From Dissulfurimicrobium hydrothermale (lineage in GTDB: Bacteria > Desulfobacterota > Dissulfuribacteria > Dissulfuribacterales > Sh68), in contig NZ_CP085041.1 of the NCBI RefSeq assembly GCF_022026155.1, positions 962,306 to 1,026,305 of the forward strand: a DNA stretch of 64,000 bases. The letters run 5' to 3'. This document shows positions 1 to 64,000 of the stretch, piece after piece. The first letter of the stretch is position 1. Each line of letters opens with the position of its first letter. The notes beneath the pieces are model-generated. The model did not search any database, was not told the DNA's origin, and was given only the letters and a program-made list of their open reading frames with translations. A program made the position numbers and the translations under genes.

Positions 1-1
1 T

Positions 2-800
2 GCCAACCAAATAGCCGTTGCATTTGAACGGGCCTTCCTCGCTGAAGAGGCGCAACGCGCTGTCTTAAAGGCCGAGACAGAGAGCCTCAGGAATACCTTG
101 CTCAGCTCCATTTCCCACGATTTGCGCACACCTCTGGCGGCTATTACCGGGGCTGCAACAGCACTTTTTCAGAGGGATATAAACATTGATCAGCAAGGTA
201 TGCATGAATTGATCTCGACTATATATGAAGAGGCTGAACATCTCAATGAGATTATACGCAATGTCCTCGATATGATCAGGCTTGAGACCAAGGCTATAAG
301 CGTAAAAAAGGAGTGGCAATCGATTGAAGAGGTCGTCGGGGTGGTGCTGAACCGTCTTTCCGAAAAGCTGAAAGACCGCGAGCTCAAAGTAGATATCCCT
401 GCCGACCTTCCGCTGGTCCCTTTTGATCCATTACTTATCGAGCAAGTGCTCATGAACCTGCTGGACAATGCCATCAGATACACCCCAGCTGGTACCCAGA
501 TCAATTTAACCGCCAGGATCAAGGAAGATGTCCTTCTTGTGGAATTGGCGGATAGGGGAAAGGGTATCCCGGCGGGTGATGAAGAGAGGATATTTGAAAA
601 GTTTGTGCGTGGTTCTGTCGCAGGGGGGGGGGGGGATAGGATTGGGGCTGACCATCTGCCGTGCCATTGTTAATGCGCATGGGGGGCGTATATGGGCTGA
701 AAACAGGCCTGGAGGCGGCGCTGTCTTTAAATTCACCCTGCCCATTGAAGGTAAGCCGTCCATGCCGGAACCTGAGGAAGAGATGCGGAATGTGGCATGA
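2..800 (+). pseudogene. kdpD: KdpD sensor histidine kinase, C-terminal part, frameshifted
   Basis: This is the C-terminal catalytic part of the potassium sensor kinase; the 5' part lies outside the window. The first frame, open from base 2, has the H box SHDLRTPL (His codon at 116-118), an N box (LMNLLDNAIRYTP) and a DRGKGI nucleotide-binding motif. After a run of 13 G (623-635) this frame stops at 673. The next frame carries the missing G-rich lid and end ([11 protein letters not shown], then [16 protein letters not shown]) to a stop at 800. With 12 G the two join as [11 protein letters not shown], so one G is extra. This may be a sequencing error, a real mutation or a phase-variable tract. 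The end overlaps kdpE by 4 bases (ATGA), as expected of an intact kdpDE pair. Confidence 0.88.
623..635. repeat. 13-G homopolymer inside kdpD
   Basis: Thirteen consecutive G lie in the glycine-rich nucleotide-binding region of kdpD. Twelve would keep the frame. Long G runs are prone to slippage in replication and to errors in sequencing. Confidence 0.95.
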
Positions 801-1519
801 CCAGCGGTGATAAAGAACAGATACTTCTTATAGAAGACGAGCCCCAGATGCTTCGTTTTCTCAAGATAATCCTTCAAGGCCATGGTTATAGGCTGGCCGA
901 GGCCACCAGTGGGGAAGATGGGCTTACACAGGTGGCTGTCAGGAATCCCGACGTGGTCTTGTTGGATCTCGGCCTTCCTGATATGGACGGTCTCAGCGTC
1001 ATACAGAGGATGCGCGAATGGAATTCCGTCCCTATCATAGTTATCTCGGCCAGGGAGCAGGAAAGAGACAAGGTGAGGGCGCTTGACCTGGGAGCGGACG
1101 ATTATTTGACTAAACCCTTTGGCGCCGGTGAATTGCTTGCCCGCATCAGGGTGGCGTTGCGCAATATGGTGATGAGGAAGGCTGATCGACAACAGCCTAG
1201 CTTTATTTCCGGCAACCTAGAGGTGGATTTTCTAAAGCGCCGGGTCTTTCTGGATGGGAAAGACGTGCACCTTACCCCGATCGAATACAAGTTGCTTGCC
1301 ACCTTGGTCCGCAATGCAGGAAAAGTGCTCACTCACAGTCAGTTGTTAAAAGAGGTATGGGGGCCCCTTTATATCCATCAGACCCAATACCTGAGGGTCT
1401 ATATGGCCCAGCTCCGTCATAAACTTGAGACCGATCCTGCACGGCCAAGATTTCTTATCAACGAACCAGGGGTTGGATATAGGTTTAAGATCGCGGACAG
1501 CGAAGGCGGATGCGATTGA
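797..1519 (+). CDS. kdpE: KdpE response regulator, OmpR/PhoB type
   Basis: DNA-binding response regulator, 240 aa, partner of KdpD and expected activator of the kdpFABC potassium ATPase genes (not in the window). The receiver domain (about 1-120) has the acidic pair E13-D14, the phospho-acceptor D57 in [10 protein letters not shown] and K106 in YLTKPF. The C-terminal half (about 135-235) is an OmpR-type winged helix ending in GVGYRF. It overlaps kdpD by 4 bases, so the two are probably translationally coupled. A phosphorylated KdpE would bind upstream of kdpF. The family call is firm, and the Kdp identity rests on sequence similarity plus the adjacent kinase. Confidence 0.93.
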
Positions 1520-1542
1520 TTCATTTATTGATCTATTTTTTA

Positions 1543-1571
1543 TTTACAAAATAGACGTCTTGTTATAAAAT
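1543..1571 (+). promoter_or_regulatory. Sigma-70-like promoter of the tetR/efflux operon
   Basis: TTTACA (1543-1548) and TAAAAT (1566-1571) are separated by exactly 17 bases, upstream of the TetR gene. The -10 box lies in the left arm of an inverted repeat, which would let the repressor block its own promoter. Confidence 0.5.
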
Positions 1572-1594
1572 CTGAAATCAACGTCATTTTATAA
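1563..1594. promoter_or_regulatory. Inverted repeat, candidate TetR operator
   Basis: TTATAAAAT (1563-1571) and ATTTTATAA (1586-1594) form a perfect 9-bp inverted repeat with a 14-base spacer that covers the -10 box. The sequence is AT-rich, so chance is possible, but the position suits autorepression. Confidence 0.4.
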
Positions 1595-1639
1595 AATAAG
1601 GTGTCATGTATATTTTATATGGGTCTCAAGGGCAAAGTG

Positions 1640-2299
1640 ATGATGGATATAAGGCCTACCCGTAGGGAAAGGGAAAGGTTGGCTCAACGTCAAGAGATGC
1701 TTATCGCTGCCCTGGAGCTTTTCTCCGAGAAGGGTTATCACAACGTCTCTATGCATGAGATCGCAGAAAGGTCCGAGTTTGCTATCGGGACGCTTTATAA
1801 GTTTTTTAAAAACAAAGAAGACCTATATAGGGCCTTGATGCTTGAAAAGGCCATGGAATTTCACGACACCCTAAACGAGGTCCTCTCTAGAGACGACGAT
1901 GTCCTGGCGGTCGTTAGAGATTATGTCGTTACAAAGGCAAGGCTTTTCGCCGACAACATACCCATCCTACGCCTCTATTTTGCCGAAACGCAAGGGGTAA
2001 GTTTCAACATAAAGGCAGGTATTGACCAAGACATACGCAAGCTGCATAGAGATACCTTAAAGGCCCTGAGCTCCGTGATGGAAAAGGGCGTCCGCACAAA
2101 GGTGTTTCGCAGTATAGATCCTCATCATTTAGCCCTGGCCCTGGAGGGGTTGACCAGAACCTTTCTCTTTTTTTGGCTGGAGGAATTGGACCGACATGCT
2201 TATGGAATGAGTACCCAGCTGATTGTCGATCTGTTTCTTAATGGATCTTTGGCCAGGGATCGGGCATCCGAAAACAATTCCGACGATCAAAAAATTTAA
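1640..2299 (+). CDS. TetR/AcrR-family repressor of the efflux operon
   Basis: A 219-aa regulator. The N-terminal helix-turn-helix domain (about 15-65) has the typical ALELFSEKGYHNVSMHEIA and GTLYKFFKNKEDLY segments. The rest is the variable ligand-binding domain with a late aromatic stretch (FLFFWLEE). The frame is open from a GTG at 1601, but ATG 1640 (or 1643) has AAGGG about 7 bases upstream and suits the family better. It lies directly before an adaptor-pump-channel operon in the same direction, so it is probably the local repressor, released by a pump substrate. The ligand cannot be told from sequence. Confidence 0.88.
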   Translation: MMDIRPTRRERERLAQRQEMLIAALELFSEKGYHNVSMHEIAERSEFAIGTLYKFFKNKEDLYRALMLEKAMEFHDTLNEVLSRDDDVLAVVRDYVVTKARLFADNIPILRLYFAETQGVSFNIKAGIDQDIRKLHRDTLKALSSVMEKGVRTKVFRSIDPHHLALALEGLTRTFLFFWLEELDRHAYGMSTQLIVDLFLNGSLARDRASENNSDDQKI

Positions 2300-2312
2300 A
2301 TAGGGGCTAGGC

Positions 2313-3515
2313 ATGAGAAATATGAACAGGGTGAGGTTTGTGATGGCCGCGGTCCTCGCCGTCGGCCTATTGTTGTACGGCTGCGGCGAGCAAAAAAAGG
2401 GGGCCGGTCCGCCACAGCCTAGAACCCCTGAGGTAGCTGTGATAACGGTGCAACCTGAACAAGTTGAACTCACCACTGAATTGCCTGGCAGGGTATCGGC
2501 CTTTTGTGTTGCAGAGGTGCGCCCGCAGGTAAGTGGCATCATCCAGAAACGGCTGTTCACCGAGGGCTCGGATGTCAAGGCCGGGCAGGTGCTGTATCAG
2601 ATCGACCCCGCACCCTTTCAGGCGGCCTACGACAACGCAAAGGCCGCTTTGGCCAAGGCTGAGGCCAATTTGATCCCGGCCCGTCTAAAGGAAGAGCGCT
2701 ACAGAGAACTGGTTAAGATCAAGGCAGTGAGCCAGCAGGACTACGACGATGCCTATGCCGCATTTAAGCAGGCCGAAGCCGAGCTTGCATCAGCCAAGGC
2801 CGCAGTGGAGACGGCCAGGATCAATCTGGGCTACACCAGGGTAAGGGCGCCGATCTCAGGGCGCATCGGGCGCTCGGCGGTGACGGCCGGTGCGCTTGTA
2901 ACGGCCGATCAACCTGCTGCATTGGCCACGATCCAACAGCTTGACCCCGTTTATGTCGATCTAACTCAATCCAGCGCTGAGATGCTGCAGTTGGAGCGTG
3001 AGATGGCGGAAGGCGTGCTCAAACGCAGCGCATCCGCCGATCTGGGGCAGGTCGGATTGCTTATGGGAGACGGAAGCCGCTACCCATTGCCTGGCGTCCT
3101 GAAGTTTTCGGAGGTTATGGTGGAACAGGATACCGGCTCAGTCACTATGCGGGCCGTCTTCCCAAATCCAAAACATATACTATTGCCAGGGATGTTTGTC
3201 CGCGGGATTGTAAAAGAAGGGGTCGATGAGCATGCGATCTTGGTCCCACAGCGCGCTGTGACCCGCGATCAAAAAGGTGATGCCGTGGTCATGGTGGTAG
3301 GGGCCGGAGAAAGGGTTGAACCGCGGATTATTAAAGTATCTCGTACTATTGGCGATAAGTGGCTGGTGAATGAAGGGCTTAAGGCAGGCGATCGGGTCGT
3401 TATGGAAGGGCTCCAGCGGGTGCGCCCGGGAGCGCCGGTCAAGGTCGTGGCATTCAGCGTCCCTCAATCCGCAGCTCCTGCCGGCATTTCAAAGCCTGCG
3501 GTGATCAAAAAGTAA
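2313..3515 (+). CDS. RND efflux periplasmic adaptor lipoprotein (AcrA/MexA type)
   Basis: Membrane fusion protein of 400 aa that links the inner-membrane pump to the outer-membrane channel. A short hydrophobic signal ends in a lipobox (LLYGC), so it should be a lipoprotein anchored in the inner membrane. The biotinyl-lipoyl and coiled-coil hairpin region follows (about 60-200: RPQVSGIIQKRLFTEGSDVKAG, then Ala/Lys/Glu-rich helices, then INLGYTRVRAPISGRIG). Beta-barrel and membrane-proximal domains make up the rest. It starts 13 bases after the TetR gene and 9 bases before the pump gene. The class (AcrA/MexA/TtgA) is clear; the drug range is not. Confidence 0.94.
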   Translation: MRNMNRVRFVMAAVLAVGLLLYGCGEQKKGAGPPQPRTPEVAVITVQPEQVELTTELPGRVSAFCVAEVRPQVSGIIQKRLFTEGSDVKAGQVLYQIDPAPFQAAYDNAKAALAKAEANLIPARLKEERYRELVKIKAVSQQDYDDAYAAFKQAEAELASAKAAVETARINLGYTRVRAPISGRIGRSAVTAGALVTADQPAALATIQQLDPVYVDLTQSSAEMLQLEREMAEGVLKRSASADLGQVGLLMGDGSRYPLPGVLKFSEVMVEQDTGSVTMRAVFPNPKHILLPGMFVRGIVKEGVDEHAILVPQRAVTRDQKGDAVVMVVGAGERVEPRIIKVSRTIGDKWLVNEGLKAGDRVVMEGLQRVRPGAPVKVVAFSVPQSAAPAGISKPAVIKK

Positions 3516-3524
3516 AGGTGCATC

Positions 3525-6500
3525 ATGCCCAGATTTTTTATAAACCACCCTGTATTTGCCTGGGTGATAGCCATCATGATCATGCTGGCCGGTCTCTTGG
3601 CGATCAAGACCCTGCCGGTCTCTCAATATCCTCCTATCGCACCGCCCATGATCACCATCAACGCCATGTATCCAGGGGCATCGGCGCAGACGGTGCAGGA
3701 TACGGTAACGCAGGTGATCGAACAGAAGCTGAACGGGATCGACAACCTGATATACATGTCGTCCACTAGCGATTCATCAGGGGCGGCGGCCATCAACCTG
3801 AGCTTCAAGCCCGGCACCGACCCGAACATCGCCCAGGTGCAGGTACAGAACAAGCTGCAGCTGGCCATGCCGCTGCTGCCTCAGGTTGTGCAAAGACAAG
3901 GGATTGCGGTGGTCAAGTCCACCAAGAACTTCCTGCTGGTACTTGGTCTGGTGTCAGAAGACGGGTCCATGGACCGCAACGCCCTGACTGATTATCTGAT
4001 CTCCAATATCCAGGACACCATCAGCCGGCTTGAAGGTGTGGGCGAGGTGCAGCTGTTCGGCACCCAGAATGCCATGCGGATATGGTTGGATCCCTTCAAG
4101 TTGTACGGCTATCATTTGACCGTCAACGATGTTATCGCTGCACTAGAGGCCCAAAACGTTCAGGTCTCTGCCGGTCAGTTTGGCGGCGCTCCAGCTGCGC
4201 CTGGGCAACAGCTGAACGCCGTCATAACAGCCCGCACCTTGTTGCAGACACCGGAGCAGTTCGGCGCGATCGTTTTGAAGACGAACAGTGATGGTTCCAC
4301 CGTCAGATTGAGGGATGTGGCCGACTGCAAGATCGGTACCGAGAGCTATGACGTACAGGCCTTCTATAATGGGAAACCGATTGGGGCTATGGCCATAAGG
4401 CTGGCGTCAGGAGCGAATGCGCTGGAGACGGTCGGCCGGATCAAGGCCAAGATGGAGGAGTTGTCAAGATATTTTCCCCCACATATGAAGGTAGTTTATC
4501 CATATGATACCACCCCATTCGTCAAGATCTCCATCGAAGAGGTGGTCAAGACCTTGTTCGAGGCGGTATGTCTGGTCTTTGTGATCATGTTTCTATTCCT
4601 CCAGAACATCCGAGCCACACTGATACCGACCATAGCGGTTCCGGTGGTGCTCTTGGGCACATTCGGGGTGTTATATGCAGCTGGTTTTTCAATCAACATC
4701 TTGACTATGTTCGCAATGGTCATTGTCATAGGCCTCCTGGTTGACGACGCCATCGTGGTGGTGGAGAATGTTGAGCGGATTATGTCGGAAGAGGGGCTGT
4801 CGCCGCATGACGCCACGGTCAAGTCCATGGGGCAGATCACGGGCGCCCTCTGGGGTATCGCCACCGTGCTGACAGCAGCCTTTCTGCCGATGGCCTTTTT
4901 TGGTGGTTCCACAGGTGTCATATATCGTCAATTCTCAATTACTATCATCTCCGCTATGATCCTTTCGGTCTTTGTTGCAATGACCTTGACCCCGGCCTTA
5001 TGCGCTACCATGCTCAAGCCGGTGGAAAGGGGATATCATTTCGGCGAATTTGGTTTGTTGAAGGGTTTTTTTCGCTGGTTCAATAAATGGTTCGATCGCA
5101 GGAGGGTTCAATATGAGTCGATCGTCAGGCGTTCATTCGGCAAGACGGCACGTTATCTGATTGTTTACTGCATAATTGTCGCATGTATGGTCTTTCTCTT
5201 TTTGCGCCTGCCCACTGCCTTTCTGCCGGATGAGGATCAGGGCATTATTTATAGTTTGATACAGCTGCCTGCCGGGGCAACCTTTGAACGAACATTGAAT
5301 GTGATGAAACAGGTCGAGCACTATTTTCTGGAGGATGAGAAAAAGGCGGTGAATGCGGTGATCACCGTGGCCGGCTTCAGCTACGCCGGCCGTGGCCAGA
5401 ACATGGGGTTGGCCATTATCAAGCTGCGTGACTGGAAGTTGCGCCAGTCCCCGGAACTGCGGGCACCTGCGGTTTTGAGACGTGCCATGGCCAGATTTTC
5501 CCGAATCAGGGACGGGGTGGTATTTGCCTTTATTCCGCCGCCGGCCATAGAGTTGGGACAGGCCAACGGTTTTGATTTCGAGCTTGAAGATCGGGCCGGC
5601 CTTGGTCATGAAAGGTTGATGGAGGCCCGCAACCAGCTCTTGGGTATGGCCATGAAAGATCCGAAATTGATGGCTGTACGGCCCAACGGTATGGATGACA
5701 CCCCTCAATTTAAGCTCGATATCGACGATGTACAGGCGGCCAGTATGGGGATTTCCTTGGATGACATCAATAATGTCCTGTCCGCTGCATGGGGTGGTCT
5801 TTATATCAATGATTTCATTCAAAACGGCAGGGTCAAGAAGGTCTATCTTCAGGCCGATGCGCCGTACCGAATGCTGCCCAAAGATATCTACAGATGGTAT
5901 GTACGCAATAAACAGGGTAGGATGGTTCCTTTCTCAGCCTTTTCGACCGCCAGATGGCAGTATGGCTCGCCGCGGCTTGAGCGTTATAATGGCATCCCTT
6001 CTGTTGAGATTATGGGGCAGGCGGCGCCTGGGGTGAGCACAGGCGAGGCCATGGCCGAGATGGAGAGGCTGGCTGCCAAACTGCCATCGGGGATCGGCTA
6101 TGAATGGACTGGTCTTTCATATGAAGAAAAGCAGGCCGGAAAACAGGCGCCTGCGCTCTATGCCATCTCGCTCCTGGTGGTGTTTCTATCTGTAGCTGCG
6201 TTGTATGAAAGTTGGACCATACCATTTGTCAATATGCTGATGCTGCCGCTGGGCCTTGTCGGGGCTGTTACGGCGACGACTTTACGTGGATTGTCGAATG
6301 ACGTCTATCTCCAGATCGGGCTCTTGACCACCATGGGACTTTCTACAAAGAACGCAATCCTGATCATTCAGTTCATCAAAGACCAATTGCGTCAAGGGGT
6401 TGGTCTGATTGAAGCTACACTCGCCGCGATAAAGATCCGGCTTCGTCCGGTCCTTATGACCTCATTGGCGTTTTTTTTCGGCACCTTGCCGTTGGCCCTC

Positions 6501-6695
6501 ACCCACGGGGCCGGCGCCGGGGCGCAAAACGCCATCGGTACAGCAGTCACCGGCGGGATGCTCTCGGCCACCTTTATCGATTTGATCTTTATCCCATTCT
6601 TTTTTGTATTGATATCAAGACTGTTCAGGAAAGGGCAGCCGGGACCGCTTTCTGTAAAATCCATTACTTCTTCGGACGTCCGGGGGGTAAATTGA
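3525..6695 (+). CDS. RND multidrug efflux pump, inner-membrane subunit (AcrB/MexB, HAE1)
   Basis: Proton-driven trimeric exporter, 1056 aa, the usual length for this family. The N-terminus ([20 protein letters not shown]) is the cytoplasmic start and first membrane helix. The proton-relay aspartates lie in TM4 ([19 protein letters not shown]), and the relay lysine lies in [13 protein letters not shown] of TM10. The two large periplasmic porter loops and 12 helices are all there. It sits between adaptor and outer-membrane factor genes, so the set should export hydrophobic compounds across both membranes. No disruption is seen. Confidence 0.96.
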
Positions 6696-6696
6696 T

Positions 6697-8157
6697 ATGG
6701 TACGCACGATGACGGTCATCTGTTTCTGTATCATGTCAGGGTTTTTTCTCTGCCTTGGCGGTTGTTCTTTGGCCCCAAAGTACCTCAGACCAGCGGCCCC
6801 GGTTTCGGCTCAGTGGCCTAAAGGAGAGGCATATAAGGCCCGCTGGTCTGGCGTTCAACCTTCTATCTCATGGCAAGAGTTTTTTATCAATCCTAAATTG
6901 CGTAAAGTGGTCGCTATGGCCTTGGAGAACAACCGTGATCTGCGAGTGGCGGCCCTCAATATAGAAAAGGCGATCGCCTTGTACCAGATCCAACGCTCAG
7001 AGCTTTTCCCGGGTATTGATGCATCCGGCAGCTGGAGTAAGGAACACCAACTGATCAGCGGTCTCCCAGGAGGGGCGCAAAGTCCTACAATCAAACGCTA
7101 TAGCGTTGAGTTAGGGATAAGCGCTTGGGAGCTCGATATTTTTGGGCGCATCCGGAGCTTGAAAGAACAGGCCTTGGAGCAATTTTCCGCTACGGAACAG
7201 GCACAGCGGGGTGTGCAGATATCTCTGGTAGCCGAAGTTGCAAACACCTGGCTGGCGCTGGCCGCCGACCAAGAGCAGCTTAAGTTGGCCCAAGACACCC
7301 TGAAGAACCGTCAGGATGCCTATCAGCTGGTTCGGCGCCGTTTCGAGCTGGGCGTTTCCTCTGAACTGGACCTGCGGCAGGCTCAGATGCAGGTGGAGGC
7401 GGCGAAAGTTGATGTAGCCCGCTACACCACCCTTGTAGCGCAGGATGAAAACGCCTTGAATCTGGCTGTAGGAAAGTCAGTTCCTCCTGAGTTGCTTCCG
7501 CATGACCTTTCCGAAACACTGGCTGCTGTGAAAGAGGTTGCCCCAGGCCTGCCATCAGATGTCCTGTTGAGGCGTCCTGATATCCTCCAGGCCGAGGATA
7601 TCCTCAAGGGGGCCAATGCAAACATTGGCGCCGCCCGTGCAGATTTTTTTCCGCGTATTACCCTCACTACCAATATCGGCCTAATGAGCGAGGAGCTCTC
7701 AAGACTCTTCAAGTCAGGATCGGATACTTGGGGTTTCGTGCCGCAGGTGATCCTTCCGATTTTTGATGCCGGTGCATCGAGCGCCAATCTGAGGGCGGCA
7801 AAGGTTGATCGCGATATTGCATTGGCCAGATATGAGAAGGCGATACAGACGGCATTTAGAGAGGTGGCCGATGCCCTTGCCCAGCGAGGGACTATTGATG
7901 AACAGGCGGCGGCGCAGCGGTCGTTGACGGATGCAGCGGCTGCGACATATCATCTTTCCATGTCGTGCTATGAAAAAGGGATCGACAGCTATCTGAACGT
8001 ACTGGACGCCCAACGATCTCTCTATGCCGCCCAACAGGGGTTGATCGCCATCCGTTTGGCCCGTCTGACGAATTTGGTGACCTTATATAAGGTGTTGGGA
8101 GGCGGCGGTCCTCAGAATTCTACATCATCGAACGTCAGCCATCCGGACAAGCAATGA
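6697..8157 (+). CDS. Outer-membrane efflux channel lipoprotein (OprM/NodT family)
   Basis: TolC-like channel, 486 aa. The signal peptide ends in a lipobox (CLGGC), giving a lipid-anchored outer-membrane protein of OprM/NodT type. Two OEP repeats follow: the first around 60-265 with an ALDNR-like segment and GVSSELDLRQA; the second around 290-470 with PSDVLLRRPDILQAE, ANIGAARADFFPRI and the YEKGIDSYLNVLDAQRSLY motif. It begins one base after the pump stop and ends the operon. The gene downstream is convergent. Confidence 0.95.
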   Translation: MVRTMTVICFCIMSGFFLCLGGCSLAPKYLRPAAPVSAQWPKGEAYKARWSGVQPSISWQEFFINPKLRKVVAMALENNRDLRVAALNIEKAIALYQIQRSELFPGIDASGSWSKEHQLISGLPGGAQSPTIKRYSVELGISAWELDIFGRIRSLKEQALEQFSATEQAQRGVQISLVAEVANTWLALAADQEQLKLAQDTLKNRQDAYQLVRRRFELGVSSELDLRQAQMQVEAAKVDVARYTTLVAQDENALNLAVGKSVPPELLPHDLSETLAAVKEVAPGLPSDVLLRRPDILQAEDILKGANANIGAARADFFPRITLTTNIGLMSEELSRLFKSGSDTWGFVPQVILPIFDAGASSANLRAAKVDRDIALARYEKAIQTAFREVADALAQRGTIDEQAAAQRSLTDAAAATYHLSMSCYEKGIDSYLNVLDAQRSLYAAQQGLIAIRLARLTNLVTLYKVLGGGGPQNSTSSNVSHPDKQ

Positions 8158-8282
8158 GGTCCCTGATTATTGCACAATCATCCATACAAATTTACTACGG
8201 CCTGGATGGATCTTGTCTTGGCTCCAGTAAGGTTCGCCTGGCGTTTAAGAATATCAGTTCAGCAAGGTCGCGTTTCTAGCGA

Positions 8283-8873
8283 CTACTTTGCAAGCCAGTC
8301 ATAAATCCTTGTCACGCATCTGTCCGCAGCCTTGTTGATTGCATCCACAGAGTCCATCGGGCTTACAGCGCTCGAGGGGCTGCCGCACCTGAAAAGACTG
8401 TTTTTTATCGGTCTGGAATGCTTTGTATCGACAAGGACTGCTGAAATTACCACAACCCCCTCGCCGCCATCATCCTGTATGTGCATCGAAAGGTCGTCTA
8501 TCTCTATCTCGAGAAGATATTGCGTCGAGGCTAGGGAGTCTGCGGACAGGACATCGGTTGCAAGACCGGTTTCCTTAATAGCTAAAATTATCTTTTTCTT
8601 GATCATATCATCCGGCGGTTCCGCCCATCTGTTCAAGTAAAAGGCGTTTTTGCCGTATTTTTTGTCTAGATAATATATCGACCTGCTCATCATGCCCTTC
8701 ACTGTCACCTTGATTGAGCCATAGGCCGGTATATCGACGGCTTTAAGCCCCCTGGTCTCTATAGCTATGCGGTAATAGTGGATAGGCGGGACCTCTTTTA
8801 CTTTTACGCACGAGGACAAGAAAAGGCAAAAAACAGGTAAGAAAAGGACTATTTTTACTGTTTTCGTCTTCAT
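8283..8873 (-). CDS. ABC transport auxiliary lipoprotein (PqiC/DUF330-like) of the Mla-type operon
   Basis: A 196-aa lipoprotein with a signal peptide and lipobox (FLSSC, Cys22). The mature part resembles the PqiC/ABC-type transport auxiliary family that accompanies MCE transporters: a YRI strand near the N-terminus, a YLDKKYGKNAFYLNRWAEPP segment, and a late serine-rich stretch. It should sit in the outer membrane and receive or hand over lipid from the MlaD-type protein. It overlaps the MCE gene by 4 bases and is the last gene of the operon. Family assignment rests on pattern and context. Confidence 0.75.
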   Translation of the reverse strand: MKTKTVKIVLFLPVFCLFLSSCVKVKEVPPIHYYRIAIETRGLKAVDIPAYGSIKVTVKGMMSRSIYYLDKKYGKNAFYLNRWAEPPDDMIKKKIILAIKETGLATDVLSADSLASTQYLLEIEIDDLSMHIQDDGGEGVVVISAVLVDTKHSRPIKNSLFRCGSPSSAVSPMDSVDAINKAADRCVTRIYDWLAK

Positions 8874-9838
8874 TTTTCCGATTCCTCGCCTGGTCCGAGG
8901 AGTGGACGTGATCTCTTTAAGAGGAGGTCGGCTGGGCTGTTTCCGATCGCCTTTGCCTCTTCATGCAGTGTCGAAAGCAGGGATCTAGCCTCGCGAAGTG
9001 TGTCGTTCAGCATAAAGACAGACGGTTCAAGCATGGGTTTTATATCGTAGTCGCCTGCCTTTACCTTTTTGTCCAGTTCTAGACTTAATTCGTCGATATT
9101 TGAAGAGGCGGAGGCAAGCCTGTCCAGGGTGAGGTCTGCCTTTTGGGACAGCTCCCTGGCCATAGGTCTCAGGCTGTCGGCCTCCGTCGCGATGTTTTTC
9201 AGTCTTTGCGAGGCCTCAGTTAGATTTTCTACGAGTAAACGGATGTTGTCTATAGTTTTTGGAGAAAATCCGTCGTTCAACCGACCTGACAGTTCATCGA
9301 GATGTTGCAGGAAGGCATTGAGATGATCTGCATTTTCATCGGTCATCAGCCTGTTTATGCGATCGATTGCCTGTTCGAGCTTGCCAGTTATGTTGGCCGC
9401 TGACATCCCTACCTCTGAAAAGAGGGACGGCCTTGAAGGGATAACGGGGATCCCACCGTTTTTTGCCGTTAAGGGCAAGGCGCCTTGCTTGCCGCCTCTG
9501 ATCTCAATATATGCGATGCCGGTTATGCCGGTAAAGTTAAGGGTCGCATACATGCCTTGGAGAATAGGGGTGTCTTTTTGGACCTCCAGCAGTATCCGCA
9601 CCTTTGTGGGGTTGGAAGGATCGATCATTATGTCTTTGACGCTTCCGATGGTCACGCCCATATATTTGACAGGCGCATCTTTATTCAGTCCGGACACCGA
9701 TTCTTTAAGTTCCGTGTAATAGTACTTAAACCTGTCTTTCTTATAAAAGCCGCCGAGCCACATGGCGAATACCAGCGCTCCTATTGTAAAAATCATTACA
9801 AAGAGGCCTACTATGGTGTAATTAGCCCTGGTTTCCAT
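8870..9838 (-). CDS. mlaD: MlaD-like MCE-domain substrate-binding protein
   Basis: A 322-aa protein with one N-terminal membrane anchor (YTIVGLFVMIFTIGALVFAM), a single MCE domain (about 38-115, with KESVSGLNKDAPVKYMGVTIG and the FTGITGIAYIEIRGG strand), and a long helical tail (about 150-300) rich in Leu/Asp/Ser with coiled-coil character. Such proteins form hexamers in the periplasm that bind phospholipid, and long tails can build a bridge or tube. It overlaps the ATPase gene by 28 bases. The tail is longer than in E. coli MlaD (about 180 aa). Confidence 0.88.
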   Translation of the reverse strand: METRANYTIVGLFVMIFTIGALVFAMWLGGFYKKDRFKYYYTELKESVSGLNKDAPVKYMGVTIGSVKDIMIDPSNPTKVRILLEVQKDTPILQGMYATLNFTGITGIAYIEIRGGKQGALPLTAKNGGIPVIPSRPSLFSEVGMSAANITGKLEQAIDRINRLMTDENADHLNAFLQHLDELSGRLNDGFSPKTIDNIRLLVENLTEASQRLKNIATEADSLRPMARELSQKADLTLDRLASASSNIDELSLELDKKVKAGDYDIKPMLEPSVFMLNDTLREARSLLSTLHEEAKAIGNSPADLLLKRSRPLLGPGEESEK

Positions 9839-10611
9839 GGAGCCTTCCTCCTTTCTGCCCTGCTTAACGCACGGTTCGTGCCAAAAAATTCCTTAATGAA
9901 CCTGTGGTCATTTTTTTTCAAGATGTCGTCGAGCCTGCCTTCCGCCGCCACAACGCCATCCGCCAGAACAGCCATCCGGTCCAGGACATTGAAGATGGTA
10001 TCCATGTCGTGAGTAATCATTACAATGGTTAATCCGAGAAGATTTTTCAACGTAAGTATAAGGTTATCAAATGCCTCGGCGCTTACTGGATCAAGTCCTG
10101 AGCTGGGTTCATCAAGGAAGAGTAGTTTTGGGTCCATTGCGAGCGCCCTTGCAAGTGCGGCACGCTTTACCATGCCTCCGCTCAGTTCCGATGGATAACG
10201 ATCCCCCGCTCTCGGTTCAAGCCCTACCATCTTGAGTTTCGCCCGGACTATGCGGTCTATGTCTTCTTCGTCTAGGTCGGTGTATTCCCTTAATACAGCC
10301 GCTATATTCTGGAAGACCGTAAGGGATGTAAAAAGCGCCCCGAATTGGAAACATACCCCACATTTCGTCCTTAGGGCATGGGCTTCCTTTTCGGTCATAG
10401 AAAGTATATTTCTTCCCAGCACCGTTATGCTCCCATTGGATGGCCTGCTCAACATGATCATTTGCCGCAGGAGGGTGGTCTTACCTGAGCCGCTTCCACC
10501 GAGAAGGCCATATATCTCACCTTCATATACGGTAAAGGAGACGTCTTTGTGAACGACGGTGTCGCCGAAACGGGTTTCTATGTGTTTCGTCTCGATAACT
10601 GCCTTTTTCAC
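9811..10611 (-). CDS. mlaF: MlaF-like ABC transporter ATPase
   Basis: Cytoplasmic ATPase of the Mla-type phospholipid transporter, 266 aa. It has a Walker A motif (GGSGSGKTT), Q-loop (VCFQFGALF, typical of MlaF/Ttg2A), ABC signature (LSGGM, with M where many have Q), Walker B (LLFLDEPSSGLDP) and the switch His (MITHD). It overlaps the permease gene by 4 bases and the MCE gene by 28, so the operon is tightly coupled. It supplies energy to lipid movement between inner membrane and the MlaD hexamer. Confidence 0.92.
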   Translation of the reverse strand: MKKAVIETKHIETRFGDTVVHKDVSFTVYEGEIYGLLGGSGSGKTTLLRQMIMLSRPSNGSITVLGRNILSMTEKEAHALRTKCGVCFQFGALFTSLTVFQNIAAVLREYTDLDEEDIDRIVRAKLKMVGLEPRAGDRYPSELSGGMVKRAALARALAMDPKLLFLDEPSSGLDPVSAEAFDNLILTLKNLLGLTIVMITHDMDTIFNVLDRMAVLADGVVAAEGRLDDILKKNDHRFIKEFFGTNRALSRAERRKAPWKPGLITP

Positions 10612-11777
10612 AGTTTAAGCTCCGTAAAGATGATCGAAAAGACTGCATCCAAAAAGATGACTGCGAAGATGGAATTTACCACGCTTACAGTGGTGTAGCG
10701 GCCGATGCTCTGCGTGTTTCGAGAGACCTGAAGGCCCCTGAAGCAGCCAATGGATGCAATGGCCAGGGCGAAAAACGGGCCCTTTAACAGACCGATGAGG
10801 TAATGTCTTATGCTCACCGCCTCTTCAAGGCGCTCCAGAAACTGTGCGGGTCTTATGTCGAGCTGAAGGCTTGAGACGAGCATGCCTGCATAGATGCCGA
10901 CTATGTCTGCAAAAAAGATGAGGAGCGGAAGGGTAATGATCGTGGCCAAAATGCGAGGGAGGATGATGAAGCGATAGGTGTCAAAGCCGAGGGTCTCCAT
11001 TGCGTCCAGTTCCTCGGTGACTTTCATGGCCCCGATCTGCGCGGTAAAGGCGGATGCGCTTCGGCCTGCAACCACGATAGCGGTGATGAGAGGAGAGAGC
11101 TCTCTTGGTATGGAGATGCCCACCATGTCCACAATAAAGATGTTCGCCCCGTAGTTTTTCAGTTGTACGGCACTTTGAAAGGCGATTACGACCCCGATCA
11201 GAAAGGCGGAAAGCGCAATGATGGGTACGGCCATGACGCCAATATTTTGAATGTTAACAGCGAGCTCATTCAGTCGGATGCCGCTTGGATGGGCCAGGTC
11301 TTTTAGAAAGGCCAGCGTCGAACGGCCTGTAAAATCCAGAAACGAGCGGAAGTCGCCTACCGCTTGGGCGGTATTTTCGCCGATATGATAGAGCAGGCGC
11401 GAGACAAGCCTTGGATGCCTTGGTTTAAAATCGGCCTCGACATAGCAGAGCGACATGACCTTAAAGAGCCTTAAAAAAGAAGGGTTCAGCCCCTTTGCCG
11501 AGACCTTGAGACCGGACTTCAATGACTTGCGCATACTGATAAAAAAGAGCATCGATGCCGTGTCCATCTCTTCGATGTCCTTACAGTCGAGAAAGATGAC
11601 CCCGGTCCTTGGGAGTTTGGCCTTAAGGCCTTCAAATTCCTTTTTTATGGAAGAAAGATTTCCAAGCAGCCATCGGCCGCTTAGTATGAGGATGGGCTGG
11701 TTATCGTCTTTCAGGGTGATAAAGGAGGGATTCATGACATGATCTAATTGCATAATTAACACAAAATGCAGTGCCAT
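10608..11777 (-). CDS. mlaE: MlaE-like permease with N-terminal STAS domain
   Basis: A 389-aa ABC permease. Residues of about 15-110 form a STAS-type domain (GVIFLDCKDIEEMDTASMLFF), the role played by separate MlaB in E. coli. The rest is the MlaE fold (VPIIALSAFLIGVVIAFQSA; the GRSASAFTAQIGAMKVTEELDAMETLG loop region; LLKGPFFALAIA). It is first in the operon. Met codons at 11777, 11753 and 11735 are all possible starts, and none has a convincing ribosome-binding site. About 15 bases upstream lies a run of 8 C on the coding strand. Fusing MlaB to MlaE makes the regulator obligatory. Confidence 0.9.
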   Translation of the reverse strand: MALHFVLIMQLDHVMNPSFITLKDDNQPILILSGRWLLGNLSSIKKEFEGLKAKLPRTGVIFLDCKDIEEMDTASMLFFISMRKSLKSGLKVSAKGLNPSFLRLFKVMSLCYVEADFKPRHPRLVSRLLYHIGENTAQAVGDFRSFLDFTGRSTLAFLKDLAHPSGIRLNELAVNIQNIGVMAVPIIALSAFLIGVVIAFQSAVQLKNYGANIFIVDMVGISIPRELSPLITAIVVAGRSASAFTAQIGAMKVTEELDAMETLGFDTYRFIILPRILATIITLPLLIFFADIVGIYAGMLVSSLQLDIRPAQFLERLEEAVSIRHYLIGLLKGPFFALAIASIGCFRGLQVSRNTQSIGRYTTVSVVNSIFAVIFLDAVFSIIFTELKL

Positions 11778-11905
11778 TTCAAGATATTTCTCAGGGGGGG
11801 GTGTGATGGTATATGCATCGGGAGGGCATTTTCGTAAGGGAAAGACCCTTATGCAACCATGCTATTAGCGAGATTTTTAGTTGCCGGCCCTGATTGATAA
11901 CCGGT

Positions 11906-12520
11906 CTAAATCCTTATGACCTTCGTGGCAAGCTGCATAGATGTGACGATGTCGAGCATGTTAGTGGTCTCGCCAATAGCCTTTTTCTCAAGAAGACGGA
12001 AGTGATTGAGGCATGTGCCGCATACCAGTATGTCAACACCTCTGTGTGCAAGCCCTTTTAATTCATCAAGGTGTTCTGAGCCGGTTATGGCGAGCCTTAC
12101 CCCGTTGTTCAGCAGAACGATCCTCCAGAGGTCATCTCCCATTTCCTTGAGCGTGGAAATAAAGTTCTTCATCAGGGCGCGGCCGAGGTCTTCGTCCCCC
12201 TGGCCGAATACATCCGTAGGTATAATGATGAGTATCTTTTGATGTCCTTCTGCGGCCTCTGATCTTTTTTGTCCTGTCCCTTTGGCGCCTAATTCGATGG
12301 CGCATGTGGGGGGTGCCCCACTTATGACGAATACCCCATTTTCTGATGCCTTTACAGCAGTCTCCCAGCCCTGGCTCTTTAAAAAGCGGGTGACGTTTTG
12401 TCTTGATGCCTCATTGTCAACGATGACCTCGATTATTTCGTTCGGATGTGTCTCGATAAGTTCTTTGGCCACAAGTACCGGTTTTGGACATGCAAGGCCG
12501 CGGCAATCCCGTGTTTCCAT
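11906..12520 (-). CDS. yedF: YedF, sulfurtransferase-like selenium metabolism protein
   Basis: A 204-aa two-domain protein. The N-terminal TusA-like domain (about 1-70) begins METRDCRGLACPKPV, with the conserved Cys in CRGLACPKP. The C-terminal DsrE-like domain (about 95-200) carries CGTCLNHF. YedF proteins are associated with selenium use, often near selD. The frame opens at 12532, but the ATG at 12520 has GGTGAAAG upstream and gives the usual start. It lies between the radical SAM gene and the Mla operon on the same strand. Its presence supports a selenium-using genome and bears on the candidate selenoprotein at 34273. Confidence 0.88.
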   Translation of the reverse strand: METRDCRGLACPKPVLVAKELIETHPNEIIEVIVDNEASRQNVTRFLKSQGWETAVKASENGVFVISGAPPTCAIELGAKGTGQKRSEAAEGHQKILIIIPTDVFGQGDEDLGRALMKNFISTLKEMGDDLWRIVLLNNGVRLAITGSEHLDELKGLAHRGVDILVCGTCLNHFRLLEKKAIGETTNMLDIVTSMQLATKVIRI

Positions 12521-12618
12521 ATCTTTCACCATCCCTATGTCGAAGTTAATCTAAACACGTGATGTCGATGTGTCTAATAGAAATTTCGGATATAATTCGT
12601 TGTTTTGATATGATTTTT

Positions 12619-15225
12619 CTATAGTCCATTATTCGGGGCCAGTTTAAGTATTCTGAGCTTCAGCACCTCTCCGTCCGTCAGACCGAAGAGGGCCGCTGCT
12701 ATCTCGGATGGTCTTGGTTGTGGTCCGTTAATGCGCTGCATTTCAAGGCCCAGAAAGGCTTGTTTTATATCATTATTTTTTGTCTCTTCAGCAAGGCTGG
12801 AGATCCATGGATGGATTGCTTGATCGTTTTCGAATTTATCAGGCATAAGGATGTGTAGGGACTTCACAGCCTTCCTGAGGTCCAACACGGTCTCAATGCC
12901 CTTTTTGTGCCGCATTGCAGGCCATGACCCCGCCTTCATGAAACGGTCAATTGCCCTTTTACATTGTTCGGTGTCCAATCCCGGGAGGTATATAAGATAA
13001 GCGGTCTTTTCGTCAGTATAATGGATGCGGGGTGAGGTCGTGAGTTTTATCGATGTAAGCGTTATCCCATCAGGCATTTCTCTTTCCAGCGCTTGGAATA
13101 CGTCCGACTCCTCGATCGGCTCCGTAAGTCCTATTATCATGGTTTCCCAAAGGGACTCCATGCCGAGTGGGATGGGGGGGCCGAATGAGATATGCGGCAT
13201 CGGGTGATGGCCGTGCGAGTACAGAAGGGGAAGGCCGGCCCTTCTTGCCGCCCGGTGGATGGTATGGGATAGATCTAGGTGGCCGATAAATCGTGCATTT
13301 CCCATCTGTATGAATGCAATATTGTAAAAATATCTCCCCCCTGTGCACCTCTTCGCCTTTTCGGCGTCATCTGATTTCTCAGGAGAAAGACTACATTTTT
13401 TAAACAAGATCGGCCTTATTTCCTTGAAATTGCATACACCGCAGCCATAGCAGGCCCCGCTTCTGCAATCCAGTGTGTACGCCTCTTTAAATGCTAGCTC
13501 GCGTTCATTTAAGAGATAGTCCATCCTTACGCCTGTTTGGATGTGGCCCCATGGAAGCACCCTGCCTATTTCGATGGTGTTAAGATAGCTAGAAAGATCA
13601 ATCCCCTCCTCATTTGCCGCCTCATAATATAGGTCAGCCCTCAAGTGATTTCTCCAGGCATCTAGTCTTGCCCCAAGCCGCCACGCCTTTAAAAGGACGT
13701 GGAGGAGCCTCCTGTCTCCTCGTGCAAATATGCCCTCGAGGAGGCTCTGTCTTGGGTCATGCCACTTCAGTTTAAGGCCATGGCCCCTTATCTTTGTCTT
13801 TAAGAGTCTGATCCGTTCCCATGATTCGTCGGTTGTGATCTGTCTTTCCCATTGGAACGGTGTGTGAGGTTTAGGGACGAAGGTCCCCACGCTTACCGTT
13901 AAGCCCTGTCTTCCTTTTATTGCATGGGCGAGGACCTTTTTAGCAAGCTCGCTTATCGCAAGGACGTCTTCGATGGTTTCTGTTGGAAGCCCGATCATGA
14001 AGTAGAGTTTTATTCCGTTCCAGCCCATGGCATAGACCTGGGATGCGGTTTCGAGAACGTCCTTTTCTGTGATCCCCTTGTTTATCACGCGCCTTAGCCT
14101 CTCGCTCCCGGCCTCCGGGGCAAGCGTAAAGCCGGTCTTCCTGACCCGCCTTATCTGGGCCATCATCTCTGGCGTAAGGGTCCCGACACGCAGAGACGGC
14201 ATGGACACAGATACGTTCTCCTGTGTAAATCTCTCCATAAGGGTGCAAAGGAGTGGGCCCAGACACCCGTAGTCGCCAGTGCTGAGAGAAAGAAGGGATA
14301 TCTCCTCCCAGCCAGTGGTCTTGAGTCCGCTTTCAAATATATCCATTAGTTGTTCAGGGGTACGTTCCCGCACAGGCCTATAGATGATCCCTGCCTGGCA
14401 GAACCTGCAGCCGCGTGTGCATCCCCTGGCAATTTCCACGCCAAGGCGGTCGTGGACTATCTGTGTGTGAGGCAGGATTGGTCTTTTTGGAAAACCGGCG
14501 TTAGAAAGGTCGGAGACGATGCGGCGGGATATGGGAAGACCTGCCGGACCGGTGGGTTCGATGGCGCAAAAAACCCCGTCCGTCTTGTTATATATCGCTC
14601 TATAAAATCCAGGTACATAGACGCCGTCTATATGACAGAGGGCGCTAAGGAGTTCTCTTTTTGTGCCCTTTGCCTCTTTCCATGAACGGACCGTTGATGC
14701 CATTTCAATGACGGCCTCTTCGCCATCTCCGATAAGTATCGCATCAAATATCCCAGCTATCGGTTCAGGATTCACCGCGCAGCTTCCACCACCTATGACA
14801 ACAGGCCAATCCGGGTCATCGCGGTTTTTCGCCAGGAGCGGTATCTTTGCACATTCAAGAATGGTGATGATGTTTATGTAGCAGAGTTCATAAGGGAGGG
14901 TGATGCCGAGGATGTCAAAGGCCCTCAGCGGCCTTTTGCTCTCAATTCCGAAGAGCTGTAGGCCCTTTTCCCTCAAATTTTTTTCCATATCTCTGTCCGG
15001 GCAGTAGGCCCGGTCTGCAAGCGCCCATGGCGTATCATTTAATATGTGGTAAAGTATCTGGAGCCCGAGATGGGACATCCCTATTTCATAGAGATCGGGG
15101 AATATGAGCGCAATCCTGACCGAGGCCTCGTCCCAGGCCTTGCGTCTTGCATTCACCTCGTTCCCAAGGTATCGGCCAGGTTTCTTTATGAGTGGCAATA
15201 TGTCATAAATATTGGTGATTTTCAT
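12619..15225 (-). CDS. B12-binding radical SAM protein fused to a DUF2344 domain (TIGR03960/TIGR03936 type)
   Basis: An 868-aa protein. The N-terminus (about 1-200) is a B12-binding-like domain with IGGGSCAVNPEP. The radical SAM core (about 255-480) has the 4Fe-4S motif in ARGCTRGCRFCQAG (C-x3-C-x2-C). A Cys-rich stretch (CRSGACYGCGVC) lies around 600, followed by the DUF2344 domain (about 640-860, with YNIAFIQMGNARFIGHLDL). This fused architecture is widespread, and its substrate is not settled in what I know. Its usual neighbours (rng, rplU, rpmA) are not here. The start ATG lacks a strong ribosome-binding site. Confidence 0.85.
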   Translation of the reverse strand: MKITNIYDILPLIKKPGRYLGNEVNARRKAWDEASVRIALIFPDLYEIGMSHLGLQILYHILNDTPWALADRAYCPDRDMEKNLREKGLQLFGIESKRPLRAFDILGITLPYELCYINIITILECAKIPLLAKNRDDPDWPVVIGGGSCAVNPEPIAGIFDAILIGDGEEAVIEMASTVRSWKEAKGTKRELLSALCHIDGVYVPGFYRAIYNKTDGVFCAIEPTGPAGLPISRRIVSDLSNAGFPKRPILPHTQIVHDRLGVEIARGCTRGCRFCQAGIIYRPVRERTPEQLMDIFESGLKTTGWEEISLLSLSTGDYGCLGPLLCTLMERFTQENVSVSMPSLRVGTLTPEMMAQIRRVRKTGFTLAPEAGSERLRRVINKGITEKDVLETASQVYAMGWNGIKLYFMIGLPTETIEDVLAISELAKKVLAHAIKGRQGLTVSVGTFVPKPHTPFQWERQITTDESWERIRLLKTKIRGHGLKLKWHDPRQSLLEGIFARGDRRLLHVLLKAWRLGARLDAWRNHLRADLYYEAANEEGIDLSSYLNTIEIGRVLPWGHIQTGVRMDYLLNERELAFKEAYTLDCRSGACYGCGVCNFKEIRPILFKKCSLSPEKSDDAEKAKRCTGGRYFYNIAFIQMGNARFIGHLDLSHTIHRAARRAGLPLLYSHGHHPMPHISFGPPIPLGMESLWETMIIGLTEPIEESDVFQALEREMPDGITLTSIKLTTSPRIHYTDEKTAYLIYLPGLDTEQCKRAIDRFMKAGSWPAMRHKKGIETVLDLRKAVKSLHILMPDKFENDQAIHPWISSLAEETKNNDIKQAFLGLEMQRINGPQPRPSEIAAALFGLTDGEVLKLRILKLAPNNGL

Positions 15226-15434
15226 GGGGTTGCCAGATTAACCGGCAGGTGATCGATATGCAAGTATGTGGTTGCTGGTTGATGGATGCCAGGCATGCCG
15301 ACAAATTCGGGATGGACATACAGGGTGATATGGAATAAATACAAGGGCATGATTATTTTTGAGACCTTCGACAAGCACTCTTTGCGGCATGACTTTTTAC
15401 CTCTTGATTTTTGATAGGATTGACCGGAGGATCT

Positions 15435-18434
15435 ATGGCAGACAGGATCGAGGTCGCGCTTCTTACTAGGCTGAAAGATGCACTAGGGGCGCGGATAACA
15501 AAAAGGGCACGAGAAGATCTAGGGCTCGATGTTACAGATGTCAGGACTATTAAGGTCTATCTTATAGACGCAGGGCTTACGCCTGATGAACTTGTTGCGG
15601 CCGCAAGGGGTCCGTTTTCAGACCCGGTGATAAATATAGTCTCCGTTGACAGTCCGTTGGCCAAGATGCTTGGTTTTGAATGGGATTGGGTTGTCGAAGT
15701 GGGTTTCAGACCAGGCGTTACGGATAATGAAGGGCGGACTGCGAAGGAGGCGCTTGAACTCATGCTTGGCCGGCGCCTTGACCGTCACGAGAGTGTTTAT
15801 ACTTCTGTCCAATATCTTGTCAAAGGCACTCTTGACAGGGCCTCCGTTGAGATCTTGGCCAGTGGACTCCTTGCAAATGCCCTGATACAAAGGACCACTA
15901 TTGTAGCGCGAGATGAACTGGATGTCTTGTGGCATGAGAGGCGAAATCCTTTCTATCTCGTTCCAAAGGTTAGAGAGGTCATTGATTCTACAGTGGAGGA
16001 GATAGACATTTCAGGTTTTTCAGACGATGGGCTTTTAGCCCTCTCGAGACAGAGGCTCCTTGCCCTGAATCTTGAAGAGATGAAGGCCCTGCAGGATTAT
16101 ATAAAAAGGCCGGATGTCCTTGAAGGGCGAGAGGAGGTCGGTCTTGGTGTATATTTTACCGACGTCGAACTCGAGGCCCTTGCGCAGACCTGGTCCGAGC
16201 ACTGCAAACACAAGATATTCAACGCAAAGATAATTTATGTTGAAGATGGGAAGGAACGTGTCATAGATAGCCTCTTTGACACCTATATAAAGGCTGCAAC
16301 AGAAAGGATTAGAAGGGACAAGGGAGACAGGGATTTTTGTTTATCGGTGTTCAAAGACAATGCAGGGGTCATTAGATTTAATGAGCGTTACAACGTGGCT
16401 TTCAAGGTCGAGACCCATAATAGCCCATCGGCCCTTGATCCTTACGGTGGGGCGCTTACCGGTATCGTGGGAGTAAACCGCGATCCTTTTGGGACCGGCA
16501 TGGGCTCAAGGCTCATTTTTAACACCGATGTCTTTTGTTTTGGCCCCCCTGATTATGACCGGCCGCTTCCCAAGGGGCTTCTACATCCGAGGCGTATCTT
16601 TGAAGGTGTAAGGGAAGGCGTCGAACATGGCGGCAACCAGAGCGGGATACCTACGATAAACGGCTCGATCCTCTTTGATGAGCGTTATATAGGCAAGCCC
16701 CTGGTCTTTTGTGGTACCGGTGGACTCATGCCGAGAGAGGTCTGCGGAAGGCCTGGTCATGAGAAAAAGGCCAGGCCCGGCGATTGCATCGTCATGTGTG
16801 GGGGCAGAATCGGCAAGGATGGGATACACGGTGCGACGTTTTCATCAGAGGAACTGCATGAGGGGTCGCCTGCTACTGCAGTTCAGATAGGAGATCCGAT
16901 AACACAGAAAAAGATGACGGATTTCCTCCTAAGGGCCAGAGACCTTTGTCTTTACAACTCCATAACAGATAATGGAGCAGGCGGGCTTTCCTCATCCGTT
17001 GGGGAGATGGCCCTGGAGACAGGCGGGTTCGAGCTTCATCTTGACAGGGCGCCCTTAAAATATGAAGGTTTAAGGCCGTGGGAGATATTGCTTTCAGAGG
17101 CCCAGGAGCGGATGACCGTCGCGGTCCCGCCAGACAAGCTGGATGAATTCATGGCCCTTGCCGAAAAGATGGACGTCGAGGCCACACACCTGGGGATATT
17201 TACCTCTTCGGGCAAGTTCCATTGTCTGTTCAACGGCAAGACTGTGGCCTATCTGGACCTGGATTTTGTGCATAACGGGGTCCCAAGACCAGAGCTAAGG
17301 GCGGTGTGGTCGAGGCCGCAATATGAAGAACCGGTGCTTCCAATGCCGGAAAACCTTGGATCGGAGTTAAAAGACCTGCTTTCAAGGTACAATGTATGCA
17401 GCAAGGAATATGTGGTCCGCCAGTATGATCATGAGGTCCAGGGCGGTAGCGTCATAAAGCCGCTTTCCGGTGCATTGCACGATGGCCCGAGCGACGCCGC
17501 GGTCATCCGCCCCGATCTCGATTCTTTTGAAGGCCTTGTAGTTGCCCACGGCATCTGTCCGCGTTACAGCGACATCGATACATATCATATGGTATGTGCT
17601 GCCGTGGATGAGGCGGTAAGAAATGCGGTCGCTGCCGGAGGGGATATGGATTATATGGCCGGGCTTGACAATTTCTGCTGGTGCGATCCGGTTCACTCCG
17701 AGAAGATACCGGACGGCCACTATAAGCTTGCCCAGCTTGTGCGGGCCAACAAGGCCCTTTATGATATATGCACTGCATACGGCATCCCGTGCATTTCCGG
17801 TAAAGACAGCATGAAAAACGATGCATTCATCGGCGGTGTGAAGATATCGATCCCCCCTACCTTGCTCTTTTCCATCATAGGGAGGATGGATGACGTAAGG
17901 CAGGCGGTCACCATTGATGCAAAACGGCCGGGAGACCTTGTGTATGTCCTGGGCGTAACTTATCCTGAGTTAGGGGCGTCTGAATATTACGCCAAGTTCG
18001 GTTTTGTTGGAAACAGCATCCCAAGGGTTAGGATGGAGGAGGCATCCAGGAGGTATCATTTGGTTTCAAGGGCGATCAAGGCAGGTCTTATCGCCTCATG
18101 CCATGACTGCTCTGACGGCGGTCTTGGTGTGGCCATCGCCGAGACGGCGTTTAGTGGCGGCTTAGGGATGGACATCGACCTTGAAAAGGTGCCGAGACAA
18201 GGTGTTGATCGCCTTGATACGCTGTTATTCAGTGAGAGCCAGAGCAGGTTTGTTGTGACGGTGCGTCCCGATTTCAGATTCGTATTTGAAGAGACTATGG
18301 CAGGGACAGAGTTTGCGATGATCGGGACAGTGAGTCCTCGGCCTTTGCTGATATTTGAGTTCGGGGGCAACGTGGTGCTGAAGGAAGATATCTATGCACT
18401 TAAAGAGGCCTGGCAGAGACCCCTTTCGTGGTAG
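15435..18434 (+). CDS. purL: Phosphoribosylformylglycinamidine synthase PurSL (fused PurS-PurL)
   Basis: Purine synthesis enzyme (FGAR to FGAM, fourth step), 999 aa. The first 80 or so residues match the small PurS subunit, followed by a duplicated PurS-like linker and the PurL ATP-binding core (EALAQTWSEHCKHKIFNAK; KVETHNSPSALDPYGGA; GNQSGIPTINGS). A second core half has SGKDSMKND and CHDCSDGGLGVAIAE. There is no C-terminal glutaminase; that is PurQ at 36959. ATG 15435 has GGAGG 4 bases upstream and is preferred over the upstream frame opening at 15411. Start and length fit the purSL fusion known in deltaproteobacteria. Confidence 0.95.
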   Translation: MADRIEVALLTRLKDALGARITKRAREDLGLDVTDVRTIKVYLIDAGLTPDELVAAARGPFSDPVINIVSVDSPLAKMLGFEWDWVVEVGFRPGVTDNEGRTAKEALELMLGRRLDRHESVYTSVQYLVKGTLDRASVEILASGLLANALIQRTTIVARDELDVLWHERRNPFYLVPKVREVIDSTVEEIDISGFSDDGLLALSRQRLLALNLEEMKALQDYIKRPDVLEGREEVGLGVYFTDVELEALAQTWSEHCKHKIFNAKIIYVEDGKERVIDSLFDTYIKAATERIRRDKGDRDFCLSVFKDNAGVIRFNERYNVAFKVETHNSPSALDPYGGALTGIVGVNRDPFGTGMGSRLIFNTDVFCFGPPDYDRPLPKGLLHPRRIFEGVREGVEHGGNQSGIPTINGSILFDERYIGKPLVFCGTGGLMPREVCGRPGHEKKARPGDCIVMCGGRIGKDGIHGATFSSEELHEGSPATAVQIGDPITQKKMTDFLLRARDLCLYNSITDNGAGGLSSSVGEMALETGGFELHLDRAPLKYEGLRPWEILLSEAQERMTVAVPPDKLDEFMALAEKMDVEATHLGIFTSSGKFHCLFNGKTVAYLDLDFVHNGVPRPELRAVWSRPQYEEPVLPMPENLGSELKDLLSRYNVCSKEYVVRQYDHEVQGGSVIKPLSGALHDGPSDAAVIRPDLDSFEGLVVAHGICPRYSDIDTYHMVCAAVDEAVRNAVAAGGDMDYMAGLDNFCWCDPVHSEKIPDGHYKLAQLVRANKALYDICTAYGIPCISGKDSMKNDAFIGGVKISIPPTLLFSIIGRMDDVRQAVTIDAKRPGDLVYVLGVTYPELGASEYYAKFGFVGNSIPRVRMEEASRRYHLVSRAIKAGLIASCHDCSDGGLGVAIAETAFSGGLGMDIDLEKVPRQGVDRLDTLLFSESQSRFVVTVRPDFRFVFEETMAGTEFAMIGTVSPRPLLIFEFGGNVVLKEDIYALKEAWQRPLSW

Positions 18435-19042
18435 TATTGCAGATGAAGATGACTGGCGATGGTTTTGCAGGTTATAAAAAACCGTTTGCCCCAATCGACA
18501 TAGTTGCCATGCTTGAGGAAGAGGCCTTCATGATCCTTCATTCCGGGGAGATCCCCGAGATAGCTTATCATGGCGCCGTTTATTACTTGACCGAAGATCC
18601 TGACGGCCCTGGTTTATCCATGGAAGATATAGGCGAGAACGGTTTGATGCATCTGAAGACTGCCGTTGTTGACCGCTATCGTCTTATAATCTTGAGGGAT
18701 ATGGATCCAGCCAACCGAGATAAGCGCATATATAGGGGCCTCCAGAGGGCCTTAATCAACTGGGAGAGGCTTAAGGCCTTTGCATTGAGGGTGCCAATGG
18801 ATATAGGGAGTATTAAAAGAGAAATAGCAGCAGCACTCAAGTCTTTTCTTGCCCGGGAGTCCTCGGATGTTTCGAGCGGTGCCAGGCCGACGTCGATAAA
18901 TTGTACTCTCGACGTATTGCTTGATTTCGCCGCCGACCTAGGCCTTGCTGATCCTGATGTACTCGATTATATTAAGAAACTCTCGCCTTTCCTTGTCTGT
19001 GCTGATGCGTCTTCTGAATCCCTTTGTTGTTGCGGGCCCTGA
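18428..19042 (+). CDS. Uncharacterised protein downstream of purSL
   Basis: A 204-aa ORF that I do not recognise. It overlaps the purSL stop by 7 bases, which suggests co-transcription. The start is uncertain (GTG 18428, or ATG 18443 or 18449); none has a good ribosome-binding site. The protein is soluble, mixed alpha/beta and acidic, with FAPIDIVAMLEEEAFMILHSG near the N-terminus and RYRLIILRDMDPANRDKRIY in the middle. The end is Cys-rich (LCCCGP) and overlaps the convergent methyltransferase gene by 71 bases. Codon use resembles its neighbours. No function is proposed. Confidence 0.6.
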   Translation: MVVLQMKMTGDGFAGYKKPFAPIDIVAMLEEEAFMILHSGEIPEIAYHGAVYYLTEDPDGPGLSMEDIGENGLMHLKTAVVDRYRLIILRDMDPANRDKRIYRGLQRALINWERLKAFALRVPMDIGSIKREIAAALKSFLARESSDVSSGARPTSINCTLDVLLDFAADLGLADPDVLDYIKKLSPFLVCADASSESLCCCGP

Positions 19043-19703
19043 GAAGCGTCCAGTATCCAAACATATTGACAGGGCTTTTTTCTATAAGTTCTAGGCTTGT
19101 GTCTTTAATGAAATCGTCCAGACAGAAGTTCGGTCTGAATCCAAGATGCTTCGATAAAGGGGCGACCATGCATTCGATTTTGCCTATCAGTGGGTTGCCG
19201 TGACGGAAGTGATTTACAATAAATATCTCACCTTCAGGCTTACATACCCTCTTCATCTCATTGATGAGGCGTTTTGGGTTTGGAACGACCGACGCCACGT
19301 ACATAGCCACGACCTTGTCGAAGCTGTTATCAGGGAACGTCATTGCCTCCGCATCCATGATTTCAAGGGATTCTACATGGTCAAGGCCACATTTTTCTTT
19401 TCGTTTACGGGCCTGCTCCAACATCTCCGGCGAGATGTCTATGCCTGTAATCCTGACGTTACGCGGATAGATAAGGAGCGAAAGCCCTGTCCCCACTCCA
19501 ACCTCAAGTATCCTATCTCCGTTTGAGAGGTTCATTCGTTCTATGACGGAACGGCGGCCAGGATTGAAGATGGCGCCGAAATAAAAGTCATAGACTTGCG
19601 CATAACGACGGTAGGCTTTTTTTATGGCATTGATATCTAAATCTATGTTTGCGGTCTTTTTTTGGCCTCGTCTTACGATCCGGCCTGTTTTTTGAAATGG
19701 CAT
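18972..19703 (-). CDS. Class I SAM-dependent methyltransferase, PmtA-like
   Basis: A 243-aa methyltransferase. SAM-binding motif I is ILEVGVGTGLSL; motif II region is VRITGIDISPEMLEQA; then come the acidic IMDAEAMTFPDNSFDKVVAMYV and motif VNHF. The N-terminal AIKKAYRRYAQVYDFYFGAIFNPGRR and the whole layout resemble bacterial phosphatidylethanolamine N-methyltransferases (PmtA) and UbiE-like enzymes. A lipid substrate is therefore likely but not proven. The last 20 or so residues are basic (KGIQKTHQHRQGKARVS) and are encoded across the overlap with the convergent gene. It is transcribed alone. Confidence 0.82.
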   Translation of the reverse strand: MPFQKTGRIVRRGQKKTANIDLDINAIKKAYRRYAQVYDFYFGAIFNPGRRSVIERMNLSNGDRILEVGVGTGLSLLIYPRNVRITGIDISPEMLEQARKRKEKCGLDHVESLEIMDAEAMTFPDNSFDKVVAMYVASVVPNPKRLINEMKRVCKPEGEIFIVNHFRHGNPLIGKIECMVAPLSKHLGFRPNFCLDDFIKDTSLELIEKSPVNMFGYWTLLRARNNKGIQKTHQHRQGKARVS

Positions 19704-20008
19704 AAAAGAACTCCTAATAGTCTGATTCAGCTGCGGGTCAGATAATAAACCATTTTTTTAATAACGGTTAGATGGAGATGCAGGTAAAATTTTAAAAAAT
19801 AATTTATTGCATCTCCGACTAAGATGCAAAGCCTTTGTCAAAAACATCTGATGTTAGAACAACCCTTCCGATACATCGAGCGTCGCTTGTACACCATATT
19901 ATCCATAACTGTGTATTTGCGTAGCGGATTGTTGCGGGCAAGGCCGTATGGGATATATAATATAAATTTGATTGTTGACCACTCGGCCTTGAAATTTTAT
20001 TTTAGTCT
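19704..20008. other. Intergenic region between methyltransferase and queH
   Basis: About 305 bases, AT-rich, with no gene I can support. It has a 9-bp inverted repeat, GGAGATGCA (19774-19782) and TGCATCTCC (19808-19816), around an AT-rich 25-base loop, and a good promoter for queH at its end. The methyltransferase promoter should also lie here. Confidence 0.6.
19975..20003 (+). promoter_or_regulatory. Sigma-70-like promoter immediately before queH
   Basis: TTGACC (19975-19980), 17 bases, then TATTTT (19998-20003). The queH ATG begins 6 bases after the -10 box, so a transcript starting at the normal distance would have little or no leader. No ribosome-binding site is visible before this ATG. 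Confidence 0.45.
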
Positions 20009-20599
20009 ATGGATTTGATGATTCATATATGCTGTGGTCCTTGCCTCGCCTATCCGGCTGATGTTTTGAAGAAACAAGGGGTGGATGCAGTGGGCTATTT
20101 TTATAACCCGAACATACACCCATTCACAGAGCTTGAAAAAAGACTGGAGGCCCTCAAGACAGTCGCCGAGACCTATGGGTTGCCTGTTATCCATGACGAA
20201 GAGATCTATGGACTCGAGACATGGCTTGTTGAGATGGGCGGGAGATTCAAGGTCGATGAAAGATGTCCAGTCTGCTACAGGATGCGCGTGGAAAAGGCTG
20301 CAAAAAAGGCTGCGGAGTTAGGAGTTCCATATTACACTACAACGCTCCTTTACAGCAGGTACCAACGCCATGGACTCATACGCGAGATAGGCGATGAGGC
20401 TGGCAGGCGTTATGGTGTAGTATTCTATTACCAAGACTTTCGCAGTGGATGGAATGAAGGTATAGCCATTTCAAAGAGGCTTGGTATATACAGACAACCC
20501 TATTGCGGCTGTATCTTCAGCGAGGCAGAACGTTATGCTAAAAGGATAAAGAGGCTCAGGGGAGATTTTTCGGCCAGAAATCAAATTGCAGGTTTATAA
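20009..20599 (+). CDS. queH: Epoxyqueuosine reductase QueH
   Basis: A 196-aa enzyme for the last step of queuosine synthesis in tRNA (epoxyqueuosine to queuosine), the non-homologous replacement of QueG (DUF208). It has the diagnostic HICCGPC motif near the N-terminus, a CPVCY pair near residue 90 and QPYCGCIFSE near the end; these cysteines bind the 4Fe-4S cluster and a second metal. A second Met three codons in (20018) is an alternative start. Tgt, which acts earlier in the same pathway, is encoded nearby at 22545. The next gene begins 6 bases after the stop. Confidence 0.93.
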   Translation: MDLMIHICCGPCLAYPADVLKKQGVDAVGYFYNPNIHPFTELEKRLEALKTVAETYGLPVIHDEEIYGLETWLVEMGGRFKVDERCPVCYRMRVEKAAKKAAELGVPYYTTTLLYSRYQRHGLIREIGDEAGRRYGVVFYYQDFRSGWNEGIAISKRLGIYRQPYCGCIFSEAERYAKRIKRLRGDFSARNQIAGL

Positions 20600-20605
20600 G
20601 TAAAG

Positions 20606-20827
20606 ATGAATATCATTCCTGAATTTGGAAAGACGCTTATAATAATTGGTGTATTACTTGCAGTCATAGGATTTGTCATGATCTTCGGGCCTAAGATTCC
20701 ATATCTTGGTAGATTGCCTGGGGATATTGTCATTAGGCGAGAAAATTTTATCTTTTATTTTCCGCTCGCTACATCTATTATAATAAGTATAATTCTTACC
20801 ATAATATTTTCTATATTCCGTAGATGA
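20606..20827 (+). CDS. DUF2905 small membrane protein
   Basis: A 73-aa protein with two hydrophobic helices (about 8-28 and 50-70) joined by the conserved loop IPYLGRLPGDIVIRRENF, which marks the DUF2905 family. The family has no assigned function that I know of. It is translated between queH and the Rieske gene, 6 bases after the former and overlapping the latter by 4 (ATGA), so it belongs to this operon. Confidence 0.88.
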   Translation: MNIIPEFGKTLIIIGVLLAVIGFVMIFGPKIPYLGRLPGDIVIRRENFIFYFPLATSIIISIILTIIFSIFRR

Positions 20828-21228
20828 ACCGGAGATATCTGCTCAAAAAGGCCGCAAAATGGGGCCTGGCGGCCGTTTTTGCCTATCCGATATATGCCTT
20901 TGTGTCATATGTAAGGCTCCGTCCACCGAAAGAGGTGAAGGTGCACACAAGGCCCAAAGGCGATGAGCCGGTCATGGAGGCCGAGTTTGCCTTGTTTGAG
21001 ACGCCGGAGGGGCCGATAGCCGTCTCCAGGCAATGCACCCATCTTGGGTGCACTATCAATTACATGGGGCGCAAGAAAGGCTTTGTGTGTCCATGTCATC
21101 AGAGCCACTTTTCATGGGACGGGAGATATATCTCAGGCCCTGCAAAAAAGGACCTCCCGCGGTTCGCCGTAAAGAAGCTTGCAGGCAAGGGCGGGTATAT
21201 AGTAGAGATACCGCGGGGGTTGCCTTGA
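20824..21228 (+). CDS. Rieske 2Fe-2S protein of a cytochrome bc/b6f-like complex
   Basis: A 134-aa protein. The N-terminus is a Tat-type signal anchor (NRRYLLKKAAKW followed by a hydrophobic segment), so it should be folded in the cytoplasm and exported by Tat. The Rieske fold follows with CTHLGC and CPCHQSHF, giving two Cys and two His cluster ligands plus both disulfide cysteines. The usual Gly after the second His is Gln here (CHQS, not CHGS). It would carry electrons from quinol at the outer face of the membrane. It is coupled to cytochrome b downstream and overlaps the DUF2905 gene by 4 bases. Confidence 0.92.
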   Translation: MNRRYLLKKAAKWGLAAVFAYPIYAFVSYVRLRPPKEVKVHTRPKGDEPVMEAEFALFETPEGPIAVSRQCTHLGCTINYMGRKKGFVCPCHQSHFSWDGRYISGPAKKDLPRFAVKKLAGKGGYIVEIPRGLP

Positions 21229-22058
21229 CCTCCTTTGGACGTGTGGGTGAGCTTACAACATCCACCCTTCTTGTTTCAATCCTTTCGGGCCTTGTGGTGG
21301 CGTATCAATACGAAGTGGCGGATCCATTTATATCGTGTGCTGCGATGGAGGCCCTCATTCCGTTTGGTCCATTTTTCAGGGCGCTCCATTTTTGGTCGAG
21401 CCAGGCATTCTTGCTCCTCTTGGGTCTTCATATAGTACAATCCATTCCAAGGCTATCCATTATCTACGCCACGGTGGAGGGTCGTATCTACTGGACCGTT
21501 TTGGTCGTTTGTCTTGTGCCCCCTGCGGTATTTGCGCTGTTTACAGGCTATGTCTTGAGGTGGGATGCGACTGGTAAGGCGGCTGGCATGATTGCGGAGC
21601 ACCTGCTTTTAGACATACCGGTGCTTGGCCGTACACTTGACCGTTTTTTTGTGGCCATTGCCAATGAAGGGCTGAACAGAGTCTATGCAGTGCATATACT
21701 CCTTGCCGCAATACTTTGGGGTATAGGGACATGGTATCATACAAAACGGGTGTTTTTAAGGTGGTGGGCATGGTTCGCAGTTCTTATAGCATCTGGTTTC
21801 GTAAGTCTTATTTTTCATGCCCCCATAGACCTCCCGCAGCAGGCGTCAGGCCTTATCAAGGGTCCATGGTTTTTCCTCGGGGTGCAGGAGCTCTTGAGAT
21901 ATTTGCCCCCTGTTGTAGCGGGTGTCATCTATCCTGTCATGCCCGTTTTTGCCCTTGCAGTCCTTGCCTGGGTCAGGGACAAGAGACCATGGCTATGGTT
22001 TATCGCAGGTTGGGGGCTGACCTATCTAGGGCTTCTTCTTTTGATGAGCATCAGATGA
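21225..22058 (+). CDS. Cytochrome b (b6-like), quinol oxidase subunit
   Basis: A 277-aa membrane protein with about seven helices. Haem ligands: two His 14 apart in helix B (HFWSSQAFLLLLGLH) and two His 15 apart in helix D (HILLAAILWGIGTWYH); the 15 spacing is that of cytochrome b6. A shortened subunit-IV-like end contains KGPWFFLGVQELL where bc complexes have a PEWY motif. I place the start at TTG 21225, overlapping the Rieske stop as TTGA; the frame opens further upstream inside the Rieske gene. No cytochrome c1/f gene follows, so the electron acceptor is unknown. Confidence 0.87.
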   Translation: MTSFGRVGELTTSTLLVSILSGLVVAYQYEVADPFISCAAMEALIPFGPFFRALHFWSSQAFLLLLGLHIVQSIPRLSIIYATVEGRIYWTVLVVCLVPPAVFALFTGYVLRWDATGKAAGMIAEHLLLDIPVLGRTLDRFFVAIANEGLNRVYAVHILLAAILWGIGTWYHTKRVFLRWWAWFAVLIASGFVSLIFHAPIDLPQQASGLIKGPWFFLGVQELLRYLPPVVAGVIYPVMPVFALAVLAWVRDKRPWLWFIAGWGLTYLGLLLLMSIR

Positions 22059-22206
22059 CAGATCCGCACACCGATCCTCTTTTGTAAAGGTAGAGGTGGA
22101 TTGCTGCATAGGGTCTCCCAAAGGAACTGTTATGGATGGTCCATGGAGTCGTTCTAGGCAGAACCAAATCCAGAAATCTTTGCAGCGTAATTGATCGGTG
22201 CAGCCT

Positions 22207-25156
<2,950 letters not shown>

Positions 25157-25358
25157 TTATAAACCTTTATAAAAGCATAAAAGACCATGCCGATCATCAT
25201 TTTTGTGGCATGTGAGTCTCGAAATTTTTTGCATAGTAGCTGCCTACACCTTGTGTGGCAAGACAAAACGGCATGGCATTGATTGAAAAAATTTCTCATG
25301 TTGGACTATGATCCGTAAGGGTTGGTTAAACGCGTCCATTATCCGGCTTAAAGGGGCA

Positions 25359-28300
25359 TTAGAGAAAGATGCCAGCTGCATCCGCAAGCCCCCTTATCGC
25401 TGTTTTTATATCTGAAAGTGATGCCGGTCTACCCTTGTTTTCTTTGAGTTTGAGCGTGAGCCTTCCATCAGGGAGGCTGCCGTAACGTCCTCTTTTTTGC
25501 ACCTCTTCCAGCAATTTTTCAGGATTTGGCGGACCATTCGGTCCGAATGCAAGCACAAGAGACTCAATCTCGCCTGATGATGTGCCGCTCCTGTCCAGTC
25601 TGACGCAGTTTAAGGCCTTTAAAAGGCGCTTTATGGCCATGACTTCGAAAAGGGACAAGACCTCATTTGGAGGTCGGCCGAACCTGTCTTCAAGTTCCTG
25701 TAAAAATTCTTCTGCATCGCGGTCATCTTCGAGCCTTGAGAACCTTCGATAGAGCCTCAGGCGTTCCTCTACGTCAGGGCAATACTCATCCGGTATGAAT
25801 GCGGCCGCTTTAAGGTTGACCTCCGGGTCAATATTGTCCTTTGGCGGGAGGCCCTTGATCTCATCCACGGCGGATTGCAGTAAGTCTAGATAGAGTTCGT
25901 AGCCCACATCTACGATCTGGCCAGACTGGGCGAGCCCCAGGATATTCCCTGCGCCCCTGATCCTCAGATCCTCCATGGCGAGCATGAACCCACTGCCCGA
26001 AGCAGCGGCCTCCATGACGGCCTTCAGTCTCTTTTGTGTCTCCTGTGTCAGGTCTTCTATGCGCTGGACCAGAAGATATGCATAGGCCTGTTCGCTTGAT
26101 CTGCCGACCCTGCCTCTCAATTGATAGAGGTCGGCTATTCCAAGGGTGTCGGCCCTGTTTATGATTATAGTGTTGGCGGATGGTATGTCTATGCCTGATT
26201 CGATTATAGTGGTACAGATCAGGCAGTCCGTCTCACCCCTTACGAAGCGGATCATGATGTCTTCAAGGGTCTCTGCATCCATCCTGCCGTGGGCCGTCTC
26301 GACCCTTGCCTTCGGGACGAGCCTTCGGATGTGATCCGCTATCCGCTCGATCCCTTTTACCCTGTTATGTATGAAAAAGACCTGTCCACCCCGCTTAAGT
26401 TCCTTTTCTATCGCCTCTTTTATGAGAGAATCATCAAATTCAGCAAGGAATGTCTTTATCGGCAGTCGTTCCCTTGGCGGAGTCTTGATGACAGAGATGT
26501 CTCTCAGACCGAGGAGTGAGAGCTGGAGCGTCCTCGGGATGGGAGTGGCGGTCATGGTCAGGCAGTCGACGTCCTGTTTGAGCCTTTTCAGACGTTCCTT
26601 GTGTCTAACCCCGAAGCGGTGCTCCTCGTCCACTATCAAAAGCCCAAGGTCTTTAAAGCGGACGTCGGCTCCAAGGAGCCTGTGGGTGCCGACCAAGATG
26701 TCAATGAGGCCCTGTCTGGTCTTTTCGAGGATCTCTCTTTGCTCCTGCGCTGACTTTAGCCTGCTAAGTGCAGCTATGGTGACCGGAAATTTAGAAAATC
26801 TCTGCCTGAATGTCCGTTCGTGCTGTTCGGCCAGAAGCGTTGTGGGGACCAGCACCGCCACCTGTTTGTTGTCGCAGACTGCCTTGAACGCCGCACGCAC
26901 CGCCACTTCTGTCTTGCCGAAGCCGACATCCCCGCAAAGTAGTCTGTCCATGGGCCTCGGGCGCTGAAGGTCATTGATGACTTCTTCGATTGAGGCGGCT
27001 TGATCTTCCGTCTCTTCATAGGGAAAGGCTGCCTCAAACTGCCTAAACATCGCATCGGGCGGCGAAAAGGCATACCCTTCGCGTGTCATCCTTTCGGCAT
27101 ACAACTCCACCAGTTCGTGCGCTACCGCATAGACTGCCTTCTTTGTCTTTTGTTTGGCGAGCTGCCAGCTGGCGCCACCAAGCCTGTCAAGCCTTGGCTC
27201 CCTGCCTTCTATCCCGATATAACGCTGGATGAGTCCCAAACGGTCGATCGGCAGGTAGAGCTTGTCCATATCCCTGTACTCAAGGTGCAGATATTCGCCC
27301 GGTATGCCACCTGCCTCAAGCCTGACAAGCCCCTTGTATATCCCAATGCCATGGTCCCTGTGGACCACAAAGTTGCCCGGCCTGAGTTCTTCAAAGACCA
27401 CTTCTTCTATGCCTGCCTGTCTTTTCTTTTGAATGGGCCGCCTCGAAGGCGCCTTGGAGCCTAGGAGTTCATCTTCTGTTATAAATACAAGCGGGACCGA
27501 TAAAGATGGGATGACAAAGCCCGACGATAGTCCACCACAGTATATCTCTAGCCCGGGCCCATTTGGTTCTTCAGTAAATGGAGCATTCTTTACGGAGTCA
27601 GGGATGAGGCCCTTCATCCAATCGTAGAGGTTGAAGATCTCTCTAAGCTTTCTGCCCTGGCGCTCACCAGGCGCCGCTATCGTCACCCGGCATCCTTCAT
27701 CGATCAGGTCTTTAAGCCTTTCAAGCGTCGGTCCTAGCAGTTCTTCACCCTTTTTGCTGCCCCTAACGACAGGCGTGATGGACGGTCTCGTGGCGCCGAT
27801 GGTGATGGGTTCCATCTTCGATGTAGGGATTCCGAAGGCACGGATGTCTGATGGCGATTCTATCTTTATGTCCCTTAGGATGATGTCGGTCCTGTCTCTG
27901 ATCCACGAGGATACGACCTCTTTTTTAATAAAGAGTTCGTCGAATTGGGCCATAATCCTTTGCGACCCGAGGGCTGCCTTGTGGTTGCTGCGTGCGTTCA
28001 GGAGGAAGGAATCAATGACTTGTTCGAGCGAGTCAGGATCTTCGAGCGCCAAAATCCCATCTTCTGGGAAAAAGTCCTTGATGGAAGAAGGTGTCTTGTA
28101 AATAATTGGGATCAGGGTGAGCGCCCCCTCAGCGAGCCTTTTTGATTCAAGTTGTTGGATGGTTTCAGTTAATTGCCCGGAAGGCCAGTCAAGATGCTGG
28201 GCGCGTTCTATGATTTCATGTTGCGCCTTCTCAATGAGATTGTCATCAAAAACAATCTCGCCCGCAGGCAGGAGTGTCAATGCATCGATCTTCTCGATGG

Positions 28301-28919
28301 ATCGCTGTGACGCTGGGTCAAAGAGGTTTATTTCCTCCACCATGTCGCCGAAGAAGTCGATCCTTGCCGGAAATTGCCCTGAATACAGGATGGGAGGGGG
28401 GAAGACATCTAATATCCCGCCGCGCACGCTGAATTCTCCTCTGGATCTGACGTTCGTCTGCCGTTCATAACCTGACTTTATAAGCCAAGAGATCAGGGCC
28501 TCTCGGTCCGTCTCCTCGCCGGTTTCTATATATTCTACTGATCTGATAAGTATGTCTCTGGAGATGGTGAGCTCGGACAAGGCCTGAACAGGGGCTACGG
28601 CAATGTATGGGCCGTCAAGGGTCGCCATCTGATATAGGATTGAGATGCGGTTTGCCATGGTCTCATAGTTGGGGATGACGGGCATAAAAGGCATAAAGTC
28701 ATGGAGATGATAGACAAAGACAGGCAGATCTGTAAAAAATGTCAGGTCCATCCCCATCTCTTCGGCCCTTCTCGGCCCGGAAGTGATATAAAGAACAGCG
28801 CGGCCTGTGACCTTGGCAAGCCTTGAAATCAGCCATGATGGGGCGCTTGTGCAGAGACCGTTAAGTTCGAGGATCCTGTCTCGTTTTTTTATTCGGGTTG
28901 ATAATTCCGTTAAATCCAT
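25359..28919 (-). CDS. mfd: Transcription-repair coupling factor Mfd
   Basis: An 1186-aa DNA translocase that removes RNA polymerase stalled at lesions and recruits UvrA. The UvrB-like region (about 1-400) is followed by the RNA-polymerase-interacting domain (about 460-560: GNFVVHRDHGIGIYKG; YLPIDRLGLIQRY). The RecG-like helicase motor has Walker A GDVGFGKTEVA, the DEEHRFG box and QLRGRVGRS. A C-terminal TRCF domain ends the protein. The length is normal. It is transcribed alone, about 200 bases before mpl, and divergently from the sigma-54 activator gene. Confidence 0.97.
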   Translation of the reverse strand: MDLTELSTRIKKRDRILELNGLCTSAPSWLISRLAKVTGRAVLYITSGPRRAEEMGMDLTFFTDLPVFVYHLHDFMPFMPVIPNYETMANRISILYQMATLDGPYIAVAPVQALSELTISRDILIRSVEYIETGEETDREALISWLIKSGYERQTNVRSRGEFSVRGGILDVFPPPILYSGQFPARIDFFGDMVEEINLFDPASQRSIEKIDALTLLPAGEIVFDDNLIEKAQHEIIERAQHLDWPSGQLTETIQQLESKRLAEGALTLIPIIYKTPSSIKDFFPEDGILALEDPDSLEQVIDSFLLNARSNHKAALGSQRIMAQFDELFIKKEVVSSWIRDRTDIILRDIKIESPSDIRAFGIPTSKMEPITIGATRPSITPVVRGSKKGEELLGPTLERLKDLIDEGCRVTIAAPGERQGRKLREIFNLYDWMKGLIPDSVKNAPFTEEPNGPGLEIYCGGLSSGFVIPSLSVPLVFITEDELLGSKAPSRRPIQKKRQAGIEEVVFEELRPGNFVVHRDHGIGIYKGLVRLEAGGIPGEYLHLEYRDMDKLYLPIDRLGLIQRYIGIEGREPRLDRLGGASWQLAKQKTKKAVYAVAHELVELYAERMTREGYAFSPPDAMFRQFEAAFPYEETEDQAASIEEVINDLQRPRPMDRLLCGDVGFGKTEVAVRAAFKAVCDNKQVAVLVPTTLLAEQHERTFRQRFSKFPVTIAALSRLKSAQEQREILEKTRQGLIDILVGTHRLLGADVRFKDLGLLIVDEEHRFGVRHKERLKRLKQDVDCLTMTATPIPRTLQLSLLGLRDISVIKTPPRERLPIKTFLAEFDDSLIKEAIEKELKRGGQVFFIHNRVKGIERIADHIRRLVPKARVETAHGRMDAETLEDIMIRFVRGETDCLICTTIIESGIDIPSANTIIINRADTLGIADLYQLRGRVGRSSEQAYAYLLVQRIEDLTQETQKRLKAVMEAAASGSGFMLAMEDLRIRGAGNILGLAQSGQIVDVGYELYLDLLQSAVDEIKGLPPKDNIDPEVNLKAAAFIPDEYCPDVEERLRLYRRFSRLEDDRDAEEFLQELEDRFGRPPNEVLSLFEVMAIKRLLKALNCVRLDRSGTSSGEIESLVLAFGPNGPPNPEKLLEEVQKRGRYGSLPDGRLTLKLKENKGRPASLSDIKTAIRGLADAAGIFL

Positions 28920-29144
28920 TTTGTACTCGGTCTGTTCTTGAAAGTATGCGGTTTCATGTTTAATTATGAAAAAGACTATTCGCCATGCCTGGCGTTCTAT
29001 TCATGTATTCAAAGAGAGGCTGCTTTTGTAGTCAAGCCCTGATATTACCGTTAGATGTCTTTGCCTATCTAGATGTAGGTTTTTGTCAGGCGTCGGTGTT
29101 GGACGGGCTGTCGGTTTAAGCGTTTGGTCTGGGGAGCAAGTTAA

Positions 29145-31286
29145 ATGTCAGAGAACGAAGGAAGGATTGAAAAACAGCTGGCCACAAAAACCGTTCGTCC
29201 AAATGACGCCCTGTTTATTGTGAATGCAAACTGCAAGGTCATATACTTCAATGAGGCCGCCAAGAGGTTTACAGGCCTTGGATTTGCAGACCTCATGGGT
29301 GCGGATTTCAAATCATTATTTATAAAGAAGGCCGACGAACAGCTTCCATGTATCTGTGATGATATACAGGCCGGGCGAGTTATTCGCAACCGCCGCGTAT
29401 TCTTTTCGGAGAAGGTCAGGAGAGAAAGGGAGGCCATGTTCATGACCGTCCTCCCTTGTTTTAACGAGGAAGACGGGTTTGATGGGGCGGTTGTTCTCCT
29501 CAGAAACTCTGTGGATGAGACTGTGATATCCGAGTTGGCCCTTGAGAGTATAGCAGATGGTGTATTTGCGGTGGACAAGGATTGGCGGATAAGATCGTTT
29601 AATTCTGCCGCGGAAAAGATTACTGGCTGGTCTAAAGAAGAGGCGATAGGCAAGCGGTGCAGCGAGGTGTTCCACTCAAACATATGTGAGGCCGGACATA
29701 TCCAAAAGGCGCTCGGGCAGATAGCGCGATGTTATCCGTTTAATACGGAGGTGTGTGAGACCAGATGCATCCTGGCCAAAAGCATCGAGATACAACGGCC
29801 TATAGCCAATGAAACCATCTTTATAAAGAGGCGGGACGGACGCAGTTTACCTGTTAGCATAAGCGCTGCGCCGCTCCTGGACAATACAGGGGACGTGATA
29901 GGCGGCGTCGAGACCTTCAGGGATATCACATCCGAGGTGGAGCGCAAGCTGATCCTTGAGAGCATAGCAGATGGGGTCTTTACCGTGGACAAAGATTGGC
30001 GGATCACGTCTTTTAATCGGGCCGCGGAGAATATCACGGGCTACACCGCCGAAGAGGCCATCGGTAGGCACTGTCATGAGATATTTCAATCGAGTATCTG
30101 CGGCGAGGCCTGTGCCCTTGCAAACAGCATAAAGAATAAGACCCCAGTACGCAACAGATCGATCTTCATAAGGCACAAGAGCGGCAAAAACATCTCGATC
30201 AGCATAAGCGCTGCGCCGCTCCTGGACAATACAGGGGACGTGATAGGCGGCGTCGAGACCTTCAGGGATATAAGCGCCATCATGACCCTCCGTAAGGAGA
30301 TCACGAAGCGCTATACATTCGGCGATATCATAAGTAAGAGCGCCATAATGAGAAGGAGGGTGTTTGATATCCTGCCTGATATTGCAAGGAGCGACAGCAA
30401 CGTCTTGATACTCGGTGAGAGTGGGACAGGAAAGGAATTGGTGGCCAGGGCCATTCACAATTTTTCGAGGCGCATGAAAGGGCCATTTGTGGCAGTGAAC
30501 TGCGGGGCGCTGCCTGACACCCTCCTTGAATCCGAACTTTTTGGCTACAAGGCTGGGGCCTTTACTGACGCAAAGAAAGACAGGCCGGGCCGGTTTGCTG
30601 CGGCGGAGAAGGGTACACTTTTTCTTGATGAGATAGGAGACATCTCCCAGGCCCTTCAGGTTAAACTCTTGAGGGTGCTCCAAGACAAAGTCTACGAGCC
30701 GCTCGGATCAAACAGGCCGGTGAAGGCCGATGTCCGGATATTGGCGGCCACGAATCGGGATCTCGGCGAACTAGTCAGGGAAGGCAGGTTCAGGGAAGAC
30801 CTTTATTACCGTCTGAACGTGGTAAAGATACAGCTTCCACCCCTTCGGGAACGCAAGGAGGACATCCCTCTTTTGATTGAGCACTTTATAGCGAAGTTCA
30901 ACGCCCAAAAGGAGAAGGAGATAACCGGGATATCCCAGGAGGCCGTCGATAGGCTTATGCAATATGACTTTCCTGGCAATATACGCGAGCTTGAAAATAT
31001 AATAGAATATGCCTTTATCCTTTGTCACGATGGAATGATCCAACTCCAACACCTGCCGGAGCCATTTTGTCAGAAGACCAATGAAGAGCTCTTGCCGGCC
31101 ATTGATTCAAACAAGCCGCTAGGCCTCGATGAAATAGAAAAGATCGCGATCACCAAGGCCCTTGAGCGCAACAACTGGCGGCGTCTGGCTACATGCAGGG
31201 AGCTTGGGATTTCAAAAGATACACTCAGGCGCAAGATCCAGCGTTACGGCATAGAGGCGCCGATAGAGGTGCCAGGAGAGGAATAG
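29145..31286 (+). CDS. PAS-domain sigma-54-dependent transcriptional activator
   Basis: A 713-aa regulator. Three PAS domains (about 15-110, 125-260, 265-375) are rich in Cys (SNICEAG, CETRCILA, SSICGEACALAN), which suggests redox or metal sensing. The AAA+ domain (about 395-630) has Walker A GESGTGKE, and GAFTDA in place of the usual GAFTGA loop, which contacts sigma-54. It also has Walker B LFLDEIGD and an arginine-finger region. A Fis-type HTH ends the protein (ELGISKDTLRRKIQRYG). PAS2 and PAS3 arose by duplication and share 71 identical bases. No receiver domain is present. A nearby target could be the operon at 32198. Confidence 0.93.
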   Translation: MSENEGRIEKQLATKTVRPNDALFIVNANCKVIYFNEAAKRFTGLGFADLMGADFKSLFIKKADEQLPCICDDIQAGRVIRNRRVFFSEKVRREREAMFMTVLPCFNEEDGFDGAVVLLRNSVDETVISELALESIADGVFAVDKDWRIRSFNSAAEKITGWSKEEAIGKRCSEVFHSNICEAGHIQKALGQIARCYPFNTEVCETRCILAKSIEIQRPIANETIFIKRRDGRSLPVSISAAPLLDNTGDVIGGVETFRDITSEVERKLILESIADGVFTVDKDWRITSFNRAAENITGYTAEEAIGRHCHEIFQSSICGEACALANSIKNKTPVRNRSIFIRHKSGKNISISISAAPLLDNTGDVIGGVETFRDISAIMTLRKEITKRYTFGDIISKSAIMRRRVFDILPDIARSDSNVLILGESGTGKELVARAIHNFSRRMKGPFVAVNCGALPDTLLESELFGYKAGAFTDAKKDRPGRFAAAEKGTLFLDEIGDISQALQVKLLRVLQDKVYEPLGSNRPVKADVRILAATNRDLGELVREGRFREDLYYRLNVVKIQLPPLRERKEDIPLLIEHFIAKFNAQKEKEITGISQEAVDRLMQYDFPGNIRELENIIEYAFILCHDGMIQLQHLPEPFCQKTNEELLPAIDSNKPLGLDEIEKIAITKALERNNWRRLATCRELGISKDTLRRKIQRYGIEAPIEVPGEE
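29856..29926 (+). repeat. 71-bp direct repeat, copy 1 (PAS2 end)
   Basis: Identical over 71 bases to 30201-30271. It encodes the end of the second PAS domain (SISAAPLLDNTGD and following). Confidence 0.95.
30201..30271 (+). repeat. 71-bp direct repeat, copy 2 (PAS3 end)
   Basis: Second copy, 345 bases downstream of the first and in the same frame; 345 is a multiple of 3, so loss by recombination would remove one PAS unit cleanly. Confidence 0.95.
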
Positions 31287-31406
31287 ATGTCTTGTTTGTC
31301 CTCATGGTCTGGGTGCGATACTGCAAGGTTTTGGAATTTATGTTTGTGGTTGCAACGTAGGTAAAAAGATCAGTGGGGCGGCAAGACGGTTTTCCCATCT
31401 ATTGGT

Positions 31407-31423
31407 CGTCTGGCCGGCAGACG
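31407..31423. terminator. Hairpin between two convergent genes
   Basis: CGTCTG (31407-31412), loop GCCGG, CAGACG (31418-31423). It lies between the sigma-54 activator stop and the merR1 stop, where transcription from both sides should end. No T run follows on either strand, so termination is only possible. Confidence 0.3.
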
Positions 31424-31464
31424 GTCGCTATGGACAGGTCTTGCGATTATAGATGAACTGTGAG

Positions 31465-31812
31465 TTATGTATCATCGGTTGAGAAATCTATTTTGCCGCC
31501 GCACGTTTCGTGGATTTCAGGTGGGCATCCGGCGACCTTCCAGCAGGGCATGACCTCCAGAAGACGTTTTATCCCAGGGATGCTGATTCCTTCTTCGTGG
31601 ATCAAAGTGCGCAGACATGTTATCCATTGGATGTCGTTTTGTGAATAAAGCCTCCTGGCCCCGCCGTATTTAGGTCTTATCAGCCCTTCTGTTTCATATA
31701 TTCTGAGCGTCCTAGGATGCACGCCTATCATGCGCGCCGCAACCCCTATTGGATATATAGGAGTCTGCGGATCCGGGAAGTCGGTTTGTCTTTTGGGTCT
31801 GATTTTTGCCAT
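31465..31812 (-). CDS. MerR-family regulator with C-x5-C-x7-C motif (paralogue 1)
   Basis: A 115-aa MerR-type regulator. The winged HTH (about 18-85) reads YPIGVAARMIGVHPRTLRIYE, then EGLIRP and ARRLYSQNDIQWITC. After a short helix the C-terminus has PCWKVAGCPPEIHETC, that is C-x5-C-x7-C. With the Cys in WITC this gives four cysteines, all shared with the paralogue at 33845. These could bind a metal or Fe-S cluster, or react with sulfur species (inference). It is transcribed away from the NrfD operon, with a -35-like box and a perfect palindrome upstream that suggest autoregulation. Confidence 0.88.
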   Translation of the reverse strand: MAKIRPKRQTDFPDPQTPIYPIGVAARMIGVHPRTLRIYETEGLIRPKYGGARRLYSQNDIQWITCLRTLIHEEGISIPGIKRLLEVMPCWKVAGCPPEIHETCGGKIDFSTDDT

Positions 31813-31862
31813 TTCGCATTTTTATTTGTCTTAAATTTAAAAAAGTTGTAATTATTAATTCC

Positions 31863-31881
31863 TTTAATATTGAATATTAAA
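31863..31881. promoter_or_regulatory. Perfect 19-bp palindrome, candidate MerR1 operator
   Basis: TTTAATATTGAATATTAAA, two 9-base arms around a central G at 31872. On the minus strand it begins a few bases after a TTGACA box (31889-31884), so a bound protein would control merR1 itself. Confidence 0.45.
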
Positions 31882-31935
31882 ATTGTCAATATTTTTTAAA
31901 AAATTTTTATATATTTTATAAAGTCTATCATAATG

Positions 31936-31979
31936 GCGCAAAATGATCCCTTGATTTTTTAAAAAGGATCATTTTGCGC
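31936..31979. repeat. 14-bp inverted repeat with AT-rich loop
   Basis: GCGCAAAATGATCC (31936-31949) and GGATCATTTTGCGC (31966-31979) are perfect complements around a 16-base loop containing a T6A5 stretch. On the plus strand a T-rich stretch follows. It could be an operator, a terminator of leftward-originating antisense RNA, or the relic of a small mobile element. Confidence 0.85.
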
Positions 31980-32045
31980 TATATTTTTTATATAAAATGC
32001 AAATTAAATTGTAAAGTTCAGTTGCCAAATATTAAATTAACAAAA

Positions 32046-32065
32046 TGTAACATATTATTTTTACA
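32046..32065. promoter_or_regulatory. TGTAA-N10-TTACA dyad
   Basis: A short inverted repeat just upstream of the rightward promoter at 32072. It resembles the size of regulator half-sites, but could be chance in AT-rich DNA. Confidence 0.3.
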
Positions 32066-32071
32066 ATAAAA

Positions 32072-32102
32072 TTGTCATAAATAAACTGTCATAAGTTATA
32101 AA
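32072..32102 (+). promoter_or_regulatory. Candidate MerR-type promoter with 19-bp spacer
   Basis: TTGTCA (32072-32077) and TATAAA (32097-32102) are 19 bases apart. An over-long 19-20 base spacer is the hallmark of promoters activated by MerR-family proteins. The repeat TGTCATAA occurs twice here. It points towards the small membrane protein and NrfD genes. Confidence 0.45.
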
Positions 32103-32112
32103 ATTATAAAAA

Positions 32113-32126
32113 GGTATCCATCTTGC
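32113..32126 (+). promoter_or_regulatory. Alternative sigma-54-like -24/-12 element
   Basis: GG (32113-32114), 10 bases, then GC (32125-32126) within TTGCA. The -12 half matches well and the -24 half (AGGTAT) poorly. A sigma-54 activator gene lies nearby at 29145, which keeps the idea alive. Confidence 0.25.
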
Positions 32127-32197
32127 AATTTATATAAAACAAAGGACAAAAAAAACGAAAATGAGCCATAGATGAATTGGCTGAAAGGAGCCGAAAA

Positions 32198-32437
32198 ATG
32201 AGCGCCCTGACACTATTAGTCCAAAAAATAAATTTATATCTGAAAGATAGTCCGAGAGACAATACACAGACAAAAGATACAGAGGCTTTTAATTTCAGCG
32301 AGGCCTTTTGGTTCACTACGACATTTCTCCTTTTCCTTGCGCTCGGGCCTTTTTCGGCAATCGCTGTGGTCTTTGGGGTACTTTCCCTGGCCGGGAAGGG
32401 TGATGAAGGCAATGTACCATGTGAAGACTGCAATTAA
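32198..32437 (+). CDS. Small membrane protein preceding the NrfD-like gene
   Basis: A 79-aa protein I do not recognise. ATG 32198 has AAGGAG 7 bases upstream and is preferred over the frame opening at 32177. After a polar N-terminal half comes a long hydrophobic stretch (FWFTTTFLLFLALGPFSAIAVVFGVLSL), enough for one long or two short helices, and the end is GNVPCEDCN with a CxxC pair. It lies 33 bases before the NrfD gene, which has its own strong ribosome-binding site. It may be an accessory subunit, with the CxxC as a metal or redox site (inference). Confidence 0.75.
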   Translation: MSALTLLVQKINLYLKDSPRDNTQTKDTEAFNFSEAFWFTTTFLLFLALGPFSAIAVVFGVLSLAGKGDEGNVPCEDCN

Positions 32438-32470
32438 AAAATGAGAAAATAAATCTTAAGGAGGAAAAAG

Positions 32471-33658
32471 ATGGACACGACAAACGTATCGATCGGCTCA
32501 TTGGCTGAACAAAGGATGGCCAGCCCTGTGGTCAACAAACTCACACTGCTGTCATTCTTGCTGATGGCGGCCGGCCTGGGGACAGGCGTAGCTGGCTTTT
32601 TTGTAGGGCATCAGCATCTCTATGCGGTTACAAGAGATGTGCCGTGGGGGATTCTGATTTCTACCTATGCATTTTTCGCGATTACATCCACCGGACTCTG
32701 CCTGTTGGCAGCTATAGGCCATGCCTTCGGCGGGACCCCGGTGGCCCAGTTGGGGAACAGAGCGGTCTATCTCTCTATCATAACGATACTCTCTGCCTTT
32801 TCAGTCATCGGTCTTGAGCTTGAGAGCCCGTGGCGTATGCTTGTTTACAACGTAATCTCGCCCAATCTTACATCCAACATCTGGTGGATGGGTACACTTT
32901 ATGGCCTTGCCGTGGGCTGTATGTTCATCGAATTTATTGCCATATTAACGGGTAGGCTGGGCATGGCGTTGGCTATCGGTGCATTGGGTGCCTTGTCCGA
33001 AGTGGGTGCCAATACGAATCTGGGAGCTGTATTTGCAACACTCACCGCCCGCCCGTTCTGGTACGGGGCGCAGCTTCCGGTCTATTTCCTGTGTGCGGCG
33101 GTCATGTCAGGCGCAGCTGCAATAATACTTTTCACCTATTTGTCCTATAGGCTTAGGGGCGAAGAGGTAGACGATGGCACAATGTCGGGTATACGGAGTG
33201 CAGGCAAGGTGCTTCTTTTGACCATCTTTCTCCTGGCGGTGGCTACTGTGTGGAGAATCCTATCTCTATATACTGGAGGCTCCGAAGAAGGCATAATTGC
33301 CACAAATAACCTGCTTTATGGGCCTCTTTCTACCAATTTCTGGCTTTTTGAAACGGCGATTGGCATTGTGATCCCAATGGTCATCCTTGTCTTTACCCAA
33401 ATAAAGAGCATGCCTGCTATGGCGGCGGCTTCCCTCATGGTCCTTATAGGCGGTTTTTTTCAGAGGTATGACTTGGTGGTTGCAGGCCAACAGGTCCCCC
33501 TCTTTTACGGGTGGGATAATCTGCCGAGTTATGTGGGTTATGCGCCGTCTGCAGGCGAGCTTATGGTAGTCATGGGTGGCATAGGTCTTACTATGACAGG
33601 CTTCTTTATCGGAGAGAGGTTGTTTGGTAAGCTGTTCCGCCAGGCAGGACATCATTAA
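32471..33658 (+). CDS. nrfD: NrfD/PsrC-family quinone-interacting membrane protein
   Basis: A 395-aa integral membrane protein with about ten helices, related to NrfD/PsrC/HybB. The start of the family fold, DVPWGILISTYAFFAITSTG, is clear, followed by a conserved-looking ELESPWRM and SNIWWMGTLYG. Such proteins exchange electrons with the quinone pool and normally work with an Fe-S subunit and a molybdopterin or other catalytic subunit. Neither is encoded here, so this copy is an orphan. AAGGAGG lies 6 bases before the ATG. Sulfur or polysulfide chemistry is plausible but not shown. Confidence 0.88.
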   Translation: MDTTNVSIGSLAEQRMASPVVNKLTLLSFLLMAAGLGTGVAGFFVGHQHLYAVTRDVPWGILISTYAFFAITSTGLCLLAAIGHAFGGTPVAQLGNRAVYLSIITILSAFSVIGLELESPWRMLVYNVISPNLTSNIWWMGTLYGLAVGCMFIEFIAILTGRLGMALAIGALGALSEVGANTNLGAVFATLTARPFWYGAQLPVYFLCAAVMSGAAAIILFTYLSYRLRGEEVDDGTMSGIRSAGKVLLLTIFLLAVATVWRILSLYTGGSEEGIIATNNLLYGPLSTNFWLFETAIGIVIPMVILVFTQIKSMPAMAAASLMVLIGGFFQRYDLVVAGQQVPLFYGWDNLPSYVGYAPSAGELMVVMGGIGLTMTGFFIGERLFGKLFRQAGHH

Positions 33659-33728
33659 CTCTTAAATAGACAAATAGACAAGGTTCGGGCCTGGATAATC
33701 GGCGATTGCCCTGAAACGGCATGATGAG

Positions 33729-33757
33729 CAAGGGGTCCTTAAAATAAGGACCCCTTG
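33729..33757 (+). terminator. Strong hairpin between the NrfD and merR2 genes
   Basis: CAAGGGGTCCTT (33729-33740), loop AAAAT, AAGGACCCCTTG (33746-33757): 12 perfect pairs. No T run follows, so it may be a partial terminator, a processing site that sets expression of merR2, or a protein-binding site. Confidence 0.5.
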
Positions 33758-33809
33758 TAGAGATTAGGATTGCGTATAAAAAGACTGAAAAAGATTTCGG
33801 GCAGGCGAC

Positions 33810-33839
33810 GTCACAGAGATAAGGGTCACAGAGATAAGG
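33810..33839 (+). repeat. Tandem duplication of 15 bp before merR2
   Basis: GTCACAGAGATAAGG occurs twice with no gap. The second copy supplies the AAGG that probably acts as the merR2 ribosome-binding site. Confidence 0.9.
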
Positions 33840-33844
33840 ATGGT

Positions 33845-34264
33845 ATGCACATGGTCACAATGACAGAAGAGGTCCAAAAAAGGTCGAGACACATTGACGA
33901 TACAGGGTCAGGTCCCGTTGAAACGGAACTTTGGCAGCCCATTGATAATGTAGATCCGGACAAGCCTATCTTTTCCATCGGGGCTGCGTCAGCCATGCTG
34001 GAGGTCCATCCTCGAACGCTTCGCATCTATGAAGAGGAGGAATTGATAAGGCCGACGAGACGTGGCCAGCGACGTTATTATTCCCTTAATGACATACAGT
34101 GGATAACATGCCTGAGGTCGATGATACACGACCACGGGGTTAGCATAGCCGGTCTCAAGAAACTGTTGCAGTATACAGCCTGTTGGAATATAGTGAAATG
34201 CCCTATGGAAAAGAGGAAGGTATGTACGGCCTATCATTCACTGGGCCTACTCCATGACAGGTAG
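33845..34264 (+). CDS. MerR-family regulator with C-x5-C-x7-C motif (paralogue 2)
   Basis: A 139-aa paralogue of the gene at 31465. The HTH region has FSIGAASAMLEVHPRTLRIYE, EELIRP, RRYYSLNDIQWITC and SIAGLKKLLQ. The end has ACWNIVKCPMEKRKVC, the same C-x5-C-x7-C spacing as paralogue 1. The N-terminus is longer and polar. ATG 33845 or 33851 follows AAGGA; an upstream TTG at 33770 is less likely. It lies after the NrfD gene and a hairpin, and 8 bases before a tiny membrane-protein ORF. Two paralogues flanking the operon may compete for the same operator. Confidence 0.85.
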   Translation: MHMVTMTEEVQKRSRHIDDTGSGPVETELWQPIDNVDPDKPIFSIGAASAMLEVHPRTLRIYEEEELIRPTRRGQRRYYSLNDIQWITCLRSMIHDHGVSIAGLKKLLQYTACWNIVKCPMEKRKVCTAYHSLGLLHDR

Positions 34265-34272
34265 GTTCTTTT

Positions 34273-34416
34273 ATGCAAGACATCCTGTTGCTCATCTTTA
34301 TTGTCATCGTATGGTTCGGTATCAACCGCTGGCTGCTTCCAAGGTTTGGTGTACCCACCTGAGCTGCCCCTTCTTGCGAGATCGGGTCTCGGTCTAAAAA
34401 GAAAGACAAAAGATAA
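34273..34416 (+). CDS. Candidate small membrane selenoprotein (UGA read-through)
   Basis: ATG 34273 has AGG 7 bases upstream and begins 8 bases after merR2. The first 29 codons give one membrane helix (DILLLIFIVIVWFGINRWLL) and then PRFGVPT, up to TGA at 34360. If TGA is read as selenocysteine, the frame continues U-A-A-P-S-C (U30, C35) and a basic tail (SRSKKKDKR) to TAA at 34414, 47 residues in all. A hairpin of SECIS type begins 8 bases after TGA. The U-x4-C pair could form a selenenylsulfide at the membrane face. Without read-through it is a 29-aa membrane peptide. Selenium use is supported by yedF only. Confidence 0.5.
34371..34403 (+). promoter_or_regulatory. Candidate bacterial SECIS hairpin
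   Basis: Lower stem TTCTT (34371-34375) with AAGAA (34399-34403), an internal loop, upper stem CGAGA (34377-34381) with TCTCG (34387-34391), and apical loop TCGGG. The apical loop begins 20 bases after the TGA. A T-G wobble pair would leave a CGG loop with G near its start, as bacterial SECIS elements prefer. Confidence 0.45.
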
Positions 34417-34430
34417 ATATAATGGCTGGA

Positions 34431-35006
34431 TTACCCTAGGTCCAGAATACGTCTTCTTAAGGTATCTATCCCCTCTCCGGTGCGCGCCGAGGTCAAGAGG
34501 GGGGTCTCTGTAAGCGAAGGCAAGGCGCGCATGATCGTCTTTATCTGTGCCGTCCTTTTGGGTTGGGATAGCTTGTCAGCCTTGTTTAGTACAACCAGGG
34601 CGTTGATCCTAAGGGCGCTGAGATAATCCAGGAGCTGTATATCCATCTGGTCAGGCATCCGTCTTATGTCAAAGATGCAGACAACCGTCTTGATGTTTCG
34701 TCTTGATTTAAGATATTGTTCGATCAAGGTCTTCCATTTGACCTGGATCTCTTTGGGTGCCTTTGCAAATCCATAACCTGGTAAATCGACGAAGAATATC
34801 CGCTCGTTTGCCAAAAAGAAATTTATGGTCTGTGTAAAACCAGGCATCGAGCTCACTTTTACCAGGCTGTGTCTGGACGAGACGGCATTTATAATAGAAG
34901 ACTTTCCAGCGTTTGAACGGCCTGCAAATACTATTTCAGGGAGGCGCGCAGGCGGAAATTCCGAGACGGAATATGCGCTTTTTATAAATTCAATCTTTGT
35001 TATTAT
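34431..35006 (-). CDS. engB: Ribosome-biogenesis GTPase EngB (YsxC), non-standard start
   Basis: An essential-type GTPase of 191 aa for large-subunit assembly. It has G1 GRSNAGKSS, G3 DLPGYGFAK, G4 NKADKL and G5 SARTGEG. The only ATG (34856) or GTG starts would delete the G1 loop. The frame upstream is open with family-like sequence (IEFIKSAYSVSEFPPARLPEIV) up to a TAG at 35012, and contains no ATG, GTG or TTG. An ATA at 35006 lies 8 bases after GAGGTG and would give M-I-T-K-I-E-F-I-K-S, like other EngB starts. A sequence error is the other explanation. It follows hisG by 41 bases. Confidence 0.85.
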   Translation of the reverse strand: MITKIEFIKSAYSVSEFPPARLPEIVFAGRSNAGKSSIINAVSSRHSLVKVSSMPGFTQTINFFLANERIFFVDLPGYGFAKAPKEIQVKWKTLIEQYLKSRRNIKTVVCIFDIRRMPDQMDIQLLDYLSALRINALVVLNKADKLSQPKRTAQIKTIMRALPSLTETPLLTSARTGEGIDTLRRRILDLG

Positions 35007-35047
35007 ATCCTACCCACCTCTGTCACGTTTTTCGATCCATATTATCT

Positions 35048-35920
35048 TTATATTACTTTGTTGAGCGAATATTCAATGATCCCTTCAGCACCAGCGGCCC
35101 TAAGCCTTGGGATGAGCTCTCTTACTTCTGTTTCATTGATGACGGTCTCTATGGAGCACCAATTCTGATCATAGAGCGGTGATACCGTAGGTGCGTTGAG
35201 GCTTGGTAGGACCTCGATAATTGCCTTTATATTGGCGACGGGAACGTTCATTTTGAGCCCTACCAGCCTATCGGCCCTGAGCGCTCCTTGAAGGAGCATG
35301 GCGATCTGTTCTATTTTTTGCCGCTTCCATGCATCTTCCCATGCGCGTCTGTTGCATATGAGTTGCGGATTTGATTCCATGAGATCAGCGATTATGGCAA
35401 GGCCGTGGGCGCGTATTGTACTCCCTGTCTCCGTAACTTCAACTATGGCGTCTGCCAGACCTGATACTACTTTCGCCTCGGTTGCCCCCCATGAAAATTC
35501 CACCTGCACGTTTACTCCATGTTCGGCAAAATAGCGTCTAGTAAAGTTAACGAGCTCGGTCGCTATTTTTTTGCCTTCCAGGTCTTTTATGGAGCGGTAG
35601 GGCGCCTCCCGCGGCACGGCAAGGACCCATCTGGCTGGGCGCTTGCTTACCTTTGAATATATAAGATCCGCCACTATGTGTACATCGGAGTCGTTTTCGA
35701 GTATCCAATCACGGCCTGTGATCCCTGCATCCATGACCCCTTGCTCCACGTAACGGGACATCTCCTGGGCCCTGCAGATGCTGCATGATATTTCAGGGTC
35801 GTCTATGTCAGGGAAATAGCTTCTGTTATGAACGTCTATCCGCCAGCCTGACTTGGCAAAGAGGTCTATCGTGGCTTTTTCGAGGCTGCCTTTTGGGATT
35901 CCAAGCTTAAGTATGTTCAC
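35048..35920 (-). CDS. hisG: ATP phosphoribosyltransferase, long form HisG
   Basis: First enzyme of histidine synthesis, 290 aa. It has [11 protein letters not shown] at the N-terminus, [13 protein letters not shown], the PRPP-binding [24 protein letters not shown] and a C-terminal regulatory domain (about 215-290) that makes it the long, histidine-feedback-inhibited form, which needs no HisZ. It overlaps hisI by 4 bases. Together they are the only histidine genes here, so the pathway is split across the genome. Confidence 0.95.
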
Positions 35921-36303
35921 TTCGCATATATCTCCTTTGGATCAAAGACCAGCTTACCGACCGTCATCAGGCCACCATCATTTACCATATGATGAAAACA
36001 ACTTTTAAACCCGGTGTGGCAGGCCGCTCCCCCGATCTGTTCCACCTTTACGAGAATGGCGTCATAATCACAGTCTACATATGCCTCTTTGAGTATCTGT
36101 ATGTGCCCAGACGTCTCGCCCTTCAGCCAGAGCTTGCCCCTTGACCGGCTCCAGTAATGCACATGTCCTGTCTCAAGGGTCTTTTCCCATGCGAGACGGT
36201 TCATGTAGGCCAGCATTAATACCTCGCCGGTCAGCCAATCCTGGGCGATTACGGGCAGGAGTCCGCCGCCCTTGTCAAAGTCAAGTTCAAGTGCCTTTTT
36301 CAT
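35917..36303 (-). CDS. hisI: Phosphoribosyl-AMP cyclohydrolase HisI
   Basis: Third step of histidine synthesis, 128 aa, without a fused HisE domain. It has the [23 protein letters not shown] core, [19 protein letters not shown] and the metal-binding [13 protein letters not shown], plus C-rich CHTG and CFHH segments. It is translated just before hisG with a 4-base overlap (ATGA). Confidence 0.95.
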
Positions 36304-36335
36304 GGGACGGTTTTTAATAATTTCAGCTGGTCATG

Positions 36336-36479
36336 TCAAGGTCCCTTATTGATGCTACTGGCGCCATTTGAGCCCACCACGCCGTTGGCCACAATTGGAC
36401 AAACAGGATAGCCTGCCGGCAATGCAGTAGTCAGGACAACGACTACCAATGGGAAATGTTTCTTCAGTTTGTTATTCAT
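36336..36479 (-). CDS. Possible small secreted or membrane peptide
   Basis: A 47-codon ORF between cutA and hisI. The N-terminus looks like a signal peptide or membrane helix (MNNKLKKHFPLVVVVLTTAL), followed by PAGYPVCPIV and a Gly/Ser/Asn-rich end. No ribosome-binding site is clear. It could be a remnant of a longer membrane protein. Treat as doubtful. Confidence 0.25.
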   Translation of the reverse strand: MNNKLKKHFPLVVVVLTTALPAGYPVCPIVANGVVGSNGASSINKGP

Positions 36480-36495
36480 TGTCGAGGAAAATCTC

Positions 36496-36831
36496 TTAAT
36501 CTCTTGTTATCTCTATTACCCAGTCTTTATAAGCGGCAAGGGCCTCGATTACAGGGATGGCTATGATCTGCGGGACTTCATACGGGTGTAAGTTCAAGAT
36601 CGCACGCTCGATCTCTTTGTAGTTTCTGGCCGGGGCCTTTATTGCGCACTGCCATTCCTCTGAAGACTGGATCGCCCCTTTCCACCAATAAAAACTTGAT
36701 ATAGGCCCGCTTATCTGTGCGCAGGCACACAAGCGCCTTTCGACCAGGTGCTCTGCTATGCATCTTGCGTCATCCTTGCTTTCAGTGGTAGTTATTATCT
36801 TTATCAGACCTTCTTTGTCTTTCATGTCCAT
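36496..36831 (-). CDS. cutA: CutA divalent-cation tolerance protein
   Basis: A 111-aa protein of the CutA family, small trimers with a ferredoxin-like fold. It has the conserved ITTTESKDDARCIAEHLVERRLCACAQI, SFYWWKGAIQSSEEWQ and HPYEVPQIIAIPV. ATG 36831 follows GGAGGTGA by 6-7 bases and is better than the upstream ATG at 36846. The name comes from copper tolerance in E. coli; the true role is unsettled. It is transcribed away from purQ. Confidence 0.94.
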   Translation of the reverse strand: MDMKDKEGLIKIITTTESKDDARCIAEHLVERRLCACAQISGPISSFYWWKGAIQSSEEWQCAIKAPARNYKEIERAILNLHPYEVPQIIAIPVIEALAAYKDWVIEITRD

Positions 36832-36958
36832 TGTGGTCACCTCCATAATGGTCAGTGAGTTGTTTTTATTGTAAAGATGATAATGTACTATAGCAAAAAC
36901 AGATTCTATTGTGAAATTTTGATTGGAAAACTGTTTGGAATAATTATTGAGGATAAAA

Positions 36959-37783
36959 ATGGCGGCTAAGGTAAAAGTGATCGTGGTTACTGGTTACGGG
37001 ACCAATTGTGAGAGAGAGATGGCCCATGCCTCAAGGCTTGCTGGCGCCGATCAGGTTGATATCGTCCATTTAAGCGATCTGCTCGATGGCACGGTAAGTC
37101 TTGGCAGATATCAGTTTCTGAACTTGCCAGGAGGATTTCTGGACGGCGACAACCTCGGCTCCGCTCAGGTTGGGGCGCACAGGCTCAAATATGCCAGGGT
37201 AAAGGGGTCTGGTGAGCGACTCATGGACCAGTTTCTGCGATTTGTAAGGGACGGCGGGCTTATTCTTGGTGTCTGCAATGGGTTTCAGCTCCTTGTGAAA
37301 GCAGGATTGCTGCCAGGATTTGATGGCAACTATGAAGAACGGGTTACAAGCCTCACCTATAACGATTCAGGGAGGTTTGAAGACCGTTGGGTCACGTGCA
37401 AGGTTGTGAGGGAGAGTCCGTGTATATTTACAAGGGGCATGGAAACGCTCGAGCTGCCGGTTAGGCACGGTGAAGGTAAGTTTGTGACGCTCGATCAGAC
37501 GATAAGGGATAGGCTGGTGAGAGAATGCCTTGTGGCTATGCAATATATTTCACCCGTCACCAACGAGCCGACAGGGGAGTACCCTTACAATCCTAATGGA
37601 TCAGAGCTGGCAGTTGCCGGTGTATGTGACCCTACAGGGCGCATCTTTGGGCTTATGCCGCATCCCGAGGCCTTTAATCACAGAACGAACCACCCAAGGT
37701 GGACAAGATGTGATCTGCCTGAAGAAGGCGCAGGGATCGCCATATTCAGAAACGCAGTTGAATATATTCGTGATAATCTATGA
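36959..37783 (+). CDS. purQ: Phosphoribosylformylglycinamidine synthase glutaminase PurQ
   Basis: A 274-aa class I glutamine amidotransferase that delivers ammonia to PurSL (15435). It has VTGYGTNCEREMA at the N-terminus, the nucleophile Cys in LGVCNGFQLLVKAG and the catalytic His-x-Glu in GLMPHPEAF. It is longer than B. subtilis PurQ (about 227 aa) and resembles the variant paired with purSL fusions. ATG 36959 follows TTGAGGA. The gene stands apart from purSL by about 20 kb. Confidence 0.94.
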   Translation: MAAKVKVIVVTGYGTNCEREMAHASRLAGADQVDIVHLSDLLDGTVSLGRYQFLNLPGGFLDGDNLGSAQVGAHRLKYARVKGSGERLMDQFLRFVRDGGLILGVCNGFQLLVKAGLLPGFDGNYEERVTSLTYNDSGRFEDRWVTCKVVRESPCIFTRGMETLELPVRHGEGKFVTLDQTIRDRLVRECLVAMQYISPVTNEPTGEYPYNPNGSELAVAGVCDPTGRIFGLMPHPEAFNHRTNHPRWTRCDLPEEGAGIAIFRNAVEYIRDNL

Positions 37784-37964
37784 TAGAGACCATCTAGGGT
37801 CTATTTTGTCATTTTTGTAGTAGGTAGATGGCTGGAATTCAGCAAACAAAAGTAAGCGGTATATCTTCGTTTTTGTTGGATGGTGGATCAAGACTATATC
37901 TATATTGGCCGTATATGGTAATGGAATCTGTTTTGTAGCCCGACACCTTAATGTCAAGGTCTTT

Positions 37965-38744
37965 ATGCCGGAAAAGATATCAGAAAAAATAGAAAAGACA
38001 AAACAGATAACATCGGGCAGTCTCCAGGCCGAGCCTTCATTGGCGAGGGATCTTGCGAGATTCCTCATGTTCATCCGCTGCTTTATTATCGAGACCTTGG
38101 TAGTCTTTTTCGTCTCCACGTTTATCATTTATTGGTTTTCACCCCACATATTGGCGGTCATGCAAAGACATCTCGCCACCCCTTGCCTTGCATTTTTCGG
38201 GGTCATGGAGCCTGTCGTGGCGCTTTTAAAACTTTCAAGTATAGTGGCCCTTGCATTCATTGCGCCTTTTGTGGCCTTCCGGGTATCTCAAGGACTCGCG
38301 GCGGTCTTTGGGATGACAAGGCGCTTTTCCTTTATGGTTGCCGCAAGTTCGCTGATCCTGTTCTATTCCGGCGCTGCATTTTGCTATCTTGTGACACTGC
38401 CGTTCGGCGCAAGATTTCTTTTGGAATATCAATCAGAGCACCTCAGGCCGATTATATCGGTTGGGCGTTTTGTGGATTTTGCCGGCTTTTTTATGCTTGG
38501 ATTCGGGTTCATATTTGAGTTGCCGCTTCTCATGACTGTGTTGTGTCGGCTAAATGTCTGCAGTTATAAACTGTTCGTACGTCAGAGGCGTTATGCAATA
38601 CTTCTTATAAGTATTGTAGCTGCGGTGCTTACACCAACGCCGGATGTATTCAATATGACGCTTATGGGATTACCGCTGTATTTTTTATATGAACTTGGTA
38701 TAATCTTCGCCAGAATGAACAGCCGGTTAGGATCTTGTCCTTGA
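37965..38744 (+). CDS. tatC: TatC-like twin-arginine translocase subunit, divergent
   Basis: A 259-aa six-helix membrane protein. The second half is typical (GFFMLGFGFIFELPLLM with the conserved FELP glutamate; AAVLTPTPDVFNM; GLPLYFLYELGI). The N-terminal HLxELR motif of TatC, part of the signal-peptide site, is replaced by RDLARFLMFIR, so recognition may differ or tolerate change. ATG 37965 follows AAGG by 5 bases. No tatA or tatB is adjacent. A likely client is the Rieske protein encoded at 20824. Confidence 0.82.
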   Translation: MPEKISEKIEKTKQITSGSLQAEPSLARDLARFLMFIRCFIIETLVVFFVSTFIIYWFSPHILAVMQRHLATPCLAFFGVMEPVVALLKLSSIVALAFIAPFVAFRVSQGLAAVFGMTRRFSFMVAASSLILFYSGAAFCYLVTLPFGARFLLEYQSEHLRPIISVGRFVDFAGFFMLGFGFIFELPLLMTVLCRLNVCSYKLFVRQRRYAILLISIVAAVLTPTPDVFNMTLMGLPLYFLYELGIIFARMNSRLGSCP

Positions 38745-38832
38745 CAATGGTCTGTCAGCATATATAGTTACCTGTTTATTGAAAAGACGCGCGTATCGAC
38801 CGGCCAGGCAGGTTGAGATATCTTAAAGTAAT

Positions 38833-39378
38833 ATGGATAAAATTACATACCCTGACAGGTATCTGATATCTATAGAAGATATCCCCGAAGAGGGTCTATG
38901 TGTCCATTGCGACGACGTATCTAATATCCTGTCTGATCAGGACGACCCGGCCCTTGCAGGGCCGGTGGGGGCCGATGTCTGTCTTAATAGAGTGGACGGC
39001 CTGATATATCTTCAGGGTTCTGTCAAGGCCGCAGTGAACCTGGTTTGCGACCGCTGCCTGAATCCATATCAGTTAGATATAGATGCGGCTTTTTCTTATC
39101 TGCTGATCCCACAGTCCCTTGAAAAGGAAGGGTTTGATGCGGCAGCAAAAGGAAAAGATGCGGAGATATTGACTTACAATGGGAAAGATGTCCCTTTTGG
39201 CGAGATATTGAGGGAACAGATCTTGCTTCAGATACCTTTTCGGAGGTTGTGCAATGATGGCTGCAAAGGGATATGTCCTTCATGTGGGGCCGATCTCAAC
39301 AAAGAGGCATGCCACTGTGAAAAAGATATAAAACAGGGCCCCTTTACTGTTTTAAAGGGATTGAAGATGCGACCTTGA
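38833..39378 (+). CDS. DUF177 (YceD-like) protein upstream of rpmF
   Basis: A 181-aa protein of the DUF177/YceD family, which almost always precedes rpmF and has been linked to 23S rRNA handling. It has the paired cysteines VCDRCL near residue 75 and CNDGCKGICPSCGADLN near 140, which may bind zinc. The end (KQGPFTVLKGLK) is also family-like. No clear ribosome-binding site is seen. Confidence 0.88.
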   Translation: MDKITYPDRYLISIEDIPEEGLCVHCDDVSNILSDQDDPALAGPVGADVCLNRVDGLIYLQGSVKAAVNLVCDRCLNPYQLDIDAAFSYLLIPQSLEKEGFDAAAKGKDAEILTYNGKDVPFGEILREQILLQIPFRRLCNDGCKGICPSCGADLNKEACHCEKDIKQGPFTVLKGLKMRP

Positions 39379-39459
39379 TCGGGCATCATGAGATGCATGC
39401 ACTTGGGTTATATGTAGAATTTTGGCACTCGATAATATTTTTTATGGAGGTAATTATAA

Positions 39460-39645
39460 ATGGGCATCCCGAAGAAGAAACCATCCAGAGCAAGGAGGGG
39501 AAACCGTCGTTCTCATGATTCGTTGACCCCTCCGTGTTTTTCTGCATGTCCGCAATGCACTGAACCCAAGCTCTCGCATAGGATATGCCCTCAGTGTGGG
39601 ACATATAAGGGCAAGGTTTTTAATCAGAAAGAAGATATTTCTTAA
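39460..39645 (+). CDS. rpmF: 50S ribosomal protein L32
   Basis: A 61-aa ribosomal protein with the N-terminal GIPKKKPSRARRGNRRSHD and a zinc ribbon CPQC...CPQC (C-x2-C twice). GGAGG lies before the ATG. It is followed 5 bases later by plsX, the standard DUF177-rpmF-plsX-fab order that links ribosome and membrane synthesis. Confidence 0.97.
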   Translation: MGIPKKKPSRARRGNRRSHDSLTPPCFSACPQCTEPKLSHRICPQCGTYKGKVFNQKEDIS

Positions 39646-39650
39646 TAACC

Positions 39651-40667
39651 ATGAAGGTAGCGGTTGACGCCATGGGAGGCGACAACGGCCCAAGGGTCTT
39701 GATTGAAGGGGCCGTTGCGGCTGCTAGGGAAAAGGGTATAGAGATCACGCTGGTCGGCCGTGAAGATTTGATCAGGAAACACTTGGAACGCATTGGTGCC
39801 ACTGGCCTTCCTATAGACATATATCCAGCTTCCCAGGTGGTTGAAATGAAGGAATCCCCGGCTGATTCATTGCGGCGCAAGAAGGATTCAACAATCAGGG
39901 TCGCTTTTGAGCTTGCAGCTAGGGGTGAGGCGCAGGCTGTAGTAAGTGCTGGCAATTCAGGAGCGACCCTTGCCACTGCTATGGTTACGCTTGACAGGAT
40001 AAACAGCGTCAGGCCGGCCATTGCAACTATGATGCCGACCCTTAAAGATCCGGTTGTCATGATAGATGTCGGCGCCAACGTGGACTGCAAACCCCATCAT
40101 CTACTTCAGTTTGGCATAATGGGGGCGGTCTTTGCCAGCAAGGTGGCGAAGACCAGGACTAGACCAAGGGTCGGATTGATGAGCATAGGGGAGGAGGGGT
40201 CAAAGGGCAACCTTCAGGTAAGGCGCGCCTATGATCTCCTTTCTGCAAGCGGTTTGAATTTTGTGGGCAATGTTGAGGGCAGGGATGTATTCAAGGGCGA
40301 GGTGGATGTAGTCGTCTGTGACGGTTTTGTGGGCAATATCTGTTTGAAGCTTAGTGAGGGTTTTGCAGAGGCTGCGCTTATTATGTTGAGGGCTGAGATG
40401 AAGAGGAGTTTCATGGCCAAGATAGGGTACAGGCTTGCCTGGAATGCCTTTCAAAGGTTTAAGAAACGCGTTGATTATTCAGAATATGGTGGTGCGCCCC
40501 TTCTGGGGATAAAAGGCGTAGCTATCATATGTCATGGCCGTTCCGGTGTTAAGGCTGTCAAGAACGCCGTATGTATGGCCCACGAGCTTGCCATGGCCGA
40601 TCTCTCGGGCCAGATTGCCGAGGCCATAGGAAGAGATCCTATAAGACTATCGAGTGCAGTGACCTGA
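39651..40667 (+). CDS. plsX: Phosphate acyltransferase PlsX
   Basis: A 338-aa enzyme making acyl-phosphate from acyl-ACP for phospholipid synthesis. It has VAVDAMGGDNGP at the start, SAGNSGATLA, MIDVGANVDCKP and the C-terminal GAPLLGIKGVAIICHGRS. The length is normal. fabH begins one base after the stop. Confidence 0.97.
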   Translation: MKVAVDAMGGDNGPRVLIEGAVAAAREKGIEITLVGREDLIRKHLERIGATGLPIDIYPASQVVEMKESPADSLRRKKDSTIRVAFELAARGEAQAVVSAGNSGATLATAMVTLDRINSVRPAIATMMPTLKDPVVMIDVGANVDCKPHHLLQFGIMGAVFASKVAKTRTRPRVGLMSIGEEGSKGNLQVRRAYDLLSASGLNFVGNVEGRDVFKGEVDVVVCDGFVGNICLKLSEGFAEAALIMLRAEMKRSFMAKIGYRLAWNAFQRFKKRVDYSEYGGAPLLGIKGVAIICHGRSGVKAVKNAVCMAHELAMADLSGQIAEAIGRDPIRLSSAVT

Positions 40668-40668
40668 A

Positions 40669-41652
40669 ATGCCTAATCGGGCCATCATAATAGGGACAGG
40701 ATCAGCCCTCCCCAGCCGACTTCTCACGAATAGAGACCTAGAGGCTATGGTGGAGACGAGCGATGAGTGGATAAAGACAAGGACCGGTATAGAACAGCGT
40801 TATATAGTCGGCGAAGGGGAGACCAATTCCTTTCTTGCCACTAGGGCTGCAAAGAACGCACTCGAAATGGCTGGAGTCCGCCCGCAGGAACTAGATCTCA
40901 TCATAGTCGGTACTCTTACGCCTGATACGCCAATGCCGTCCGTAGCATGTCTTGTCCAGAAAGAGCTTGGCGCCAAAAAGGCGGGTGCATTCGACTTGTC
41001 TGCTACATGTTCCGGTTTCATCTATGGCCTTTCTATAGCCGACAAGTTTATTCGCGACAACCGCAAAATGAAGATACTTGTGATCGGCAGTGAGGTGCTT
41101 TCAAGACGCGTCAATTGGACAGATAGGACTACATGTGTATTGTTTGGAGACGGTGCAGGGGCGGCGGTTGTCACGGGCACTAAGGAAGACAGAGGCATAC
41201 TTTCGACCCATCTCCATGCGGATGGCGCCTTGGGAGATCTCTTGACCATCAAAGGTCTCGGCACGGCCCATCCCGTAACCATGGAGATGCTCGAGCTGGG
41301 CTGGCAGTATATTCAGATGCAGGGCAGGGAGGTATTCAAGCATGCAGTCAAGGCCCTTGAGTCTGTGGCCTGGGAGGCGCTCAATGCAAATGGCTGGACA
41401 ACAGATCAGGTGGATCTTCTGATAGCGCACCAGGCAAACATGCGTATACTCGATTTTCTTAGGGAAAAGCTAGGACTTACAACAGATAAGGTCTTTATCA
41501 ATATACACAAGTATGGTAATACCTCGGCGGCAAGCATTCCGATAGCGCTTGACGAGGCGAATCGTTCAAGATTGCTTTTGCCCGGCTCTAAGCTGCTGAT
41601 GGTGGCCTTCGGGGGCGGTTTTACCTGGGGGTCATTGGCAATGCGCTGGTAA
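40669..41652 (+). CDS. fabH: 3-oxoacyl-ACP synthase III FabH
   Basis: A 327-aa enzyme that starts fatty-acid synthesis from acyl-CoA and malonyl-ACP. The catalytic triad is visible: Cys in SATCSGFIYG, His in IAHQANMRI and Asn in KYGNTSAASIP. It directly follows plsX. A gap of 75 bases separates it from the acyl-CoA dehydrogenase gene, where fabD and fabG would normally follow. Confidence 0.97.
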   Translation: MPNRAIIIGTGSALPSRLLTNRDLEAMVETSDEWIKTRTGIEQRYIVGEGETNSFLATRAAKNALEMAGVRPQELDLIIVGTLTPDTPMPSVACLVQKELGAKKAGAFDLSATCSGFIYGLSIADKFIRDNRKMKILVIGSEVLSRRVNWTDRTTCVLFGDGAGAAVVTGTKEDRGILSTHLHADGALGDLLTIKGLGTAHPVTMEMLELGWQYIQMQGREVFKHAVKALESVAWEALNANGWTTDQVDLLIAHQANMRILDFLREKLGLTTDKVFINIHKYGNTSAASIPIALDEANRSRLLLPGSKLLMVAFGGGFTWGSLAMRW

Positions 41653-41727
41653 ATGCAAGGTGATTAAATCCTTATTAATTAAGCGGAGTTAGGCACCTTT
41701 AATAAATATCAATAAAGGATTCAAACT

Positions 41728-42903
41728 ATGGCCCAAGTTAATTATTTTTTGACCGAAGAGCAGCAGATGATCGTTGAATTGGCCCGCAAGATATCAAGAG
41801 AAAAGATCGTCCCTGTCCGGGCCGAATTGGATGAAAAAGAGGAATTTCCGTGGGATATTATAAAAGACCTTGCGCAGGCCGATCTGTTCGGCCTTTATAT
41901 ACCAGAGGCCTATGGTGGCCTTGGTGCAGGGTGTTTTGAGATGTGTCTTGCACTTGAAGAGCTGGCCTATGGTTGTATAGCTGTGACGACTACATTCGCG
42001 GCTAGCGCCCTTGGTGGTTATCCTATACTGCTCTTCGGTTCCGAGGAACAGAAGGCTAGATATCTGCCGGATATAGCTTCAGGCAGGCGTCTGTCGGCCT
42101 TTGGTCTTACCGAAGCAAATGCAGGTAGTGATGTGGCCGCCATCCAGACTACGGCGGTCGAAGAAGGCGGGTCATGGGTTTTGAACGGGACAAAGCAGTG
42201 GATTACGAGTGGAGGGGAGGCAGATATATATACGATCATTGCGCTTACGGACAGAAACAAGGGGGCACGCGGTGCCACCGCTTTTATTGTGGAGAAAGGG
42301 GATCCGGGTTTAGGCTTCGGTAAAAAGGAGCGCAAGATGGGCCTCAGGGCCTCATCGACACGTGAGTTAATATTCAATGACTGCAGAATACCCAAAGATC
42401 GTGTATTGGGAAAGAGGGGACAGGGTTTTATAATCGCCATGAGGACCCTTGACCTTGCCCGTCCTGGTATCGGCGCTATAGGTGTAGGTCTTGCGCAGGC
42501 CGCCTTTGATGAGGCGTTGAAATATGCAAAGGAGCGCATCCAGTTCGGCCAGTCTATCATGTCTTTTCAGGCCATTCAGCATATGCTGGCTGATATGGTG
42601 ACTCAGATAGAGGCATCCCGCGCCTTGGTCTATGCGGTGGCGAGGACCATTGATGCAGGGGCCAAGGACTTCGCCAAACTCTCGGCGATGGCCAAGTTGT
42701 TTCCGACCGATATGGCTATGAAGGCGACGACCGATGCAGTTCAGATACTCGGTGGTTATGGCTACATGAAGGACTACCCTGTCGAAAAGATGATGCGGGA
42801 TGCGAAGGTCCTTCAGATATATGAAGGCACGAACCAGATATTAAGAAACGTGATAGGCCAGGCTATAAATAAGGAGTATGCAATCAGGGGTTGCGGAAAT
42901 TGA
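41728..42903 (+). CDS. Acyl-CoA dehydrogenase family flavoprotein
   Basis: A 391-aa FAD enzyme of the short-chain acyl-CoA dehydrogenase type. It has FGLTEANAGSDVA, the FAD-binding RGQGFIIAMRTLD and the ending GGYGYMKDYPVEKMMRD with LQIYEGTNQI, in which the Glu is the catalytic base of butyryl-CoA-type enzymes. It is followed by etfB and etfA, which would exchange its electrons. Its place inside the fatty-acid synthesis cluster suggests work on acyl or enoyl thioesters there; direction (oxidation or reduction) is not known. Confidence 0.93.
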   Translation: MAQVNYFLTEEQQMIVELARKISREKIVPVRAELDEKEEFPWDIIKDLAQADLFGLYIPEAYGGLGAGCFEMCLALEELAYGCIAVTTTFAASALGGYPILLFGSEEQKARYLPDIASGRRLSAFGLTEANAGSDVAAIQTTAVEEGGSWVLNGTKQWITSGGEADIYTIIALTDRNKGARGATAFIVEKGDPGLGFGKKERKMGLRASSTRELIFNDCRIPKDRVLGKRGQGFIIAMRTLDLARPGIGAIGVGLAQAAFDEALKYAKERIQFGQSIMSFQAIQHMLADMVTQIEASRALVYAVARTIDAGAKDFAKLSAMAKLFPTDMAMKATTDAVQILGGYGYMKDYPVEKMMRDAKVLQIYEGTNQILRNVIGQAINKEYAIRGCGN

Positions 42904-42929
42904 TCCAGCCTGTTTGCATTTTTCATTCT

Positions 42930-43721
42930 ATGCCATTCAATATAATCGTCTGTATAAAACAGGTGCCTGATGTAAAAACAGTCAGATTTGATCCAAAGAC
43001 GGGGACTCTGATAAGAGACGGAGTTGGTGCAGTGATAAATCCTGTGGACTTAAACGCCCTCGAGGCTGGTCTCGGGCTCAAAGATGCCGTTGGCGGCGAG
43101 ATCACGGCGGTTTCGATGGGTCCGCCTCAGGCTAAAGAGGCCTTGATGGAGGCGATGGCGATGGGCGTTGATAAAGGTGTGCTCCTTTCAGACCGCGCCT
43201 TTGCTGGTTCTGATACACTTGCGACTACTTATATCCTTGCCAAGGCCATAGAGAGACTTGGGGCATTTGATATTGTGCTGTGCGGCAAACAGTCACTTGA
43301 CGGCGATACAGCTCAGGTCGGGCCTGGTCTTGCTGCAAGACTTGGTATACCAAGTGTTGCATATGTGGAGGAGATGAGATTGGTTGAAGGCGGTATGTTC
43401 AGACTCAGGCGTGAGACTGATTTGGGTTGCGATATCGTTGAAATCGAGCCACCTTTTCTTGCGACTGTCTTGCCTTCTATCAATAAGCCGAGACTACCTT
43501 CTTTAAAGGGTAAGATTAGGGCTAAAAAGACAGGGGTGATTGTCTGGGATGCAGACGACATCCAGGTTGATCCTGAGAAAATAGGCCTGAATGGGTCGCC
43601 TACACGCGTGCTCTCAACCTATGTCAAAGGTTTTGACGCAAAAGGTGAGATGCTTTCGGGGACTGCGGAAGAACAGGCGGATGCCTTGGTGAAGAGGCTC
43701 AAAGATGCAAATTTGCTTTAG
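42930..43721 (+). CDS. etfB: Electron-transfer flavoprotein beta subunit
   Basis: A 263-aa Etf subunit. It has NIIVCIKQVPD at the start, then VINPVDLNALEAGL, SMGPPQAKEAL, SDRAFAGSDTLATTYILAKA and DGDTAQVGPGLA, which resemble the clostridial, butyryl-CoA-dehydrogenase-linked (bifurcating) group rather than the mitochondrial group. The frame opens at 42891, but Met 42930 gives the family start; no ribosome-binding site is visible there. It follows the dehydrogenase gene by 26 bases. Confidence 0.92.
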   Translation: MPFNIIVCIKQVPDVKTVRFDPKTGTLIRDGVGAVINPVDLNALEAGLGLKDAVGGEITAVSMGPPQAKEALMEAMAMGVDKGVLLSDRAFAGSDTLATTYILAKAIERLGAFDIVLCGKQSLDGDTAQVGPGLAARLGIPSVAYVEEMRLVEGGMFRLRRETDLGCDIVEIEPPFLATVLPSINKPRLPSLKGKIRAKKTGVIVWDADDIQVDPEKIGLNGSPTRVLSTYVKGFDAKGEMLSGTAEEQADALVKRLKDANLL

Positions 43722-43754
43722 TCGGTAGATGGTTATTGGATCTAAGGTCAGGGG

Positions 43755-44813
43755 ATGCAAGATATTTCTTTAGAAAAAGATGTATGCGTCAAAGACGGTG
43801 GGGTGAATCCGTGGCGCGGGTTATGGGTGGCCGCCGAGTGTCCGGACAACAAATTGAATGATATCATCCTTGAGCTCATTGCCAAGGGTCGAATCCTTGC
43901 GGACAAGCTCGATACGCACGTTACAGCCATATTGATGGGTTCAGACGTATCATGGGCCGCTGAGACGCTCATAAGGCATGGGGCTGATAAGGTCTTTGTG
44001 GTTGAACATCCCGAGCTTGCTCCGTTTACTGAAGAGGTATATTCAAGTGTTCTGGCAGGGCTTGCACGCAGATATAGACCGGAAATCATACTTGCAGGCG
44101 CTACTTTGGCTGGGCGGGCATATATACCGAGGGTCGCAACCCTTCTAGAGACAGGGCTTACCGCTGATTGCATGGATCTTGATGTGAACGTCGAAGACAG
44201 GACGCTTTTGCAGACAAGACCTGGCTGGGGCGGCAATCTGTTCGTAACGATCGCATGTCCGACTCGCAGGCCGCAGATGGCCACAGTGAGACCGCATGTC
44301 TTTAAAAAGGGTCAAGACGACCCAAGGCGTCACGGCGAGACCGTTTTTATAAGACTTGAAGGAGAGTGGTTCTTGCATAGGGTCAGGGTGATCGAATCCA
44401 TAAAGGAGAAGGCCGTTGCCGAGAACGACCTCTATGGCGCCAAGGTCGTCGTAGTTGCCGGCCGTGGGGTGGAGAACGATAAGGATATGGCACTTGTGAA
44501 GGAGCTTGCCGAGGTGTTGGGCGGTGTCGTGGGCGGGACCAGACCTGTTGTAGACGCAGGGTTGCTCCCTGAAAAGCTGCAGGTCGGCCAGTCGGGGGTG
44601 AGCATATCTCCGAGACTCTATATTGGCATCGGCGTTTCAGGGGCGGTTCAACATACCGCTGGCATAAAAGGCGCAGGGGTCATTGTTGCTATCAATAAGG
44701 ATCCAGATGCACCGATATTTGGTCTGTCCACATATGGCCTTGTAGGTGATTTTAGGGACATCGTACCCGAGTTGATAAGGCGGATAAGGCATAAAAACCG
44801 GAGAGGTGGTTAG
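43755..44813 (+). CDS. etfA: Electron-transfer flavoprotein alpha subunit
   Basis: A 352-aa partner of EtfB. The C-terminal FAD domain has GRGVENDKDMALVKELAEVLGG, TRPVVDAGLLP, QVGQSGVSISPRLYIGIGVSGAVQH and AINKDPDAPIFGLSTYGLVGD. The N-terminal part has an extra stretch with CVKDGGVNPWRGLWVAAEC. It is followed by fabG two bases after the stop, so it is part of the fab transcription unit. Confidence 0.94.
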   Translation: MQDISLEKDVCVKDGGVNPWRGLWVAAECPDNKLNDIILELIAKGRILADKLDTHVTAILMGSDVSWAAETLIRHGADKVFVVEHPELAPFTEEVYSSVLAGLARRYRPEIILAGATLAGRAYIPRVATLLETGLTADCMDLDVNVEDRTLLQTRPGWGGNLFVTIACPTRRPQMATVRPHVFKKGQDDPRRHGETVFIRLEGEWFLHRVRVIESIKEKAVAENDLYGAKVVVVAGRGVENDKDMALVKELAEVLGGVVGGTRPVVDAGLLPEKLQVGQSGVSISPRLYIGIGVSGAVQHTAGIKGAGVIVAINKDPDAPIFGLSTYGLVGDFRDIVPELIRRIRHKNRRGG

Positions 44814-44815
44814 AG

Positions 44816-45574
44816 ATGGGTTGTGAACAGATATTGAAGGATAAGATTGCCCTGGTCACAGGCGGTTCAAGGGGTATAGGTCGGGCCATCTGCCTTAAAC
44901 TGGCTAGTCTGGGTGCGCGTGTTTTTATAAATTATGCAAATAATGAGGCGGCGGCAAGGACTGTAATGGATGAAATAACACGTTCAGGTGGCCGTGCATC
45001 TCTGCTGCCATTTGATGTATCCGACAGAGGCGCCGCGTCAGATTCCATAAAGAGATTGATATCAGATGCCGGTGCGCTTCATATACTGGTCAACAATGCT
45101 GGCATAGCGAGAGACAATCTTGCCGTGCGGATGAAGCAAGAGGATTGGGATAGCGTCATATCCATAAACCTGACAGGCGCCTTCAACTGCATCCAGTCTG
45201 CCCTAACGGCCATGATGAAGCAGAGATGGGGGCGTATTGTAAATATAGGTTCTGTAGTGGGTACCATGGGGAACGCAGGCCAGGCTAATTACGCGGCTGC
45301 AAAGGCCGGGCTTGAGGGTCTTACGAGATCTATAGCGCTTGAGGTGGCGTCAAGGGGTATCACGGCCAATGTGGTGTCACCTGGTTTTATAGATACCGAC
45401 ATGACCGCAGGGTTGTCGGATAAGATCCGAGAGCAGTTGCTCGCGCATATACCCATGGGTAGGATGGGTAGAGTTGAAGATGTGGCCGAGGCGGTGGCCT
45501 TTCTTTCCTCCGATGGGGCTTCATATATCACAGGTCATGTGTTGCATGTAAACGGAGGATTGTTCTGCGACTAA
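44816..45574 (+). CDS. fabG: 3-oxoacyl-ACP reductase FabG
   Basis: A 252-aa short-chain dehydrogenase. It has the NADPH-binding VTGGSRGIGRAI, NNAGIARDN, the catalytic Ser in NIGSVVGTMGN, YAAAKAG (Tyr and Lys) and the C-terminal SYITGHVLHVNGG. It catalyses the first reduction of the fatty-acid cycle and precedes acpP. Confidence 0.96.
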   Translation: MGCEQILKDKIALVTGGSRGIGRAICLKLASLGARVFINYANNEAAARTVMDEITRSGGRASLLPFDVSDRGAASDSIKRLISDAGALHILVNNAGIARDNLAVRMKQEDWDSVISINLTGAFNCIQSALTAMMKQRWGRIVNIGSVVGTMGNAGQANYAAAKAGLEGLTRSIALEVASRGITANVVSPGFIDTDMTAGLSDKIREQLLAHIPMGRMGRVEDVAEAVAFLSSDGASYITGHVLHVNGGLFCD

Positions 45575-45629
45575 GGAGTTTTGATCTGGACAGTATATAA
45601 TTCAAATTTTAAGGAGGTTTGAACAAAAG

Positions 45630-45866
45630 ATGGACATAGAAAATAAGATGGTTGACATTATTGCCAGCCAGCTGAGCGTGGCCAAGGAAAAGGTCGTGCC
45701 GTCAGCCTCGTTCGTGGATGATTTGGGCGCTGATTCTCTTGATCTCGTAGAACTGGTTATGGCTATGGAGGAGGAGTTTGGGATCGAGATAGCAGATGAA
45801 GATGCCGAAAAGATGCAGACTGTACAAAACGCCATAGATTTCATAAAGGCCCATTCTGGCAAGTAA
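45630..45866 (+). CDS. acpP: Acyl carrier protein
   Basis: A 78-aa acidic carrier with the phosphopantetheine Ser in [20 protein letters not shown] lies upstream of the ATG. It sits between fabG and fabF in the usual order and carries the growing chain for PlsX, FabH, FabG and FabF. Confidence 0.98.
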
Positions 45867-45888
45867 TTTTTCAAGATCAGGGTAGAAT

Positions 45889-47145
45889 ATGGCAAATCCT
45901 CAGAAGCGGCGCGTGGTGGTGACAGGGCTTGGCCTTATCAGCCCCCTTGGGATAGGGGTGGATTTGAGCTGGGCGAATCTAGTGGCTGGGAAGAGCGGCA
46001 TAGGTCCGGTTACACGTTTTGATGCAAGTGGTTATGATTGTCAGATAGCAGGTGAGGTCAAAGGGTTTGAGCCGGCGGATTTTTTTCCTGCAAAGCTTGT
46101 CAAGCGTATAGATTTATTTGTAGCTTATGCCCTGGTCGGAACGAAGATGGCGATGGAAGACGCGGGACTTGAGATATCGGCCGAATTGGCCCCTAGATGC
46201 GGTGTCATAACCGGTTGCGGTCTTGGTGGGCTCGGGACTATTGAACACTATAGAGATATCCTTGTACAGAAAGGGCCGGGGAGGGTGAGCCCGTTTTTTA
46301 TCCCTATGGCCATACCCAATATGGCATCAGGCCAGATATCTATAATTTTCGGTGCAAAGGGGCCCAATACGGTGCTGTGCACGGCCTGCGCTGCAGGGAC
46401 CCATGCCATCGGTGAGGCGTTCAAGACCATCCAAAGGGGTGACGCGGATGTCATGATCTGCGGTGGAACGGAATCGGTGATTACCCCTCTCGCACTCAGC
46501 GGGTTTGCATCATTAAAGGCCTTGTCCGTAAGAAACAATGAGCCTGAGAGGGCGTCAAGGCCTTTTGAGAGGGACCGTGACGGGTTTGTAATAGGCGAGG
46601 GCGCAGGCATGCTTGTCATAGAAGGGCTTGATCACGCCATTAAGCGCGGGGCCCATATACGTTCTGAGATAGTCGGATATGGCCTTACAGGTGATGCCTT
46701 TCATATGACGGCCCCGCCGGATGACGGGGAGGGGGCTGCGAGGTGCATGCAGATGGCCCTTGATGATGCCGGACTCAGCTATAGGGACATAGACTATATA
46801 AATGCCCATGGTACAAGCACGCCACTTAATGATGTGTGTGAAACCAGAGCAGTTAAGGCCGTGTTCAAGGAGAAGGCGGGGAAGATACCCATAAGTTCCA
46901 CCAAGTCCATGACGGGCCATCTTCTCGGGGGTGCAGGCGGAATCGAGGCGGTGTTCTCGGTAAAGACCATTGAGGAAGGGATTATCCCGCCGACGATAAA
47001 TTATGAAAATCCTGATCCTGAGTGTGACCTCGATTATGTGCCGAACGTTGCAAGGCGCGGTGATATAAAAGTTGTAATGTCCAATTCATTCGGTTTCGGT
47101 GGGACGAATGCCGTTCTTGTGTTCAGGCGCTATGAAGAAAAGTAA
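45889..47145 (+). CDS. fabF: 3-oxoacyl-ACP synthase II FabF
   Basis: A 418-aa condensing enzyme. The active-site Cys is in [14 protein letters not shown], the two His in [12 protein letters not shown] and [15 protein letters not shown], and GFGGTNA near the end. The length is normal. It elongates acyl-ACP and helps set chain length and saturation. rpiB follows 44 bases later. Confidence 0.97.
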
Positions 47146-47189
47146 GGTATCAGTCTTCAAAAAATATGGGGGTTTGATCTAAAGGGTCT

Positions 47190-47621
47190 ATGAAGATAGC
47201 AATCGGGGCGGATCATGGCGGTTTTGATCTGAAAGAGACCCTGAAAGATATCATAAAGGGTCTTGGACATGAGATCAAAGACATCGGGTGTTATTCAAAA
47301 GAGCCTGTAAATTATCCTGAGATAGGTCGGATGGTGGTTGGTCTTGTCGCATCGGGTATGGCTGAGCGGGGGATCCTTATCTGCGGGACTGGCATAGGTA
47401 TGTCTATAATGGCGAACAGGACCCGTGGTATTAGGGCGGCCTTGTGTCATGAGATATATACGGCTCGTATGAGTCGTGAACACAATGATGCAAACATACT
47501 TTGCATGGGCGGCAGAGTGGTTGGTCCGGCGATAGCGGAAGAGATGGTAAAATGCTGGCTTTCCACCCAGTTTGCCGGTGGTCGTCATGCCTGCAGATTG
47601 GCTATGATAGATCAGAAATAG
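47190..47621 (+). CDS. rpiB: Ribose 5-phosphate isomerase B
   Basis: A 143-aa sugar isomerase of the RpiB/LacAB family. It has IGADHGGFDLKETL, the catalytic Cys in ICGTGIGMSIMANR, and RAALCHEIYTARMSREHNDANI. It joins the pentose phosphate pathway. The fabF-rpiB-glyA order is common in related bacteria. Confidence 0.96.
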   Translation: MKIAIGADHGGFDLKETLKDIIKGLGHEIKDIGCYSKEPVNYPEIGRMVVGLVASGMAERGILICGTGIGMSIMANRTRGIRAALCHEIYTARMSREHNDANILCMGGRVVGPAIAEEMVKCWLSTQFAGGRHACRLAMIDQK

Positions 47622-47663
47622 TTTTTTGACAGGCAGCCCAGTCCTGTCGGATTGGAGAGAAAT

Positions 47664-48920
47664 GTGCAACATCTAAAAGAAGTTGATCCTGACGTGTTTC
47701 GGGCGATAAGGGCCGAGCTTGAGAGACAGACAGGGCAGCTTGAGATGATAGCCTCCGAGAATCTGGCAAGCGAGGCGGTAATGGAGGCCGAGGGCAGTGT
47801 TCTTATAAATAAATATGCCGAGGGTTATCCTGCCAAGAGATATTATGGCGGCTGCGAAAACGTGGATGTAATTGAAAACCTCGCCATAGGCCGTCTTAAT
47901 CTGTTGTTTGGCTCCGAATATGCGAACGTCCAGCCGCACTCAGGCACCCAGGCGAATATGGCTGTATATTTTGCAGTGCTTCATCCAGGCGATGTCATCC
48001 TTTCTATGAATCTTGCGCATGGTGGGCATTTGTCGCACGGTTCATCTGTCAATTTTTCAGGCAGACTCTACAAGGTCGTACATTACGGCGTTAGTCGAGA
48101 GACAGAGACTATAGACATGGATGAGGTCTTAAGGCTTGCCAGGGAGCATAGGCCAAGGATTATAGTTGTAGGAGCCAGTGCCTACCCAAGGACCTTGGAC
48201 TTTGCGGCCTTTAGGACGGTTGCAGATGAAGTGGGGGCATATCTTATGGTCGATATGGCCCATATTGCAGGATTGGTCGCGGCCGGTATCCATCCATCGC
48301 CCATTCCATTTGCCGATTTTATTACCTCAACAACCCACAAGACCTTGAGGGGTCCACGGGGCGGTTTTATCCTCTCCACTGAGAAATATGCCAGACTTAT
48401 AAACAGCCAGATATTCCCTGGTATCCAGGGAGGGCCGCTCATGCATGTGATAGCGGCCAAGGCGGTTGCATTCAAAGAGGCCCTTAGCCCTGAGTTTAAG
48501 AGCTACCAGCAGAGGATAGTCGCCAATGCGAGCGCACTTGCGGCGGCGCTTGTTGATAACGGCTTTCGCCTCGTCTCGGGCGGCACGGACAATCATCTTG
48601 TCCTTGTAGACCTTTCAAACAAGGGGGTGACAGGTGCCGAAGCGGAGGAGATCCTTGAATTGGCTGGTATAACTGTCAACAAGAATGCAATCCCATTTGA
48701 TACCAAACCGCCCAGGGTGACAAGCGGCATCCGCATCGGGACGCCGGCTGTTACAACAAGGGGGTTGGGGGCCGAAGAGATGAAAGAGATAGCAGGTTAT
48801 ATCTCAGAGCTTATTTCAAGGCCTAAAGACACGAGGATTGCCAAAGAGATAAGGCTGAAGGTTGCAGATATCTGCAGGCGGTTTCCAGTCTATGTCGGGT
48901 TGAAGGATAGATGGCGCTAG
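47664..48920 (+). CDS. glyA: Serine hydroxymethyltransferase
   Basis: A 418-aa PLP enzyme interconverting serine and glycine with tetrahydrofolate. It has [12 protein letters not shown], the [10 protein letters not shown] loop and the PLP lysine in [15 protein letters not shown] place the start at GTG 47664, 4 bases after GGAGAG; the frame opens at TTG 47652. It supplies one-carbon units to purine synthesis (PurSL, PurQ). Confidence 0.97.
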
Positions 48921-48984
48921 GCCTTTTCCAACCTCTCGGCCCTCTTGTCATATCCTGACGAAGGGGGCGTTAGCTGGATGACAT

Positions 48985-49470
48985 ATGGATAAAGACTCAA
49001 GGCCGCCGTGGGATGTCTATTTTATGTCTATTGCAAGGCTGGTCGCGGGGCGTTCCACCTGTCTCCGTAGAAAGGTGGGCGCCGTCCTTGTAAAAGATAG
49101 GCGGATCCTGTGCACAGGTTATAACGGTGCGCCGAGCGGGCTCAAACATTGTCTTGAAATAGGTTGTCTGAGGGAGGAGCTTAATATCCCCTCGGGAGAG
49201 AGACATGAATTGTGCCGCGCCCTCCATGCCGAACAAAACGTTATAGTCCAGGCAGCGTATTATGGGACGGCCATAGCAGGCTCCACCCTCTATTGCACTA
49301 ATCTTCCGTGTGCAATATGTACTAAAATGCTTATAAATGCAGGCGTTCATTCTATTTATTATGCAGAAGGCTATAGAGACCCCATGTCTCGCGCTATGCT
49401 TGAAGAGGCTGGCATAGAGCTTATCAAGCTTGCCCTGCCTGTCCAATTGGACCGGGGAGAGGTCTCATGA
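48985..49470 (+). CDS. dCMP deaminase family protein (ComEB-like)
   Basis: A 161-aa zinc deaminase. It has [16 protein letters not shown], the catalytic HAEQNVI and the zinc pair in [14 protein letters not shown]. These are marks of deoxycytidylate deaminase, which makes dUMP for thymidylate synthesis. It overlaps nrdR by 4 bases, a fitting neighbour because nrdR controls deoxynucleotide production. Confidence 0.93.
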
Positions 49471-49937
49471 AGTGCCCGTTTTGCAGTGCCTCTGATTCAA
49501 GGGTTATTGATTCAAGATTGGGCCGCGACGGCCGTTCAATACGAAGGCGTAGGGAGTGCATATCGTGTGGCGGGCGCTTCACCACCTATGAAAGGGTTGA
49601 GGAATTCCAACCTATGGTGGTAAAAAAAGATGGGAGGCGTGAGCCATTTGACCGTAGGAAGGTGATAGATGGGATAATGAAAGCCTGTGAAAAGCGGCCT
49701 GTAAGCGTGGATCAGGTGGAGGCATTTGTGACCGAACTGGAAGGTGAGATGCAGGAACGAGGCGAACGTGAGGTGCCAAGCAGCCTGATAGGAGAAAGGG
49801 TTATGGAGAGGCTTAAAGAATGGGATGATGTGGCCTATGTAAGGTTTGCCTCTGTATATAGACAGTTTAAAGACCTGAATGAGTTTATGGAACAGCTCCT
49901 AGAGATGTTGCATGAAGAAAAATGTAAAAAGTCTTGA
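49467..49937 (+). CDS. nrdR: Ribonucleotide reductase repressor NrdR
   Basis: A 156-aa repressor. A zinc ribbon at the N-terminus (CPFC and CISC) is followed by RFTTYERVE and an ATP-cone ([20 protein letters not shown]) that senses ATP/dATP. It overlaps the ribD ORF by 26 bases. The nrdR-ribD order is widespread. Confidence 0.96.
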
Positions 49938-51063
49938 CGAAAGGTTCATGCAAAGGGCCTTGAGATTGGCCAAAAAGGGGCTTGGACAGACCAGCCCTAA
50001 CCCTGCCGTGGGTGCTGTGGTGGTAAAAGATGGTGTTATAGTGGGCGAGGGTTATCATCAAAGGGCTGGCGCCCCTCATGCAGAGGTCAATGCAATTAAT
50101 GTTGCGGGTGAGGCGGCTAGAGGAGGCGTGATCTACGTAACCCTTGAGCCATGCAATCATTACGGCCGCACGCCACCTTGCACCAAGGCCATCCTTGAGG
50201 CCGGGATACAAAGGGTCGTAATAGGCGCAGCGGATCCAAATCCGAATGTAACAGGCGGCGGCGCAGAATTTCTGCGCTCAATGGGCATTGAGGTCAGTTT
50301 GGGTTGTATGGAAGACGAATGCCGGATTGTCCTTGCCCCTTTTGCCAAGCATGCCGTGACCGGGTTCCCGTGGGTGAGGGCCAAGGCTGCCATGAGCCTC
50401 GATGGCAGGATAGCGACAAGAACGAGCGAGTCGAGGTGGATAACCAATGATCGTGCGCGTAGTGCAGGGCATGGTCTTCGTGCCATAAGCGATGCGATAC
50501 TCGTGGGTATTGGGACCGTTGCTGCTGATGATCCCAGGCTTACGGTAAGGATAAGCGGCAAGACGGCCAGGTGTCCGGTAAGGTTTGTACTGGACAGTGG
50601 CCTTAGGATTGACCTTGGAAGTAGGGTGCTGAATCAGCCCGGTTTGACGGTGGTGGTCGGTGCGGAAGGGCGTGCCAGTTCCGAGAAGAAAAAGGCCCTT
50701 GAAGAAATAGGTGCAGAGGTCTGGCTGATGCCCTCTAATAGATGTGGAAGGCCTGATATAGGTGCAGTTCTTAAAAAGATGGGGGAGATGGGCCTTCAGT
50801 CAGTATTGATTGAGGGTGGGGCTGCGATCCATGGCGCATTTTGGGACAAGGGCCTGATTGATGAGGCATTTTTCTTTTATGCGCCGATCATAATTGGAGG
50901 CGAGGATGCATATCCTGCTATAGGCGGCAGTGGCGTAAGCCGTCTTGATGCAGCCCCTAGGTTGAAATTTATAACGCATCGTAGATTTGAAGACAATTGG
51001 CTTGTCCATGGCCTTGTTACGGAACTCGACAGGTTTTGGAGGCGTAAGTGTTCACGGGCATAG
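49912..51063 (+). CDS. ribD: Riboflavin biosynthesis deaminase/reductase RibD
   Basis: A 383-aa bifunctional enzyme for the second and third steps of riboflavin synthesis. The deaminase domain (about 1-150) has HAEVNAI and [16 protein letters not shown] with zinc ligands. The reductase domain (about 155-375) has [12 protein letters not shown] and [16 protein letters not shown] 49912 lies within the end of nrdR; ATG 49948 is the alternative that avoids the overlap. Confidence 0.95.
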
Positions 51064-51707
51064 TCGAAGGTTTGGGGCGGGTGAAGGCCGTGTCGCCGAA
51101 AGGGAACGGTTTGGTCTTTGCGATCGAGCCCAATTTCGAACTTGATGATCCAAGGGAGGGTGAGAGTATAGCAGTAAACGGCGTCTGTCTAACGGCCCTT
51201 GGGGTTTCGTCCGGCATGTTCAGTGCTGATGTCTCGCCTGAAACCCTCTCCAGATCCAATCTCGGCGATTTGAGACCGGGGGACATGGTGAATTTAGAGC
51301 GTGCCGTTAGGTTCTCTGACAGGCTTGGTGGGCACTTGGTGAGCGGTCACATAGATGGTGTCGGGCGCGTGATAGAAAAGAGATCCATTGGGGGCTTTGT
51401 CATATTTACAGTGGCCGTGCCCAATGGTTTCGACAGATACATCATAGAAAAGGGTTCCATAGCTGTGGATGGCGTCAGCTTGACTGTAAACGGTTGTTCG
51501 AATGGCGTCTTTTCAGTCTCTGTCATCCCTCATACAGCCCGTATAACTACGCTCGGACGGCGGAGGACAGGGGAAAAGGTCAATATTGAGCTTGATCTCG
51601 TTGGGAAGTATATTGAAAAATTGCTTGTGCCTGTGGACCGTGACCGCGATAAAAAAGGGGGTGCAGGGCTGGATCAAGCGTTTCTCGCCCGTTACGGTTT
51701 TATATAA
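51048..51707 (+). CDS. ribE: Riboflavin synthase alpha subunit
   Basis: A 219-aa enzyme with two tandem lumazine-binding repeats (about 1-95 and 98-190), starting [12 protein letters not shown] from a GTG. Each repeat has a [12 protein letters not shown] or [13 protein letters not shown]-type segment, and [11 protein letters not shown] lies between. It overlaps ribD by 16 bases. It makes riboflavin from two lumazine molecules, the product of RibH. Confidence 0.96.
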
Positions 51708-51753
51708 AAAGGCGTTGTTTTTGTTTGAATTTGTTTGAAGAGGTGGATCGAAT

Positions 51754-52965
51754 ATGGCGGTATCTCCAATTGAAGAGGTATTGGAAGATATAAGGGAAGG
51801 TAAGATGGTCATCCTCGTTGATGATGAAGATCGTGAAAACGAAGGGGACCTTGCCATGGCTGCGGAGAAGGTCACACCAGAGGCCATAAATTTCATGGCT
51901 AAGTATGGAAGAGGACTTATATGTCTGGCGCTTACCGCTGACAAGGTCGAAGCCCTTAAGTTGCCCATGATGGTTGCAAACAATACCGCCAAATATGGCA
52001 CGGCCTTTACGGTATCCATCGAGGCAGCAAGAGGCGTTACAACCGGCATTTCCGCCTATGATAGGGCCACCACTATATTGACGGCCATAAAAGACGATGC
52101 AAAACCTGAGGATCTGGTCACGCCGGGTCATGTTTTTCCACTTAAGGCGAGGGATGGCGGTGTCCTTGTGAGGGCTGGACAAACCGAGGGCTCGGTGGAT
52201 CTGGCCAGGCTTGCAGGTCTAAAGCCTGCAGGCGTCATATGCGAAATAATGAGGGATGACGGCGATATGGCGCGGATGCCCGACCTCGACGTCTTTGCTA
52301 GGGAGCACGGCCTCAAGATAGCCACGATAGCGGATCTGATTGCATATCGCCTCCATACCGAGAGTTTTGTAAAGAGGGAGGTAGAGACCAAGCTTCCGTC
52401 TAGATTCGGTGGAGAGTGGAGGCTTATCGCATACAGCAGCCTTCTGGACCAAAAGCACCACCTGGCGCTCGTGCTAGGCAACGATGAGATAGGCCAGGAT
52501 GAAGAGATTATGGTGCGCGTCCATTCGGAGTGTCTGACCGGCGACGTTTTTGGCTCATTGAGATGCGATTGCGGTCCGCAGCTGCAAACCGCTATGAGCA
52601 GGATCGCCAAAGAGGGCCGCGGCGTAGTCCTCTATATGAGACAGGAGGGCCGCGGCATAGGGCTTATTAACAAACTTAAGGCCTATTGCCTTCAGGACCA
52701 AGGCAGAGATACTGTCGAGGCCAATTATGAACTTGGATTCAAGGCGGATTTAAGGGATTATGGCATTGGGGCGCAGATATTGAGGGATCTTGGGGTTAGG
52801 CGCATGAGATTGATGACCAATAATCCTAAAAAGATCGTCGGGCTTGAGGGTTATGGGTTAAAGGTGGTTGAGAGGGTTCCCATCGAGATAGCCCCGCAAG
52901 AGGAAAACATCAATTACCTAAAGTGCAAGAAAGAGAAGATGGGTCATCTTCTCAGGGTCGAATAA
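51754..52965 (+). CDS. ribBA: Bifunctional RibBA (DHBP synthase/GTP cyclohydrolase II)
   Basis: A 403-aa fusion. The N-terminal half (about 1-200) is 3,4-dihydroxy-2-butanone-4-phosphate synthase with [15 protein letters not shown] and TPGHVFPL. The C-terminal half is GTP cyclohydrolase II with the zinc site [18 protein letters not shown] and RQEGRGIGL. It opens both branches of riboflavin synthesis. No FMN riboswitch is apparent upstream in this cluster. Confidence 0.96.
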
Positions 52966-52980
52966 TTTAAGGAGGGGACG

Positions 52981-53454
52981 ATGTCGGTAAAGACATATGA
53001 GGGGCATCTCGATGCCAGCGGTATGCATATTGGGATCGTAGTGGCAAGATTCAACGAGTTCATATCAAGCAAGCTCCTGAGCGGTGCCGTTGATGCCCTT
53101 GTAAGGCATGGGGCGCGTGAAGACGATATAGAGATCGCTTGGGTGCCAGGGGCATTCGAGATACCGCTTGCAGCGAAGATGTTTGCTGCAAGCGGTCGCT
53201 GTGACGGGGTTTTGTGTCTTGGCTGCATAATAAGGGGGGCGACGCCGCATTTTGAATATGTGGCTGCCGAGGCCTCGAAAGGTGTGGCCCAAGTGGCGCT
53301 TCAGTCTGATTGTCCGATAGGATTTGGGATACTTACTACAGATAGTATCGAGCAGGCCATTGAGAGGGCTGGCACTAAGTCGGGCAACAAGGGCTGGGAT
53401 TCGGCGTTGGCGGTGATAGAAATGGTGAATCTCCTGAGGGGGTTTGGCGTATAG
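52981..53454 (+). CDS. ribH: Lumazine synthase RibH
   Basis: A 157-aa enzyme. It has [45 protein letters not shown] with the catalytic His, and [19 protein letters not shown] lies before the ATG. nusB begins directly after its stop. Confidence 0.97.
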
Positions 53455-53904
53455 ATGTCAAGTAGGAGACTGGGCAGGGAGATCGCCCTCCAGTTGCTCT
53501 ATCAGGCGGAATGGGATCCTTCAAAAGATGGGCGGGAGCTTATAGATGAATACAGAGATGGCCTGTCGGCCAAGACCTTCGAGAAAGATGATGTGGCGCT
53601 CTCCTTTGCCGAAGATCTCATAACAGGGATATTTGAACACAGGCGCGAGTTAGACAACTTTATATCAAAAAAGGCCAAGGGCTGGAGGTTCGACCGCATT
53701 GCCCTGGTTGACAGGAACATCCTGAGGCTTGGGGTATTCGAGCTTTGCTATTGCAGGGATATACCCCCTAAAGTGGCTATAAATGAGGCAGTGGAGCTTG
53801 CAAAGAGGTTTGGAAGCGACGACTCCGCTGCGTTTATAAACGGTATACTTGATGCGATCTTGAAAGAGATAGACGGAATAGGACAGGGGAGAGATGGAAT
53901 TTAA
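53455..53904 (+). CDS. nusB: Transcription antitermination factor NusB
   Basis: A 149-aa RNA-binding helical protein. It starts [19 protein letters not shown] and has [35 protein letters not shown] and FINGILDAI. It acts with NusE/S10 on rRNA operons. ribH-nusB is a standard pair. It overlaps leuS by 11 bases. Confidence 0.97.
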
Positions 53905-56395
53905 ATACGCATTTGAGGAGATCGAAAGGCGGTGGCAGGAAGAGTGGGAGATAAAAAGACTTTTTCGCACGCCCGACCACGATCCAAGGCCGAGATATTA
54001 TTGCCTTGAGATGTTTCCATATCCATCCGGACGCATACATATGGGTCATGTCCGGAATTATACTATTGGGGATGTGATCGCCCGCTATAAACGCATGCAG
54101 GGATTTAACGTCCTTCACCCTATGGGTTGGGACGCCTTCGGGCTGCCTGCTGAGAATGCGGCCATCAAGCATGGGATACATCCTGCCAACTGGACATACG
54201 AGAATATCGATTACATGAGACGCCAACTTAAACGTCTCGGTCTCTCTTATGACTGGTCCAGAGAGATCGCCACCTGCGATCCCCGATATTACCGCTGGGA
54301 GCAGCTCTTTTTTCTTGAAATGTTCGAACGCGGCCTAGTTTATCGCAAAAAATCAAAAGTCAACTGGTGTGACGGCTGTCAGACCGTCCTTGCCAACGAG
54401 CAGGTTGAAGATGGAAGCTGTTGGAGGTGCGGCAGTCAAGTTGTCGAAAAGGAGCTCGAGGGTTGGTTTTTTAAGATAACGGCCTATGCGGAGGAGCTTC
54501 TAAAGGATTGCAATAAACTTGCCGGCTGGCCTGAAAAGGTCCTGACAATGCAAAGAAATTGGATCGGAAGGAGTGAGGGTGTCGAGATAAGATTTGTGAT
54601 TGACGGCCTGGATAAAGAGGTCGTCGTCTTTACCACGAGACCTGACACCATCTTTGGCGTCACCTTCTTGAGTATTTCGCCCGAGCATCCGTTGGCCCTT
54701 GAGCTGGCTGCCGGGAAGGAGGGTCACGTATCCGCTTTTATCGAGCGTTGGTCAAGAATGCCGCCCAAGGAACGCAGAGAGCTTAAGGAAAAAGATGGCG
54801 TCTTTACCGGTGCCTTTGCGCTTCATCCCTTGACGGGCGAGCGGGTCCCTGTTTATGTTGCAAACTTTGTACTAATGGAATACGGCACGGGCGCTGTCAT
54901 GGCCGTCCCTGCTCATGATCAGAGGGATTTTGAGTTTGCAGGTAAATACGGTCTTCCGATCAAGGTGGTCATACAGCCTGGCAGCCTGTCGCTTAAGCCT
55001 GATTTGATGGTGGAGGCATGGGAGGGTGGTGGCAGACTCGTAAATTCGGGCCAATTCGATGGCATGGAGAGCGATGAGGCAAAGGGTGCTATCATAAGGC
55101 ACCTTGAGAAGAGGGGAGTCGGGCGGAGGAAGGTGACATACAGACTCAGGGACTGGGGTATTTCAAGGCAGCGCTACTGGGGAGCGCCTATACCGATAGT
55201 TTATTGCGAAAGGTGTGGGGTCGTGCCTGTTCCAACGGATGAGCTTCCCGTAAGGCTCCCGCTCGATGCGCAGATTAATCCACAGGGTCGCTCGCCTCTT
55301 GCCGAGATGGAGTCGTTTTACAAGACCAGATGCCCGAGGTGCAGCGGTGAGGCTAGGCGCGAGACGGATACTATGGATACATTCGTCGAGTCGTCATGGT
55401 ATTTTGCCAGGTATGTCTGCCCGGATGAAGACAAGAGACCGCTTGACCGTGAACGCGTGGACAGATGGCTTCCGGTTGACCAGTATATAGGCGGGGTCGA
55501 GCATGCCATATTGCATCTTCTCTATTCGAGGTTCTTTACAAAGGCTTTGAGAGATCTCGGCTGGCTTTCGGCGGGCGAGCCGTTTAAAAATCTCCTTACC
55601 CAAGGGATGGTCCTCAAAGAAGGATCCAAGATGTCCAAATCCAAGGGAAACGTCGTTGATCCCGATGAGATGATAAAGGCCTATGGGGCTGATACCGTGC
55701 GCCTTTTTGTCTTATTCGCCGCGCCGCCTGAGAAGGATCTTGAGTGGAGCGATAAGGGTATAGAGGGCTCACATAGGTTTCTAAAACGCCTTTGGTCTCT
55801 TGTGACGGATAATATTGAGGCACTCAGGCGGACAAAGGGCGATGCTGCAGCGATCCGCATGGCGGTCGCCGATCTGCCCCAACTAAAAAAGATCAGACAA
55901 AAGACCCACGAGACCATTGCAAGGGTGACAGAGGACATAGAGAGGCGTTTTCACTTCAATACGGCCATAAGCGCCGTAATGGAGCTTATAAATGACGTAA
56001 CGGCATATCTAAACAGGCATGAAGCCGACGGAACGGCCGATGAACAGTCATGGCCTGTTATAAAAGAAGCTGTAGAGGCCGCCATAATCCTCCTTTCTCC
56101 GATGACGCCGCACATAAGTGATGAGCTTTGGCGGATGATCGGCCATGAAGGCTATGTGTGTCTTGAATCATGGCCCAGGGTGGACGAAGCGGCCCTCAGG
56201 TCCGAGACCATATCCATAGTCGTCCAGGTAAATGGACGGCTGAGAGGTAACATAGAGGTCCACAGAAACGCAGGAGACAAGGCGATCGAGGCTGCAGCCT
56301 TGTCCGATCCTGGCGTCATGAGGCACATTGAGGGCAAGGATATAAAAAAGGTCATACATGTCAGGGGCAGACTCGTAAACTTTATAGTGGGTTGA
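53894..56395 (+). CDS. leuS: Leucyl-tRNA synthetase
   Basis: An 833-aa class I synthetase. The HIGH motif is in [14 protein letters not shown], the KMSKS in [14 protein letters not shown], and the editing domain (about 220-410) has [12 protein letters not shown] and [16 protein letters not shown] zinc-like CDGC/CWRC knot lies near residue 160. It overlaps lptE by 4 bases (ATGA). Confidence 0.98.
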
Positions 56396-56955
56396 TGCCT
56401 AAAGGGGAGATGGATTTCGTGGAAAGATGCCGCACGGCCTTAGTATTTTGTCTTGCAGTATTGTTGCCGTTCCTTGTCGTATCCTTGTCTGCTTGCGGCT
56501 ATCATAGGGTAGAGAGGAGCGAGGCGATCCCTTCCTGGATTAAGACTATATATATAGCGCCATTTTCAAATCACAGTAATGAGCTCCTGCTCGGCCAGTG
56601 GGTTACTGATGCATTGAGACGTGAATTTTTGAGAGGCGGCGGGTTGGCCCTTGCCTCCAAAGAAGATGCCGATGTAATATTGGAAGGCGATATAGTTAGG
56701 GTAGATACTGCCGGGCTGTCTTTTCTTACATATAGTCAAACTATCGAGAGACAGATAAGCGCTGAATGTTCCCTTAGGATTATAGACAGAAAGACCGGCC
56801 AGGTACTCTGGCAGACAACCAATCTGAGGCGCGACGAAGGTTTTTTGGTAGGACAGGAGCCGATGCAGACCGAAGGCTTCAAGGAGGAGGCGTTAAAGGA
56901 GCTCAGCCGGTATATGGCTGAGCTCATATATCACAGGGTAACAGACGTATTTTAA
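56392..56955 (+). CDS. lptE: LPS-assembly lipoprotein LptE
   Basis: A 187-aa outer-membrane lipoprotein. After a basic start and a hydrophobic signal comes a lipobox (LSACGYH). The mature part has [19 protein letters not shown] and [10 protein letters not shown], typical of LptE, which plugs LptD for lipopolysaccharide export. The leuS-lptE order is conserved, though holA does not follow here. Confidence 0.88.
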
Positions 56956-57079
56956 AGATCTCTGCAGACTCTGTAGATTCGGTTCGATAGTCATGCGTTC
57001 GGTTCATATTTTCAATCTTGTCTGAAGCGGACTCTTTTTTTGGGATCTTTTAAGTGTGTTGGTTGGGTTGGCTCGTTTG

Positions 57080-57364
57080 CTAATTTGCAGCCTTTTCAAG
57101 GGCATTAGTCTTTTTGGTAAGGCGTGATATGAGGCGTGCTGCCTTTCTCCAGTGTATGGCGCCTGTGGATGCGATCTTGTCTATACCTTTTTGTGCGACC
57201 CTAAGTTGTCTTTTGATATGCCCTATGTCTTGGGGCTTGGCGGTAGTAAGGGCATTTTCGACGGTTTTTACAAGGTTCTTTACCCTTGTCTTTCTGGCCT
57301 TGTTTCTAAGCCTGCGTTTTTCATTCTGGCGCATCCTCTTAAGGGCTGATTTATGGTTTGCCAA
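57080..57364 (-). CDS. rpsT: 30S ribosomal protein S20
   Basis: A 94-aa basic helical protein (ANHKSALKRMRQNEKRRLRN). The start is TTG at 57364, 5 bases after AAGGAGGT. E. coli rpsT also uses a UUG start, which takes part in its feedback control, so the codon is probably conserved for that reason. It lies alone on the minus strand between two rightward units. Confidence 0.97.
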   Translation of the reverse strand: MANHKSALKRMRQNEKRRLRNKARKTRVKNLVKTVENALTTAKPQDIGHIKRQLRVAQKGIDKIASTGAIHWRKAARLISRLTKKTNALEKAAN

Positions 57365-57541
57365 ATGGACCTCCTTGCAATTTTATTATGTCTTTCTTCT
57401 CAAGAAGAGATTTTATTTTATAATATGGTATCGTTTAAGTGTCAATAATGATGGTTATTTCAAGCATGGTGTACGGTTTAATTTATCATTTCATGGTGCC
57501 GATATTGGATTCAAGACCGATTAAAGACGCGAGGGATTATT

Positions 57542-59191
57542 ATGGCGGGCACTGCCCCACAGATCGGAAAACTCCTTAAAGACGCAGGTCTAGTGACCGA
57601 CGCACAGATACAGTTTGCCGTAGCTGAACAGAAGGCGACTGGCGAGAAACTAGGCGAGTGCTTGATAAGGCTCGGCATTGTGAGCGACTCCGATATAGCA
57701 AGGGCCTTAGCCGAGCAGAGCGGTCTGTCTTTTATCGATCTCAGGGCGTTTACACCCGATCCGGCCGTGCTCTCGCGCCTTCCGGCCCAAACGGCCAAGC
57801 AGAACCTCATACTGCCACTTTTTATCAAAGACAATAATCTGCATATCGCCGTCAGCGACCCCTATGTCTCTACATATGCAGAGATCATCTTTAGGCTTAC
57901 CGGGTTTCCGGCGGTTGTTCATATAGGCGGAAGGGACGAACTGAAGAAACTTGTTGAACGTTTTTATTATCTCTTGGAGCATCCTGTAGAGGAGGCTATA
58001 GAGACCATTGTTACAAGGGCAAGGCTTAATCCAAACGCCGATATAGATATTGCAAGGCTCCTTGACATGCTCTTTTCCGCAGCGATAAGTGTAAGGGCCA
58101 CAGATGTGCATATAACGCCAAGCAGTATATCTACGCGTGTGATGTTTAGGGTGGATGGCATGATGACATCCGCCTATGTGTTTCCGGCTGTTTTCCACAA
58201 TAGGCTTGTGACGAACATAAAGGTAAGGGCCGGGATGGATATTGCTGAACAGCGAAAGCCGCAGGACGGCCGTATGTCGTTTGAATTCCTAGGGGACGTC
58301 TTTGATATCAGGGTCTCATCGCTTAGGACCAATTTCGGTGAGAACATGGTGCTCCGCATTTTGCCTTCAAGGGGTGGGCAGACCCTTGGTCTTGCCGATC
58401 TCGGATTCGAGCCTGGGCAGTTGGCCGTTGTGAGGCAGCTATTTTCTTATCCTTGCGGCATGATATTCTTGGTAGGACCTACCGGGAGTGGAAAGACCAC
58501 AAGCCTCTATGCGGCGCTCAAGGTGCAGGATGTCATAAGCAAAAACATACTTACAGTTGAAGACCCTATAGAGTATGAATTCATGATGATCAGGCAGACG
58601 CAGGTAAACGAAAAGGCTGGTTATGATTTTGCCTCTGCAATCCGCACATTTCTCCGTCAAGACCCCGACGTCATGCTGATAGGCGAGATAAGGGACGAAG
58701 AGACCGCTATATTTGCGGTCAGGGCGGCGCTTACAGGTCATCTTGTCCTCTCCACCCTGCATGCCAACAGCGCCATGGGTGCGCTCGCAAGACTCGGCGA
58801 TCTCGGCATCACTCCTTTTCTGCTGGCAAATTCCCTTGTAGGCATAATCTCTCAGCGTTTGGTAAGGAGGCTGTGCCCTTACTGTAAAGAGGCCTATGTG
58901 CCGCCATCTGATATATTGAACCGGTACGGCCTTCCTCCAACTGGAGGGAGTTATTTCAGGCCTGGCGGGTGCAAACAGTGCAGAGGGACCGGTTATCTTG
59001 GCAGGACGGTGATTGCCGAGATACTGCCATTTAGTAAGGATATATTGAGGCTGGTGGCAGACGGCGCATCCTTGGGGAAAATAGAGGATCAGGCCAGAAA
59101 AGAGGGTTTCAATGATTTGATGCACGCGGCGCTCGTAAAGGTGAAAAATGGGGAGACTAGTTTTGACGAGATAGAGAGGGTGGTGGGTTGA
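57542..59191 (+). CDS. GspE/PilB-type assembly ATPase (MshE-like)
   Basis: A 549-aa secretion ATPase. The N-terminal MshEN/GspE-N domain (about 5-150: QIGKLLKDAGLVTDAQIQFAV) is followed by the motor with Walker A GPTGSGKTTSLYAAL, Walker B VMLIGEIRDEETA, the His box HLVLSTLHAN, and a zinc site C-x2-C near CPYC and CKQC. It powers a pilus or type II-like pseudopilus. It overlaps the GspF gene by 4 bases. The order (E, F, ExeA-like, PilM/N, PilO, PilP) resembles an MSHA-type system. Confidence 0.92.
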   Translation: MAGTAPQIGKLLKDAGLVTDAQIQFAVAEQKATGEKLGECLIRLGIVSDSDIARALAEQSGLSFIDLRAFTPDPAVLSRLPAQTAKQNLILPLFIKDNNLHIAVSDPYVSTYAEIIFRLTGFPAVVHIGGRDELKKLVERFYYLLEHPVEEAIETIVTRARLNPNADIDIARLLDMLFSAAISVRATDVHITPSSISTRVMFRVDGMMTSAYVFPAVFHNRLVTNIKVRAGMDIAEQRKPQDGRMSFEFLGDVFDIRVSSLRTNFGENMVLRILPSRGGQTLGLADLGFEPGQLAVVRQLFSYPCGMIFLVGPTGSGKTTSLYAALKVQDVISKNILTVEDPIEYEFMMIRQTQVNEKAGYDFASAIRTFLRQDPDVMLIGEIRDEETAIFAVRAALTGHLVLSTLHANSAMGALARLGDLGITPFLLANSLVGIISQRLVRRLCPYCKEAYVPPSDILNRYGLPPTGGSYFRPGGCKQCRGTGYLGRTVIAEILPFSKDILRLVADGASLGKIEDQARKEGFNDLMHAALVKVKNGETSFDEIERVVG

Positions 59192-60393
59192 TGCCGTATT
59201 TTTCATATGAGGCGGTGGACGGTACAGGCGTCGTCGTAAAGGATGAAGGCGAGTTTCCGTCTATTGACAGCCTTTTTGAGGTGCTTCGCGGCAGGGGTCT
59301 TGCCCTGATCAAATACCGGCGCAGGCGCTTAAGACTTAAATTTCATTTCGGCGGCTGGATCAAGCGCACGGATCTCGCCGAATTTTTTAGAAACCTCTCA
59401 CTCCTCATAAGAGGAGGCATCCCTTTAAGGCAGGCCATCGAAGACTTGGCGAAGAGTCCCGGCAACAAGGCCTTTTCCTCGGTCTTGAAGGATATCCTCA
59501 GGAGGCTTGATCAGGGACAGCTCCTCTCCGAGGCGATGGATGCGAACCGCCGTTATTTTTCAAGGCTTCTCATCACGCTTGTAAGTATCGGAGAGGAGAC
59601 GGGCGGGCTGGATCAGACCCTTGAGGATGCAGCCGCTCATCTGGAGAGGGTGGAGGAGATCGTATCAAATACAAAAAGGGCCATGATATATCCGTCTTTT
59701 GTCATTGTGGCTATGTTGGGGGCGTTTGCCTTTTGGATGATCTATGTCCTTCCCAAGATATTGGGTCTCTTTAAGGAGATGGGGGTAAAGAAGACCCCGC
59801 TCGCCACGATAATTCTTATAAAGACAGTGGAGTTCTTTAACAAATGGTGGCCTGCGGCATTTATACCGCTGATAGCGGGGGTCATAATTTATTTAATAAC
59901 CAAGAGAAATGAGAGGGTGAAATACCTTTGGGATCTCTTCTGGTCGCGTTTTCCATTGATAGGAAGGATCATCAAGTCCTCGCAGCTTGCATTTTTTTTT
60001 GAGTATCTGGCGCTTCTAACATCGGCCGGCATAAATTTTGTAAGGGGTCTCGAGCTTATGGAGGCTTCTATAAACCATCGGGTGATAAGGAATGGTATAA
60101 GGGGGATAAAGGCGGGTGTTATGGGCGGAAGGGGCATCTTCGATTCCTTTTCCAAGACTGGCCTCTTTGATCCGTTTGTATTGCGCATGATCTCGGTAGG
60201 TGAGCAGACAGGGAACATGCCGGATCAGCTCGTTCTGTTGGCGAAATTTTACCTTTCCAAGGTAAACAAGTTTGTAGAGACCATGTCGAAGGTGATAGAG
60301 CCAGCTTTAATCATTTTTGCCGGTTTGATATTTGTAGTTATAGCCCTTGGACTTTTAGGGCCGATATATGATATAATAAGTAAAATTCAGTGA
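59188..60393 (+). CDS. GspF/PilC-type inner-membrane platform protein
   Basis: A 401-aa protein with two tandem GspF domains (about 65-190 and 265-390), each ending in membrane helices (FVIVAMLGAFAFWMIYVLP; PALIIFAGLIFVVIALGLLGP). It has LAEFFRNLSLLIRGGIPLRQAIEDL and SIGEETGGLDQTLEDAA. It forms the base on which the ATPase acts. It is translated with the ATPase. Confidence 0.94.
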   Translation: MMPYFSYEAVDGTGVVVKDEGEFPSIDSLFEVLRGRGLALIKYRRRRLRLKFHFGGWIKRTDLAEFFRNLSLLIRGGIPLRQAIEDLAKSPGNKAFSSVLKDILRRLDQGQLLSEAMDANRRYFSRLLITLVSIGEETGGLDQTLEDAAAHLERVEEIVSNTKRAMIYPSFVIVAMLGAFAFWMIYVLPKILGLFKEMGVKKTPLATIILIKTVEFFNKWWPAAFIPLIAGVIIYLITKRNERVKYLWDLFWSRFPLIGRIIKSSQLAFFFEYLALLTSAGINFVRGLELMEASINHRVIRNGIRGIKAGVMGGRGIFDSFSKTGLFDPFVLRMISVGEQTGNMPDQLVLLAKFYLSKVNKFVETMSKVIEPALIIFAGLIFVVIALGLLGPIYDIISKIQ

Positions 60394-60423
60394 TTTCGAG
60401 TTAATTAAAAGGAAAATTCGGTA

Positions 60424-61371
60424 TTGCCTTCATATCCTGACTATATAAATTATTTCGGTCTCAAGGATGCGCCTTTTCGGCTCTCTCCCGATCCGAATTT
60501 CTTTTTTCCGGCTAGATCTCATCTTGCCGCAAAGGAGGTTTTGAAATTTGCTATAGAAAGGGGCGAGGGTTTTATGGTACTGGTAGGTCCTGCCGGTACC
60601 GGTAAAACCTTGACCTTGCGGCTGATTCTTGAGGGGCTGCATCCTGACAAGCTGCCCGTCGTGGTGGTGAGTCCTGCAGTGAATCCCCCAGGCCTGTTAA
60701 GGCTCATTTTGGATGAAATGGGGCATCCATATGACGGGGGATCAGATGATCTGGCTTTGTTGCTAAAGCATTTTCAGTCGGCGGTCCTTGATCTTGCCTC
60801 AAAGGGAAAGGATCTCCTCATCGTGGTGGATGAGGCCCAAAACCTGCCGGTTGATACGCTTGAACAGCTGCGCTTGCTGTCAAATATAGAGACTGACAGG
60901 CGAAAGCTCTTGCAGATACTCCTGATCGGACAGCCTGAGCTGGATTCGATCCTTTATGATCCGAGACTTGGGCAACTCGTTCAGAGGATCGTGGTAAGGG
61001 AAGAGCTCAGGCCTTTTACCAGAGAGGAGATGGGGGATTACATAGGTTTCAGGCTTGCAAAGGCCGGGAGGGCCGATATAAGGCTTGATTCAGGGGCACT
61101 TTCGCGCCTCTATGCGGCGAGTCAGGGTGTCCCGCGCCTGATAAACAAGATCATGGACAGGGCCCTTCTTATGGCAAGTTCCCACGGCAGGCTTACCATA
61201 GGGCCCAAGGACATAAACGCGGCGTGCGAGACAATGCCTATTCCAAGGGCGATCCGACCTAGTTCCAGCTGGGGATCGGGCAAGAAGGTCGTATTTCTGA
61301 CGTCTGGCGTCTTTCTGCTGATATTTATCGCATGGGCTGCTTTTTTGTTTTTTGGGGGTTTAAGGCCGTGA
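60424..61371 (+). CDS. ExeA/MshM-like AAA ATPase with C-terminal membrane helix
   Basis: A 315-aa ATPase starting at TTG 60424 with AAAAGGA upstream. It has the family start YFGLKDAPFRLSPDPNFFF, Walker A GPAGTGKTLTL and Walker B LLIVVDEAQNL, plus GQPELDSIL. A membrane helix lies at the end (VVFLTSGVFLLIFIAWAAFLFF). ExeA-like proteins help outer-membrane secretin assembly and peptidoglycan binding. It follows GspF by 30 bases. Confidence 0.9.
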   Translation: MPSYPDYINYFGLKDAPFRLSPDPNFFFPARSHLAAKEVLKFAIERGEGFMVLVGPAGTGKTLTLRLILEGLHPDKLPVVVVSPAVNPPGLLRLILDEMGHPYDGGSDDLALLLKHFQSAVLDLASKGKDLLIVVDEAQNLPVDTLEQLRLLSNIETDRRKLLQILLIGQPELDSILYDPRLGQLVQRIVVREELRPFTREEMGDYIGFRLAKAGRADIRLDSGALSRLYAASQGVPRLINKIMDRALLMASSHGRLTIGPKDINAACETMPIPRAIRPSSSWGSGKKVVFLTSGVFLLIFIAWAAFLFFGGLRP

Positions 61372-61528
61372 GGATGACCTGTCCATTTAAGATCCTTGTA
61401 CAATTGACATGGCTGTGGCCGTCATGCCTTTTTTCGTTCAATGGGCATCCTGCTTACAGGTCATGTCGATGCCGCCTATGGTCCCCTTGCCGGCATGATG
61501 ATCTCAGCCATACAGAGGAGGCATAGCC
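61372..61528 (+). other. Gap between the ExeA-like and PilM-PilN genes
   Basis: About 157 bases in an otherwise tight operon. A short frame from GTG 61368 gives a Cys-rich 53-residue peptide, and an ATG at 61409 gives another hydrophobic start that stops early; neither looks like a family I know. I see no supported gene. Confidence 0.4.
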
Positions 61529-63010
61529 ATGCGGAGGCCTTTGCTTATCGCGGAGCGCAAGAGCGACGGCGCCTGGGTCTGTCTCGCCGTCTTGAGACGC
61601 GGTAGGCGCCCTGTCTTTGGCGGGATAGAGGAGATAAGCGGGGACGCACCGGCAAGATCAGGCGATATAATGTTGGTCTTGCGTTCAAGCCGGACATATA
61701 TGCTCTATGATACATTCCATCGGACGCAGCGCAGGCTATTTACGCTACAGATAAACGATCGTTTGAGACAGGCCGGGCTTTTGCTTGATGGACATGGTGA
61801 CATCGTACATTGCGCAAGACCTGTAGGTATGCGTCATGGACAGGTACTTTATTCCATCTTGGGCCTGCCGAAAGAAGACCTTGAACCTTTTCTGTCGCTG
61901 GGGTTTAGACAAGGCGTGAGGTTGTATGTGGTAACCCCTGCCATTGCGGCCATTTCGGCGTTCTTGAAGGTCCTTACGCCTGAGCCGGTGCTTGCTGCCT
62001 GCTTTTTTGACAGCGGTCTCGAACTAATCGTAGCTCAAAACGGCATCCCGGTCCATCTCCAGTTTGTTCCACCAGCCCCTGAAGGACGCTTTGGCGGGAC
62101 TATGCTTGCAAATACATTTGATATCGTCCTCCAGACTGTCCGCCGTGTCCATGATGTCGATATAAAAAAGATTGTTATATTGGGGCCAAACAGTCATCTT
62201 TGTCCGGAGACAATAGGGGAATATAGCATCTGGGTGCCTGATTGGGGCGCCTTTTTCAATGCCGGCGATCCATCTTTAATACCAAGATATCCAGAGTTGT
62301 TTGGAGGTCTATTTATAGACAGGGTCTTTGATTTTGTCCCTGCATTGTGGCGTATTTCGTGGCATACCCAGACAGTATCGCAGTGGGCGGCTGCAGTCGC
62401 CGCGGTCGGAGCCGCTGTCTTGTGGGCGGCTGGGCTGTATATTGATAAAGACATAAACGCAAGACTTAGGTTCGAGATGCAAGGGCGTAAAAGGATAGTT
62501 GTCCAGGAGAGGGATGTCCTTCAAAAGATGTTGCCTCGGGAACAGGAGAGGGATGCCCTTCAAAGATTTATTAATCTCATGGCCGAATATGAGAGACAGC
62601 CAAGACTTGATGCCATGGTGTCAGCGCTGACGCAGGCCATCCCGGAAGGCGTCAGCATCTCAGCACTTGAGATTGAGAGGATGCCGCTCCAGACCCAGGA
62701 TGGTGTTCCGCGTCGGCCTCAAGTTACACAATCCGGCCCTGCACAGGCTCAAACCCAGGGCGGCGTCTTGCAGACTATGGTGGGGGCAGGTGAAGATGTG
62801 CAAGATTTCTTTAAAAGGCCGTTTGATATCAAGATGAGCCTCGTTTCATCAGGAGATTACGGGCAGTGCAGGGATAGGTTCAATGGGATCGTCAGGGCCA
62901 TCCAGTGCAGCGATCTGTTTGCAATCAGAGGTTCCCATTGGGAATACGACGAGCAGGAAGGCCTTGGTCGGCTTCATTGTCTGTTGTTATGGAAAGGTGG
63001 TAGGTCATGA
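61529..63010 (+). CDS. PilM-PilN-like fusion protein (GspL-like)
   Basis: A 493-aa protein. The N-terminal part (about 1-270) resembles the actin-like PilM/MshI/GspL cytoplasmic domain, with ATP-binding features only weakly seen. One membrane helix (about 285-310: WAAAVAAVGAAVLWAAGLYI) follows, then a coiled coil and a PilN-like periplasmic part (MVSALTQAIPEGVSISALEIE). Residues of about 395-425 are Gln/Pro-rich. It would link the motor side to the periplasmic PilO/PilP ring. It overlaps the next gene by 4 bases. Confidence 0.75.
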   Translation: MRRPLLIAERKSDGAWVCLAVLRRGRRPVFGGIEEISGDAPARSGDIMLVLRSSRTYMLYDTFHRTQRRLFTLQINDRLRQAGLLLDGHGDIVHCARPVGMRHGQVLYSILGLPKEDLEPFLSLGFRQGVRLYVVTPAIAAISAFLKVLTPEPVLAACFFDSGLELIVAQNGIPVHLQFVPPAPEGRFGGTMLANTFDIVLQTVRRVHDVDIKKIVILGPNSHLCPETIGEYSIWVPDWGAFFNAGDPSLIPRYPELFGGLFIDRVFDFVPALWRISWHTQTVSQWAAAVAAVGAAVLWAAGLYIDKDINARLRFEMQGRKRIVVQERDVLQKMLPREQERDALQRFINLMAEYERQPRLDAMVSALTQAIPEGVSISALEIERMPLQTQDGVPRRPQVTQSGPAQAQTQGGVLQTMVGAGEDVQDFFKRPFDIKMSLVSSGDYGQCRDRFNGIVRAIQCSDLFAIRGSHWEYDEQEGLGRLHCLLLWKGGRS

Positions 63011-63504
63011 GACAGCATATTCCGACCCCATCTTTCATGACCGTTGTACTGGAGATGGCAGCGGTGATATTTTTTGCTGCATCGGTCTGGTTCATGACCG
63101 ATGCCATTGCAAAGAAGACAGGGCTTGAGAAGGCCATTCAGGTTATAGCGAATGAAGAGGCATCTATAAATACAATGAAAGGGCGCCTGCAGCTTTTCAA
63201 GGCCTTGAAGGCCAAATATATGCCTGCCGCCTCTGCAGGGAATGACACGCCTATCATCTGGGAGCGTGCCGATATTATATGGGATGACATAACTTTTGAA
63301 GAGCTCATGCGCAGACTATACGGTCTTTATCTTCACGATCGACCTTTTGTCCTTGAATCCTTTTTTGCTGGACATGAAGACAAAATAAACTATGATGAGT
63401 CAGGCGTGCAGGGCCGGCAGCCTACATCTGATGGGCCAAGTCAGGAAACCGGTGGGAAAATGACATTTCGTATAAAGGGATATTTTTTATGCCTGTGCCG
63501 TTAG
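63007..63504 (+). CDS. PilO/GspM-like protein
   Basis: A 165-aa membrane protein with one N-terminal helix (MTVVLEMAAVIFFAASVWFM) and a periplasmic part. Identification comes mainly from position after the PilM-PilN fusion; sequence similarity is weak. It overlaps the following gene by 16 bases. Confidence 0.6.
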   Translation: MRQHIPTPSFMTVVLEMAAVIFFAASVWFMTDAIAKKTGLEKAIQVIANEEASINTMKGRLQLFKALKAKYMPAASAGNDTPIIWERADIIWDDITFEELMRRLYGLYLHDRPFVLESFFAGHEDKINYDESGVQGRQPTSDGPSQETGGKMTFRIKGYFLCLCR

Positions 63505-64000
63505 ACAAGTTTAAGGACTGGTTGTTGGTTGCAGGGCCTTTGTCGTGTCTTGTAATGCTGAGTCTTTTCGCTATGTTGTCGGGTTATGAGTCAGGAGAGG
63601 GGAAAGGTCCCTTTGTCTCGTTTCCGCCGTTGCCTGACATATCCATCAAAGTGCCGCAGGCGGAATCTGTAAAGGGGCGATGCCCAAGTGTCTATGGTCT
63701 TGTCGCAGCCGGCCCGTTTGATCCATTTGGGAGACAGGCGCATATAATAGCAACCGGGGCCGGCAAACCCCAGCCCATGCTTGAAGAGCTTGTGCTGAGT
63801 CTCGTCGTGGTCACTGATCGTGGGCGTTACTGTCGGGTGAACGGCAGACTCCTCAGAGAGGGAGAGAAATGGGCTGGATTCACTGTTCAAAAGATTGAAC
63901 AGGGTGGGGCCTGGTTTGATACAGATGCCGGTCGTATATTTCTCAAACCAGGGCAGAAGGAAACCATTGCTCTGAGACCGGAAGATAGCAGTGACGGCAT
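63489..64000 (+). CDS. PilP/GspC-like protein, partial
   Basis: An ORF from ATG 63489 that is open to the window end (170 codons seen). It has one N-terminal helix (LLVAGPLSCLVMLSLFAML), a proline-rich linker, then AAGPFDPFGRQ and a beta-rich stretch (VVVTDRGRYCRVNGRLLREG, FTVQKIEQGGAWF) like the HR domain of PilP/GspC. Its product should contact the secretin. Confidence 0.6.
   Translation, partial: MPVPLDKFKDWLLVAGPLSCLVMLSLFAMLSGYESGEGKGPFVSFPPLPDISIKVPQAESVKGRCPSVYGLVAAGPFDPFGRQAHIIATGAGKPQPMLEELVLSLVVVTDRGRYCRVNGRLLREGEKWAGFTVQKIEQGGAWFDTDAGRIFLKPGQKETIALRPEDSSDG

Follow-up and report, generated by a model that had tools for sequence, protein, structure and literature searches.

A split NrfD-MerR redox module and the predicted selenoprotein family SelX in Dissulfurimicrobium hydrothermale

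The NrfD locus of Dissulfurimicrobium hydrothermale Sh68, a sulfur-disproportionating bacterium, is probably one half of a conserved redox module that is split in this genome, together with a gene, selX, whose product would be a real selenoprotein. The window, which is the whole stretch of 64,000 nucleotides analysed, shows a PAS-sigma54 activator gene followed by two merR genes, which flank a small membrane protein gene and nrfD, and by a TGA-containing ORF (Table 1). The positions given to the last five genes in the initial annotation were all confirmed, and its observation as a whole, as well as its interpretation, stood in part. The pathways of sulfur disproportionators and Desulfobulbia are still incomplete; in both groups, the module offers a candidate route, open to testing, for electrons between quinones and periplasmic cytochromes.

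Table 1. Features of the NrfD locus (positions are those of the window)
Feature	Position	Strand	Remarks
PAS-sigma54 transcriptional activator, 713 aa	29145..31286	+	Pfam PAS and Sigma54_activat
MerR1, HspR-like MerR regulator	31465..31812	-	Pfam MerR_1; W-x-x-C and C-x5-C-x7-C
20-nt inverted repeat, 90%	31933..31982	.	z -7.5; AT-rich divergent intergenic region
Candidate sigma-54 promoter AGGTATCCATCTTGCA	32112..32127	+	GG-N10-GC core retained; weak
Small two-helix membrane protein, 79 aa	32198..32437	+	No Pfam family; homologues adjoin NrfD
NrfD-family membrane subunit, 395 aa, ActC-like fold	32471..33658	+	PF03916
Perfect 13-bp hairpin, nrfD-merR2 gap	33729..33757	.	z -7.2; terminator-like without U-run
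MerR2, HspR-like MerR	33851..34264	+	W-x-x-C and C-x5-C-x7-C; longer TTG start at 33770 possible
SelX, predicted 47-aa single-TM selenoprotein, MQDILLLIFIVIVWFGINRWLLPRFGVPT-U-AAPSCEIGSRSKKKDKR	34273..34416	+	
In-frame TGA, predicted to be read as selenocysteine	34360..34362	+	Conserved in all SelX copies inspected, none Cys
bSECIS-like hairpin	34363..34402	+	Candidate stem AGATCGG/TCGGTCT, loop GTC ~26 nt after UGA

The NrfD module and its distribution

The search found 309 relatives, and 76 loci were kept. The usual gene order is NrfD2-MerR1 / NtrC(-) / FeS-Cyt-small-NrfD-MerR2, where FeS is a ferredoxin, Cyt a cytochrome and NtrC the PAS-sigma54 activator, itself part of the conserved module. 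Among the 48 loci with enough upstream DNA, FeS, Cyt and NtrC are each present in 37, homologues of the small protein adjoin NrfD also in 37, and NrfD2 is present in 34. In D. hydrothermale the module is split: genes encoding the ferredoxin, the cytochrome, NrfD2 and a MerR are on the same chromosome 145 kb away from the NrfD locus, at 847.6-851.2 kb. NrfD2, the usual partner of MerR1, is absent beside it and is found at chromosome 849757-850869 with its own MerR. The FeS partner in this genome is 71% identical and has 250 aa, and the cytochrome, of 127 aa, matched the triheme c7-type domain TIGR04257 above cut-off.

The initial annotation had taken NrfD for an orphan, with no Fe-S subunit and with a proposed activity of an unusual kind linked to quinone. 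No FeS gene lies near NrfD within the window and to that extent the description holds, but genome-wide a ferredoxin, a triheme cytochrome and a second NrfD are present, and the ferredoxin is found in 40 of the 40 NrfD-bearing genomes among 394 (Fisher p 9e-49). An orphan NrfD is therefore highly improbable, and was ruled out by the genome search and this co-occurrence. The partners of NrfD are encoded elsewhere, but its MerR genes are not unrelated to it, because a MerR gene is directly 3' of NrfD in 67 of the 73 loci with enough downstream DNA. The proposal of a conserved redox unit is supported, with its NrfD protein, its MerR regulators that bear Cys and a selenoprotein that is real, with the reservation that the selenoprotein is phylum-wide and not specific to the unit.

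NrfD belongs to the NrfD/PsrC superfamily by its score against PF03916 (94.2 bits; gathering cut-off, 25.8). Its predicted model (pLDDT 81.6) shows the best fold similarity to ActC of alternative complex III (Z 36-37), followed by ActF (Z 27), and has the PsrC-type helical fold of 2vpw_C (PsrC with menaquinone; Z 21.9 over 244 residues). The fold list contained ActC, ActF and PsrC and lacked DsrP, HmcC and other NrfD-family structures, an absence that is not exclusion, and a PDB sequence search with NrfD gave no match. The small membrane protein shows a conserved core, LGPFSAIAV. Its C-terminal CxxC is peculiar to this locus: none of the 59 homologues examined has the motif in its last 20 residues, and the small protein was rejected as a CxxC redox partner.

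Regulators and promoter of the NrfD operon

The cysteine pattern shared by the two MerR proteins, noticed in the initial annotation, is real: the motif is in 44 of 45 MerR1 and 76 of 76 MerR2 orthologues, the cysteine of W-x-x-C is 100% conserved, and the pattern is therefore not due to chance. Their HTH domains score best with HspR-type MerR repressors (70.4 and 62.3 bits with NF047375), but both proteins are below the 105-bit cut-off of this model and differ from those repressors by the conserved C-x5-C-x7-C and W-x-x-C. The PAS regions of the activator contain C-x8-C-x3-C/H motifs, and its best NCBIfam model was PrdR, below cut-off.

In 62 of the 86 relatives the NrfD operon has a strong sigma-54 site, TGGCAY-N5-TTGCW, on its upstream side, and upstream of FeS, NrfD2, NtrC and MerR2 there were 0-2 sites, none beyond chance. 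A sigma-54 promoter controlled by the activator, whose PAS domains carry cysteines, probably drives the small-nrfD-merR2 operon, and the two HspR-like regulators would tune expression through their conserved cysteines. The site of the window scores 9.1, under the threshold of 12.5; this weak site and the split of the module speak against the joint explanation for this genome. The inverted repeat upstream of the operon could be terminator-like or a candidate binding site. Neither this repeat nor a conserved palindrome was seen upstream of the NrfD operon in the eight relatives checked, Rfam gave no match at gathering threshold, and no paper pairing NrfD with MerR in sulfur disproportionation was found in the literature searched.

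The SelX family and UGA recoding

The SelX family contains single-TM proteins of 45-60 aa with the motif LP(K/R)xGxxT-U-xxxx-C. The search sample included 394 genomes of one phylum, Desulfobacterota, and 60 relatives, and SelX was found in 165 of the 394 (~40%). All copies inspected retain the in-frame UGA, with Cys in none of them; the Sec-position TGA is present in the copies listed and in eight weaker, unlisted ones that were re-checked. SelX shows no relevant Pfam or NCBIfam family at E<=10. It resembles the catalogued prokaryotic selenoproteins in UGA recoding and in the hairpin after the codon, and has no evident counterpart among the 119 families of the 2026 catalogue (PMC13188914). SelX is most probably a real selenoprotein made by UGA recoding, and the possible selenoprotein first noticed in the window is confirmed far beyond that locus. 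If a family carried by about two fifths of a major phylum's sampled genomes has no Cys forms, it would suggest a role that cysteine is unable to take over.

Across 70 SelX sequences, synonymous recodings fold less stably than the native bSECIS-like hairpin after the UGA (mean z of the native hairpin -1.26, with 63 of the 70 below zero; p ~1e-18), and the GG-type loops of this hairpin are mostly 18-26 nt after the UGA. This genome contains a tRNA-Sec(UCA) at 118714-118807 and a SelB over cut-off at 1821225, and recoding would use both together with the hairpin. The hairpin of the window copy alone is not significant, as expected if translation simply ended at the TGA to give a hydrophobic peptide of 29 residues, with a coincidental reading frame downstream, but more than 70 divergent copies show protein conservation to either side of the TGA, the UGA is invariant and the hairpin is held against synonymous recoding, which makes an ordinary stop scarcely credible. 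Decoding of the UGA as cysteine in some lineages by a selC*/SelB* tRNA-Cys system has a precedent, since a selC* tRNA-Cys whose anticodon is UCA is known from Desulfobacterales (PMC7609411), but it is very unlikely: the selC*-like tRNA of this genome has a GCA anticodon and is unable to read UGA, and the normal tRNA-Sec is present.

Whether SelX works with the NrfD module is a closer question. Among 35 genomes of the same order, SelX adjoins the module in 25, next to NrfD-MerR2 in nine and next to FeS-Cyt in 16; which of these two operons of the module it adjoins differs between families of the order. SelX is also enriched in NrfD genomes (27/40 vs 138/354; p 7e-4, phylogeny not corrected for). 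Against these data, 13 of the 40 NrfD genomes, mostly Desulfobulbia, lack SelX, and in 40 other families the SelX neighbourhood contains no conserved neighbours (nothing common to more than six loci, nothing close), so that the tie to the module may be local. As a sulfite-reduction gene, SelX was set aside, since its association with dsrA is too weak to matter (86 of 148 SelX genomes vs 88 of ~202 others; odds ratio 1.8, sample membership approximate). It is quite possible, at somewhat less than an even chance, that SelX, although a real selenoprotein, is a passenger: its gene, occurring on its own across the phylum, would have an unrelated job and lie beside one or other of the operons by chance in this order. 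Outside the order SelX stands alone, so that a functional connection with NrfD, though plausible, is unproven.

By the positive-inside rule, the single helix of SelX would place U-x4-C and the basic tail in the cytoplasm. SelX is probably a relay bound to the membrane, either for selenol/thiol redox or for persulfide, and it may serve the quinone module in this order. A further and rather unlikely proposal is that SelX is a Sec-obligate family, spread over Desulfobacterota and without Cys counterparts, which in Dissulfuribacterales would be a functional membrane selenol of a menaquinol-cytochrome module and would connect the quinone pool with thiols or persulfides of the cytoplasm in sulfur disproportionation.

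Electron flow and likeness to known systems

The complete module would contain two ActC/NrfD-type quinone subunits, an exported four-cluster ferredoxin, a periplasmic triheme c7-type cytochrome and the small membrane protein. It is most likely a menaquinol:cytochrome c oxidoreductase, which would exchange electrons between menaquinol and cytochromes of the periplasm in the manner of alternative complex III or NrfBCD; gene content, co-occurrence, promoters and fold are observed, and from them we infer both the complex and its direction. FeS-NrfD pairs operate in both directions in known complexes, and the gene set leaves the direction unfixed. The module could therefore run in reverse, as in Qrc, with periplasmic donors (H2, formate or sulfur species via cytochromes) reducing menaquinone, a possibility to which we give about one chance in three in favour; two NrfD, a ferredoxin, a cytochrome and an ActC fold are, however, closest to the quinol-oxidising alternative complex III, and no cytochrome-reducing hydrogenase or formate dehydrogenase was found beside the module in those loci that were read completely.

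With alternative complex III (ActABCDEF), the module shares two NrfD-type subunits, a multi-cluster ferredoxin and a c-type cytochrome; the NrfD-type subunits and FeS are encoded together at most loci and split here. The module differs in its sigma-54 and MerR control, in its stand-alone ferredoxin, whereas FeS in ActB is fused to a large molybdopterin-like domain (chains of 933-1039 aa), and in its small triheme cytochrome, whereas ActA is pentaheme. It also resembles FeS-NrfD pairs of the NrfBCD, DsrOP, TtrBC and PsrBC types, since the best-scoring models for FeS were TtrB, NrfC and DsrO and NrfD is in PF03916, but all equivalog scores are below cut-offs: FeS with NrfC (173/378) and DsrO (172/200), and NrfD with NrfD TIGR03148 (37.4 bits vs 347.6), DsrP NF045798 (15.7 vs 350) and HmcC NF045714 (31.4 vs 550). 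The dsrOhPh-tetrahaem locus of cable bacteria, compared by description, likewise contains FeS, an NrfD-type protein and a small c-type cytochrome, and is proposed to transfer electrons from quinone to the periplasm, but it has a tetrahaem cytochrome, one NrfD and a cable-specific TMH1, with no MerR mentioned (PMC13047784). The canonical DsrMKJOP is annotated elsewhere in the D. hydrothermale genome (PMC8780430).

Conservation of the NrfD module and its distribution in two regions

The window is part of the single 2,025,450-bp chromosome of D. hydrothermale, whose strain Sh68 is an obligate sulfur disproportionator from Kamchatka with a published chromosome of 2,025,450 bp (PMC8780430); the main text of that genome paper mentions neither NrfD, MerR nor selenoproteins. 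All the genes of the initial annotation are present at the positions given there (table).

Features of the window and of other chromosomal regions (G000:C1, D. hydrothermale chromosome; L, loci read)
Feature	Coordinates	Strand	Description
NtrC	29145-31286	+	PAS-sigma54 activator
MerR1	31465-31812	-	
Hairpin	31933-31982		very stable (z about -7), between the divergent genes, at the point where NrfD2 is absent
Sigma-54 candidate	32112-32127		weak, sole remaining in the window
Small protein	32198-32437	+	79 aa
NrfD	32471-33658	+	
Hairpin	33729-33757		very stable (z about -7), between nrfD and merR2, no U-run
MerR2	33851-34264	+	
SelX	34273-34416	+	47 aa, single TM, TGA at 34360-34362; MQDILLLIFIVIVWFGINRWLLPRFGVPT-U-AAPSCEIGSRSKKKDKR
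Module half	847.6-851.2 kb		FeS, cytochrome, NrfD2, third MerR with Cys motif
nuo-adjacent region	G000:C1:842-851 kb (L090:10-9309)		FeS-Cyt-NrfD2-MerR directly 3' of nuoK/L/M/N-like genes
Third NrfD-like gene	G000:C1:465-470 kb (L091:2308-7163)		next to a multiheme CxxCH cytochrome gene and long ORFs that may encode outer-membrane barrels; transposase adjacent
FeS + NrfD-type pair	G000:C1:1107772-1109612 (L004, L084)		distinct from DsrOP
tRNA-Sec-shaped tRNA	G000:C1:1461214-1463225 (L161, L153)		Cys anticodon GCA; region shared with a second SelB-like gene

The species-genome search for NrfD gave 309 relatives and 76 loci were kept, nearly all of Deltaproteobacteria or Desulfobulbia, with type strains including Desulfobulbus rhabdoformis, D. 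elongatus, Desulfogranum japonicum and D. mediterraneum. The proposed nrfD-merR neighbourhood holds, a MerR gene being immediately 3' of nrfD in 67 of 73 testable loci. Among the 48 loci with at least 7.9 kb of upstream DNA, 37 show a TAT-type ferredoxin (FeS), 37 a CxxCH cytochrome (Cyt), 37 the PAS-sigma54 activator (NtrC), 35 MerR1 and 34 a second NrfD-type protein (NrfD2). The most frequent order is NrfD2-MerR1, NtrC on the opposite strand, and FeS-Cyt-small-NrfD-MerR2. Thus NrfD, initially regarded as an orphan, has conserved partners, and across 394 phylum genomes FeS is present in 40/40 genomes with a close NrfD and in 46 overall (Fisher p 9e-49, a statistic that ignores phylogeny). In D. 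hydrothermale, one half of the module (NtrC, MerR1, small gene, NrfD and MerR2) is in the window together with SelX, and the other near 850 kb, where FeS shows 71% identity to that of D. rhabdoformis and about 0.9 kb between the cytochrome and NrfD2 contains no obvious gene. Relatives L115 and L125 still have all of these genes, SelX included, at one site.

The C-x5-C-x7-C motif and W-x-x-C cysteine described for the MerR pair were confirmed, and since 44/45 MerR1 and 76/76 MerR2 orthologues keep them, they are a selected feature. The CxxC ascribed to the 79-aa membrane protein is found near the C terminus in none of 59 homologues, which share an LGPFSAIAV core between helices.

Putative function and regulation of the module

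FeS scores best with the TtrB, NrfC and DsrO models, all under cut-off, NrfD and NrfD2 are under the cut-offs of the NrfD, DsrP and HmcC models, and the cytochrome shows a triheme c7-type domain above cut-off. By fold, the best match of the AlphaFold2 model of NrfD (pLDDT 81.6) is ActC of alternative complex III (Z 36-37, 2.5 A, 374 residues), with ActF (Z 27) next and then PsrC with bound menaquinone (Z 22); the general arrangement is also that of cytochrome bd subunits (Z 19-23). Alternative complex III likewise has two NrfD-type subunits, a ferredoxin and a c-type cytochrome, but its molybdopterin-like domain is absent from the module. Because of this parallel subunit set, the module is taken as a putative menaquinol:periplasmic cytochrome oxidoreductase, for which we infer complex formation and direction. 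The third NrfD-like locus is a possible extracellular electron conduit.

Of 86 loci, 62 have a sigma-54 -24/-12 site (TGGCAY-N5-TTGCW) upstream of the small-NrfD operon. The reverse strand gives 2 such sites, and the DNA 5' of FeS, NrfD2, NtrC or MerR2 gives 0 to 2. Given these sites and the adjacent activator, sigma-54 control of the operon is the best reading. The PAS regions of the activator contain C-x8-C-x3-C/H motifs, which may bind a metal or an Fe-S cluster.

The SelX family and its UGA codon

The possible selenoprotein noticed at the end of the unit is reinforced by its homologues, which keep the in-frame TGA and a hairpin signal after it. About 39 confident homologues were found in 60 relatives, each with one in-frame TGA, and 153/394 phylum genomes contain SelX by consensus query and 165/394 by a 29-row profile, mostly in one copy. 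Among the matches listed, all confident ones have TGA, and additional TAA or TAG codons come from matches extending beyond the C terminus; eight of the weaker genomes outside that listing were re-searched and read, and in the one row stopping short of the site the next codon is TGA. One genome (G187; L229, L230) has two copies, both with TGA. No Cys form was found among the copies inspected, despite queries bearing Cys at the Sec position.

SelX sequences from dozens of families have in common a W within the helix, LP(K/R)xG and a T/S preceding U, usually with a C at the fifth residue past U. In the 29-row alignment P, G and U never vary, and W, T and C are almost invariant. One sub-lineage has UGAPVDAGR without Cys, and therefore the selenol may act alone there. 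Copies without this Cys (PSUGAPVDAGR or a near variant) are at L118, L128-L130, L135, L137, L138, L143 and L144, and some of them show a second partial motif match shortly downstream. No relevant Pfam or NCBIfam model matched (E up to 10), and the 119-family selenoprotein catalogue of 2026 (PMC13188914) has no evident equivalent; a family so small and lacking Cys homologues could be overlooked. An earlier description is possible, as the literature check covered open-access papers. The genome search covered Desulfobacterota.

In same-order genomes, SelX is downstream of NrfD-MerR2 (or NrfD) in 9/35 and of FeS-Cyt in 16/35; its position beside either of two module operons points to a functional link in this order. 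SelX is not a required subunit, since 40 other families show no shared neighbours and module-bearing Desulfobulbia are without it. The positive-inside rule places it N-out, C-in, and it may be a cytoplasm-facing selenol/thiol relay.

In 70 non-redundant SelX sequences, with pooled codon usage, the 39 nt after UGA are more stable than protein-preserving recodings (mean z -1.26, 63/70 below zero, p 1e-18); the hairpin of the window is not significant alone. The apical loops are mostly GG-type, about 18-26 nt downstream of UGA, resembling bacterial SECIS elements. The genome encodes tRNA-Sec(UCA) and SelB. It also contains the GCA tRNA, after 2-hydroxyacyl-CoA-dehydratase-type genes and directly before a second SelB-like gene, a pair resembling the selC* tRNA-Cys system (Mukai et al., PMC7609411).

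Follow-up and report, generated by a model that had tools for sequence, protein, structure and literature searches.

A small bacterial membrane protein family with a conserved in-frame UGA that very probably encodes selenocysteine

Within the window, i.e., the whole 64,000-nucleotide stretch of Dissulfurimicrobium hydrothermale DNA that was analysed, a short open reading frame that runs through an in-frame TGA very probably encodes a 47-residue, presumed single-pass membrane selenoprotein with selenocysteine (Sec) at the UGA codon, as judged from the sequence and its relatives. It is likely that the family to which it belongs consists of Sec-obligate bacterial membrane microproteins that have no cysteine (Cys) form and that occur in about 40% of the sample of the window's phylum as well as in Planctomycetes and Spirochaetes. 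On this reading, which includes a doubled Sec-SECIS module in one subclade, the family has been overlooked because discovery has relied largely on Cys homologues and because gene callers truncate such genes at UGA.

The gene and its product

An earlier note on this DNA had described a membrane-helix reading frame of 29 codons that has its own ribosome-binding site, ends in TGA, and then continues for 17 codons to TAA. These coordinates were confirmed, a sequence resembling a ribosome-binding site is present, and the U-x4-C arrangement and basic tail were recovered in the translation (Table 1). With TGA read as Sec (U), the product has the layout MQDILLLIFIVIVWFGINRWLLPRFGVPT-U-AAPSCEIGSRSKKKDKR, in which MQDILLLIFIVIVWFGINRWLLPRFGVPT stands before Sec and AAPSCEIGSRSKKKDKR after it (29 + 1 + 17 residues). 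The hydrophobic helix is followed by a conserved NRW-LP-R/K-G-P-T segment, the W, N, P, and G columns of which are kept in relatives.

Table 1. Features of the selenoprotein locus (positions in the window)
Feature	Position	Strand	Basis and remarks
NrfD-like membrane protein, upstream of merR	32471..33658	+	Pfam NrfD 1.5e-26; neighbour, putative partner at most
MerR-family regulator, directly upstream	33770..34264	+	Pfam MerR_1 9.9e-17; longest ORF, true start may be further in
Shine-Dalgarno-like AGGTAGG	34259..34265	+	7 nt before ATG; overlaps merR stop
Membrane selenoprotein ORF (29 codons from ATG at 34273, UGA(Sec), 17 codons, TAA at 34414-34416)	34273..34416	+	Frame conserved in relatives; purifying selection after the TGA in this frame only
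Codons of hydrophobic, presumed transmembrane helix (about residues 4-18)	34282..34326	+	Sequence; topology inferred from charges
UGA read as selenocysteine, residue 30 (very probable)	34360..34362	+	TGA in 80/80 and 40/40 loci and in frame in all listed full-length-profile matches
Lower stem, 34371-34375 with 34399-34403	34371..34403	+	Predicted from the window sequence; no conservation in relatives
SECIS apical stem-loop, stem 34379-34384 with 34390-34395, loop GGUCU 34385-34389	34379..34395	+	Fold, covariation, published model

Conservation of the TGA and of the frame beyond it

When 99 related genomes were searched with the read-through product, about 50 homologues were found (E 4e-4 or better), nearly all of which have exactly one in-frame TGA and an alignment that spans it; some of these loci share their genomes with loci of the larger scan described here. 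To remove bias, profile A1 was confined to the 27 residues before the TGA. A scan of 84,980 species genomes with A1 gave 147 confirmed loci, 80 of which were kept, and the codon following the match was TGA in 80/80, the query itself having ended before this position. The continuation after the TGA is conserved in the kept loci, most commonly as U-[M/L/A/G/I]-[S/A]-x-[S/T/A]-C with a polar tail. The phylum was sampled with 395 genomes, 163 of which were matched by A1, and TGA was found in all 40 of the sample loci that were read (one codon later in five of them), a selection weighted towards genomes that lack selA, long open frames, and low scores. When a full-length profile was used in which Cys stands for Sec, 167 of the 395 genomes were matched (142 of the 328 good ones), and every match among those listed (about 150) contains the in-frame TGA.

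Cys was found at the Sec position in none of the 80 and 40 loci read nor among the about 150 profile matches listed, the sole test for Cys forms outside the window's phylum being the 84,980-genome scan, which requires the motif [LIV]N[RK]W[LVI][LF]P[KR][LMF]G. Thus, the comparison of TGA with TGC and TGT that the earlier note had suggested shows TGA to be conserved in well over 150 relatives, together with the frame that follows it. By record title, the 80 kept loci belong mostly to Deltaproteobacteria/Desulfuromonadales, with 14 from Planctomycetes, three from Spirochaetes, and single loci from KSB1, Chloroflexi, and 'Proteobacteria' bins. On the Chloroflexi-labelled contig (L192), the gene is nearly identical to that of a Desulfuromonadaceae locus (L187), and this contig may be mis-binned.

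As judged from pN/pS in 24 close pairs (a set in which one genome pair is entered twice), purifying selection on the codons after the TGA is confined to this frame, for which the value is 0.44; the two alternative frames have values of 1.0 and 1.33. This bears directly on the possibility that the TGA is a true stop, so that the gene would encode a 29-residue single-helix peptide and the conservation downstream would come from some other element, e.g., a regulatory RNA hairpin. The 29-residue part alone would indeed make a plausible small membrane protein, it is the more conserved part in the same pairs (pN/pS 0.14), and the fold of the single window sequence, discussed below, is only weakly significant. 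However, a true stop is extremely improbable given the selection in this one frame, the conservation of U-x4-C and the tail across phyla at the amino-acid level, and the fact that neither TAA nor TAG, which often serve as the final stop, occurs at the TGA position in any relative among these loci and matches.

Selenocysteine machinery and decoding of the UGA

All of the genes that the earlier note had proposed to look for are present in the genome, i.e., selB (375 bits), selA (8.5e-177), selD, and selC in the form of a tRNA-Sec with the anticodon UCA. Within the selD gene (C1:578294-579217; L237), too, the frame runs through a TGA, as is the case for SelD proteins that contain Sec. Among the 163 family-bearing genomes, 156 have a clear selA match, one has a weak match only, and six have none (G112, G210, G307, G334, G421, and G050). 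All six carry a tRNA-Sec that exceeds the curated score, so that a gap in the assembly or a divergent SelA is the probable reason, and these genomes were rejected as a refutation. It should be noted that selA is found in about 90% of the 395-genome phylum sample, and thus its co-occurrence with the family is to be taken as consistency and not as a strong association.

Decoding of the UGA as Cys or another residue by a suppressor tRNA also has to be considered. In Syntrophobacterales and Desulfobacterales, selC* tRNA-Cys genes are followed by a second selB, and some of these tRNAs have UCA anticodons and might insert Cys at UGA (PMC7609411). The present genome has such a pair outside the window (C1:1461214-1463225; L040, L032), where a tRNA-Sec-like gene with the anticodon GCA is directly followed by a second selB, as in the selC* tRNA-Cys/SelB* arrangement of PMC7609411; by reading of the frames, the genes upstream of this pair resemble a 2-hydroxyacyl-CoA dehydratase subunit and its activator. 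A selC*-type tRNA with a UCA anticodon was not found in the genome, in which the UCA tRNA is tRNA-Sec, and the selC*-like tRNA, because of its GCA anticodon, does not read this UGA; decoding by a selC*-type tRNA-Cys was rejected on this ground. Moreover, if UGA were read as Cys, relatives with TGC or TGT would be expected, and none occur in the loci read or the matches listed. In addition, the lineages for which selC*-selB* has been named include neither the Planctomycete nor the Spirochaete members. Suppression of this kind is therefore very improbable, and insertion of Sec remains the preferred reading of the UGA.

The SECIS hairpin

The 42 nt after the TGA fold as a two-part hairpin (-10.8 kcal/mol), as had been claimed, with a lower stem that begins 8 bases after the TGA, an upper stem, and an apical loop, GGUCU, that lies 22 nt after the UGA. 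Compared with chance, the window fold has z = -1.14 (42 nt) or -2.06 (apical 22 nt), and the hairpin evidence from this single sequence is weak. When 19 relatives that share the spacing of the window are compared, compensatory changes are seen in 6/6 pairs of the apical stem, and 93.9% of its cells are paired; neither this percentage nor the covariation score is attained in any of 500 shuffles, and in slid controls the paired share is 47% or less. The hairpin is thereby raised well above chance. The lower stem has no covariation support in relatives and does no better than controls (41%), and thus the two-part aspect is probably incidental, whereas the apical stem-loop is conserved. Across 99 members, the hairpin is stronger than expected from synonymous-codon shuffles (set z about 16); that of the window is marginally stronger than such shuffles and is not significant alone (p 0.18).

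The bacterial SECIS consensus has, 16-37 nt after the UGA, an upper stem of 4 bp or more and an apical loop of 3-9 nt with a G in its first two positions (PMC13188914). In members of the family, the distance from the TGA to the start of the loop is mostly 19-24 nt, and GUC, GGA, GGUC, and CGUGA are examples of the loops. A simple implementation of the published model, made for this analysis, accepts 81/100 members, the window included, and 82/400 ordinary TGA stops, and about a fifth of the members fail it. Very probably, SelB with Sec-tRNA(UCA) recognises the apical hairpin 22 nt after the UGA, Sec is inserted at residue 30, and translation continues to the TAA. Taken together, the conserved TGA and frame, the SECIS element, and the Sec machinery strongly support the original proposal that the TGA encodes Sec in a new small membrane selenoprotein. 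Neither of the two findings that the earlier note would have taken as a refutation, i.e., absence of selB/selC or loss of the post-TGA frame in relatives, was obtained.

One subclade (members of family f9; L016, L023, L024, L026-L030) departs from the single-Sec form. Here, the first Sec is not followed by Cys, and the protein continues through a basic linker ending in VPT or IPT to another TGA, where a tail of the U-DGPSCSIGGQSKK type (U-x4-C) begins. The second hairpin is accepted by the SECIS test in 6/8 members, and the double form looks like a duplicated Sec-SECIS module. As a separate observation, two TGA codons lie within one full-length-profile match in genome G184.

Gene neighbourhood and possible function

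In the window, merR ends 8 nt before the ATG of the selenoprotein gene, and several families within the order to which the window belongs share the NrfD-MerR-U arrangement in synteny. The earlier note had proposed that the selenoprotein is a redox sensor or relay for this adjacent NrfD/MerR unit. Such a role would be in keeping with the 4Fe-4S ferredoxin and cytochrome c7 genes that lie upstream in the double-Sec subclade, and with the histidine kinase gene found upstream in 14/80 loci, nearly always with its response regulator. However, as a function of the family it is unlikely and finds no support, because the NrfD/MerR neighbourhood is confined to only some families of the window's order. 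Across the loci compared, no family-wide operon partner and no neighbour common to the whole family were found, in 27/78 loci the closest gene upstream has the opposite orientation, and the other contexts comprise a cupin gene with an FdhA/NuoG-like gene, a Usp (universal stress protein) gene with a TRAP transporter, PHP-domain genes, or unrelated genes. In Desulfuromonadales-type loci (L119, L125, L126, L137, L146, L152, L159, L161, L175, L187, L188, L192, and L195), the genes that precede it encode a HAMP/HisKA histidine kinase and a response regulator of the OmpR type, and in about ten of these loci an LTXXQ (Spy/CpxP-like) gene is located upstream on the opposite strand. This context hints at an envelope-stress setting.

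Several further genes were observed in the window. A second MerR-like gene (31465-31812, minus strand) lies on the other side of the NrfD gene, and its N-terminal half is very similar to that of the merR beside the selenoprotein gene. Just before the NrfD gene there is an 86-codon open reading frame (32177-32437, plus strand) with a hydrophobic stretch and no Pfam match. At a greater distance, 11906-12550 (minus strand) encodes a YedF-like protein with a TusA-type CPKP motif and a C-terminal domain; the yedF that had been reported in the window thus looks right, by its motif only.

Because its neighbours differ by lineage, a stand-alone membrane-tethered redox selenol is preferred over an NrfD/MerR relay, and the gene itself appears to behave as a stand-alone unit. 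After the hydrophobic helix, the peptide would have its NRW-LPR-G-PTU segment next to the membrane and then end in a short polar tail, in which Cys lies five positions downstream of Sec. In 101 members, the residues before the helix are neutral or acidic and those after it basic, a pattern that, by the positive-inside rule, probably places Sec on the cytoplasmic side of the membrane and the N-terminus outside. Cys is found at position +5 from Sec in 88/101 members and is absent or shifted in 13/101. The tethered selenol might form a selenylsulfide with the nearby Cys, or it might reduce oxidised thiols, persulfides, or peroxides at the membrane; the chances that this is what the protein does are about even.

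Novelty and significance

The family is absent from all catalogues that could be checked. Eleven members scanned against NCBIfam gave chance-level matches only, the window protein has no Pfam match, and Rfam gave nothing on the window at gathering scores. Table 1 of a 2026 review (PMC13188914), which lists 119 prokaryotic selenoprotein families/subfamilies, including those of Haft and Tolstoy 2025 and of Zhang and Gladyshev 2007, contains no family that combines a single N-terminal helix with a PTU motif in a protein of about 50 residues. No earlier description was found in the literature searched, and one elsewhere is possible.

It may be asked why so common a family has stayed unlisted. Gene callers read UGA as a stop and thus truncate the gene. 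In addition, reliance on Cys homologues may explain the omission, because the filter of deep-Sep 2025, by the account of its authors, may discard selenoproteins that lack them, all known selenoproteins seeming to have Cys homologues (PMC12013277), and a 2007 screen described Cys-less selenoprotein families as scarce (PMC1914089). Although Sec insertion through UGA and SECIS is already known, the family itself is new to the checked catalogues and goes against the working rule by which a selenoprotein is expected to have homologues with Cys (PMC12013277). As current prediction filters depend on this rule, further Sec-only families may have gone unnoticed for the same reason. If the family is indeed Sec-obligate, selenium does something here that sulfur cannot, and because the protein is very small and has no thioredoxin fold, it would offer a simple system for analysing why selenium is kept where sulfur is available. 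These findings also suggest that the selenoproteins and small proteins listed for Desulfobacterota and for some Planctomycetes are too few.

Comparison with known systems

The recoding system of selC* tRNA-Cys with SelB* (PMC7609411) is also present in this genome, yet its tRNA has the anticodon GCA here, so the UGA of this gene is not read by it. KCU-star, UXX-star, and other short selenoproteins of NCBIfam resemble the present family in being short with Sec near the C-terminus, whereas here PTU-x4-C follows a membrane helix and no model matched in the 11 members. In eukaryotes, SELENOK and SELENOS are likewise small, cross the membrane once, and have Sec in the short polar tail that follows the helix. 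This likeness would be an analogy of build only: sequence, size, SECIS type, and host domain all differ, and common descent is not indicated.

With the catalogued prokaryotic selenoproteins (PMC13188914), the family shares the in-frame UGA for Sec followed by a bacterial SECIS, the Cys close to Sec that is seen in many redox members, and anaerobic, selenoprotein-rich hosts. However, catalogued families are mostly of the UxxC or CxxU type and seem to have Cys homologues (PMC12013277), whereas the membrane family is mainly U-x4-C and none were found for it. With regard to the hairpin, no conserved lower helix was found here, in contrast to the E. coli fdhF and fdnG elements; nonetheless, the present SECIS is like these elements and like the bacterial consensus (PMC13188914), in its apical GGUCU-type loop, its stem, and its distance from the UGA.
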